A stretch of 35,215 bases of DNA from a virus, in the IMG/VR virus record IMGVR_UViG_3300028920_000177, positions 1 to 35,215 of that record; one strand, written 5' to 3'. The notes below the pieces were generated by a model. The model searched no databases. It saw nothing but the letters and a program-made list of their open reading frames with translations, and was not told where the DNA came from. Each line of letters opens with the position of its first letter. The stretch's first letter is position 1. Shown piece after piece: positions 1-35,215 of this stretch. Made by a program: the position numbers and the translations under genes.

Positions 1-2
1 AT

Positions 3-749
3 GTAGCCATTCGGCCTAGTTCGTGGATAAAACATCAGACATATCTGCGCGGAACGAAAAGAGCCGGAGCCGATTCGGTTTACCCTGCACCCGAAAACCC
101 TCCGTGGTCGCCGGAAGAAGAAGTTCAGATGAGAATGGCGATGACAAAAAACAACGAAAAAAAATATGTTGAATCACAAAATATCGCTACGTGTAATTAC
201 GTATCGGAAAAGTCAGCAGACAAACGGGAATGTCAGCAGACAAACGAAAATGTCAGCAGACAAAGGGGATTGTCAGTACCTTCTCCTTCTCCTTCACTTT
301 CTCTTTCACCTTCTCTTTCACTTTCTGAGAAGCAGAAGCATGCGGCGGACGACGACGAAGCGCCACCGGATGCAACCCACGAAGAGCGCCAGATACTGAA
401 CCGAATCAAGCCCGTGATGGGTTCAAGGTTCGACTATGTTTCCGACCTGGCCTATCTGCGAAAGCTTTCGGTGCAGTTTCCGGAGCTGCACCTTTACGGG
501 GTTATGGATTCGTGGGCCACCTGGGCGGAGGAGAAGTTCAAAAAAACGGGGCGATTGCCGCCCGACAGCAAGCCCCACAGTCAATGGCTGAACTGGTGCA
601 AGGGCGACCGAAAGCGGGGGCGGAACCTTGCACGCGACAGGCCCGCAGGGGACAGGACGCCAGACGAAATCCTGCGGGAAGCGATGCCCGAGTTCTACAA
701 GTGGGGCAGGGCCGAATCCGCCGAAGGGGTGAACAGCTGTGACGGATGA
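3..749 (+). CDS. Phage replication initiator-like protein, 5' end outside window
   Basis: The frame is open from base 3, so the gene probably begins left of the window; 248 residues are visible. An ATG at 129 is a possible internal or alternative start. The visible protein has a hydrophilic middle and a low-complexity PS/LS linker, followed by a compact C-terminal domain with motifs such as YVSDLAYLRKL and WLNWCKG. That domain looks like the C-terminal part of phage replisome-organiser proteins. The gene carries three 20-bp iterons (211-270), as lambda O carries its origin. It overlaps the next gene, a helicase-loader-like protein, by 11 nt, giving an O-P type pair. The N-terminal DNA-binding part cannot be seen, so the family assignment is inference from position, iterons and the C-terminal segment. 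Confidence 0.6.
   Translation, partial: VAIRPSSWIKHQTYLRGTKRAGADSVYPAPENPPWSPEEEVQMRMAMTKNNEKKYVESQNIATCNYVSEKSADKRECQQTNENVSRQRGLSVPSPSPSLSLSPSLSLSEKQKHAADDDEAPPDATHEERQILNRIKPVMGSRFDYVSDLAYLRKLSVQFPELHLYGVMDSWATWAEEKFKKTGRLPPDSKPHSQWLNWCKGDRKRGRNLARDRPAGDRTPDEILREAMPEFYKWGRAESAEGVNSCDG
211..276 (+). repeat. Three 20-bp iterons plus a partial fourth; likely phage origin
   Basis: Direct repeats begin at 211, 231 and 251 with an exact 20-bp period and share the core GTCAGCAGACAAA. A fourth partial copy (TGTCAG) begins at 271. Because 20 is not a multiple of three, each copy is translated in a different frame, so selection must act on the DNA. An A+T-rich stretch (about 141-205) lies immediately upstream. 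Iterons plus an A+T-rich region inside an initiator gene is the lambda ori arrangement. That these are initiator binding sites is inferred. Confidence 0.7.
279..326 (+). repeat. Polypyrimidine hexamer tract next to the iterons
   Basis: Eight consecutive hexamers of the form CYTTCW (CCTTCT, CCTTCA, CTTTCT, CTTTCA) make a 48-nt all-pyrimidine run, broken only by single A bases. The tract is in frame and encodes an alternating PS/LS linker. It may be just a flexible protein linker, or it may be part of the origin as a strand-asymmetric, easily melted or triplex-prone element beside the iterons. Confidence 0.55.
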
Positions 750-1347
750 CGACTTTGGAAAATTCAGGGAGCTTATGGACGGCGTGGCGGCGCAATACAA
801 GACGGAGCCCCTTTCGGCTGCGGGGCTTTCGATGATGTTTCAGGTGCTGCGAAAGGTCGGGCTTCAGGATGTGTGCACGGCGCTTATGCGGCACATGGAA
901 ATCTGCAAGTTTTTCCCACGGTCGGCGGATATTTTGGCGCAGATCAACGGCACGGCTGCCGACCGGTCATCGGCGGCGTTTCAAAAGCTGCTGGCGGCCC
1001 AGAGGCGTTGCGGATATACGGCGTCGGTAAGGTTCAGCGACCCGGCGATTCATTACGCGGTTACGCGCCTGGGAGGCTGGGAGCAAACCTGCACGTGGAC
1101 GCAGGAGGAGCTGCCGTTTCGCGAGAAGGATTTTGCCAGGCAGTACGAGGCTGCGGAGCGATGGGCGACGTGGAACGAAGTGCCCGGCGTGTTGCAGGGC
1201 TACATAGAACGGCTCAACAGGGCCCACGGCGCGGAATTGCCCAAACCGCTGGAAGCAGCCACGGGCCGTCCGCTTGAGACCGGCCCGGACAGGTTGCGGG
1301 AGCTGGCCGCCGAAACGGCCGGAGTGTTGGAGGCGAGCAATGCCTAA
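739..1347 (+). CDS. Replication protein P-like putative helicase loader
   Basis: This 202-residue protein starts at GTG 739, preceded by an AGGGGTG ribosome site, and overlaps the upstream initiator gene by 11 nt. The N-terminal part (about 1-75) is helical and contains SAAGLSMMFQVLRK and FFPRSADILAQI, typical of phage P-like or DUF6475-like proteins that act after the initiator. The part around residues 85-165 carries WEQTCTWTQEELPF and a long helix. It probably brings the host replicative helicase to the origin. The role is inferred from gene order (initiator, this gene, SSB) and weak family resemblance; no catalytic motif is expected or seen. Confidence 0.5.
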   Translation: MTDDDFGKFRELMDGVAAQYKTEPLSAAGLSMMFQVLRKVGLQDVCTALMRHMEICKFFPRSADILAQINGTAADRSSAAFQKLLAAQRRCGYTASVRFSDPAIHYAVTRLGGWEQTCTWTQEELPFREKDFARQYEAAERWATWNEVPGVLQGYIERLNRAHGAELPKPLEAATGRPLETGPDRLRELAAETAGVLEASNA

Positions 1348-1798
1348 TCGAAATATTCACGAGGTTTGCGGGCACCTGGGGCATACGCCGGAGGTTCACC
1401 GCAGCAAAACAAGCGGCCGTGTTTATTGTCGGCTAAGCGTAGCCACGAACAACAGCTACAAGAAAGACGGCGCCTGGGTGGAAACGCCCCCGTCGTGGCA
1501 CAGGGTGACCATCTGGGGCGAACTGGGGGACCTGGTGTCGAGAGAGTTCGACAAGGGCGGCGCGATCATGGTTCGGGGCAAGAGCCATACCCGAAAATAC
1601 ACCGACAACGACGGGGTGGAGAAATACGCAACGGAGATAACGGCGTGGGAAATCTACAAGCCGGTTTACGTCGCCAGGAAACAGACAGGCCCGGAGCCGG
1701 TGGACCCCGACTGCCAGGAGGGGACGCTGGATATTTCCGCTGCTTCGGGGCCGGAAGATATAAACCCCGGCTGGGACGAGCAGAGACCCCGGTTTTAG
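1340..1798 (+). CDS. ssb: Single-stranded DNA-binding protein (SSB)
   Basis: This 152-residue OB-fold protein protects single-stranded DNA during phage replication. The SSB pattern is clear: an N-terminal strand with GHLGHTPEVH, a second with YCRLSVATN, then SWHRVTIWGELGDLVS and GAIMVRGKSHTRKY followed by an aromatic strand (residues about 10-105). The tail after about 110 is acidic but ends GWDEQRPRF, not the usual DDDIPF-type tip, so contacts with host partners may differ. I chose ATG 1340 because GGAGG lies just upstream and the homologous part begins there, although the frame is open further upstream. It overlaps the preceding gene by 8 nt. Confidence 0.9.
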   Translation: MPNRNIHEVCGHLGHTPEVHRSKTSGRVYCRLSVATNNSYKKDGAWVETPPSWHRVTIWGELGDLVSREFDKGGAIMVRGKSHTRKYTDNDGVEKYATEITAWEIYKPVYVARKQTGPEPVDPDCQEGTLDISAASGPEDINPGWDEQRPRF

Positions 1799-1826
1799 CC
1801 GCATTGCCGGCAGAAAGGACAGGCTA

Positions 1827-2138
1827 ATGAGGGTTTACGAGATACTGACGAACGTTGCCGACATTGTGGAACGCAAGAACAAGGACTACGGCGATTCGTT
1901 CAGCAGGACCCGCAGAAAATACGGCGAGGTTATTTTTCTGGCCAGACTCGAAGACAAGTTCAACAGGCTGGAGACGCTTGTGGAGAGCGAACGCGCTGTC
2001 GCCGACGAAACGGTGATCGACACGCTTAGGGACATTATCGGTTATTGCGCCCTGGAGCTCTGTTTTCGGGAAGAGGAGCTTGACGCCGACGCCGGTGACG
2101 ACCTGGACCCGTTCGAAGGGATGGAGCCGGAATGTTGA
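1827..2138 (+). CDS. DUF1599 (nucleotide-modification-associated domain 1) protein
   Basis: This 103-residue protein fits the DUF1599/Nmad1 family, which is common in phages and distantly MazG-like. Diagnostic stretches are ERKNKDYGDSF (residues about 15-25), RLEDKFNRLETL (about 41-52) and ETVIDTLRDIIGY (about 61-73). The acidic and basic residues in these helices resemble the metal-binding helices of all-alpha NTP pyrophosphatases. The family is often near nucleotide metabolism or modification genes, but its reaction is not established. The acidic tail overlaps the next gene by 7 nt. Confidence 0.8.
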   Translation: MRVYEILTNVADIVERKNKDYGDSFSRTRRKYGEVIFLARLEDKFNRLETLVESERAVADETVIDTLRDIIGYCALELCFREEELDADAGDDLDPFEGMEPEC

Positions 2139-2431
2139 AGCGTGCGTTCGCCCTGGGCGTTGCGGGTGGTTTGCTGTTCGGGCTGGGGCTTTTCAACGGG
2201 CGGATAGCGGAGCGCAATCAATGGGAGCTGGTGACGTTTCTGGCGGAGCATTCGCAGGTTCATCTGGTGCAGCCGGGGGAGACGCTTGAAAGCATAGCGG
2301 CGCAGCATCATCCGGAAAGGGCTGCGGACTATGTGGTGAAGCGTATCGGCATGGTGAACATGTGGGAGGAGCCGCCGGAGGAGCTTAAGCCGTCGACTAT
2401 TGTTTTCGTACCTACGGAGCTTGAACCTTGA
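2132..2431 (+). CDS. Small membrane-anchored protein with LysM-like domain
   Basis: The 99-residue protein has an N-terminal hydrophobic segment (residues about 4-22, with GGLLFGLGLF) that could be a signal anchor. A short domain follows with VQPGETLESIAAQHHP (about 47-62), the hallmark start of a LysM domain, and ends with KPSTIVFVPTEL, matching the LysM end (usually a proline-containing strand after an L/I-x-P-G region). The LysM part would lie in the periplasm and could bind peptidoglycan. It overlaps its upstream neighbour by 7 nt, so it belongs to the early operon, which is unusual for a cell-wall protein. Superinfection exclusion or envelope modification is possible but speculative. Confidence 0.6.
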   Translation: MLKRAFALGVAGGLLFGLGLFNGRIAERNQWELVTFLAEHSQVHLVQPGETLESIAAQHHPERAADYVVKRIGMVNMWEEPPEELKPSTIVFVPTELEP

Positions 2432-2619
2432 GCGGCAAGTGCAGGCGCTGCTCCCACGCTCTGTGGGCCGACGCGGAAACGGGCAGGTGTGGTTGTGGCC
2501 TGAATTTTCCCAAGGACGATGGAGACACCTGTTTTTTGTTCAACGCCCTGGACGAAGAGGCGTTTCGCAAGAGGGCAGGCAGATTCGGCTGGCAGGCGCA
2601 GGGGGTGCTGTTTTCATGA
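2428..2619 (+). CDS. Small zinc-ribbon-like protein
   Basis: A 63-residue protein starts at TTG 2428, with TTGA overlapping the stop of the previous gene by 4 nt, which implies translational coupling. It has four cysteines (C5, C8, C21, C23) in a C-x2-C ... C-x-C pattern that could bind zinc, followed by an acidic then basic tail. It is not assigned to a family. It ends in a 4-nt ATGA overlap with the next gene, and this coupling on both sides is the main support that it is real. Confidence 0.55.
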   Translation: MSGKCRRCSHALWADAETGRCGCGLNFPKDDGDTCFLFNALDEEAFRKRAGRFGWQAQGVLFS

Positions 2620-2795
2620 CTCAGGGCTGGCTTGAGCAAGTGGAGTACATGCAGGCCCGGATACGGGAACTTGAGGCAACGGCAGATATGCTGCGTGTTG
2701 AAAACAGGATGCTGCGAAAGGCGAAGCAGAACGCACTTGAGGCGCTGGAGATGGCGGCCCGGGGGCGGGGCGTGGCCGAGGGGCCGAGACACTAG
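2616..2795 (+). CDS. Small coiled-coil protein of unknown function
   Basis: The ATG at 2616 overlaps the previous stop by 4 nt and has a purine-rich AGGGGG site about 10 nt upstream. The 59-residue product is nearly all helix, with a heptad-like run (ARIRELEATADML, ENRMLRKAK). The frame is open upstream to 2400, but that part reads as a shadow of the zinc-ribbon gene. No family was recognised. It lies directly before the late activator gene. Confidence 0.5.
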   Translation: MTQGWLEQVEYMQARIRELEATADMLRVENRMLRKAKQNALEALEMAARGRGVAEGPRH

Positions 2796-2811
2796 AGGGA
2801 GAGGTGACCGT

Positions 2812-3273
2812 ATGGGCTTGCCGAAGCACGTTAAAAGGTTCGTCTACGCCGAGATCAGATCTTTGGATTTCTACAGACGGGAGATGGATTTCCAGAAGAA
2901 CCGCATCGAGGAGATCGGCAGCGACCTGGACGCCGTTATTTTGCCGCAGCAGCCGGAGGGCGACAAGGTGCAGGGTGGCAAGCCCACGGATCCCGCTCAA
3001 CTGAAGCGGCTGTACCTGCAGGAGGAACTGGAGCAGCGCCGGGAAAGGCTGAAGGTTTTGCAGCGCAAGATGGATATAGTGACCGATGCGCTCAACGTGC
3101 TGGACCCGGAGCGAGACCACGCCATACGATGGGCGGCCGAGGCGGACAAGGACCGGGCCCCGCTTTGGCAGGTGGCGGAGCGTTACCACGTGTGCGAGAA
3201 GACGATCTACCGCTGGCAGATCGAGGCGGTGGAGAGGCTCGCGCCGTTGATGCTGGGGGTGTTCGGGAGGTGA
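2812..3273 (+). CDS. RinA/ArpU-like late-gene transcriptional activator
   Basis: This 153-residue protein begins at ATG 2812 behind a GGGAGAGGTGA site. The central part (about residues 60-100) is a charged coiled coil (QLKRLYLQEELEQRR). The C-terminal part (about 118-145) is a sigma-like helix-turn-helix: LWQVAERYHVCEKTIYRW, with the recognition helix ending in YRWQIEAVERL. This layout and length match RinA/ArpU-family phage regulators, which sit just before the packaging genes and switch on late transcription. Its likely target here is the promoter near 5247-5276. Placement and domain order are seen; the regulatory role is from family knowledge. Confidence 0.7.
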   Translation: MGLPKHVKRFVYAEIRSLDFYRREMDFQKNRIEEIGSDLDAVILPQQPEGDKVQGGKPTDPAQLKRLYLQEELEQRRERLKVLQRKMDIVTDALNVLDPERDHAIRWAAEADKDRAPLWQVAERYHVCEKTIYRWQIEAVERLAPLMLGVFGR

Positions 3274-3300
3274 GGGGGTATCCCTAGACAAAAGGTTTTT

Positions 3301-3329
3301 TTGGCAATTCTGTGCCAAAGTGGTATATT
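3301..3329 (+). promoter_or_regulatory. Promoter with overlapping inverted-repeat operator for the 3356/3940 cassette
   Basis: A -35 TTGGCA (3301-3306) is 17 bp from a -10 TATATT (3324-3329), which is preceded by TGG (extended -10). The -35 is the left arm of a perfect inverted repeat TTGGCA-6-TGCCAA (3301-3318). A protein bound there would block transcription, the usual autoregulation of a toxin-antitoxin operon. A G-rich ribosome site (GGGGGGGA) follows before ATG 3356. Confidence 0.7.
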
Positions 3330-3355
3330 TTCTTCCAAAGGGGGGGATATAGCCA

Positions 3356-3937
3356 ATGATCCCATATCAAAAAGAGCGGATCGAGAACGCTATTTGTTTT
3401 TTTGCCTCCGAGCATCAGAAACGAAGCGAGAAACCTGCCTTCCAGACTTTTATTTACAAATATTTAGCCATGCTTGATTTTTTGAGTATTGAAGAAACAG
3501 GTCAGCCAGTGCTTGGTTTGAACTATGTTGCCCTCAAAAGAGGACCTGTACCAGAGGAAATTTACTTCGAAAAGAAGTTTATGAAATCAGACCTTTACGA
3601 GTTTGAAAAATGCGATTTGCGAAATAGTGAAGCCCCAAATATTAGGATTGTTAGCACAAAAAAAGACCCCGACATGAGCTATTTTTCAAAAAACGAAATT
3701 ACGATGATGGAGAAAATCTTAGGTAAGTATGCAAAGCCCCATATTGTTACAGAAGTGGTCAACAACGCAAGTCATAGCATAAGGGCTTATGAGATTGCAT
3801 GGAAGTCCCGGGGAAATAAAAAATGTTCCCAAATGAGATATGGCGATATGTTTAAAGGTGTTGAAGATAAATCTGTTAGCGAGATGAGCTTTGCAGAGGA
3901 GAACTTTTTACTTTATTCCACTTTAGAGGATTGTTAA
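3356..3937 (+). CDS. Panacea/SocA-like (DUF4065) putative antitoxin
   Basis: The 193-residue protein matches the Panacea domain (DUF4065, SocA-like), a small helical domain that neutralises many unrelated toxins. The match is in residues about 29-70: an N-terminal helix with KYLAMLDFLS, then GLNYVALKRGPVPEEIY, which fits the family's Y-x-A-x-x-x-GPV signature. A C-terminal segment with MRYGDMFKG would be the accessory part. It is the first gene of a two-gene operon with its own promoter and operator, 2 nt before the next gene. Base composition is clearly richer in A+T than the flanking phage genes, which suggests recent acquisition. The antitoxin role is family knowledge; no toxicity has been seen here. 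Confidence 0.7.
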   Translation: MIPYQKERIENAICFFASEHQKRSEKPAFQTFIYKYLAMLDFLSIEETGQPVLGLNYVALKRGPVPEEIYFEKKFMKSDLYEFEKCDLRNSEAPNIRIVSTKKDPDMSYFSKNEITMMEKILGKYAKPHIVTEVVNNASHSIRAYEIAWKSRGNKKCSQMRYGDMFKGVEDKSVSEMSFAEENFLLYSTLEDC

Positions 3938-3939
3938 TA

Positions 3940-4386
3940 ATGGAGGTTGGAGATGTCTTTGTCTGCTCCCAGTTTGATGACATAGATATCTCTGACAAAG
4001 AAAAGCCAAGATGGTGGTGCATTTATCTAGGGGAGTCCAGCCAGCTGGATTCCCCTTCTATATTCTGTTATTTCCACACTACTACAACCCAAATGGACCA
4101 TTATGCAACAGGAGGAAATAGAGAACACCATCAAATTATGGAAATTAGTGCAGGTCAGTGGGGGTTTGAGCAGGATTGTCTTATTGATTTTTGTAACCGG
4201 CCTTTTTCAAAAGCCCCGAGTTTTTTTCAAGAAAAAGCGATCGTGATAAAAGGGAGAATACCCGAAGATGGTCTTAGACGAATTTATGACTCGATTCTGA
4301 AGTCTGATCACTACATCGAACGGATTAAGCATGATATACATCGTAGCTTTAACAACAGTGGAATATTTGGCCTAAAAAGACCCTAG
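3940..4386 (+). CDS. Putative toxin partner of the Panacea antitoxin, unrecognised family
   Basis: The 148-residue product starts at ATG 3940, where AGAGGA (3924-3929) is correctly spaced; a TTG at 3931 is too close to that site. The N-terminal part reads MEVGDVFVCSQF, then KPRWWCIYLGES and SIFCYFHTTTT, alternating strands that recall the small beta-barrel of MazF/PemK-like proteins (GDV start, K/R-P-W turn, hydrophobic strand). The rest (about 85-148) is mixed, with a basic helical C terminus. I do not recognise a toxin family with certainty. Position right after a Panacea gene, a 2-nt gap and shared A+T richness make it the likely toxin. It could instead be an accessory regulator. Confidence 0.5.
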   Translation: MEVGDVFVCSQFDDIDISDKEKPRWWCIYLGESSQLDSPSIFCYFHTTTTQMDHYATGGNREHHQIMEISAGQWGFEQDCLIDFCNRPFSKAPSFFQEKAIVIKGRIPEDGLRRIYDSILKSDHYIERIKHDIHRSFNNSGIFGLKRP

Positions 4387-4420
4387 GATTTGCAACAAGG
4401 TTTTTACCAGTGGCAAATAT

Positions 4421-5005
4421 CTACAGCTTCATCCCCCGATACACGCTGTCCTTGTCTTCCCGTTTTATCCCTATATACCTTAGCGTTACGGCCTGTGATT
4501 CATGGTTGAAGATGTCCTGAATGACCAGGATGTCGACGCCGGATTTGTAGGCGTGGTACCCGAAGGTCTTCCGGAGGGTGTGTGTGCCTATCCTTTCGTC
4601 TATTCCTACCCTTTCCGCCGCCTGGCGGATTATTCTGTAGGCCTGAACACGGGAGATCGGCTTCTTCCCCCCGGCTGCTTTGCGGGATGGGAAGAGCGGG
4701 TCTTCGAGGTCTAGTGATGCTCTCCGAAGATATTCCCCAAGGGCTGAACGAACCGTGGTGTTGAGTACGAAGTCCTTTACCTTGTTTGTCTTTTCCTCCC
4801 GCAGCGAGACCCTTTCGGCGATCCTTGTTCTTCCGTATTGTTCCCTTACAACATCGCCCGTTTTGAGGGCGAGTATGTCGGATATCCGCAGCCCCGAGTT
4901 TATCCCCAGTACGAATAGAGCGTGATTACGCAGGCTTTGCTTTCGAAGCAGGCGTTTCATGGCTTCTATGTCGCTTTTCTTCCGTATCGGCTGTACGTGT
5001 TCCAT
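4421..5005 (-). CDS. Small tyrosine recombinase (XerC/D-like), lacking core-binding domain
   Basis: The 194-residue protein is essentially only the catalytic domain of a tyrosine recombinase. The active-site set is complete: R40 (SGLRISD), a lysine at K72 or K75 in the beta hairpin, H142 and R145 (HTLRKTFG), H168 (FNHES) and nucleophile Y177 (RYIGI). The usual N-terminal SAM-like arm domain is nearly absent, and the protein is about 100 residues shorter than typical integrases. It starts at ATG 5005 with AAGGGA upstream; an open frame extends about 55 codons further without a standard start. It is antisense to all other phage genes. Similar small recombinases lie before terminase genes in many Firmicute phages, where they may resolve dimers. 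It is far from attR, so I doubt it is the main integrase. Confidence 0.85.
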   Translation of the reverse strand: MEHVQPIRKKSDIEAMKRLLRKQSLRNHALFVLGINSGLRISDILALKTGDVVREQYGRTRIAERVSLREEKTNKVKDFVLNTTVRSALGEYLRRASLDLEDPLFPSRKAAGGKKPISRVQAYRIIRQAAERVGIDERIGTHTLRKTFGYHAYKSGVDILVIQDIFNHESQAVTLRYIGIKREDKDSVYRGMKL

Positions 5006-5223
5006 GAAAGGTATTCCCTTCTTCTTTAATATCGCTATCCCTTTACATCCCGCTTTAATATGGCTTGATTCTGCAGAGTCGCGCCCGGGGCTTTGCTTGA
5101 CTTTTTTCCTTGTGGTTGCCGGGTTTTTACGCAGGCTTGGTGAATGTAACAGAATTCCTTTATGTTACCTTCGATACCTTCATAGCATGGGGGAGGATTT
5201 ACCGGAAGGGTTCGGGGCTCATG

Positions 5224-5276
5224 ATGTCCGAATCATGTCCGAATAGTTGACTTCCTTTGTGGTTTGCTTGTATCGA
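5224..5276 (+). promoter_or_regulatory. Candidate late promoter with tandem activator site
   Basis: TTGACT (5247-5252) and TATCGA (5271-5276) are separated by 18 bp, a poor -10 as expected of an activator-dependent promoter. Two exact copies of ATGTCCGAAT (5224-5233 and 5235-5244) are one helical turn apart (11 bp) and end 2 bp upstream of the -35. This is the position of a class II activator site. The RinA/ArpU-like protein encoded at 2812 is the natural candidate to bind it. The promoter would face the terminase and head genes. Confidence 0.5.
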
Positions 5277-5309
5277 GCCGTTTTCCACTGCGGCTTCCTC
5301 CTTTCAGCC

Positions 5310-5333
5310 GGGGGCGGTTACGCCGCCGCCCCC
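5310..5333 (+). other. Very stable G+C hairpin in the late leader
   Basis: GGGGGCGG (5310-5317) pairs perfectly with CCGCCCCC (5326-5333) across an 8-nt loop. It lies between the candidate late promoter and the terminator at 5345, so it would form in the late leader RNA. No T-run follows it, so it is not itself a terminator. Confidence 0.5.
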
Positions 5334-5344
5334 ATGTAATCCAG

Positions 5345-5378
5345 GCCTCGCGGTATTTGCCGCGGGGCTTTTTGTTTT
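5345..5378 (+). terminator. Intrinsic terminator upstream of terS
   Basis: GCCTCGCGG (5345-5353) pairs with CCGCGGGGC (5360-5368) over a 6-nt loop with one G-T pair, followed by TTTTTGTTTT. No rightward gene ends here, since the recombinase gene runs away on the other strand. The terminator therefore acts on RNA started between 5250 and 5345, giving either a short terminated RNA or an antitermination control point for the late operon. Confidence 0.75.
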
Positions 5379-5621
5379 GCGGATACAGGCAGGTTACCGG
5401 TTGCCCGTGGGGGGCGGCCGGAGGGAAGCACGCCTCACCAAAGCGAGGGGTGGGATCGCGAGGCGTTACTTATATAGAAGAAGGCATCGAAGGGGAGAAA
5501 AACGGGTCCTTTCAAGGGTTTATCCCGCAGGGGTCGGGCGAAGCCACGCTGGTGTTCCAGCCACAGGGGGGCTGAAAATCCGTTTCCGTTTCCCCTTTAT
5601 GCTCATTTTTGGGGTGGTTGG
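5379..5621 (+). other. Non-genic stretch before terS, possible cos region
   Basis: No gene with a ribosome site is visible in this 243-nt stretch. One frame is open to 5575 and reads plausibly at its end, but it has no start near a ribosome site. Lambda-type phages with a Nu1-like small terminase have cos and TerS binding sites immediately before terS, and this is the only gap there. I see no obvious cohesive-end palindrome. A small stem GCTGG-4-CCAGC lies near 5549-5562. Confidence 0.3.
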
Positions 5622-6128
5622 ATGGAGTCTATCGAAACCCTGACTATAGGGGGTAAAGACCTGGCGGCGATATTGGGCGTTACTCCGAGGCGGGTCAGGC
5701 AATTGACACAGGGCGGCGTTTTTCCTCAGATCGCCAGGGGGAAATACGTGCTTGGAGACGCCATGAGAGCCTATATTTCGCACCTTCAGGAAAAGGCCCG
5801 CGAAGCGTCCGTGGACCCCAAGGATCTTCAGAAGGAACTTACCCGACTGCGCCGCGCCCAGGCCGACAAGACCGAGATGGAAGTGAAGGAGTTCAGGGGA
5901 GAGCTCCACCGCGCCGAAGACGTGGAGATGATCTGGACCGAGATGCTTTCGAACTTCAGGGCCCGGATACTGGCCATGCCCTCGAAGCTGGCGCCGTCGC
6001 TCCACAAGCTGAAAGACCTGAAGGAGATACGCAAGGCGCTGAAGGATGCTTTCAACCAGGCATTACAGGAGTTGAGCGAGTATGACCCGGACCGGATCGC
6101 TGAGCGAGCTCGCAAGAAGGGCCGCTAG
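5622..6128 (+). CDS. Terminase small subunit (Nu1-type)
   Basis: This 168-residue DNA-packaging protein recognises phage DNA at cos and recruits the large terminase. The N-terminal winged helix-turn-helix (residues about 8-45) has LAAILGVTPRRVRQLTQGGVFP followed by a wing (ARGKYVLGDAMRAY), which is typical of Nu1. The middle (about 65-100) is a charged coiled coil for oligomerisation (RLRRAQADKTEMEVKEFRGEL). The C-terminal part would contact TerL. It overlaps terL by 47 nt, which implies coupled translation. The length and order match lambda Nu1-A. Confidence 0.9.
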   Translation: MESIETLTIGGKDLAAILGVTPRRVRQLTQGGVFPQIARGKYVLGDAMRAYISHLQEKAREASVDPKDLQKELTRLRRAQADKTEMEVKEFRGELHRAEDVEMIWTEMLSNFRARILAMPSKLAPSLHKLKDLKEIRKALKDAFNQALQELSEYDPDRIAERARKKGR

Positions 6129-7896
6129 GGTAGTAGCTCCGCCTCCGGACCTTACGATCTCCGAATGGGCCGATGCTCAAAGACGGCTTTCCAGCGAATC
6201 GAGCGCAGAGCCCGGAAGGTGGCGAACCGACAGGGCTCCGTATCAGCGGGGAATCATGGACGCCCTCAACGACCCTGCGGTGGAGACGATAGTCGTCAAA
6301 AGCTGCGCCCAGGTGGGCAAAACGGAGATACTGCTCAACGTCATAGGGTACTACGTGGATCAGGATCCTTCTCCGATACTGCTGCTTCAGCCCACGCTTG
6401 GCATGGCCGAATCGTTTTCCAAGGACAGGCTGGCCCCTATGTTCCGGGACACTCCGGCGCTGAAGGGCAAGATAGGCGATCCGCGAAGCCGTGATTCCGG
6501 GAACACGTTGCTGCACAAGCAGTTTCCCGGAGGGCACATAACCATGGCTGGGGCGAATTCGCCTTCGTCGCTTGCGTCGAGACCTATCCGGATACTTCTG
6601 GCCGACGAGGTGGACCGTTACCCCATGTCGGCGGGAACGGAAGGTGATCCCCTTAGTCTTGCGGAAAAACGGACTCCCAACTTTTGGAACCGCAAGAAGG
6701 TCTACGTAAGCACCCCGGGCATAAAGGGTCTTTCTCGAATAGAAACCGCCTACGACGGCTCGACACAGGAGCAATGGTGTTTGCGGTGCCCTGCTTGCGG
6801 AAAAATGCAGCCGCTTACATGGGCTCAACTGCATTTCGAGGACCTGACGATGGAGTGCGTGCATTGCGGGGCCCGTAACGGGGAAGTCGACTGGAAACGC
6901 CAGGAGGGAAACTGGGTTGCCAGGAAAGAAAGCGCCGTTCGCGGCTTTCATCTGAACGCCCTGGTTTCGCCCTGGAAGAACTGGCGGCAGATCGTGGACG
7001 AGTTTCTGGAGGCAAAGCGTCTGGGCCCGGAAGGGCTGAAGACGTGGGTCAACACGGTTCTGGGAGAAACGTGGGAAGAAGAGGGCGACTCGATAGAGGT
7101 GGAGACCCTCGACGAAAACAGGGAGCGATACGACGCGGAGATCCCCGAAGGCGTGCTTGTGCTTACGGCCGGAGTGGACACGCAGGACGACAGGCTGGAA
7201 GTGGAAGTAGTCGGTTGGGGTGTGGGGAGAGAGTCGTGGTCGATACGGTACGAAACCTTCTACGGCGACCCCGGGCGAAAAGACCTGTGGAACCGCCTCG
7301 ACGAGTTTTTGATGAACACCTGGGCTTTTGAGAGCGGCGAACGCATGGGCGTTTCTTGCACGTGCGTGGACTCGGGGGGCCATTTCACCGACGACGTATA
7401 CCGGTTTTGCAGGGCAAGGGAGCAACGGAGAATGTTCGCCATCAAGGGCGTGGGCGGCCCCGGCAACCCGATAATCATCGGCAAGCCGTCCAGAAACAAC
7501 AGACACAGGGCGGCGCTTTTCAGGCTGGGAGTCGATACGGTGAAGGAGCTCTTCTTCTCCCGGCTCAAGGTGGAGGCGCCGGGTCCCGGCTACTGCCATT
7601 TCCCGTCCGCAAAGGACAAGGGGCACGACAGAGCCTACTATCTGGGACTCACGTCCGAAAAGAAGGTGCTGCGCTACCGAAAGGGAAGGCCCTACATCGA
7701 GTGGGTAAAGCGTGCTTCAGGGGCGCGAAACGAGCCGCTTGATTGCAGGGTTTACGCCACCGGGGCGCTGGAGATTTTCAATCCGGATCTCGAAGCCCTG
7801 GCCGCCAGAGCTTCGTCGAAAAAAAGACGCCAGGCCGAAACGCAGCCCGCAAAGGCTAAGAAGCCTCGGCGGCGGGTTATCAACAGGGGAATCTGA
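6082..7896 (+). CDS. Terminase large subunit (GpA family)
   Basis: The 604-residue packaging motor pumps DNA into the prohead and cuts it. The ATPase domain has Walker A CAQVGKTE (residues 75-82) and Walker B ILLADEVDR (171-179), the GpA forms. A zinc ribbon follows (CPACGKMQ and CVHCGARN, about 234-265). The RNase H-like nuclease domain begins with AGVDTQDDRLEVEVVGWG (about 362-379), with D365 as first metal ligand and another acidic cluster in CVDSGGHFTDD (about 428). The basic C terminus (KKPRRRV) is common in TerL. Length is slightly below lambda gpA (641). It starts inside terS, so translation is coupled. Confidence 0.95.
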   Translation: MTRTGSLSELARRAARVVAPPPDLTISEWADAQRRLSSESSAEPGRWRTDRAPYQRGIMDALNDPAVETIVVKSCAQVGKTEILLNVIGYYVDQDPSPILLLQPTLGMAESFSKDRLAPMFRDTPALKGKIGDPRSRDSGNTLLHKQFPGGHITMAGANSPSSLASRPIRILLADEVDRYPMSAGTEGDPLSLAEKRTPNFWNRKKVYVSTPGIKGLSRIETAYDGSTQEQWCLRCPACGKMQPLTWAQLHFEDLTMECVHCGARNGEVDWKRQEGNWVARKESAVRGFHLNALVSPWKNWRQIVDEFLEAKRLGPEGLKTWVNTVLGETWEEEGDSIEVETLDENRERYDAEIPEGVLVLTAGVDTQDDRLEVEVVGWGVGRESWSIRYETFYGDPGRKDLWNRLDEFLMNTWAFESGERMGVSCTCVDSGGHFTDDVYRFCRAREQRRMFAIKGVGGPGNPIIIGKPSRNNRHRAALFRLGVDTVKELFFSRLKVEAPGPGYCHFPSAKDKGHDRAYYLGLTSEKKVLRYRKGRPYIEWVKRASGARNEPLDCRVYATGALEIFNPDLEALAARASSKKRRQAETQPAKAKKPRRRVINRGI

Positions 7897-7909
7897 CGGG
7901 GGTGAAACG

Positions 7910-8140
7910 ATGGCCGAATGGACACTGGCCGACGCGCAAAGACACCTTGATGCGTGGCTCGAAGCCGATCTGGCGCTTGCAACGAGCCAGGCCTACAAGA
8001 TGGGAGAAGTAACGCTTACCAGATCGGATATGCCGACCGTAAAGGACAGAATAGCATTCTGGCGGAGTGAAGTGGACAGGTTGACCTCCGGGCGAGGCAG
8101 AGGGCCAAGAGTATTCCGCGTGGTTCCGAGGGATCTGTGA
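7910..8140 (+). CDS. gpW-position small head-tail joining protein (DUF6148-like)
   Basis: A 76-residue protein starts at ATG 7910 behind GGGGGTGAAACG. It has the pattern WTLADAQRHLDAWLEADLAL, then a short strand hairpin, then RIAFWRSEVDRL and a basic tail. This is the small all-alpha DUF6148/gpW-like family that sits between terL and the portal gene. In lambda, gpW stabilises filled heads and forms the tail attachment surface. The stop overlaps the portal ATG by one base. Confidence 0.75.
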   Translation: MAEWTLADAQRHLDAWLEADLALATSQAYKMGEVTLTRSDMPTVKDRIAFWRSEVDRLTSGRGRGPRVFRVVPRDL

Positions 8141-9723
8141 TGAGCATTATAGACAGGGTAATAGGGCTCGTGTCGCCCGAACGGGAGGAGCGGAACCTCG
8201 CCGCCAGGGTGCGGGTGGGCTACATGAGGCGCGTTACGGCCAAAGGGTACGACATGCACGGGGCAAGCGTGGTGAAGAAGATGCTTCGCGGGTGGCGTAC
8301 ACAGGCCGGCGACCCCGACGACGACATAGTAAAGAACCTGCCCAAGCTTCGCGAGAGGTCGCGGGATCTGTTCATGGGGGTGCCGCTGGCTACGGGCGCT
8401 CTGGGGACCATACGAACCAACGTCGTGGGGCCGGGTCTCTTGCCAAACGCAATGATACGGGCGGATATTCTGGGGATGTCCGACGACGCAAAAAGGGAAT
8501 GGGAGCGGCGCGTGGAGGCGCTATGGACCTACTGGGCCGAGGGTACGGAATGCGACGCCAGGCGGATGCATGGTTTCGGCATGTTACAGGGGCTTGTCAT
8601 GCTGTCGGTTCTTATGAACGGAGACGCCTTCGTGCTGTTGCCTCTTATCCCCCGCGGAGATTCCCTGTTCGACCTGCGGGTCCGGCTTTTGGAGTCGGAC
8701 AGGGTGGAAAATCCTTCGAGCAAGCCCAGGGGAAAGGACATTCTGGGCGGCGTGGAGGTTGACCGTGACGGTTGCCCTGCGGCTTTCTGGGTTGCCAACA
8801 GGCACCCCGGCGGCAGCGGAGCGGGAAGAATAGAACACAAACGAATACCGGCTTTCGGCGACAAGTCATGTCGTCGAAACATTTTGCAATTGATTCACCC
8901 GGAGAGAATAGAGCAACGGCGCGGGGTTCCCGTTCTTGCCCCGGTGATAGAAACGCTGAAGCAGTTGGGCAGATACGCCGAGGCCGAGCTTGCGGCCGCG
9001 GTGGTGAGCGGGTTGTTTACGGTTTTCGTAAAAACCCCTGCTCCCACGGAAGCGCTTGGAGAAGCCGTATCCGCAGCCGAACAAGTAGACGCCGACGACC
9101 CAATGTCTCTGGAACTGGGGAACGGTTCGCTCATCGGCCTGGCGCCCGGCGACGAGATACAGACGGCCAACCCCGGCAGGCCCAACTCGAACTTCGACGG
9201 TTTCGTTACGGCGCTTTGCAGGCAGGTGGGGGCTGCGCTGGAACTGCCCTACGAGGTGTTGATAAAGCACTTTACGGCCAGTTATTCGGCCTCTCGTGGA
9301 GCTTTGCTGGAGGCGTGGAAGTGTTTCAAGATTCGCCGGGCATGGCTTGCGGGGTCTTTGTGCCAGCCGATCTACGAGGAGTTTCTGACCGAAGCCGTGG
9401 CCAGAGGGTACGTGGAGGCCCCCGGATTTTTCGACGATCCTCTTGCCCGATGGGCGTACAGCCGGGCCGAATGGCACGGGCCTTCGCAGGGGCAGCTTGA
9501 CCCGCTGAAGGAAGCCAAGGCGGCAAAGGTGCGCGTGGACGAAGGGTTTTCGACGCGGGCCCGCGAAACGGCCGAGCTCACCGGCGGAGACTTCGAGGCC
9601 TACAACGCACAGAGAGCCAAGGAAGAACGCCTGCGAGAAGAAGCCGGGCTGTTTTCTCCGGAAGTTTCGCCGGATCCGGACGAAAGCGGGGGTGGTGATG
9701 AAAAAGAAGATCAAACCGAATAG
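8140..9723 (+). CDS. Portal protein (lambda gpB family)
   Basis: The 527-residue portal forms the dodecameric channel at the head vertex through which DNA enters. Family stretches are present: RSRDLFMGVPLATGALGTIRTNVVGPGL as split motifs (about 70-98), WTYWAEG (about 128-134), and the stem/crown region GRPNSNFDGFV and LPYEVLIKHFTASYSASRGAL (about 345-390). I prefer ATG 8140, which has GAGGGA 6 nt upstream, over GTG 8137. The acidic tail may be where a C-terminal cleavage occurs, as in gpB. A terminator-like hairpin follows before the protease gene. Confidence 0.95.
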   Translation: MSIIDRVIGLVSPEREERNLAARVRVGYMRRVTAKGYDMHGASVVKKMLRGWRTQAGDPDDDIVKNLPKLRERSRDLFMGVPLATGALGTIRTNVVGPGLLPNAMIRADILGMSDDAKREWERRVEALWTYWAEGTECDARRMHGFGMLQGLVMLSVLMNGDAFVLLPLIPRGDSLFDLRVRLLESDRVENPSSKPRGKDILGGVEVDRDGCPAAFWVANRHPGGSGAGRIEHKRIPAFGDKSCRRNILQLIHPERIEQRRGVPVLAPVIETLKQLGRYAEAELAAAVVSGLFTVFVKTPAPTEALGEAVSAAEQVDADDPMSLELGNGSLIGLAPGDEIQTANPGRPNSNFDGFVTALCRQVGAALELPYEVLIKHFTASYSASRGALLEAWKCFKIRRAWLAGSLCQPIYEEFLTEAVARGYVEAPGFFDDPLARWAYSRAEWHGPSQGQLDPLKEAKAAKVRVDEGFSTRARETAELTGGDFEAYNAQRAKEERLREEAGLFSPEVSPDPDESGGGDEKEDQTE

Positions 9724-9734
9724 CAGCAAGGCAG

Positions 9735-9756
9735 GCGGGCGAGGGCCCGCTTTTTT
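9735..9756 (+). terminator. Terminator-like hairpin between portal and protease genes
   Basis: GCGGGC (9735-9740) pairs with GCCCGC (9745-9750) over a 4-nt loop and is followed by six T. It lies only 33 nt before ATG 9790. In the middle of an essential late operon it must be read through by modified polymerase or act as a partial attenuator. Confidence 0.7.
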
Positions 9757-9789
9757 CATGCATTCGAATCCCTGGAAGGGAGGTGCGCA

Positions 9790-10908
9790 ATGAAGAGATT
9801 CTGGGAGTTTCGCGCCCAGGAAGGCGCAGACGAAGCCGAACTGCTGATCTACGGAATCATCGGCGACAGCGAATGGGACGACGTGTGTTCCAGGGAATTC
9901 GCCGACGATCTCAAGGCGGCGGGTTCGGTAAAAAGCATCCGGGTAAGGATCAACTCGCCGGGCGGAAGCGTATTTGCGGGGCAGGCCATTTACTCGTCTT
10001 TGAAACGCCACGAAGCAAGGGTAACGGTTTACGTGGACGGGCTTGCGGCTTCGGCGGCCAGTTTCGTTGCAATGGCCGGCGACAGGGTGGTAATGCCCAA
10101 GAACGCCTTGATGATGATCCACAATCCTTCGGCCCTTACATGGGGCGACGCCGACAAACTGCGCAAGGACGCCGAAATGCTGGACAAGGTGTGCGAAACG
10201 ATGATCGCCGTCTACATGGAAAAGACCGGTCTGGCCGAAGAGGACGTGAAGGAACTGCTGGACGACGAAACATGGATGACGGCCCAGGACGCCGTCGACT
10301 GGGGTTTCGCCGACGAGGTGGAGGGCGGGATGAAAATAGCCGCCTCGATCTCCGGGGAATACCTGCTGGTGAAGTCGGCCACGGGAGAAGCGAAGCTGTC
10401 TCTTGCCGAAGCCAAGATGCCGGAGAAGCTGAAACTGAGAATATCCGAATCGGGCGCCGAAGCCGATGCCGGGGCCAAGGCGAAACCGACGAAAACGCCT
10501 GTGAAGGGAGAAACGAAAATGACGCTTGAAGAACTGGCCGAACAGGAACCGGAACTGCTTGAGGAGATAAGGGCCGAAGCGGCCGGGAAGGCTACGGAGG
10601 CCGAGCGTGAAAGGATACGGGCCATAGAGGAAATGGCCGTTTCGGGGTTCGACGACCTGATAGCCAAAGCCAAATTCGAGGAGCCCGCAACGGCCGAAGC
10701 GGTTGCCGTGAAGATCGTAAGGGCCCAGAAAGTAAAGGGCGAGAAGAAACTCGAAGACATTCGCTCCGACGCCAACGATCTGGGCGGGGTGGCTCCGGGA
10801 GCCGCCGACACTGATACGGGAGACTCCGGAAAAGCCGAAATGGAAGAGAAGGCTACGGCTATAGCCAAAGGCTTCAGAAGGAGCAAGGGAAGGAGTGAAA
10901 CCGAATGA
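9790..10908 (+). CDS. ClpP-fold prohead protease with C-terminal scaffold domain (lambda C-like)
   Basis: The 372-residue protein joins a ClpP-fold serine protease (about 1-190) to a charged helical region (244-372). The catalytic triad can be assigned from ClpP: S88 in GLAAS, H111 in MMIHNPS and D175 in WGFADEV. The first part cleaves scaffold and capsid proteins during maturation. The second part is predicted scaffold. This is the lambda gpC/Nu3 arrangement, in which scaffold is also made alone from an internal start. The gene has GGGAGGTG before ATG 9790 and overlaps the decoration gene by 4 nt. Confidence 0.9.
   Translation: MKRFWEFRAQEGADEAELLIYGIIGDSEWDDVCSREFADDLKAAGSVKSIRVRINSPGGSVFAGQAIYSSLKRHEARVTVYVDGLAASAASFVAMAGDRVVMPKNALMMIHNPSALTWGDADKLRKDAEMLDKVCETMIAVYMEKTGLAEEDVKELLDDETWMTAQDAVDWGFADEVEGGMKIAASISGEYLLVKSATGEAKLSLAEAKMPEKLKLRISESGAEADAGAKAKPTKTPVKGETKMTLEELAEQEPELLEEIRAEAAGKATEAERERIRAIEEMAVSGFDDLIAKAKFEEPATAEAVAVKIVRAQKVKGEKKLEDIRSDANDLGGVAPGAADTDTGDSGKAEMEEKATAIAKGFRRSKGRSETE
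10519..10908 (+). CDS. Internal in-frame scaffold protein (Nu3-like)
   Basis: ATG 10519 is codon 244 of the protease gene. It is preceded by AAGGGAG at 10504-10510, an 8-nt spacing that a random internal methionine would rarely have. The 129-residue product begins MTLEELAEQEPELLEEI and is acidic and helical throughout (RERIRAIEEMA, KLEDIRSDAN), like scaffold proteins. It ends KGFRRSKGR, a basic helix of the kind that docks scaffold to capsid. Lambda Nu3 is made in the same way. Confidence 0.65.
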   Translation: MTLEELAEQEPELLEEIRAEAAGKATEAERERIRAIEEMAVSGFDDLIAKAKFEEPATAEAVAVKIVRAQKVKGEKKLEDIRSDANDLGGVAPGAADTDTGDSGKAEMEEKATAIAKGFRRSKGRSETE

Positions 10909-11546
10909 CCGAGACATATACCCCCGAGAACCTTTTTGCCGGAAACGGAATGTCCGTGGTTTCCGGTACGGTGACCCTCGTAACGGGGCAGGACCTTGAA
11001 AAGGGTTCGGTTCTGGGGAAGGTGACCCGTGAAGCCGGAGCACCAGCTTCGGAAGGCAACAGCGGCGATGGAGAGGTGACGGGCGTAGCAATGGGGGCCG
11101 CCACGCAGCTTGGCGATTACACCCTGATCTGTACGTCCGCGCCTACGGAGGCTGGAGCCAACGACGCCGGGTTCGCAGTGTTTGCGCCCGACGGCAAGCG
11201 ACTTGAAGACGCTGTGCAGGGTGTGACCTACGGCAACGATCATCTGGGCTTTACCATCGGGAACGCCGACGAGGCGGATTTCGCTGTCAGCGACAGTTTC
11301 ACCATACCGATAACCGCCGTGGACGACGAGTGGAAACTGGTGAACAGCGCAAACGTTGACGGAAGCGCCGAGCCAAGAGCGGTTCTGGCGGCCGACGTAG
11401 ACGCGAGCGAGGAAGACAAGACGGCCCCGGTGTACCTGACCGGTGAATTCAACGAGGAAGCCCTGACCTTCGGCGGCACGGACGACGCGGACACGCACCG
11501 CGAAGCCCTGCGCGAGCTGGGGATATTCCTCAAGACCATTGCCTAG
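10905..11546 (+). CDS. Head decoration protein (lambda gpD-like)
   Basis: The 213-residue protein would stabilise the expanded capsid by capping its three-fold sites. Family signs are the N-terminal YTPENLFAGN, the GTVTLVTGQDLEKGSVLGKVT motif split over residues about 19-42, and the final strand (LTFGGTDDADTHREALRELGI), as in HDPD-family proteins. It is about twice the length of lambda gpD (110). The extra part (about 75-140) reads FAVFAPDGKRLEDAVQGV and FTIGNADEADF, so it may be a surface insert. It begins with a 4-nt ATGA overlap after the protease gene. Confidence 0.85.
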   Translation: MTETYTPENLFAGNGMSVVSGTVTLVTGQDLEKGSVLGKVTREAGAPASEGNSGDGEVTGVAMGAATQLGDYTLICTSAPTEAGANDAGFAVFAPDGKRLEDAVQGVTYGNDHLGFTIGNADEADFAVSDSFTIPITAVDDEWKLVNSANVDGSAEPRAVLAADVDASEEDKTAPVYLTGEFNEEALTFGGTDDADTHREALRELGIFLKTIA

Positions 11547-11558
11547 GGAGGCGTCGAA

Positions 11559-12584
11559 ATGATCAGCATTTTTGAAACCCGAACCATGCTCAAGGCTCTG
11601 GAGCAGACGCCCAGGCCAAAGACGTTTCTCCGCGATATGTTCTTCGGCAGCCAGGAGTTTTCAGACACGGCAAAGGTAGACATCGACATACTCAAGGGTC
11701 GCCGCACCATGGCGCCGTTCGTTTCCCCCGTTCTGGCCGGAAAGGTCGTAGCAAACAGGGGATTCACCACGAACACATTCGAAGCGCCGCTTCTGAAGCC
11801 CAAGAAAAGCACCACAGCCGAAGACATAATGAACAGGATGCCCGGCGAGGCGCTGTATTCGGGGAAATCGCCCGACGAAAGGGCCGCCGCAAAGCTGGGC
11901 CGCGATCTGGAGGAGCTGGACGATTCCATCACGCGCCGCGTGGAGTGGATGTGCTCGCAGGCGCTGTTCGAGGGCAAGGTGCAGATAAAGGGAGACGGGG
12001 TGGACTACGAGATAGACTTCGGCGTCCCCTCCGAAGACCTTAGCGGTGCGGCTCTTTGGGACGCGGAAGGTTCGAACCCCATCGACTCGCTCAGGCTGCT
12101 TCACCAGGAGATAGTAAAGGATTCGGGCGTCAACCCCGACGTGTGCATTCTGGCTTCCGACGTGGTGCCCTATTTCCTGAATCACGCCAAGGTGCAGAGC
12201 CTTCTGGACAAGCGACTCATCAACACCGGCCAGATAGACCCGAAGCAGCTCCCCAACGGGGCCACTTACCTGGGCTTCCTCAACGAACTGGGCCTGAACA
12301 TCTACTCGTACCTCGACTGGTACGTAAACGACTCGGACGTTGAAACGCCCATGGTTCCCGCCAAGAAGATCCTCGTAGGCTCCACCAGAGCCCAGACCGT
12401 GGTTAACTACGGAGCGGTGGTGGTAAAGGACGATTCCGGCCAGATGGCCACCTACATGGCCGACCGCGTGCCCAGCTCGTGGGTGGATGACGACCCGGTG
12501 GTCAGGTGGGTGCAGCTCCAGAGCAGGCCGCTTCCGGTGCCCACGCAGGTTGACGCCTTCTGCAGCGCGACGGTTATCGGCTGA
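11559..12584 (+). CDS. Major capsid protein (GpE family)
   Basis: This 341-residue HK97-fold capsid protein belongs to the lambda gpE family: FLRDMFFGSQEFSDTAKVDID (about 24-44, in parts), FVSPVLAGKVVANRG (54-68), SITRRVEWMCSQALFEGKV (about 126-145) and the C-terminal PVRWVQLQSRPLPVP. The length equals lambda gpE (341). The gene has GGGAGG 10 nt before ATG 11559 and its stop overlaps the next start by one base. Confidence 0.95.
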   Translation: MISIFETRTMLKALEQTPRPKTFLRDMFFGSQEFSDTAKVDIDILKGRRTMAPFVSPVLAGKVVANRGFTTNTFEAPLLKPKKSTTAEDIMNRMPGEALYSGKSPDERAAAKLGRDLEELDDSITRRVEWMCSQALFEGKVQIKGDGVDYEIDFGVPSEDLSGAALWDAEGSNPIDSLRLLHQEIVKDSGVNPDVCILASDVVPYFLNHAKVQSLLDKRLINTGQIDPKQLPNGATYLGFLNELGLNIYSYLDWYVNDSDVETPMVPAKKILVGSTRAQTVVNYGAVVVKDDSGQMATYMADRVPSSWVDDDPVVRWVQLQSRPLPVPTQVDAFCSATVIG

Positions 12585-12871
12585 TGATACGCGCAAAAAA
12601 TCGAATCAGAACGATAGACAGGCTGTACGGGCCGGGCGATGTGTTCGGCCTGTCGGCCGCCGAAGAGGAAAGGCTTGTAAGGCTGGGAGCGGCCGAGTTC
12701 GTAATAGACGATCCGCCCGCTGCGCCTGCGCCTAAACCCGAGCCTGAAGTCCCGGTGCAGCCTGAAGAGCAAACCAAGGCCGAAGCAACGGAACCGGAAA
12801 CACAGGCAGAACCTGAAGAGCCCGAAAAGCCGCCCACGGGAAGCAGAAAGAAGAAGAAGGGCAAGACGTGA
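12584..12871 (+). CDS. Small head protein with Pro/Glu-rich tail, unknown
   Basis: The 95-residue protein has an N-terminal basic strand (KNRIRTIDRLYGPGDVFGL) and a helix (SAAEEERLVRLGAAEF) through about residue 45, then a long low-complexity tail of P, E, A and T ending in KKKKGK. It lies between the major capsid and head-tail joining genes, where small proteins of unclear role or head-completion proteins are found. The tail (about 46-95) is probably disordered. No family is assigned. Confidence 0.6.
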   Translation: MIRAKNRIRTIDRLYGPGDVFGLSAAEEERLVRLGAAEFVIDDPPAAPAPKPEPEVPVQPEEQTKAEATEPETQAEPEEPEKPPTGSRKKKKGKT

Positions 12872-13185
12872 CACTACGTGAACGGATCTCGGCAGACATG
12901 GCCCAGATACTGACGGGCGAGTTTGCAGAAGATGTAACCATAGGGGGCCGGACGGTGAAGGCCGTGGTTTCGAGGGAGCCGGCCCCCGAACCCGGCAACG
13001 AGATAGCCTCCGACGGCAGTTCGGCAAGGGCGGTCGTCTACGTTGCCGCCGCCGATTACCCGTCTCCGGCAAGGGGAGACCTGCTGACCGACGCCTCTGG
13101 CGTGGTCTGGAAAGTGGTACGGTCTTCGCCGTTACCGGGGTTGTCGCGGGCGGTTTGCGTTTCCGACGAAAACCCGTGGGGGTGA
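12868..13185 (+). CDS. Head-tail joining protein (gpFII-like)
   Basis: A 105-residue, strand-rich protein starts at GTG 12868, overlapping the upstream stop by 4 nt. The sequence has a helix (ERISADMAQIL), then strands with GRTVKAVVSRE, ARAVVYVAAADYPSPARGDLLTDASGVVWKVV in parts, and a final SRAVCVSDE. Length, beta content and place after the capsid gene fit the gpFII/Phage_attach family, which forms the knob between head and tail. Similarity is by layout and short motifs only. Confidence 0.6.
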   Translation: MTLRERISADMAQILTGEFAEDVTIGGRTVKAVVSREPAPEPGNEIASDGSSARAVVYVAAADYPSPARGDLLTDASGVVWKVVRSSPLPGLSRAVCVSDENPWG

Positions 13186-13189
13186 GGCC

Positions 13190-13789
13190 ATGCAGACCAG
13201 GGTGGAGATAACCGACGAAGCAAGCCCCTGGCTTGAATGGGCGGCGAAGAACTTCCCCGGGTTTACGAAGTCGGCAGTGAAAAGCGCCGGGTGGTGGATG
13301 TCCAAAGAGATAAAGGCGGGGATAAGGTCCGGCGCTCCGGGCGGCAGGGCCTACACGCCCAAGATGCCAGCCAAACGGCGGCGGATGCTTGAAGCCGGTT
13401 TCGGGGGCAGGGTCAAGCGCTCCTATCCGTGGCTCGGGCAGTTGAGAAAAGCCGTGGGGTACCAGTACGTAAAGGGCGAAAACGCGGTAATCGTGGGGCC
13501 GCTCAGCCCCAGCGCGGTAAGGATGTTCGAAAAGCACGAGGGCGGGTTCTCGCGCTCGGTTTCCAAACGTATGCGCAAGGCGTATTTCGCCGCGGGCGTG
13601 GGCATGAAAACAGGCACGGGCAGGGTGAGCGTGCCCGAAAGGCCCACTATAGACCCCATTTACGAAAAGTTCGGGACCAGGATTCCTTCATACGTGGAGG
13701 AAAAACTGTGGGGGTACCTTACGGGCAACTCCGCCCGAAGCAGGCCAAAAACGAGGCGAACGTACAGCGTATTCAAAACATGGTTCTAG
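13190..13789 (+). CDS. Minor tail/neck protein (gpZ or HK97 gp10-like)
   Basis: This 199-residue basic protein begins TRVEITDEASPWLEWA and has a helical AVKSAGWWMSKEIKAGI segment (about 28-44), followed by many K/R residues (AKRRRML). The C-terminal part repeats aromatic strands (PTIDPIYEKFGTRI). Position between the joining and terminator genes matches lambda gpZ or the HK97 gp10 neck family. The first fits well, since gpZ is about 192 residues. It starts 5 nt after the previous stop with GGGGGTGAGG upstream. Confidence 0.65.
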   Translation: MQTRVEITDEASPWLEWAAKNFPGFTKSAVKSAGWWMSKEIKAGIRSGAPGGRAYTPKMPAKRRRMLEAGFGGRVKRSYPWLGQLRKAVGYQYVKGENAVIVGPLSPSAVRMFEKHEGGFSRSVSKRMRKAYFAAGVGMKTGTGRVSVPERPTIDPIYEKFGTRIPSYVEEKLWGYLTGNSARSRPKTRRTYSVFKTWF

Positions 13790-13801
13790 GAGGTGGCGGC
13801 T

Positions 13802-14245
13802 TTGTTCAGAGACATAGCGCTGGAACTGCTTGCAAAGATTAGAGACGATGGGGCCGTCGCCTCCTGGTGCGCTGCCAACGGGGGCAAGCCCATTTCGCTT
13901 TTTCTCGGGGTGGGCGGTACGCCGGAAACGAACCCCAAGGCGGAAGACCTGCCCCTTGCGATAGTTACTGAAGGCACGGTTACCCACGGCCCGGCGGGGA
14001 GGCCTCAATCGGCGGTGATCACCCTGGGGTGGGACGTTTCGGTTACGGGGGAGACGGAGACCGACGGCATACGCGAGGTGTCGGGCGCCAAAGCGTCGGA
14101 AGAGCTGGGCAACCTTATAGCCGCGGCGATAAACACGGTGGAGCGGGAGTATTCGGTCACCTCGGTGGAGATGACGCCCGCCACCACGGGCGAATGGGCC
14201 CCGCGCTTCCCCGGCGTGATGATCGTTTCGCTGGAGTTGCGGTGA
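13802..14245 (+). CDS. Tail terminator protein (gpU-like)
   Basis: The 147-residue product probably starts at TTG 13802 and not GTG 13793, because AGGAGG (13788-13793) overlaps the GTG but is 8 nt before the TTG. The protein starts FRDIALELLAKI, then has several strands (ISLFLGVGG, PLAIVTEGTV, AVITLGWDVSV) and a helix (ASEELGNLIAAAI) with a final MIVSLELR. This alpha-beta layout and place after the gpZ-like gene fit a tail terminator, which caps the tail tube at the head end. The next tail gene appears only 5.2 kb later, so the operon is interrupted here. Confidence 0.65.
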   Translation: MFRDIALELLAKIRDDGAVASWCAANGGKPISLFLGVGGTPETNPKAEDLPLAIVTEGTVTHGPAGRPQSAVITLGWDVSVTGETETDGIREVSGAKASEELGNLIAAAINTVEREYSVTSVEMTPATTGEWAPRFPGVMIVSLELR

Positions 14246-14428
14246 GGGTTTTCGACCAAGGGGATGTTTGCCCCGGAGTGGGTATCTCCGTTTTGTCCAG
14301 GTTTTCAGGGAAAAGCATCAAATTTGTCAAGCGAGTTCTGAAGTCATTGCTTTGCCGATGTGAAGCTCGGGTTCTTGGGTTACAATTCATATGGATATTT
14401 GTCTTTGATCCCAAGACGGGGGTTTCCC

Positions 14429-15499
14429 ATGCGCAAAGTTTTTCGAGAGCCCAAATACCAGCGCTATGCAATTGCCAAATCTGCGAAGTTGATGCGCAGA
14501 CGAAATTCCCGAAACAAGCACAACAAGGCAGTACGGATAATCAGAAACCAGCCTGAAAGAGACAGATACAAGAGGGAAAACAGGAACAGGCTTAACCAAC
14601 TGCGGCTTAACAAAGCGAGGGGGCGAGAGGAAACAATCGTAGCCCCGAAAAAATTCAGCCTTATAGAAGAAGAAGAGCCTTACCCCACTTTTACGTTTTT
14701 TTCCCAACTGTGGGATTTTTTGTATGAAGGTTTTCCGGTCCTGCTGGACCTGAAGGATGTAGAGGAAATGACCCCAGAGGTTATTCTTTATCTTTTGTCG
14801 ATAATGGAAATATTCAAATCCAGAAACGCTCTTCAGGTAAGCGGCAATTGCCCTAAACATGAAAAATGCAAAAAGGTTTTTCAACAATCAGGGTTTTACC
14901 AGTACGTGCAATCGAATTTCAGGCAAACTCAATGGAACAAAGAAATATTGACAATAAGGCATGGGAAAAGCGTAATTGGAGAAATTGCAAACGAGGTAGG
15001 AGAATTTGCAAAATATCATTTACCGGAGGTGCCTTCCTCGGCTCTCAAGGCTTCGTATAGAATCTTGGCTGAGTGTATGGGGAATACCAAAGAACACGCA
15101 TACGCCACAATAGATTTTCCGGGGAACTGGTGGATGATGGCTTACGCCAGGGAGAACGATGTCCTTTTCTGCATTCTGGATAACGGCAGGGGAATACCTA
15201 AAACGATGAGAAAAAGGTTTGGAGAAAAATTTTACAGAAAGGAATTCGAGCTGATTTCTTCCACTATGAAGGGGGTTTACAAGGACCGATTCGTACGATC
15301 CTCTTCAGGGAAACGAACCAGGGGGAAAGGGCTACCGGCTATATACAGGCCGTATGCTTCCGGGATAATCAAGGATCTTACGGTTGTGTCGGGAAAAGGA
15401 TTCGTTCCGTTCGCGAAGGGGCAGAACCGAGAGTTGGAGAAGCCCTTCAGGGGAACTATGGTGAGTTGGACCTTGCCGAAGGGTTTCATGGGAGGCTAG
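14429..15499 (+). CDS. STAS-like/GHKL ATPase fusion, first gene of a four-gene cassette
   Basis: The 356-residue protein starts best at ATG 14429, with GGGGG 6 nt upstream; an earlier GTG at 14360 has no ribosome site. Residues about 10-70 are very rich in R, K and N. Residues about 100-162 form a STAS-like segment (FPVLLDLKDVEEMTPEVILYLL), also with CPKHEKC. The C-terminal part is a GHKL (histidine-kinase/Hsp90-type) ATPase: N box ECMGNTKEHA with E215 and N219, DNGRGIP (251-257), a GKRTRGKGL loop (294-302) and a final GTMVSW. No dimerisation helix with a phospho-acceptor histidine is seen, so it resembles a SpoIIAB-type switch kinase more than a sensor kinase. It pairs with the DUF4325 gene 4 nt downstream. 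Confidence 0.75.
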   Translation: MRKVFREPKYQRYAIAKSAKLMRRRNSRNKHNKAVRIIRNQPERDRYKRENRNRLNQLRLNKARGREETIVAPKKFSLIEEEEPYPTFTFFSQLWDFLYEGFPVLLDLKDVEEMTPEVILYLLSIMEIFKSRNALQVSGNCPKHEKCKKVFQQSGFYQYVQSNFRQTQWNKEILTIRHGKSVIGEIANEVGEFAKYHLPEVPSSALKASYRILAECMGNTKEHAYATIDFPGNWWMMAYARENDVLFCILDNGRGIPKTMRKRFGEKFYRKEFELISSTMKGVYKDRFVRSSSGKRTRGKGLPAIYRPYASGIIKDLTVVSGKGFVPFAKGQNRELEKPFRGTMVSWTLPKGFMGG

Positions 15500-15503
15500 T
15501 CGT

Positions 15504-15821
15504 ATGAAAAAGATCGTCATCGCAAAAGATTTTTCCGTTACCCCGGGTTTTCGTTACGAAACCGACGGCCCAAAATCGGGAGAAGAATTTCGCAAGAAAT
15601 TCTTGGAGCCGCTTTTCGAAGACGAAGAAAGCGACGAACAGATTTTAATCGATCTGGATGGAGCCGCTGGATATGCCACCTCTTTTTTGGAAGAAGTTTT
15701 CGGGGGCTTGGCCAGGAAATACGGAGTGGAGGTTTGTATAAGAAGACTTGAAATCAAATCCGATGAAGAACCATTTCTCATTGATGAGATAAATGAATAT
15801 ATTGAAAATGCTGGGGCGTAG
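15504..15821 (+). CDS. DUF4325 STAS-like protein
   Basis: This 105-residue protein is of the DUF4325 family. Residues about 45-75 have ILIDLDGAAGYATSFLEEVFGGLARKYG, quoted in parts as ILIDLDGAAGY and SFLEEVFGGL, which match the family pattern of a strand, a small loop and S-F-x-x-E. In STAS partner-switch proteins that loop holds a phosphorylatable Ser or Thr; here T58 and S59 lie at that place. GGGAGG precedes ATG 15504. It begins 4 nt after the ATPase gene and overlaps the next by 29 nt. Paired GHKL and DUF4325 genes recur in mobile DNA, but their role is not established. Confidence 0.8.
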   Translation: MKKIVIAKDFSVTPGFRYETDGPKSGEEFRKKFLEPLFEDEESDEQILIDLDGAAGYATSFLEEVFGGLARKYGVEVCIRRLEIKSDEEPFLIDEINEYIENAGA

Positions 15822-16431
15822 AGTTGTACCAATTTTTTGTTGTCTGACTGTTTTTGTCCTGGGGTTTGTCGTAGGTGTGGGGCGAGAAAATCTATTAAAG
15901 ATACCCGATTACTTTTTCAAAATGAATCTTGCCGAGCTGTTGAACTTTGCGGTTCCGGCTCTTACGGCGTTGATAGTGGCAACTATTGTCAGCGACAAGA
16001 ACAGTAAGATTTTGAGAAGAAGAGAGATTCTTGATTCTCTTTTGGCTAAATTGGGTGACGTTCTTGAGTCAATTGATTCGGAAGTAACAAAGTATCAAGA
16101 AACACATAGACAACAGGCCCAACAAATAAAATTAACTTCAGCGTTTGGCTTGCCCTACAGAGAAAGGCCTAAAACCGGAGAGATTATCTCTTTGTTGAAG
16201 AGATCCGGGATGCTGGTCGCTCATTTGGAAGAAGTACAAAAAGAGTTTTCTGTTCTCAGCGCATCATTTATAGGTAGAGCAAAAAACGATGTTATGGAAT
16301 TACGAAAATTGTTAACAGAAGAACCCTTCGGAAACAAGGCTATTCCTGAAGATCGCTGGAAGAGGTCTCTGACTTTGCTTAATTCTTTGCAGATGGGTAT
16401 CAGCAGAGAAAGAATATCTCTCTACAGCTAA
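15793..16431 (+). CDS. Two-helix membrane protein of the STAS/ATPase cassette
   Basis: This 212-residue protein has two probable membrane helices: residues about 11-31 (VVPIFCCLTVFVLGFVVGV in part) and about 45-66 (LLNFAVPALTALIVATIV). The rest is a cytoplasmic helical domain (about 70-212) with SKILRRREILDSLLAKLGDVLES and LRKLLTEEPFG. The start lies 29 nt inside the DUF4325 gene, so the two are coupled. No family is recognised. Two helices joined to a soluble domain next to a switch module fits an effector that acts at the inner membrane, but this is a guess. The base composition is A+T-rich like the rest of the cassette. Confidence 0.65.
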   Translation: MNILKMLGRRVVPIFCCLTVFVLGFVVGVGRENLLKIPDYFFKMNLAELLNFAVPALTALIVATIVSDKNSKILRRREILDSLLAKLGDVLESIDSEVTKYQETHRQQAQQIKLTSAFGLPYRERPKTGEIISLLKRSGMLVAHLEEVQKEFSVLSASFIGRAKNDVMELRKLLTEEPFGNKAIPEDRWKRSLTLLNSLQMGISRERISLYS

Positions 16432-16467
16432 TAAATTCTGGTTTTTGCAAAACAGTGAGGTGATTTG

Positions 16468-17010
16468 ATGGTTTTGGTTGCCGCCGCCGAAAGGGTTATG
16501 GACCACGGGTCTGATTTGTCTTTTTATCCAAACTCGTTTCTTGCTGCTATCCAAGGGAAGTCATTGGATATTATAGATATATTTCTAACTTTTTTGCTAT
16601 CCGCATTAACTCTGTTTGTTCTTTGGAAGCAACACAAATTACAACGAGTTTTGGCGCAGAAAGAACTGTTTGATTCTCGTTATAAAATCTTCAATGGCTT
16701 TATGACGTTTATTGATGAAATTATGTCTGAAGATGGTTTTGATGAGGAAAGGATGAATAAGTTCCGTCTTGACACTCTAGAAACGGTTTTTTTCTTCAAT
16801 GAAAATGATCAGATTGAAAGAAAAAAAGTGGAAGTATGGGAAAGAGCAAGAAGTCTCCTGCGTATTAGGGAAGGAAAAGAAATACCGTCTCTTAGATCTA
16901 GATTTGCTTATGAGGTGACATGCAACGACGAAAACACACTTCGTGAACAGTTTGGAGAAGTCCGAAATGATATAGAACAAATTTTTTTAAATATCATTCG
17001 AATCCAGTAG
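16468..17010 (+). CDS. Single-helix membrane protein with LFDSRY motif
   Basis: The 180-residue product starts at ATG 16468, 7 nt after GAGG in GAGGTGAT; a TTG at 16465 is possible. A membrane helix lies at about 36-53 (IFLTFLLSALTLFVLW). After it comes LQRVLAQKELFDSRYKIFNGFMTFI, which resembles the LFDxRYxxY helix following the membrane segment in a large group of small bacterial membrane proteins of unknown role. The C-terminal helical part is charged. It is the last gene of the cassette, 36 nt after the other membrane protein gene, and no further gene follows for about 240 nt. Confidence 0.65.
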   Translation: MVLVAAAERVMDHGSDLSFYPNSFLAAIQGKSLDIIDIFLTFLLSALTLFVLWKQHKLQRVLAQKELFDSRYKIFNGFMTFIDEIMSEDGFDEERMNKFRLDTLETVFFFNENDQIERKKVEVWERARSLLRIREGKEIPSLRSRFAYEVTCNDENTLREQFGEVRNDIEQIFLNIIRIQ

Positions 17011-17114
17011 TATCAAGGACGTTTCCCAAAAAAGACATGTAACAGAAAAGGGGCGTGCCGCAAAAACGCGCCTTTGGGTGATAGAAATGGATGTAAGGGT
17101 GTTCTTTCAGAGGC

Positions 17115-17158
17115 GGGGCGCGAGATGCGTAGCCCATCGGGAAGGGGCGCCCTTTTTT
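17115..17158 (+). terminator. Terminator of the four-gene cassette
   Basis: GGGCGC (17116-17121) pairs with GCGCCC (17147-17152) around an inner stem GATG (17124-17127)/CATC (17135-17138), and six T follow. It ends 5 nt before the promoter at 17164, so it separates the cassette from the regulatory genes. Confidence 0.6.
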
Positions 17159-17163
17159 GATGG

Positions 17164-17192
17164 TTGACACCAAAACGGACACATGTTACAAA
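17164..17192 (+). promoter_or_regulatory. Promoter of the regulatory island
   Basis: A consensus -35 TTGACA (17164-17169) is 17 bp from TACAAA (17187-17192), with TGT directly before it giving an extended -10. This is the best sigma70-type promoter in the window. It would drive the HTH, antirepressor and Rha genes, perhaps in the lysogen. The -10 lies in ACATGTTACA, nearly repeated as ACATGTAACA at 17035-17044. Confidence 0.7.
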
Positions 17193-17209
17193 AATGACGC
17201 AAGCAACAA

Positions 17210-17234
17210 GGGTGTGCCGCAAATAGGCGCACCC
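17210..17234 (+). other. Hairpin in the leader of the HTH gene
   Basis: GGGTGTGCC (17210-17218) pairs with GGCGCACCC (17226-17234) with one G-T pair and a 7-nt loop. It lies just after the promoter start point and ends 4 nt before AGGAGGTG, so it may regulate translation. A related sequence (GGCGTGCCGCAAAAA) occurs near 17052-17066. Confidence 0.55.
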
Positions 17235-17251
17235 GGCGAGGAGGTGTCAGC

Positions 17252-17431
17252 CTGGCCAATTTGCTTACAGTAACAGAAGCGGCAAAAAGGATTGGGGTTT
17301 CTCGTCAAACAATTTATCGGTATGTAGAGAATGGGGAGATGAAAGCCGTTCTTGTAGGGCCGAAAAAGGTGATGCGAATCCCCGAGGAAGAAGCGGAACG
17401 ATTGAAACCGCAGGAATATGAACCCAAATAA
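17252..17431 (+). CDS. Excisionase-type small HTH protein, probable CTG start
   Basis: A 59-residue frame reads MANLLTVTEAAKRIG, then VSRQTIYRYVENGEM and PKKVMRIPEEEAERL. This is the HTH_17/excisionase (MerR-type winged helix) fold: two short helices with T-E-A-A and Q-T-I-Y, then a wing. AGGAGGTG (17239-17246) is correctly spaced for CTG 17252; the next in-frame start, TTG 17261, is about 16 nt away and would remove the first residues. A CTG start is rare, so this is a point to verify. It is likely a DNA-binding regulator or an Xis-like protein for this island. Confidence 0.7.
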   Translation: MANLLTVTEAAKRIGVSRQTIYRYVENGEMKAVLVGPKKVMRIPEEEAERLKPQEYEPK

Positions 17432-17435
17432 GTAA

Positions 17436-17502
17436 GCCCTGAATGAGCTCTCCCGACCAAGAGATCCGCTCAAACAGGGCCCGGAACGGAGGAAGCCCTC
17501 CG
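17436..17502 (+). terminator. Two hairpins after the HTH gene
   Basis: GCCCTG (17436-17441) pairs with CAGGGC (17475-17480), and GAGC (17445-17448) pairs with GCTC (17468-17471) inside it. A second stem CGGAGG (17487-17492)/CCTCCG (17497-17502) follows. There is no good T-run, so these could be regulatory or a rho-assisted stop. They lie 4 nt after the HTH stop. The stretch to 17578 holds no gene, though TTGACC (17526-17531) then TACAGC after 16 bp is a weak promoter match. Confidence 0.4.
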
Positions 17503-17578
17503 CTATAAACGCATTTTATCATACTTTGACCTTTCTTTTCTTCATGCTACAGCCGCATGAAAGCGCACAGAGGGCGTT

Positions 17579-17600
17579 CTTCCGTGGACACGGAAGGAGG
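17579..17600 (+). promoter_or_regulatory. Hairpin abutting the ribosome site of the 17611 gene
   Basis: CTTCCGTG (17579-17586) and CACGGAAG (17589-17596) form a tight hairpin. Its 3' arm runs into AAGGAGG (17594-17600), the ribosome site, and seven T (17604-17610) lie between that site and ATG 17611. The hairpin would hide part of the ribosome site, and the T-run makes it terminator-like. Confidence 0.5.
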
Positions 17601-17610
17601 TCCTTTTTTT

Positions 17611-17856
17611 ATGCCCGAATGCAGGGTAAAGGAAATGACGGTAAGCGAAGGCGGCGACGTGGTGGTGGGTTTTCAGGACGGGGCGGTTCTGGTGGTAAGG
17701 GGCGGGCAGGTCGACGTTTTTTGTCCACCGGCGCTTGAAGGCGAAAAGTTTCAGGAGTTCGAGGCCTATGCGGATGCGGCAAAAACACATCTTGAGAGGG
17801 AATCGTTTCCCTGGAAGGAGGAAGTTCAATGGAACGGAAGGAAGTTGCGTCTATAG
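17611..17856 (+). CDS. Small protein of unknown function before the antirepressor
   Basis: The 81-residue product starts at ATG 17611 and begins PECRVKEMTVSEGGDVVVGF, with strands VVVGFQDGAVLVVRGGQVDVFC and a helical end (EFEAYADAAKTHLE). No family is recognised. It overlaps the antirepressor gene by 28 nt and may be coupled with it. Confidence 0.5.
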   Translation: MPECRVKEMTVSEGGDVVVGFQDGAVLVVRGGQVDVFCPPALEGEKFQEFEAYADAAKTHLERESFPWKEEVQWNGRKLRL

Positions 17857-18620
17857 AAAGAACGGAACTGATGCCGAGGGTGTTCGACTTCGAGAAAAAC
17901 GAGGTGCGGATACTGCTGGGCAAAGACGGAGAACCGTGGTTTGTGGCCAAGGATGTTGCGACGATTCTAGGGTATCTCCGGCCAGAGAACGCGGTAGCCG
18001 TGCATTGCCGGGCCAAGGAAAAGTACAATCTGGGTTACTCCCCGAATCAGGGAGGAACCCCGATTGTAACGATAATCCCCGAGCGAGACGTTTACCGCCT
18101 GATAATGCGGTCGAAGCTTCCATCGGCTGAACGTTTCGAGGAATGGGTAGTGGGAGAAGTATTGCCCGGCATCAGGAAGACGGGGCATTTCTCGATAGAG
18201 GAAGTCGGGCGCAAGGACCTGGCGCTGATGATCATACAGGCCGAAGAAGAACTTGAAGCGACAAGGGGGCAGGTAAAGCGGCTTGCTCCCAAGGCAAAGG
18301 CGTGGGACGAGACGTGCGAGGACGGTACGGCGATGTCCCTTTCGGCGGCGGCGAAGGAGCTGAAACACCTGGGCGTAGGCCCCCGGACCATCTTCCGCAA
18401 GCTTTCCGAACGCGGCGTTATCTACAGGCTGGACGGCGACTGGGTGCCGAAGCAGGTGTACATGGAGCGAGGGTTTTTCAAGGTTACGCGGGTGAACGTG
18501 GTTATAGACGGCGAGCCCCGAAGCCACAGCAAGACGCTGGTTACGCCCAAGGGGCGCGATTTTCTGGTGAGGATGCTTTCGCCCTGGGACGCCGAGGGAC
18601 GGGAGGTAATAAACATATGA
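17829..18620 (+). CDS. Phage antirepressor, Bro-N plus KilAC/ANT domain
   Basis: This 263-residue protein has a Bro-N domain (about 15-115): VRILLGKDGEPWFVAKDVATILGY and the conserved ERFEEWVVGEVLPGIRKTGHF, split here as EEWVVGEVLPGIRKTG. The C-terminal KilAC domain (about 160-260) has MSLSAAAKELKHLGVGPRTIFRKL and LVTPKGRDFLV. Antirepressors of this type bind the phage repressor to allow induction. AAGGAGG is 7 nt upstream of ATG 17829. It sits in the tail operon, far from the usual immunity region, and overlaps the next regulator by 4 nt. Confidence 0.9.
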   Translation: MERKEVASIERTELMPRVFDFEKNEVRILLGKDGEPWFVAKDVATILGYLRPENAVAVHCRAKEKYNLGYSPNQGGTPIVTIIPERDVYRLIMRSKLPSAERFEEWVVGEVLPGIRKTGHFSIEEVGRKDLALMIIQAEEELEATRGQVKRLAPKAKAWDETCEDGTAMSLSAAAKELKHLGVGPRTIFRKLSERGVIYRLDGDWVPKQVYMERGFFKVTRVNVVIDGEPRSHSKTLVTPKGRDFLVRMLSPWDAEGREVINI

Positions 18621-19357
18621 GCGATATGCAGGCTTCGCTTGGAGTAGTGGTACGGGACGAGAAGGCAGTAGTGTCGAGCAGGGATGTTGCGAGGATCTTT
18701 GAAAAAACGCACGGAATTGTGACGAGAAGCATAAGGGACCTAATCAGTAAATGCAGCCCGGAATTCGGTCAGCTCAATTTTGCATTAACCACCTTTAACG
18801 ATTCACAGAATAGAGAACAAGAGGAATTCCTTTTGTCGAAAGACGGATTTGTCCTTTTGGCAATGGGTTACACCGGCGAAAAGGCTATGAAATTCAAAGA
18901 AGCATATATCGCCGAATTCAACCGGATGGAGGACATCCTCCGCAGGGGGGACCTGGACGCCAGGGCGTGGAGAAAGCTTGCGGTGCACGACCGCAATTCG
19001 CGCGCGAGATCGGCGGCCCTGCTAATCAACACCTTGCGGCTTTTGGGCGACGCGCTTTCGGCGCCGTCGAAGCAGGTGGTAGCCAGCGAAATGACGGTAT
19101 TGCTCTGCGGGAAGAGGCTGATAGAACTTCCCCCGGTGAAGAAGTCGTTCACCGCTACGGAGATAGCCGCCGAAGCAGGGGTTTCGGCATGGAAGGTGGG
19201 GCATCTGGCCAACCTGCACGATATCAAGACCGAAGAGTACGGAATGAGCATTTTGAGCAAGTCGCCGCACTCGGACAGGCAGGTGGTGGCTTTCATCTAC
19301 AACGAGGAAGGGCGCAGGAAGCTGCTGGAGATTCTGGCCAGCGAGGAGTGCGCGTAA
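18617..19357 (+). CDS. Rha-family phage regulator
   Basis: The 246-residue protein starts at ATG 18617 behind GGGAGG and overlaps the antirepressor stop by 4 nt. The N-terminal part is a pRha domain: VVSSRDVARIFEKTHGIVTRSIRDL (about 19-43) and FLLSKDGFVLLAMGYTGEKAMKFKEAYI in parts (about 75-98). A second domain (about 175-245) has FTATEIAAEAGVSAWKVGHLA and a KilAC-like end. Rha-type proteins interfere with infection or regulate phage development. Base composition falls in the middle (about 18700-18900), so the pRha part may have been exchanged. Confidence 0.85.
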   Translation: MSDMQASLGVVVRDEKAVVSSRDVARIFEKTHGIVTRSIRDLISKCSPEFGQLNFALTTFNDSQNREQEEFLLSKDGFVLLAMGYTGEKAMKFKEAYIAEFNRMEDILRRGDLDARAWRKLAVHDRNSRARSAALLINTLRLLGDALSAPSKQVVASEMTVLLCGKRLIELPPVKKSFTATEIAAEAGVSAWKVGHLANLHDIKTEEYGMSILSKSPHSDRQVVAFIYNEEGRRKLLEILASEECA

Positions 19358-19386
19358 TGGCCGAAGGACAAAGCAATAACGCCAGG

Positions 19387-19405
19387 GCCCGCCGATTCGG
19401 CGGGC
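19387..19405 (+). terminator. Hairpin between Rha and tail tube genes
   Basis: GCCCGCCG (19387-19394) pairs perfectly with CGGCGGGC (19398-19405) over 3 nt and is followed by TCAACTTTT, a weak T-run. It is 27 nt before ATG 19433. Confidence 0.6.
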
Positions 19406-19432
19406 TCAACTTTTGAAGGGGAGTGAAGAAAG

Positions 19433-20200
19433 ATGGGAACGAACGTAAAGAACCCGGTCGACATCATCATAGGAACCGGCAGGCTGTACGTGGACGGGGT
19501 GGACGTGGGGCAGCTCGACGGCGAGGTGGAGTTCAAGCACGCCAAGACCTACTTTGAGAAGAAGGCGGGCTTCCCGGCCGCGACTATTCTGAAGATTTTG
19601 CAGGAAGAAAGCTGCGTGACAACCGTTTCGCTGCTTGAGGCCAACCTTGCGCGGCTGCGAAGCATCATCGACGAGTATCCGGAGTACGTAGAGGAGGCAG
19701 ACACCGCATCCGTGGAGGATGAAGTGGTGACGGTGCAGGCCGCCAAGAACTCGATGCTGGCGCACGATCACCTGGCGGCTTCGGTAACGGTGACGGATTC
19801 GGAAGACGGCGCCCTGACGGAGGGCGTGGACTATTACCTCGACAGGCTGGACGGGCAGATATGCCGCGTGGCCACTTCGACGAACATAGAGGACGGCGAC
19901 ACGGTGAAGGTGAGCTACGACTACGCTGTCTACGACGCATCGGGGTTCAGTTTCGGCGGCGCTTCGTCGGAATCCACTCCCCACCTGCTGGTGTTCGTGC
20001 ACAAGCGGCGCGACGGGACATACCGGGTGCTGAAGATATGGAAGGCCAAGCTGGGCGGAGATTTCGTGCTGGGGTTCAAGGACAGTTCCGAAAGCCCTGT
20101 GGCGCTGGAGATATCGGCCGAAGCCGACTCCGCCAAGGCGGCGGGGCAGCAGTTCGGCCTGGTGTTCGATACGGAGACTCCGCCCTACGGCGGGTGGTGA
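19433..20200 (+). CDS. Major tail tube protein (gpV-like)
   Basis: This 255-residue, strand-rich protein begins VKNPVDIIIGTGRLYVDGVDVGQLDG and ends with ALEISAEADSAKAAGQQFGLVFD. That fits siphophage tube proteins of the gpV family: an N-terminal arm, a beta-sandwich, and an extra central part here (about 90-165) that has DGALTEGVDYYLDRLDGQI and may be an Ig-like insertion. AGGGGAGTG precedes ATG 19433. It is followed by the tail chaperone genes, so gene order supports the call. Confidence 0.85.
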   Translation: MGTNVKNPVDIIIGTGRLYVDGVDVGQLDGEVEFKHAKTYFEKKAGFPAATILKILQEESCVTTVSLLEANLARLRSIIDEYPEYVEEADTASVEDEVVTVQAAKNSMLAHDHLAASVTVTDSEDGALTEGVDYYLDRLDGQICRVATSTNIEDGDTVKVSYDYAVYDASGFSFGGASSESTPHLLVFVHKRRDGTYRVLKIWKAKLGGDFVLGFKDSSESPVALEISAEADSAKAAGQQFGLVFDTETPPYGGW

Positions 20201-20206
20201 TGAGGG

Positions 20207-20596
20207 GTGAAGGATTTTCCGCGCCCCGAGCCGGTTAAGGTAAAGATATTCGGCCGGGAGCACGAGCTGCACCGGCTGACCAGGTCGGACGTGTGGAACC
20301 TGGCCGGAGCACTGACTGACGGTTTGCAGGACGGTCTGGAAGCCCTGACGGGAAAGGGGATCCCCGTGGCCGAAGCTGTGAAAACGGCTCTTTCGGGCGG
20401 CGGGCCCGCTCTGGCAAGGCTGCTTGAGATGAGCTTCCCGACGTTTGAGGAATGGGAGCAAATGCCGGTTCGCCACGAGCTTGCGCTGCTTGAAATGGTG
20501 TGGGACGAAAACGACATGGCGGGCATAGTAGATGATTTTTTCGACCTGGCGGGGAAGATGGCGAAGTCCTCGAAAAGGATAGCGACCCTGAAGTAG
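20207..20596 (+). CDS. Tail assembly chaperone G
   Basis: The 129-residue protein starts at GTG 20207, 6 nt after the tail tube stop, with GAGGGG upstream. It has an N-terminal strand pair (VKVKIFGREHELHRLT) and helices (ARLLEMSFPTFEEWEQMPVRHELALLEMVWDE). It is the G partner of a G/GT pair that wraps the tape measure during tail assembly. The end of the gene contains the slippery heptamer T_TTT_TTC at 20536-20542. Confidence 0.8.
   Translation: MKDFPRPEPVKVKIFGREHELHRLTRSDVWNLAGALTDGLQDGLEALTGKGIPVAEAVKTALSGGGPALARLLEMSFPTFEEWEQMPVRHELALLEMVWDENDMAGIVDDFFDLAGKMAKSSKRIATLK
20536..20542 (+). other. -1 ribosomal frameshift site T_TTT_TTC
   Basis: In the G frame the codons TTT (20537) and TTC (20540) follow a T, forming an X_XXY_YYZ heptamer. 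The -1 frame is closed by TGA at 20533-20535 directly upstream and open from 20536 to the stop at 20857-20859. The overlap therefore begins exactly at the heptamer. Continued G reading stops at 20594. Confidence 0.75.
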
Positions 20597-20859
20597 AAGG
20601 GCTGGAGTGGCCGATCATCCTTTTGGCTTTGAGGTCTTTCGGGATAGACGAGGGCGAGCTGTTCGACCGCATGACCTACTGGCAGAGCAAGGGGTACGTG
20701 AGAGCGGTGTTTCCCGCCATGGCGAGGTTCGCAAGGTTCAAGGCCGGGAGCGTTGTTTCGGAGATGTTTCCCGGCAAGGGCGGGGAAGACGAAGCGGGCC
20801 AAGGCAGCACGGTGGACGAAATGGTAGAGATGGGGCTTTTCGGGCGGGGCGAGGGGTGA
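20543..20859 (+). CDS. T extension of the tail chaperone GT (by -1 frameshift)
   Basis: Translation shifted at 20536-20542 continues in the -1 frame for 105 residues, giving a GT protein of about 217 residues. The T part holds ALRSFGIDEGELFDRMTYWQSKGYV and an acidic C terminus. In lambda, gpGT is made at a few percent of gpG and links the tape measure to the tail tube protein. The frame has no ribosome site of its own near 20623, so fusion is the simplest reading. Confidence 0.75.
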
Positions 20860-20874
20860 TTCCCTCGCCCTTTT
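20847..20874 (+). terminator. Terminator-like hairpin before the tape measure gene
   Basis: GGGCGAGGG (20847-20855) pairs with CCCTCGCCC (20862-20870) and is followed by TTTT. The GT stop codon lies in the loop. It ends 22 nt before ATG 20897. Confidence 0.65.
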
Positions 20875-20896
20875 GCTTGCCGGAGGGGGGTTCGGG

Positions 20897-23800
20897 ATGG
20901 CCGGACAGAAGAAGGTACAGATCAAGATATCCGCAGAGGCCCAGGAAGTGGTTTCGGCCCTGAATTCCGCCGGCAAGAAACTGACGAAGTTCGGCGTATC
21001 GGCGCAGCGCATGGGGCAAAGCCTGGGCTCCGCGTTCAACCCGCTGATGAAGGCCGTGGCCACGGTTTCGGCCGGGCTGGTTGCGGCAGCGGGGGCCGTT
21101 TCGGGAGCGTCGCTGCACATAGGCGGTTCGTTCGAGGATTCGATGCTGAAGGTAAAAGGCGTGGCCAGCGCCACCCGGGAGGAGTTCGAGGTTCTTTCGG
21201 GCAAGGCGCGGGACATGGCCGCGGATATGCCCGTTTCGGCCCAGGCGGTGGGGGACGCCATGTACTCCATGGCATCGGCGGGCATGTCGGTGGGCGAGAT
21301 ACTGGACTCGATCAATTCGGTTGTAGCGATAAGCGTTTCACAGGGGTACGAACTGGGAGCTTCGGCCGACGTGGTGATGGCTACGTTGAGCTCGTTCGGG
21401 TTAGAAGCCGGAGAATCCGCACGGGTTGCGGACGTGTTTTCGAACGCGATCAGTTCGTCGCAGCTGAATATGGAGAAGCTGGCCTACGCCATGCGGTACG
21501 CCGCGCCGGTGGCCAATTCGCTGGGCGTTAGCCTGGAACAGACGGTGGCGGCGATGCAGGCGCTGGCCGATGCGGGGTTGCAGGGCGAACAGATAGGTAC
21601 TTACCTGCGGGGAATCATGACTTCGATCGTTTCGCCTTCCGGCGAAGCCGAACGCAGGCTGAACGAGCTGGGCGTGGCCACGCGGGACGCGGGCGGAAGC
21701 CTGAGGAATTTCGCCGAGGTTCTAAGGGATTTGAAGACCGCCGGGGCGTCGGGCGAGGATTTCGTGACGCTGTTCGGCAGGGAACTTAGCGCGGCGGGGG
21801 CTATTCTGGTATCGGCGGCGGATGATCTGGGCGAGTTTGAGGAAGGCCTCCGCAACGTGGGGCGGACGCAGGAATTGCTGGACGAGCAGATGAAGAGTTT
21901 CGTCAACGTGGTGAGGTCGCTGAAAAACGCGGTTTCGGAAAACTTTCTGGTGGTGTTCGACGGTATAGGCGAAAGGGCCAAGACGCTGGCGACTACGCTG
22001 GGCGATCTGGCCAGAGCGTTCGCCGACTGGAGCGGCGAGACCGACGCGGCCGGGAAGGTGGTAACGGCGTTTTTCGAGGGTTTCGGGCTTGCTATGCCGT
22101 CGGTGGAGAGCTTTAGAAAGGCCCTCGACTCGGTGGACGTGGAGGCCGTGGCGCAAAAGTTCCGCGATCTGGGCGAGGGAGTAAAGGCGCTGTTCGCGAG
22201 CTTTAAAAACATTGCCGAAAAGGTGCCGTGGAAGGCCATAGCCGAAAATCTGGACACGATCACCGGAATCATAGTGGCAGGGTGGGCGGCCGGAAAGGTT
22301 GCCCTGATAGCGGGCGGCGTTACCGGGCTAGCCAGAGCTTCCAGAACGCTGGCCGACGCCGTGAAGGCGGTTGCCGTGGCCGAAGCGGCCGCGGGAGGTA
22401 CGGGGATATTGAGTTCCATGGCGGGGTTTGCCCCCAGCATGGCGGGGATCGCCACGGCGGGAGCGACGGCGCTGGCGATAATAGCCGCGTTTCCCACAAA
22501 ACTGGGGGACTCCACGGAAGAGCTGGACAAAATGCGGGCGGCGCTGGAAGGCGACAGGGAAGCGTTCGAGTCGCTTCCGGATTCTGTTCGCGATTTCATG
22601 CAGTCGGTCTACGACATAGACGCGGGGATCGAGCAGGCCGAAAGGGCTTCCGAGGCGGCGGAGAAACTGAAAAGCCTTTCTTCGGCCATGGGCGAGACGC
22701 TGGGCCGGGTATTCGAATACTACGAAGACGAAAGCGCCGCTGCGGCCGCGGTAATGGAGACTTTCGGCGAAGACGTGCGGGAATACCTGGTGCTGGCCGG
22801 GACGGAAGGCGTGAAGGAATTGCTGGCCTCTCTGCAAGGGTTGGGGCCGGAAGCCGAGGCTCTGGCCGCAGACGTGATAGGGAGAGTAGAAAACGAACTC
22901 AAGCGCGGGGCCGAAAGCCTGGACCTGCTGAACGAGAGTATGGGTTCCGCCGTGCAGGCCATCGTGGCCGCATACGAAGACCAGGGAAAGGCCGCGTCGC
23001 GGGTAATGCGGCAGTTCGGCGACGACATACGAACATATCTGGCCGACGCAGGGGTCGATGGTGCGAGCAGGATAAAGGAAGCATTCGCCGATCTGGGCGA
23101 GGATGTCTCGGCCGTGATGGACGACGTGGTTTCGCGAGTGCAGGAGGGAATGACGGAAGCCTCGCAGCCGCCGAAGCAGACGGAGAGCTACGCAGGTTCG
23201 GTGGGGCAGGCTGTAAAGCAGGCGGTGGTGGAGTTTACCGCCTACGCAGCCGATCTGGTGAACAAGACCAGGCAACTGAAGGACGAGTTCGGGCTTTCGG
23301 GAGAAGAGGCCGGAGAAGCGCTTGAAGAACGGCTGAACGCGAAGATGGAAGAGATAGCCGACAAGCTGGCGGGCAAGTTCGACAACCCGGCGCTGAAGAC
23401 GATTCTAAAGGATACGTTCGCCAACCTGGCCGAGCAGGCGGGCGGCGGTTTCTATCGCAATCTCAAGGGCTACCTGGACAGGGCCCTGGGAGAGGCCGAG
23501 GATGCGGCGATGTCCCTTGACCAGCGCATAGAAGCGCTGCGGATGAATGCCGAAAGTGAAAACAGGGGTGAATGGAAAAGCGAGATCGTCAGCGAAACGC
23601 CGGACAAAACGGTAGTGCAACTGACAAACGGCGTTACTTATCTGTTTGAAACATTGCAGAAGGCCAAAACAGAGGTCGACGGCATGGGGTTCGAGTCGCT
23701 GGTCAGATCGCTGGGCGATATAAAGCAGAACGTGGCGGAGGCGTTTTCTCCGGATAATCTGGATGCTTCGGGTATGGCGGCGGATGTTTCGAGGGCGCTT

Positions 23801-23983
23801 CAGTCGCTTTCGACTCCCGCAGAGGCGGCCGGACGACGGATAGGGGAGAACCTGCGCAACGGCATCATGAACGGGGTGAACAGCGCGGTAAATGAAGCCA
23901 AGGCGGCGCTTTCGGGAATAACGGTCGGGGTGTCCACGGCCGGGGGTTCTACGCTGACCGACGCAATGAGAGGTGAAATCTGA
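20897..23983 (+). CDS. Tail tape measure protein
   Basis: The 1028-residue protein sets tail length and is released with DNA ejection. The start at ATG 20897 follows GGAGGGGGG; an upstream in-frame codon at 20873 lies in the terminator. Residues about 80-330 match the TP901/tape-measure core: FEVLSGKARDMAADMPVSAQAVGDAMYSMASAGMS, split as LSGKARDMAADMPVS, and YAAPVANSLGVSLEQTVAAM. Hydrophobic helices (TITGIIVAGWAAGKVALIAGG and AGIATAGATALAIIAAF, about 450-540) likely span membrane. Two internal segments repeat near residues 600-650 and 680-740 (VMETFGEDVREYL and VMRQFGDDIRTYL), and the rest is helical coiled coil. For lambda-like scaling of about 1.5 A per residue it predicts a tail near 150 nm. 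Confidence 0.95.
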   Translation: MAGQKKVQIKISAEAQEVVSALNSAGKKLTKFGVSAQRMGQSLGSAFNPLMKAVATVSAGLVAAAGAVSGASLHIGGSFEDSMLKVKGVASATREEFEVLSGKARDMAADMPVSAQAVGDAMYSMASAGMSVGEILDSINSVVAISVSQGYELGASADVVMATLSSFGLEAGESARVADVFSNAISSSQLNMEKLAYAMRYAAPVANSLGVSLEQTVAAMQALADAGLQGEQIGTYLRGIMTSIVSPSGEAERRLNELGVATRDAGGSLRNFAEVLRDLKTAGASGEDFVTLFGRELSAAGAILVSAADDLGEFEEGLRNVGRTQELLDEQMKSFVNVVRSLKNAVSENFLVVFDGIGERAKTLATTLGDLARAFADWSGETDAAGKVVTAFFEGFGLAMPSVESFRKALDSVDVEAVAQKFRDLGEGVKALFASFKNIAEKVPWKAIAENLDTITGIIVAGWAAGKVALIAGGVTGLARASRTLADAVKAVAVAEAAAGGTGILSSMAGFAPSMAGIATAGATALAIIAAFPTKLGDSTEELDKMRAALEGDREAFESLPDSVRDFMQSVYDIDAGIEQAERASEAAEKLKSLSSAMGETLGRVFEYYEDESAAAAAVMETFGEDVREYLVLAGTEGVKELLASLQGLGPEAEALAADVIGRVENELKRGAESLDLLNESMGSAVQAIVAAYEDQGKAASRVMRQFGDDIRTYLADAGVDGASRIKEAFADLGEDVSAVMDDVVSRVQEGMTEASQPPKQTESYAGSVGQAVKQAVVEFTAYAADLVNKTRQLKDEFGLSGEEAGEALEERLNAKMEEIADKLAGKFDNPALKTILKDTFANLAEQAGGGFYRNLKGYLDRALGEAEDAAMSLDQRIEALRMNAESENRGEWKSEIVSETPDKTVVQLTNGVTYLFETLQKAKTEVDGMGFESLVRSLGDIKQNVAEAFSPDNLDASGMAADVSRALQSLSTPAEAAGRRIGENLRNGIMNGVNSAVNEAKAALSGITVGVSTAGGSTLTDAMRGEI

Positions 23984-24309
23984 TGGCCTTCGTTTTGGGC
24001 GGCGTTACTCTGGATTGCCCGCCTCTCCTTGAAAACTATCGCGTGGAGCGGGAGATCGTGGCGGGGCGGGAGGCCACGGCGCTTTCCGGGGCGCCGCTTT
24101 CGCTGGGGGTTATCCGGAAGCGGGTGTGGACCCTTACTTTTTACCCCGGTGAAGGTTACGAAGCCATAATGGCGATGCTTGACACCCAGGTTTCGTTCGT
24201 GGATCACGACGGTTCCACATATCTGGTGAAGGTTACCGGCGACGGCTCCGTTTCGGGTTACCCGGTGTCTCAGGTGGGCAAGCTGACCTTGACGCTGAGG
24301 GAGGTGTAG
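23983..24309 (+). CDS. Small distal tail protein (gpM-position)
   Basis: The 108-residue protein is strand-rich, with an early GVTLDCPPLLENYRVERE, then KRVWTLTFYPGEGYEAIMAML and a DHDGSTYLVKVTGD end. Place after the tape measure suggests a distal tail protein or gpM equivalent. Its ATG overlaps the tape measure stop by one base. No residue-level family match is certain. Confidence 0.55.
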   Translation: MAFVLGGVTLDCPPLLENYRVEREIVAGREATALSGAPLSLGVIRKRVWTLTFYPGEGYEAIMAMLDTQVSFVDHDGSTYLVKVTGDGSVSGYPVSQVGKLTLTLREV

Positions 24310-24311
24310 CC

Positions 24312-27300
24312 GTGCCTACGGGTGTTGAGAGTTATGGTCAGGTATACGGGTTAGATGAAATAACGTTATTAAGGTTACAAACCGGGTTCGGACAAATTCG
24401 GGCCGTCAATGGATGGTCGGATTACCGTATTCCGGCCGATGCCTGGAATTACGTCGATCAGGCAGAGCGCGACCGAATGCTGAGTTTCTTCACAACCGCA
24501 CTGTGGGTTGACAGGCCCGATGATGACGTATGGAATTACGGCGATCACGGAATGACAAGAGAAACACTCTTGGTGTGGCTCTACGTGGCTTCCATGTGTT
24601 GCGAGTCGTGGATAGATAACGCCGACAGGGTGGCCTTGACGGAAATCCCTGGCTGGCTGCATACCGACTGGGGCTTCCCCACGGCGGCATTGACCGGCGT
24701 AACGTACAATGCGTATTTTTATGAAACAAAGGGAGAAATCTCTAATCCGATTGGTGGTTATCAGGGGCGCATCGGAGAATTTGCTTTTAGCGAGGTCGAC
24801 CTTAATGAATATTCAGCAGGTGCTTGTTTTTCGGCCCCCTATGACACTAGCTGGCCCTCACGATACTATGGACCTATTGTATATAGAGCCTCAATGAGGT
24901 TTCCGCTCCAGAATATAATTCATGATTACGAATCGGGCACAGAGGATTTGAACGAAAACTGGGAGGATATTGGCGAAATCGTAACCAGTTGGCCTGAATA
25001 CCAGGACCCAAACGCGCTTCCGATAGTGATGATTAACGACAATATCGAGGTTTTGTCGGGGAGTGCGCGGTTTCAGCAATTTGGACTAATGAGCGGCAGC
25101 GTAGTTGTCGCTGATTGTACGGAACTCGGAATAGGAACAACGCTATGCGTAAAACGAGGTAGCGATGCTCTGTTTACCGGAATCGTTACCGGAATTGTTG
25201 ATAACCTGAACGAGGGAACATTTTCCATAGCTTTTTCCGACCCCGTATCCGCGGCGGGTGGAGTGGCCGCATTTACAGCCGGGAATGCCATTTCCGCACT
25301 GCAAGAAGTTATTGAGGGAGTTGGGGGTACCCTGGAAACGGAAATGGCTACCTCGGAGACGGTATTTTTTACTGGCGATACCGTTGATGCGTGGCAATTT
25401 TTCAGGGCGGTCTGCTACGCCGTGGGCGGCGTTTTGCAGTATGGTCGCGACGGCGTCTACCGATTGGGTGAGATCGTGGAAGGACACGTGCTGACCGATG
25501 ACGACGTAATAGGAGATGATAATCCTACCGTTGAAGAGCGCCCGCAGGATTACGCCAACAGAGTGGCCGCTACGATTGATGCATCGTGGCAGGAAACGGT
25601 TACGGAACCGGAAACGGAGAACTTCTCCGCTGCGGGCGTTTCGGCGTCGATCACCAGGCTGGGCGAACAGATCACGGATGAATCCATTTCATACGATGAC
25701 GGCGACGTAGACACCGTATATACCTATGACGAAAACGGCTACCTGATTGAAAAAACGACTACCGAAGAGGGCTCGGGAATCGGCGCGAAAAAGCAGCAGA
25801 CCTCGGTGGTGTTTTCAGACATTTCATCCGAGGGCAACGTCTACTCCGTGGCCGAGACGATAAAGACCTGGGAGTACATGGAGATATGGACCTACGACGG
25901 GACATATCACGACGAGTCGCGATGGGTGCCAATTTCGGAGATCACGCGGAATTGGCACGTAGACCTCGACGGCATGACCAGTATCGAGGAGATCGTTCAG
26001 GGCCGAGCGCCGCTCTACAACGAAGGGCCGATACTTGATTGGGATTCGCTGGTTTATCAGAAAAAATGGGTCGGTGTCGTGGTATCGAACCCGGCGGCGG
26101 GACCGCTTGAGGGATATTCGGCGGTCAGGCAATACAACTATGTCAACACAGGGTACGAGCAGGGAACGGGCGGTTCGCTCATTCCGAAAATCGGCTGGAC
26201 TCTGGCAACGGAGGGCATGGGTAGTTTTGAATCCAAAAGCTATACGCCGCCGAACCTGGAGGTCTACGCCGCAGAGGATACGCGGGAGGTCCACATCATA
26301 GCAAAGGCGGAGGACCCCGACGCGATATCGGCGCTGGGAGCCTATGAATACGAAACATCAGCCGTAGCCCTGGACACCGAAACGGGAATGCAGGGCTTTG
26401 CGCTGGGGGTACTGCATGAAAAAAGCCGGATACGGCGAGGCTCCCTCTCTACCCCTCTTTCCGCAGCGCTGACACTGGATACGGTTTTGTGGCGCGTGTT
26501 ACCGTGGACGATCGAAAGCCTGACGGTCAACCTTGATCGCATGAGCGAGAGCGTCGAGCTATCCACGGTGTCGAATCTGGCGCGGCTGGCCGGAGCAATC
26601 AACCGCGAGCCGGTAACGTGGGTTGAAGACGTAAAAAACGCCATCAACGGCAGGGTGGCCCAATACAACAATGTAGCGCGAGGCCGGATTACTTCGCGCG
26701 TAGGGTACAGGCGGTATGCCGTCCAGATCGAGGGGCGGGCGGCGATTGTGGAGGCAAAGGCTCTGGATGACCAGCCGCACAACGTCGGTGGATCGGTGAT
26801 ATTAGTGCAGCCTACGGGCAAAACCCAACACTGGACGTTGTTAACCCTGTCGAAGGAGGAGCAAATTGCGCTACCGGGAACCGTGCAGAGCGCCATAACT
26901 CCACCGGAAGACCCTGCATACGGCATAACGGAATTTAGTGCCGATATAGCAGACCCCTTACCCGGCGAGACAATAACACTACAATGGGATTACGAACTTC
27001 CTCCCGGGGCTACGTTTACCAAGGTGCAAATTTGTGACGGCAACGGTACTACCGTTGAGTTGACGGACGTTGCCACAAAGGAAACCGAGATCTCGTATTC
27101 CGAGGAAACGGGCTCATTTCTCCCTACAATTGCGTTGCTTGCCATTGGGTACGATGGCGAGCAGGTTCCATATTCGCTGGATAATGGCCCCATCGTTTTG
27201 CAGAGCCTGGCGGTTACCCTGGACGCTACGCCAAGCTCTGCGGATAACAACGATGATATCGACTTTTCTTTCCAGGTAGAACCGGTTGATGGATTCGATG

Positions 27301-28271
27301 ATTACGAAATTCGATCGGTGAAGTTTCGTAAGCACGGTGCTGCGGGCCTGGAAACCCTGGACGCTGAAACTACAGAATGGACACGTAGTTATGAGGTGTG
27401 CAGTCGCCACGAGGCGATGGTGCGGGTTTCCTACGGTAAATTGGGACGGGGTTATTCGTATCAAAAAGAGGCGGTTACCGATATCGTTATTGCCTGGAGC
27501 GGGAGTCTGGACATTTCTCCGGCCGCTAATGTGCAATATTCAAATGACCCGATTCTACCCTACGAAGACCCGGGCTCAATCGACAGCGAATATTTAGAGG
27601 AAGACGCACCAGATGACCTGGCGTGTGAGCATTGTTCCGCAGAGTGCGTAATGTCGTTTAATATGGGATTTAACATCAACCCTAATGAGTTCATATACAC
27701 AAGCACGCCATCCACCGCGGCGGTGTCGGCTGGAGTGGATTTCTGGATCGCTGGCGCTCAGGGTGGTTGCGGAAACGGACTACACGTCATGTTCGATTTG
27801 ACGTCCTGGAATCCAGCGGATAACCCCTGGGATCACGATTCGTTTGTCTGGGGGGCTGCCAGTGGTTGTGACGAGGTATCGTTACCGGCGGTTCACAGGA
27901 GAACAAGAGTTACCTATGGAGGCTGTTGGTTGCTCGACACTTCCGAAACAGTAGCCGAAGCAAAAACAGTTGTGATTCCTGGGGCATCAACATTTTCTAA
28001 AACGTGGGCTGGGTCTTTCTCCCTGGTTTTTTCGGCAGATACGTTGCGAATTACATCCCCAATTTTCCCCGATGGCCACATTGATTTGGTTGGTTTGCCC
28101 GGCATAGACGATTACGAGGCTCCGTTCCGGCCGACAATATCGGCGTGTGCAGTTGCGAAAATACACTCACGTTACAGTTTTCCTCCACCTGGGCCCTTCA
28201 ATGCATCGTGTACGGCCACCGCTACTGGTCACTGGTCCCGAATTGCCCCGGTAGATGTATATGAAGAATAA
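24312..28271 (+). CDS. Tail hub/tip protein, 1319 residues, mosaic
   Basis: The protein starts at GTG 24312 behind AGGGAGGTG. The N-terminal part (about 1-240) is rich in W and Y and includes WVDRPDDDVWNYGDH. Residues about 245-420 (SGSARFQQFGLMSGSVVVAD, AVCYAVGGVLQYGRDGVYRL) look like the hub fold of siphophage tail-tip proteins. The middle is probably the trunk. About 860-1090 contains two Ig-like strand sets (LPGETITLQWDYELPPGATF). The C-terminal part has cysteines in CEHCSAEC and aromatic strands, likely the host-contact domain. Base composition is visibly A+T-richer around 24690-25320 and 27480-28260, which suggests domain exchange. Role and borders are inferred. Confidence 0.65.
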   Translation: MPTGVESYGQVYGLDEITLLRLQTGFGQIRAVNGWSDYRIPADAWNYVDQAERDRMLSFFTTALWVDRPDDDVWNYGDHGMTRETLLVWLYVASMCCESWIDNADRVALTEIPGWLHTDWGFPTAALTGVTYNAYFYETKGEISNPIGGYQGRIGEFAFSEVDLNEYSAGACFSAPYDTSWPSRYYGPIVYRASMRFPLQNIIHDYESGTEDLNENWEDIGEIVTSWPEYQDPNALPIVMINDNIEVLSGSARFQQFGLMSGSVVVADCTELGIGTTLCVKRGSDALFTGIVTGIVDNLNEGTFSIAFSDPVSAAGGVAAFTAGNAISALQEVIEGVGGTLETEMATSETVFFTGDTVDAWQFFRAVCYAVGGVLQYGRDGVYRLGEIVEGHVLTDDDVIGDDNPTVEERPQDYANRVAATIDASWQETVTEPETENFSAAGVSASITRLGEQITDESISYDDGDVDTVYTYDENGYLIEKTTTEEGSGIGAKKQQTSVVFSDISSEGNVYSVAETIKTWEYMEIWTYDGTYHDESRWVPISEITRNWHVDLDGMTSIEEIVQGRAPLYNEGPILDWDSLVYQKKWVGVVVSNPAAGPLEGYSAVRQYNYVNTGYEQGTGGSLIPKIGWTLATEGMGSFESKSYTPPNLEVYAAEDTREVHIIAKAEDPDAISALGAYEYETSAVALDTETGMQGFALGVLHEKSRIRRGSLSTPLSAALTLDTVLWRVLPWTIESLTVNLDRMSESVELSTVSNLARLAGAINREPVTWVEDVKNAINGRVAQYNNVARGRITSRVGYRRYAVQIEGRAAIVEAKALDDQPHNVGGSVILVQPTGKTQHWTLLTLSKEEQIALPGTVQSAITPPEDPAYGITEFSADIADPLPGETITLQWDYELPPGATFTKVQICDGNGTTVELTDVATKETEISYSEETGSFLPTIALLAIGYDGEQVPYSLDNGPIVLQSLAVTLDATPSSADNNDDIDFSFQVEPVDGFDDYEIRSVKFRKHGAAGLETLDAETTEWTRSYEVCSRHEAMVRVSYGKLGRGYSYQKEAVTDIVIAWSGSLDISPAANVQYSNDPILPYEDPGSIDSEYLEEDAPDDLACEHCSAECVMSFNMGFNINPNEFIYTSTPSTAAVSAGVDFWIAGAQGGCGNGLHVMFDLTSWNPADNPWDHDSFVWGAASGCDEVSLPAVHRRTRVTYGGCWLLDTSETVAEAKTVVIPGASTFSKTWAGSFSLVFSADTLRITSPIFPDGHIDLVGLPGIDDYEAPFRPTISACAVAKIHSRYSFPPPGPFNASCTATATGHWSRIAPVDVYEE

Positions 28272-28273
28272 AA

Positions 28274-28298
28274 GGGCCCCCAAAAGGGGCCCCATTTT
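28274..28298 (+). terminator. Terminator-like hairpin after the hub gene
   Basis: GGGCCCC (28274-28280) pairs with GGGGCCC (28286-28292) over CAAAA and is followed by ATTTTATT. It lies 22 nt before ATG 28321. Confidence 0.7.
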
Positions 28299-28320
28299 AT
28301 TGGGAAAGGGGAAGTGAAAG

Positions 28321-28746
28321 ATGCCCAGATACCGAAACGATACGGAGAGGGCAATTCTCTTCGGGGGGGTGAATTTCCAGCCCGGAGAGGCCAAGTCGGT
28401 GAACATGTTTCTACCGTTCGCCGAACTGGGGTTGACCAAGGTTTCAGACCAGCCGGCGGTTCCTTCGCCGGTTTTGCTTTTCGAGGAAGTGGTTCTGGAG
28501 GCTGGAGTCCCCCAGGGCCTTGATATCCCCTGGGGGGCGGACACGATTGTAATTTCTGCGACGCCAAAGCCGGGGGAAAGCGCAACTATGAAGATCGGCG
28601 ACGGGGCGGCAGAGATTCCTCTCAACGACGATTGCGGGGGATACGTGTCGCCGCCCGGGGGCCACAAGTGGACGAAAGCAGCGAAAGTGACGCTGGAATC
28701 GGAAGCCGGAGCCACGGTGTATGTTTTGGCCGAGGGGGTGGCGTAG
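28321..28746 (+). CDS. Tail tip/fibre protein of unknown family
   Basis: The 141-residue product is strand-rich: LFGGVNFQPGEAKSVNMFL, TIVISATPKPGESATMKIG and KVTLESEAGATVYVLAEG. It probably forms a beta-sandwich in the tail tip. The gene has GGGGAAGTGAAAG before the ATG and is directly followed, without a gap, by the repeat fibre gene. Confidence 0.5.
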   Translation: MPRYRNDTERAILFGGVNFQPGEAKSVNMFLPFAELGLTKVSDQPAVPSPVLLFEEVVLEAGVPQGLDIPWGADTIVISATPKPGESATMKIGDGAAEIPLNDDCGGYVSPPGGHKWTKAAKVTLESEAGATVYVLAEGVA

Positions 28747-29610
28747 ATGCCTTTTCGCAGAATAGGAAGCTGGCCGCTGTTCGCCAAAGATGTAGATACC
28801 GACAATGCGACGGCGCTGAAATGCAAAAACGGCGCGTTGCAGGTAGACCTGGCCGAGCTGGAGGATGTGCAGATCAACCTGCCGGATGGAACGACGCTTG
28901 CGGTGGAGGTCCAGAATCCGGCGGCGATCCCAGTATCCCTGCCCGAAGGCGACGTGGGGGTTCAGATAAACAATACCGGGGCCGTGGGCGTCGAGATACA
29001 GAACGCTGGAAACATCGGGGTTGAGATCAATAACGCTGCGGCCGTGCCCGTAGACCTCCCTGCGGAGCGCGTGGTGGACGTGAAAGCGCCGACCGGGGTC
29101 AATATACCGGTAACCATAGAAAACGTGGCGGCTGTGCCTGTATCGCTGCCCGAAGAGGATTTAGGCGTACAGATCAACAATACCGGGGCTTTGGACGTCG
29201 AGGTCGTCAATGAATCGCCTATCGCCGTAGAGTTCGACGCGGTGCCTGAAGTGACCGCCGGGCACAAGATGCCCAGCTCGCAGAGCGTGCAGATTCTATC
29301 CGGGGCCAGCACTTCAGCGACAATCGATGTCGGTGGAATCGAGGCGTTCGGTATAGGCGTTCCCTACGGAACGGAAGGGGTGTATATCGGGCTGCTGGTT
29401 TCGGCCGATGATACGAACTGGTTCGTGCTGTCGGACCGCATGGGCTTTGTTGCCGATGTGAGCGGAACGAACTACGCGGTCAACCCCGCCTCCATCGACC
29501 TGATGACGATTTTGGCTCCATGGCGCTACTGCAAACTCGTCACCCTGGACAGCGAGGGCGCGGAACAGAACCAGACCGCCGACAGAACCCTGACGGTCGT
29601 AATGAGGTGA
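28747..29610 (+). CDS. Repeat-containing tail fibre protein
   Basis: The 287-residue protein has a repetitive part (about 35-175) of short strands of the form V-x-I-N-N-x-G/A-A-V-x-V. Examples are VGVQINNTGAVGVEIQN and GNIGVEINNAAAVPVDL. A larger repeat of 69 residues is visible: VPVSLPEGDVGVQINNTGA near residue 62 and VPVSLPEEDLGVQINNTGA near residue 131. This is typical of a trimeric beta-structured fibre shaft. The C-terminal domain (about 180-287, from MPSSQSVQILSGAS) is a small sandwich. The next gene starts 7 nt after its stop. Confidence 0.65.
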   Translation: MPFRRIGSWPLFAKDVDTDNATALKCKNGALQVDLAELEDVQINLPDGTTLAVEVQNPAAIPVSLPEGDVGVQINNTGAVGVEIQNAGNIGVEINNAAAVPVDLPAERVVDVKAPTGVNIPVTIENVAAVPVSLPEEDLGVQINNTGALDVEVVNESPIAVEFDAVPEVTAGHKMPSSQSVQILSGASTSATIDVGGIEAFGIGVPYGTEGVYIGLLVSADDTNWFVLSDRMGFVADVSGTNYAVNPASIDLMTILAPWRYCKLVTLDSEGAEQNQTADRTLTVVMR

Positions 29611-29617
29611 TGGAGAT

Positions 29618-31132
29618 ATGTTGAGTGAGGCAATTCTGGAACGGCTGGGTGCGTTGTCGGTGCAGGAAACTGGCGGCGGTAGCGGCGAGGAAGGCAGTGT
29701 GGCCCGGAGCCTGTTTGATGCGAACATGCTGCTGGATTGTCGGGCGACGCTGGACCCGGTAACTCCGGCGTATCAGGAGTGCCCGGGAATCATCAACCGG
29801 GGGGAATTGTCGTACCCGGAGACGTTCGGTGAGTTGTATGACCAGGACGATGACGATGCGCTGGTAGTAGCCCCGTCGGGCGATGACCTGGCGTCGAAAA
29901 CGGATTACTGGACCGCAGACGCAGAAGATGACTACATCGTCTACGCCTCGGTGAACATCGCCCGCACGATACGCGCCTACTCGTTCATTACGGAAAATGG
30001 CTACACCCCCGCAACGTGGAAAGTCGAGGGTTCGAACGACGGGACAAACTGGACCACGCTGCACAGCGGGACGGCTCCCACCTGGGACGCCGGGAAGAAC
30101 CAGGTTGACGAAACCATCGTCGAGGGCAACCGGGCGGCGTACACGTATCACAGGTTGGTGGTCGATGGGTTCGACTCAGGGGTGACGGCGGTCAGGATAT
30201 ACGCCCTGCAGTTCTGGAACGACGGGATAACAACGCAGCTCGGCCTCCGGGCTTTTGCCAGTGCGTCTGACCCGCTGAAATTCGCGTTCGGCGGCGGCGT
30301 CGACGAGGGCTCCGACGTTGTGCATGAGGTTTCGCTCACGTCGCCGTTGTCGCTGACAATCGACCCGACCGAAACCGCAGCCCACATGCCACCGTCGGGG
30401 GCATCGAAATACCCGCTCCTGGTCTACGCGGAGCATAACCCGGACACGGAGGCAACGGTGCTGGGCGCGGAACCGGTAAATGTGGATGACTACGTGATGC
30501 TGGATGACATACAGAGCCAGTTGATTGCACTGGGCTGGTCGGTTGGGGCAATCGGGAATTGGACAGAAGCTATTGCAAATGGGTTTGATAATGTTTGGAC
30601 TACTACATTGTACGGAAAACCAACGGACAATGACGCAGCATATCAATTCTTGGCACCCGCCGGAGTGTTCTTTCAGCTTTACGGGTGCAAGTTGTGTTAC
30701 AGAAATTGGTCTACCGCTTCCTGTACGAATATCGAATATACCGTCAACGGGGTTGACTGGGTGGTAGCAAAGAGCCATACGGGTGTAACTGGTATCAGAA
30801 CCGATGAAACGATTTTCGAAGAACCTATAACAGTTAATGGGGTTAGGCTGGCCTTCAATGCTTCTCCGGGTCCGAACATTTATGAACTCGAGCTCTACGC
30901 CTTCGACATTCCAGGCATCGGGACAGCCGGTCGCAAATTTGCAAACAACAAGGTCTGGCTCTATGATTCGGTTGAAGAAGAATGGGTCGGAAAGGTTCGG
31001 GTGTACCTGGGGCAGGCCGGCATGGGCAAGGGGTTGGATGGCGAATGGGCTGTTACGAGCTTCGTTCCGTATCAGATGCCCCGGCAACTGATAACGCCGT
31101 TCCCCAAATCGGTATTCCCTGCAAGGTGGTAG
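29618..31132 (+). CDS. Tail fibre protein with two discoidin-like domains
   Basis: This 504-residue protein likely contacts the host surface. Residues about 105-205 (YSFITENGYTPATWKVEGSN, then TYHRLVVDGFDSGVTAVRI) and about 340-430 (IEYTVNGVDWVVAKSHTGV, then NGVRLAFNASPGPNIYELEL) both show the F5/8-type discoidin pattern: a strand, then W-x-V/I-x-x-S/N-N-D/G-x-x-W, then R-L-x-F/V. Such domains bind carbohydrate. The second is more A+T-rich (about 30540-30880) than the first, so it may be a later gain. The end reads GKGLDGEWAVTSFVPYQMPRQL. It is followed by a hairpin and the lysis genes. Confidence 0.65.
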   Translation: MLSEAILERLGALSVQETGGGSGEEGSVARSLFDANMLLDCRATLDPVTPAYQECPGIINRGELSYPETFGELYDQDDDDALVVAPSGDDLASKTDYWTADAEDDYIVYASVNIARTIRAYSFITENGYTPATWKVEGSNDGTNWTTLHSGTAPTWDAGKNQVDETIVEGNRAAYTYHRLVVDGFDSGVTAVRIYALQFWNDGITTQLGLRAFASASDPLKFAFGGGVDEGSDVVHEVSLTSPLSLTIDPTETAAHMPPSGASKYPLLVYAEHNPDTEATVLGAEPVNVDDYVMLDDIQSQLIALGWSVGAIGNWTEAIANGFDNVWTTTLYGKPTDNDAAYQFLAPAGVFFQLYGCKLCYRNWSTASCTNIEYTVNGVDWVVAKSHTGVTGIRTDETIFEEPITVNGVRLAFNASPGPNIYELELYAFDIPGIGTAGRKFANNKVWLYDSVEEEWVGKVRVYLGQAGMGKGLDGEWAVTSFVPYQMPRQLITPFPKSVFPARW

Positions 31133-31149
31133 AAAACGAACAGTAACGG

Positions 31150-31179
31150 AAGGGGCTCGCAGATGCGGGTCCCTTTTTT
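31150..31179 (+). terminator. Terminator-like hairpin before the amidase gene
   Basis: An 11-bp stem (31150-31160 with 31165-31175) including two G-T pairs ends in six T (31174-31179). It lies 16 nt before ATG 31196. It ends the fibre operon or attenuates the lysis genes. Confidence 0.7.
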
Positions 31180-31195
31180 CTTGGGAGGGATGGCA

Positions 31196-31735
31196 ATGTT
31201 GATATGCCTGGACGCAGGACATGGAGGGAAAGACCCCGGAGCCGTGGGACAGAACGGGACACGCGAAAAAGACATAACCCTGCAAATGGTTCGGGGGCTG
31301 CGGCGCGTTCTGCAACGTAGGGGGTTTTCCGTGTGCATGACGCGAGATCGAGACGAATACATCGGGTTGACCGCCCGGGCACTAAAAGCCAACGCACAGA
31401 GAGCCGCCCTGTTCGTTTCGATTCATTGCAACGCTTACACGAACCCTAAAACCAACGGCTGGGAAATATGGACAAGCACCGGCGAAACCGGCGCGGATTC
31501 TCTGGCCAGCCACATTCAGAGTGCATGGGCCGCCTCGTTTCAGGGCTGCAATATCCGGGGCATGAAGGAAAAAAATTTCACGGTTCTGGCCAGAACCAAA
31601 ATGCCCGCAGTGCTTGTGGAGCTGGGTTTTATCAGCAACTACCGGGAAGAAGGGTTACTGCAAACCCCTAAGTGGCAAAAACAGGCTTGCGAGGCGATTG
31701 CTCAGGGGATTATCTCGTACACCGAACAGGGGTAA
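31196..31735 (+). CDS. N-acetylmuramoyl-L-alanine amidase (Amidase_3), endolysin
   Basis: The 179-residue enzyme cuts the amide bond between muramic acid and the peptide stem. Zinc ligands are H9 (DAGHGGKD), E24 (TREKD) and H78 (SIHCNA), and the catalytic acid is E142 (AVLVELGFISN). The start at ATG 31196 has GGGAGGG 6 nt upstream; the ATG at 31163 lies inside the terminator hairpin. There is no signal peptide, so release depends on a holin. It carries only the catalytic domain. Confidence 0.92.
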   Translation: MLICLDAGHGGKDPGAVGQNGTREKDITLQMVRGLRRVLQRRGFSVCMTRDRDEYIGLTARALKANAQRAALFVSIHCNAYTNPKTNGWEIWTSTGETGADSLASHIQSAWAASFQGCNIRGMKEKNFTVLARTKMPAVLVELGFISNYREEGLLQTPKWQKQACEAIAQGIISYTEQG

Positions 31736-31740
31736 CGGGT

Positions 31741-32037
31741 ATGCAGGATATTAGGCAGGAAACCCTGGCAACGCTACAGCACACCCAGCAAGAAACCCTG
31801 GCGACCGCCCAGCGCATGGAAACGCGGCTCACGCGCATGGAGACGCAGATGGAAGAACGGGAAAAAATTTGCAAACAGCACGCCGAGACTCTCACGCAGC
31901 ATGATAAGCGGATCAATGCCCTGGAAGTCAACGTCGGAACACTCCGGGGCTCGTGGAAAACCTACCTGACCGTAGGCGGCATTTCCGGTGCTATCGGCTC
32001 CGCGATGACGTGGCTCAGGTTCAAGGGCGGTGGATAA
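31741..32037 (+). CDS. XhlA-like lysis accessory protein
   Basis: This 98-residue protein has a coiled coil (about 10-65, with ETLATAQRMETRLTRMETQ) and a C-terminal membrane helix (about 74-92, TYLTVGGISGAIGSAMTWL). The domain order matches XhlA-type proteins that work with holins. The ATG is 5 nt after the amidase stop. It is directly followed by the holin-like gene. Confidence 0.7.
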   Translation: MQDIRQETLATLQHTQQETLATAQRMETRLTRMETQMEEREKICKQHAETLTQHDKRINALEVNVGTLRGSWKTYLTVGGISGAIGSAMTWLRFKGGG

Positions 32038-32038
32038 C

Positions 32039-32299
32039 ATGAAGCCACCCCAGCAATGGCCGATGCGAAAACCTATTACGTTGGCCAGTATAGGATTCTC
32101 TGCGCTTCTCACATTTTTATTGCTGATCGCATGGTTGCGAACCGGGGCCGAGCCGCCCGCCGTTTTCCGAGACATAGTCATAGCTTTCCTGGGCGTGCCC
32201 TCCGTAATGTACATGGGAACGTCAGCCTACGAGCACCGGGTGAATCGGCAATATAGGGAGGAACCATACCATGAACCTACCGGGCATTTTGAAGAGTAA
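32039..32299 (+). CDS. Holin-like two-helix membrane protein
   Basis: An 86-residue protein has two hydrophobic helices (about 15-33, TLASIGFSALLTFLLLIAW, and about 45-58, DIVIAFLGVPSVMYM) and a charged tail (YEHRVNRQYREEPYH). The start at ATG 32039 has GGGCGGTGG upstream; GTG 32030 is possible. Such size and topology fit a class II holin. Place after the XhlA-like gene supports that role. Confidence 0.6.
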   Translation: MKPPQQWPMRKPITLASIGFSALLTFLLLIAWLRTGAEPPAVFRDIVIAFLGVPSVMYMGTSAYEHRVNRQYREEPYHEPTGHFEE

Positions 32300-32636
32300 G
32301 TGGCTGTGGGTTGCGGCGGCCGTGGCCCTGGCGATCGGTGCGGGTCTTGCCTGGCGCAGCTTCCGAACAGACCCCGCCCCTACGGTGGAGGAAGCGGTGC
32401 AGGGGATCCAGACGACGGTGGACACGCTGCAAGCAGGGCTTGACCAGGTTCTGGCCGTCCCGGAGCAGGTACGCAGGGAGGTGAGGCGCAATGTCCAAAA
32501 CGTGGTGCAGGAAGTTGCCGATTACAGCGTTGCTGATCGCTTGTCTGAGCTGGAGCGCATTTCCCGCCTGGGCGGCGCAATACGTACCGGCGGGAACGAC
32601 AATCACGGCAACAGAACCATCATATCTTTTGAGTGA
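32271..32636 (+). CDS. Putative inner-membrane spanin (Rz-like)
   Basis: The 121-residue protein has an N-terminal membrane helix (about 11-27, WLWVAAAVALAIGAGLAW) followed by a periplasmic helical part (VEEAVQGIQTTVDTLQAGL, VRREVRRNVQNVVQEV). That is the topology of i-spanins. The downstream gene begins inside it in the +1 frame, as Rz1 does in Rz. GGGAGG lies upstream of the ATG, inside the holin gene. It may instead be a general membrane protein, as sequence identity to Rz is weak. Confidence 0.55.
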   Translation: MNLPGILKSKWLWVAAAVALAIGAGLAWRSFRTDPAPTVEEAVQGIQTTVDTLQAGLDQVLAVPEQVRREVRRNVQNVVQEVADYSVADRLSELERISRLGGAIRTGGNDNHGNRTIISFE

Positions 32637-32886
32637 GCCCGAAATCGACAACACTATTGCATATGTTAAAAGCCTGGAGGTCCGGGCTGAAACCGCCGAG
32701 GCCGGGCTTGAAAAAATCGTTGGGATCGTTGCACCTCTCCAGGAACAGATGCAAGACCTGACGGAAAAGGTGAATGCCGTCCCACGCTTAGTGGAAGAAG
32801 AAAGTCGCAAGGCCTATGGCAAGGGTTTTAGAGACGGGCTTGTCATAGGTGGCGGGGCTGTGCTTCTGATAAGCATCTTTATATAG
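32491..32886 (+). CDS. Putative unimolecular spanin or outer-membrane spanin partner
   Basis: This 131-residue product starts at ATG 32491, with AGGGAGGTG (32476-32484) inside the previous gene, and lies in its +1 frame. The N terminus is a signal sequence, with a possible lipobox LIAC (C18); AWAA at 26-29 could instead be a signal peptidase I site. A coiled periplasmic part (AETAEAGLEKIV, QEQMQDLTEKV) is followed by a membrane helix at the very C terminus (about 115-131, DGLVIGGGAVLLISIFI). A lipidated N terminus plus C-terminal helix is the topology of u-spanins such as T1 gp11 (131 residues). If C18 is not lipidated it could be an ordinary anchored protein. Confidence 0.5.
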   Translation: MSKTWCRKLPITALLIACLSWSAFPAWAAQYVPAGTTITATEPSYLLSEPEIDNTIAYVKSLEVRAETAEAGLEKIVGIVAPLQEQMQDLTEKVNAVPRLVEEESRKAYGKGFRDGLVIGGGAVLLISIFI

Positions 32887-32903
32887 AGAGGAGGTGTTTA
32901 AAA

Positions 32904-33008
32904 GTGAACGACGTTCTGGGCATCATAATCGCCGGAGTGGTTTTCGTGGGCATCGTATGGACAAACCGCTACAAAAAGAAAACAGGCAAGTGGCCCTGGA
33001 AGAAGTAA
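32904..33008 (+). CDS. 34-residue membrane peptide at the end of the lysis genes
   Basis: A short frame starts at GTG 32904, 7 nt after AGGAGGTG (32889-32896). It reads MNDVLGIIIAGVVFVGIV and ends in a basic YKKKTGKWPWKK. It has one membrane helix and a positive tail. With such a good ribosome site it is likely real. Possible roles are a small holin, pinholin or antiholin. Confidence 0.6.
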   Translation: MNDVLGIIIAGVVFVGIVWTNRYKKKTGKWPWKK

Positions 33009-33042
33009 CGGATTACTTCTTACGGATCGTTCCCCCTTGGAC

Positions 33043-33060
33043 GGAGCGCTTAGGCGCTCC
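33043..33060 (+). terminator. Hairpin after the lysis genes
   Basis: GGAGCGC (33043-33049) pairs with GCGCTCC (33054-33060). No strong T-run follows. A second stem (33000-33008 with 33013-33021) overlaps the end of the small peptide gene. A TATAAT lies at 33087-33092 without a good -35. Confidence 0.45.
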
Positions 33061-33124
33061 GAAAACTTTGTTCCGGGGCCGTGATGTATAATGATCAGGA
33101 ATACGACCAAGGTCCCGGAACATC

Positions 33125-33165
33125 AAAAATACCCGAAAAATACACCGTACACAGCACCGTACACA
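33125..33165 (+). repeat. Direct repeats, candidate integrase arm sites
   Basis: CACCGTACACA occurs at 33143-33153 and 33155-33165 (12-bp period), and AAAAATAC at 33125-33132 and 33136-33143 (11-bp period). They lie 55-95 bp inside the presumed att core. Paired direct repeats so placed are typical of arm-type binding sites for a tyrosine integrase. Confidence 0.5.
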
Positions 33166-33220
33166 CGGAAAAAACCTGTCCAGAAAACCCTTGTAATAAA
33201 AGCACTCCCGACTAGATTGT

Positions 33221-33239
33221 ATTCCCCGCGCCTCCACCA
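33221..33239 (+). other. Presumed attR: copy of a tRNA-Ala/tmRNA 3' end
   Basis: The segment ends CGCCTCC-A-CCA, the 3' acceptor strand, discriminator and CCA of a tRNA. It is preceded by ATT and CCCCG, as the end of a T loop and T stem. The T in CGCCTCC is position 70, so the partner could be the G3-U70 pair that marks tRNA-Ala and tmRNA. The 5' rest of the T arm (C56) does not match, so this is a truncated copy. Integration in the 3' end of a tRNA gene leaves such a copy at the far prophage end. The host would begin here. Confidence 0.6.
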
Positions 33240-33263
33240 AACTTTGTTTTCAACAAAGTTTGG
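33237..33263 (+). terminator. Perfect 12-bp inverted repeat beginning at the CCA
   Basis: CCAAACTTTGTT (33237-33248) is the exact reverse complement of AACAAAGTTTGG (33252-33263), separated by TTC. It starts in the CCA of the tRNA-like end. It may be the original terminator of the host RNA gene, now cut off from it, although no T-run follows the stem. It may also be part of the recombination site. Confidence 0.4.
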
Positions 33264-33345
33264 CGCCACGGCATCTTGTGAGGGCGACTTGTCACGGCAT
33301 AGCCGCATTCTGGCGACGCCGGAAGCCTCCCAATACTGAAAGACC

Positions 33346-33382
33346 AAAGGCAGTCCCCGGATCATCCGGAGACTGCCTTTTT
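33346..33382 (+). terminator. Strong intrinsic terminator between phage end and host gene
   Basis: GGCAGTC and CCGGAT pair with ATCCGG and GACTGCC around a single-base loop with one unpaired base, flanked by AAA and TTTTT. It can work for rightward RNA; AAA on the left gives TTT on the other strand, so it may also stop the leftward gene that ends at 33437. The 33264-33345 stretch between the inverted repeat and this hairpin holds nothing I recognise. Confidence 0.8.
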
Positions 33383-33436
33383 GTGTTTTTCACTTTTCAC
33401 GAAAGAATTGATATTTTCTGATGCGATAAATTTTAC

Positions 33437-34942
33437 TCAACTCAAAAGGTCGTCTGCATAGTAGGTGAGCGGGATCAGGTCGGTTCTGTCCAGGTACTTC
33501 AGGGCGAACTTGCGGTTCAGAGCCGCGAAATGCCTCAGGCCGCACCCCAGTTTATTGAGATAGGAGAAGACCCCGATCGCTCCCGTGGAGAAGTTGTCGG
33601 CTTCTTTCCCGTATATCCCCCGGAGATCGGCCAGGTCATGAAAAACCTCGTCTATGGCGCCGCCGAATTTTTTGAAAAGTTCGGGTGTCCTGCCTGTCTT
33701 TATCTCGTCCCCGACCGTCTTTCCTGTCATTGCAGCCGCCATTGCCCCGCGACAGACACCTATGGCCGATATAAATCCATCCCCATACGCAAGGGACTTG
33801 AAAACCTGGTCTTCACTGATAAAACCGCCGGTCATGACCATCGCGGGAAGGGTTTTGTCCTGGTCCTGCAGTTTTGCGCAGATATCCACGACAGCCTTTT
33901 CAAGCATGATCGTCGGCAGGGACCATTCGTTCATCATCTTGGCTGGGCTATAGCCAGAGCCGCCGCCTGCGCCGTCAAAGGTTATCATGTCGACATCGTT
34001 CTCTATCGCCATGTTGATAACACGTTCGACATCGACCACATCAAAACCGGCCATCTTGAAATAGACGTTTTTCATACCCATGGCGCGCAGTTCGGAGATT
34101 CGTTTTGCCATCGAATCTTCCGTCCACATTGGCAGCCTTCCGTAAGTGTAAAAATTGGGGCAGCAGCCCTTTTTCCTGAGTTCCACTATTTTGGGGTCGA
34201 ATGGATCGGGGTAGACAAGATTCCCACACTCGACTTTGTTTACGGCGTCATCATAGTCTTTAAGCCTGTTCATCGGCTGGGTTCCCTTGGCGCCCTGGCC
34301 GAACTTGAATTCCAGGGCCTCAAAGCCGTATTTCCCAAGGGCTATCTCGGGTACACCCATAAGATGGTCGTCGACGTTGCACTGAAGAACCATCTGTCCC
34401 GGTCCCCGGTGATAGTTGTAGAAACTGTCATGTATCTTCTTAAGCATAGGGAAGGAAGTGATCCTGCCGTTTTCCATCTTCAGTTCAGGGTCCTTGTTCC
34501 TTGCGTCTTCGCCTACCATGCAGGTGACACCCGCCATGGCGGCGCCGCCGAAATAATCGACCCAGTTCATTTTCACCAGGGCGGGTAAAACGATCGGCAG
34601 ATCAAGACCTATTCTGTTATTACCGCCGTATTCACAAGCCAGATCAACACTGAAGATCTCGGCATGTTCATTATCAGCCTCCAGGCCTATGGCGCCAAAG
34701 GAACGGCCGTTTATGTTGAAATGGGAAAAATCTACAGGATAATCTTTTTCCGATGCTATCTGGTTGGCGCCTGTAGTGGTGGGGTAGACCGTCATCTTTC
34801 CAAGAACCGCCGCCTGGGCGATCTCGCAGGTCCCGGGACATTCCTCCGTACACAAAGAGCACATTCCCGATTGAGGAGCAATATACTTGCTTCTGTTCTT
34901 TGCTCCTGTAACACCTGAAGTCATACTCGGCGAAAACGTCAT
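33437..34942 (-). CDS. FMN-binding glutamate synthase-like protein (GltB central/FMN domain)
   Basis: This 501-residue cytoplasmic flavoprotein matches the Glu_synthase FMN/Fe-S domain, a TIM barrel, without the glutaminase and C-terminal domains of full GltB. The N-terminal part has a cysteine cluster CSLCTEECPGTCEIAQAAVLG, quoted as CSLCTEECPGTC (residues about 27-38), suited to an iron-sulphur centre. FMN and substrate motifs are MITFDGAGGGSGYSPAKMM (about 322-340) and PAMVMTGGFISEDQVFKSLAYG in part (about 378-395). The last part has GIYGKEADN. Such proteins are common in anaerobes; some act in glutamate synthesis, others are of unproven substrate. It starts at ATG 34942 with GGGAGGT upstream and is host, not phage. 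Confidence 0.85.
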   Translation of the reverse strand: MTFSPSMTSGVTGAKNRSKYIAPQSGMCSLCTEECPGTCEIAQAAVLGKMTVYPTTTGANQIASEKDYPVDFSHFNINGRSFGAIGLEADNEHAEIFSVDLACEYGGNNRIGLDLPIVLPALVKMNWVDYFGGAAMAGVTCMVGEDARNKDPELKMENGRITSFPMLKKIHDSFYNYHRGPGQMVLQCNVDDHLMGVPEIALGKYGFEALEFKFGQGAKGTQPMNRLKDYDDAVNKVECGNLVYPDPFDPKIVELRKKGCCPNFYTYGRLPMWTEDSMAKRISELRAMGMKNVYFKMAGFDVVDVERVINMAIENDVDMITFDGAGGGSGYSPAKMMNEWSLPTIMLEKAVVDICAKLQDQDKTLPAMVMTGGFISEDQVFKSLAYGDGFISAIGVCRGAMAAAMTGKTVGDEIKTGRTPELFKKFGGAIDEVFHDLADLRGIYGKEADNFSTGAIGVFSYLNKLGCGLRHFAALNRKFALKYLDRTDLIPLTYYADDLLS

Positions 34943-35005
34943 GATCAGACCTCCCGTTGAGGATTTAATATAATCTTGTGTTTGTACTCCGCTCTGCCCA
35001 AAATT

Positions 35006-35014
35006 ATTGTATCA
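35006..35014 (-). promoter_or_regulatory. Possible promoter of the glutamate synthase-like gene
   Basis: On the minus strand TGATACAAT reads as an extended -10 (TGA then TACAAT), about 60 nt before the start codon. No good -35 is seen. The remaining sequence to 35215 holds no convincing gene. Confidence 0.35.
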
Positions 35015-35215
35015 CTTGATTTCTGATGCGATATACATCGATCCCGCCGGAGGGTCATGGAAACCCCGCGCGGCCTTGTCCCGATGTGAGGCAATATGTT
35101 GAATAAGCGAGGTTTATGAATGTATTTAAGTTTGGAGAGCGAATTGGGGCAAGGCTCCGTATCCTCCGCCATATTAAAAAGACAAACCCGTTCAGTAGCT
35201 GATTCAGGCTGTGGA

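Follow-up and report, generated by a model that had tools for sequence, protein, structure and literature searches.

A kinase, STAS-like protein and membrane protein cassette in a phage tail operon: a possible membrane-acting sibling of VapKSC

Which of the A+T-rich genes that interrupt the tail operon of this phage belong together, and what might they do? The window analysed here is the whole 35,215-nucleotide IMG/VR record IMGVR_UViG_3300028920_000177 of a tailed phage, in which integrase, terminase, portal, capsid, tape measure and endolysin genes are present. The initial annotation proposed a four-gene cassette at this site, comprising a GHKL ATPase and a DUF4325 protein that form a partner switch and two membrane proteins that serve as its effectors, and regarded it as a possible new defence or exclusion system. 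The first two genes are referred to below as K and S, the two membrane protein genes of the window as M1 and M2, and third genes in general as M.

An accessory insertion between two tail genes

The features of the region are as follows.

13793–14245, plus strand: left flank, gene in the tail-terminator position (PHROG 17431), which adjoins the tube gene in relatives (50–65% identity)
14246–19432, strandless: insertion of 5.19 kb between the tail-terminator and tail-tube genes, missing from relatives
14429–15499, plus strand: K, 356 aa, with tail helices (residues 9–63), a STAS domain (68–155) and a GHKL domain (174–350)
15504–15821, plus strand: S, 105 aa, DUF4325 STAS-like protein with T59/S60 in the phospho-site loop
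15793–16431, plus strand: M1, 212 aa, putative membrane effector with a pair of N-terminal transmembrane (TM) helices and a helical bundle facing the cytosol
16468–17010, plus strand: M2, 180 aa, one TM segment and a cytosolic domain made of helices
17261–17431, plus strand: HTH_17 excisionase-like/regulatory protein (Pfam HTH_17, E 1.8e-11)
17829–18620, plus strand: BRO-N/KilAC antirepressor (Pfam Bro-N 4.4e-23, ANT 1.5e-22)
18620–19357, plus strand: Rha-family phage regulatory protein (Pfam Phage_pRha, E 4.7e-27)
19433–20200, plus strand: right flank, major tail (tube) protein (PHROG 807/2175), 70–74% identity in relatives

All four open reading frames of the proposed cassette are open where they had been placed, with a 4-nt gap between K and S and a 29-nt overlap between S and M1 (14 nt if translation begins at the in-frame ATG at 15808), and M1 is translationally coupled to S. 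The block is indeed A+T-rich. The GC contents of K, S, M1 and M2 are 45, 43, 40 and 37%, respectively, against approximately 60% in the neighbouring structural genes, and their GC3 values (0.34–0.52) fall below those of the same neighbours (0.70–0.81). A terminase scan of viral contigs recovered phage relatives with TerL proteins 73–79% identical to that of the window. In the near-identical pair L097 and L098, and in L116 and L103, the block is absent and the two flanking tail genes lie less than 40 bp apart, so the block is dispensable for the phage backbone and is not a fixed structural part of all related phages. Its location between the tail-terminator and tail-tube genes had been correctly recognised; its extent had been underestimated, since the insertion spans 14246–19432 and holds regulators too. 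K-S-M would be carried in this phage as a moron within the tail operon.

The HTH_17, BRO/KilAC and Rha proteins (17261–19357) make up a regulatory mini-module adjoining the cassette in the tail operon, and a 99-aa ORF also lies within the insertion. Two copies of the imperfect repeat AAAAGGGGCGTGCCGCAAAAACGCGC occur directly downstream of M2, at 17046–17071 and 17205–17230. Repeats flanking the insertion yielded no convincing element ends. Around the cassette in the window, counts of promoter-like and terminator-like sequences were at background level, with no clear promoter of its own, and an Rfam search returned zero matches. A second A+T-rich stretch at 3500–4500 (38–42% GC), adjoining the integrase gene (4421–5005, minus strand), is probably a second accessory region.

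The conserved unit and its distribution

A tblastn search with K found loci in a Marinobacter phage and in plasmids of Leptospira, Acinetobacter and Vibrio, and in all four of these a DUF4325/STAS-like gene comes after K, with a small hypothetical gene behind it. A profile built from a five-sequence alignment of S retrieved 80 viral loci. Of 84 loci, 75 have K immediately before S, and the start of the third gene falls between −56 and +24 nt from the S stop codon in every scorable locus (78/78). The third gene is thus coupled throughout, and homologues of K and S that everywhere lack a membrane gene, an outcome that would have undone the cassette idea, were not what the neighbourhoods contained. 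Across 54 loci, the pairwise distances of the three proteins are correlated (Mantel r 0.83 for K-M, 0.73 for K-S and 0.67 for S-M; p 2e-4), and K, S and M therefore travel together.

M2 does not share this pattern. Relatives of M2 (for which the ATG at 16468 behind GAGGTGA is a better start than the TTG at 16465) were sought in plasmids, phages, viral contigs and all fetched loci, and zero were found. The conserved unit therefore comprises three genes rather than the four originally proposed; M2 is ruled out as a fourth component and is probably a passenger outside the conserved cassette. The recurrence of K, S and a membrane protein as a co-inherited unit across dozens of prophages and plasmids with no relation to one another supports the idea of a partner switch with a membrane effector well, with M2 removed from it. 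Copies of K-S-M sit without annotation in plasmids and prophages from Vibrio, Acinetobacter, Leptospira, Marinobacter, Novosphingobium and E. coli, a host range based on those plasmid, phage and E. coli records that carry names. Single-protein scans of viral contigs with K and with the capsid protein gave no matches. A survey of Verrucomicrobiota genomes with the S profile, run without a positive control, was empty and thus uninformative, and the sole genome-contig match (L006) was a carbamoyltransferase-like false positive.

Some loci depart from the three-gene arrangement. In L023, L057 and L062, transposase genes adjoin S and apparently interrupt the cassette with loss of K, leaving S alone in L023 and L057. 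Two loci lacking K (L051 and L076) start at or near the contig start, L075 retains a K remnant, and K is also missing from L036, L059 and L074. In L074 (5918–7448), a lone DUF4325 protein precedes a 387-aa protein that has TM segments at its N-terminus and a larger C-terminal domain, a possible alternative effector. In L092 (2453–3175; Vibrio vulnificus), a DUF4325 gene with no upstream kinase precedes a gene for a 126-aa two-TM protein, and this locus is either a kinase-less variant or a remnant.

Predicted proteins and their relation to VapKSC

The description of K as a STAS/GHKL ATPase with a basic tail was upheld by profile, motif and model. Its match to Pfam HATPase_c (E 3.4e-5) falls slightly short of the curated cut-off, and the call is retained because the N, G1 and G2 motifs are invariant in 60 relatives and the fold matches. 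These motifs are of the SpoIIAB type (N-box E-x3-N-x3-H, G1 DxGxG and G2 RGKG), with key positions kept in 60/60 members; E215, N219, H223, D251, G253, G299, G301, T343 and W347 are all invariant in the same set. An AF2 model (pLDDT 86.5) begins with a pair of helices, followed by a STAS-like and then a GHKL domain. Its best Foldseek match is SpoIIAB (1til, E 7.5e-6), which also ranked first, weakly, in a profile search of the PDB. Ahead of the STAS domain, all 60 members carry a basic tail of about 48 residues with a net charge of +7 to +21. No HTH family was matched at the K N-terminus by Pfam, and the AF2 model has two basic helices there instead. On sequence and model, K is a candidate SpoIIAB-like kinase, and its conserved tail a candidate sensor.

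The DUF4325 identity of S is clear (Pfam, E 1.2e-14), and the proposed phospho-site holds with a shift of one position, the residues being T59/S60 instead of T58/S59. All 65 members have S60, and 64 of these 65 have serine or threonine at position 59. In a HMMER alignment to PDB 9z7o, assuming an 18-residue tag, Ser48 of VapS aligns to position 59. An alignment with SpoIIAA would presumably favour S60 as the acceptor position, and each of the two residues is compatible with the phospho-loop. Given the conserved residues and the homology, it is highly likely that K phosphorylates S.

M1 has two TM segments and M2 has one, in agreement with their description as membrane proteins. The AF2 model of M1 is all-helical (pLDDT 87.6), and M1 was recovered at E 2.2e-5 by a third-gene HMM built without M1 and its nearest kin. 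Of the third genes, 56 of 63 encode an N-terminal hydrophobic segment; the corresponding counts are 1/60 among K and 1/65 among S. Lysine and arginine are enriched past the TM segment in 58 of 63, which by the positive-inside rule places the helical bundle on the cytosolic side. The third-gene products are 141–213 aa long with a mean column identity of 13%, and a PIN domain was found in none of the 63. A fold search with the M1 model returned nothing better than generic four-helix bundles, and the effector activity of M1 can therefore not be named. A match of M1 to the PADLOC model LeoBC (E 0.0019) and other weak Pfam and PADLOC matches of third genes were rejected as not reproducible across members.

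The closest CHARACTERISED system to K-S-M is VapKSC, in which the PIN toxin VapC is released once the kinase VapK has phosphorylated the STAS antitoxin VapS (Chambers et al., EMBO J 2026; PMC13373217). That system gives about 2-log protection against phage Bas42, for which the phospho-site of the S protein is required (PMC13373217). Plasmid P5 of Deinococcus gobiensis (L089, 1518–3364) carries genes for an ATP-binding protein, a DUF4325 protein and a PIN protein in this order and is a vapKSC locus. Comparison by hhalign of K with its VapK (E 9.5e-10 over 244 columns, covering STAS and GHKL) and of S with its VapS (E 1.2e-7) indicates homology, and the experimentally studied VapS is a DUF4325 protein too (Pfam, E 6e-18). 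The main text of the VapKSC study mentions neither a membrane third gene nor DUF4325 (PMC13373217). Both systems are mobile and defence-associated, share the gene order kinase-STAS-effector and a Ser/Thr in the STAS acceptor loop, and have a STAS+GHKL kinase with no N-terminal HTH. They differ in the third gene, which encodes a PIN nuclease in VapKSC and a TM protein in K-S-M, in the basic N-terminal tail of K, which is not seen in D. gobiensis VapK, and in S, which has a strong signature of its own (R17, SGExFR and GYGSSFLEEAFGGL). K-S-M thus falls outside VapKSC proper, because its third gene is never a PIN, the defining toxin of that system. The initial remark that no described system of such composition was known calls for revision: K-S-M is a variant of a described kind, since its K/S half is homologous to VapK/VapS. 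Judged by sequence, it looks like a membrane-acting sibling of VapKSC. The PADLOC DrmA model also picks up the D. gobiensis kinase (E 1.4e-10), perhaps because this kinase has a GHKL fold, and a scan with a VapS alignment found one lone VapS-like gene.

A conserved aromatic residue, F54 in VapK and W68 in CapK, is proposed to stack on ssDNA (PMC13373217). At the putatively equivalent position, K has E in the window, and its relatives have S, Y, Q or others; the equivalence is not anchored on the Escherichia VapK sequence. Because no aromatic is conserved at the aligned position, the trigger of K-S-M may differ from the ssDNA of VapK/CapK. With SpoIIAB/SpoIIAA and RsbW/RsbV, K-S-M has in common the GHKL Ser/Thr-kinase fold, the N-box Glu/Asn/His and a small STAS substrate with a loop serine. 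Unlike these pairs, K-S-M has no recurring sigma factor in its cassettes, its kinase is a fusion that includes a STAS-like domain and a basic tail, and its third component is a membrane protein.

Genomic context and possible function

In ten loci the cassette adjoins a P2-like portal gene, with gpA detected on the opposite side in most. This site is the gpA-gpQ hotspot for defence genes described by Rousset et al. (2022; PMC9122126), and the K tree indicates at least two independent entries into it. A match to a CI-like repressor is present in seventeen loci, mostly directly upstream of K on the same strand. Plasmid copies of K-S-M sit among toxin-antitoxin genes. Few immediate neighbours are known defence genes, some restriction-modification genes being among them, and PADLOC models gave no convincing match to K, S or M, including those of the E. 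coli K-S-M. For this hotspot, Rousset et al. report that several tested systems defended against phage, and that non-defence genes such as partition systems are also housed there (PMC9122126). They also describe an unnamed three-gene system from the hotspot, with no clear domains, that is active against phage P1 (PMC9122126). Three genes and the gpA-gpQ hotspot are both common to this system and K-S-M. If the two are the same, defence would already have been shown for one E. coli member, and the novelty here lies in the explanation.

The hotspot and the adjacency of the CI repressor point to defence as the purpose of K-S-M, and we consider this probable. K and S very probably control the membrane protein M. 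By analogy with VapS and VapC, it is likely that S restrains M, and the balance tips slightly towards M harming or arresting the cell at the membrane. The reading we favour, with reasonable though limited confidence, is that K-S-M is a VapKSC-like kinase-STAS switch with a membrane effector, serving as a prophage-borne abortive defence. From homology and context we infer the following course, from signal and phosphorylation through S-M binding and M toxicity to anti-phage activity. In the quiet state, S would be bound to the cytosolic helical bundle of M and M would be inactive. On a stress or infection signal, K with ATP would phosphorylate S in the T59/S60 loop. Phosphorylated S would release M, which would act at the inner membrane by depolarisation, permeabilisation or growth arrest, and the infected lysogen would halt before the competing phage finishes its cycle. 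Counting against a defence role, the cassette of the window lies in a late tail operon and shows no clear promoter of its own, an unexpected arrangement for a defence gene expressed in a lysogen. A more far-reaching reading, advanced tentatively, is that K-S-M is a distinct and widespread immune family whose partner switch gates an effector that perforates the membrane or acts in membrane signalling, with the basic tail of K, not the VapK/CapK ssDNA site, reading a signal such as nucleic acid or membrane state.

An unlikely alternative places M on the input side: as a membrane sensor or anchor, M would recruit S or K and let them go once infection breaches the envelope, and the output would be on a host target outside the cassette, for example a host sigma/anti-sigma pathway. 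SpoIIAB-type kinases classically target sigma factors, M has weak fold matches to four-helix-bundle sensor domains such as Tar/PcaY, and the M of the window has no recognisable toxin fold. Against this, the gene order is that of VapKSC, in which the toxin is the third gene; M is small and fast-diverging, like effectors; and no dedicated output gene recurs beside the cassette. Quite unlikely, too, is a non-defence moron that alters host physiology or membrane state for the benefit of the phage, as a lysogenic-conversion, stress-response or prophage-induction timing module. Such a role would suit the late tail operon, the Rha/BRO regulators in the insertion and the presence of partition systems in the P2 hotspot; it sits poorly with recurrence beside toxin-antitoxin genes on plasmids and at prophage accessory sites of two classes, and with a closest characterised homologue that defends against phage. 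Very improbable is transcriptional control with S as a DNA-binding repressor of neighbouring genes and M as regulated cargo: the homologous CapK/CapS, likewise a STAS-GHKL kinase and a STAS partner with a conserved serine, do repress downstream immune operons (PMC13373217), but CapK has an HTH and CapS a defining wHTH whereas K lacks an N-terminal HTH call and S is a bare 105-aa STAS domain, and one membrane family follows S in every scored locus in place of diverse immune operons, with no CBASS/Bub-type operon behind it.

Should the switch-and-effector reading prove true, phospho-controlled toxin-antitoxin immunity, in which a kinase acts with a STAS antitoxin, would extend from RNA cleavage to membrane effectors, and the kinase-switch pair would be a reusable trigger for different effectors. 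It would also suggest what a DUF4325 clade might do, together with the unnamed kinases and membrane proteins that accompany it. E. coli D3 carries an intact copy in a P2-like prophage, at 3454640–3456518 of NZ_CP010140.1, arranged gpA-(two small genes)-K-S-M-portal, and its position in the defence hotspot would permit quick testing in standard strains. This P2-hotspot form occurs in 20 of 5426 E. coli genomes, and a second E. coli form, in a lambdoid-type prophage, occurs in 24 genomes.
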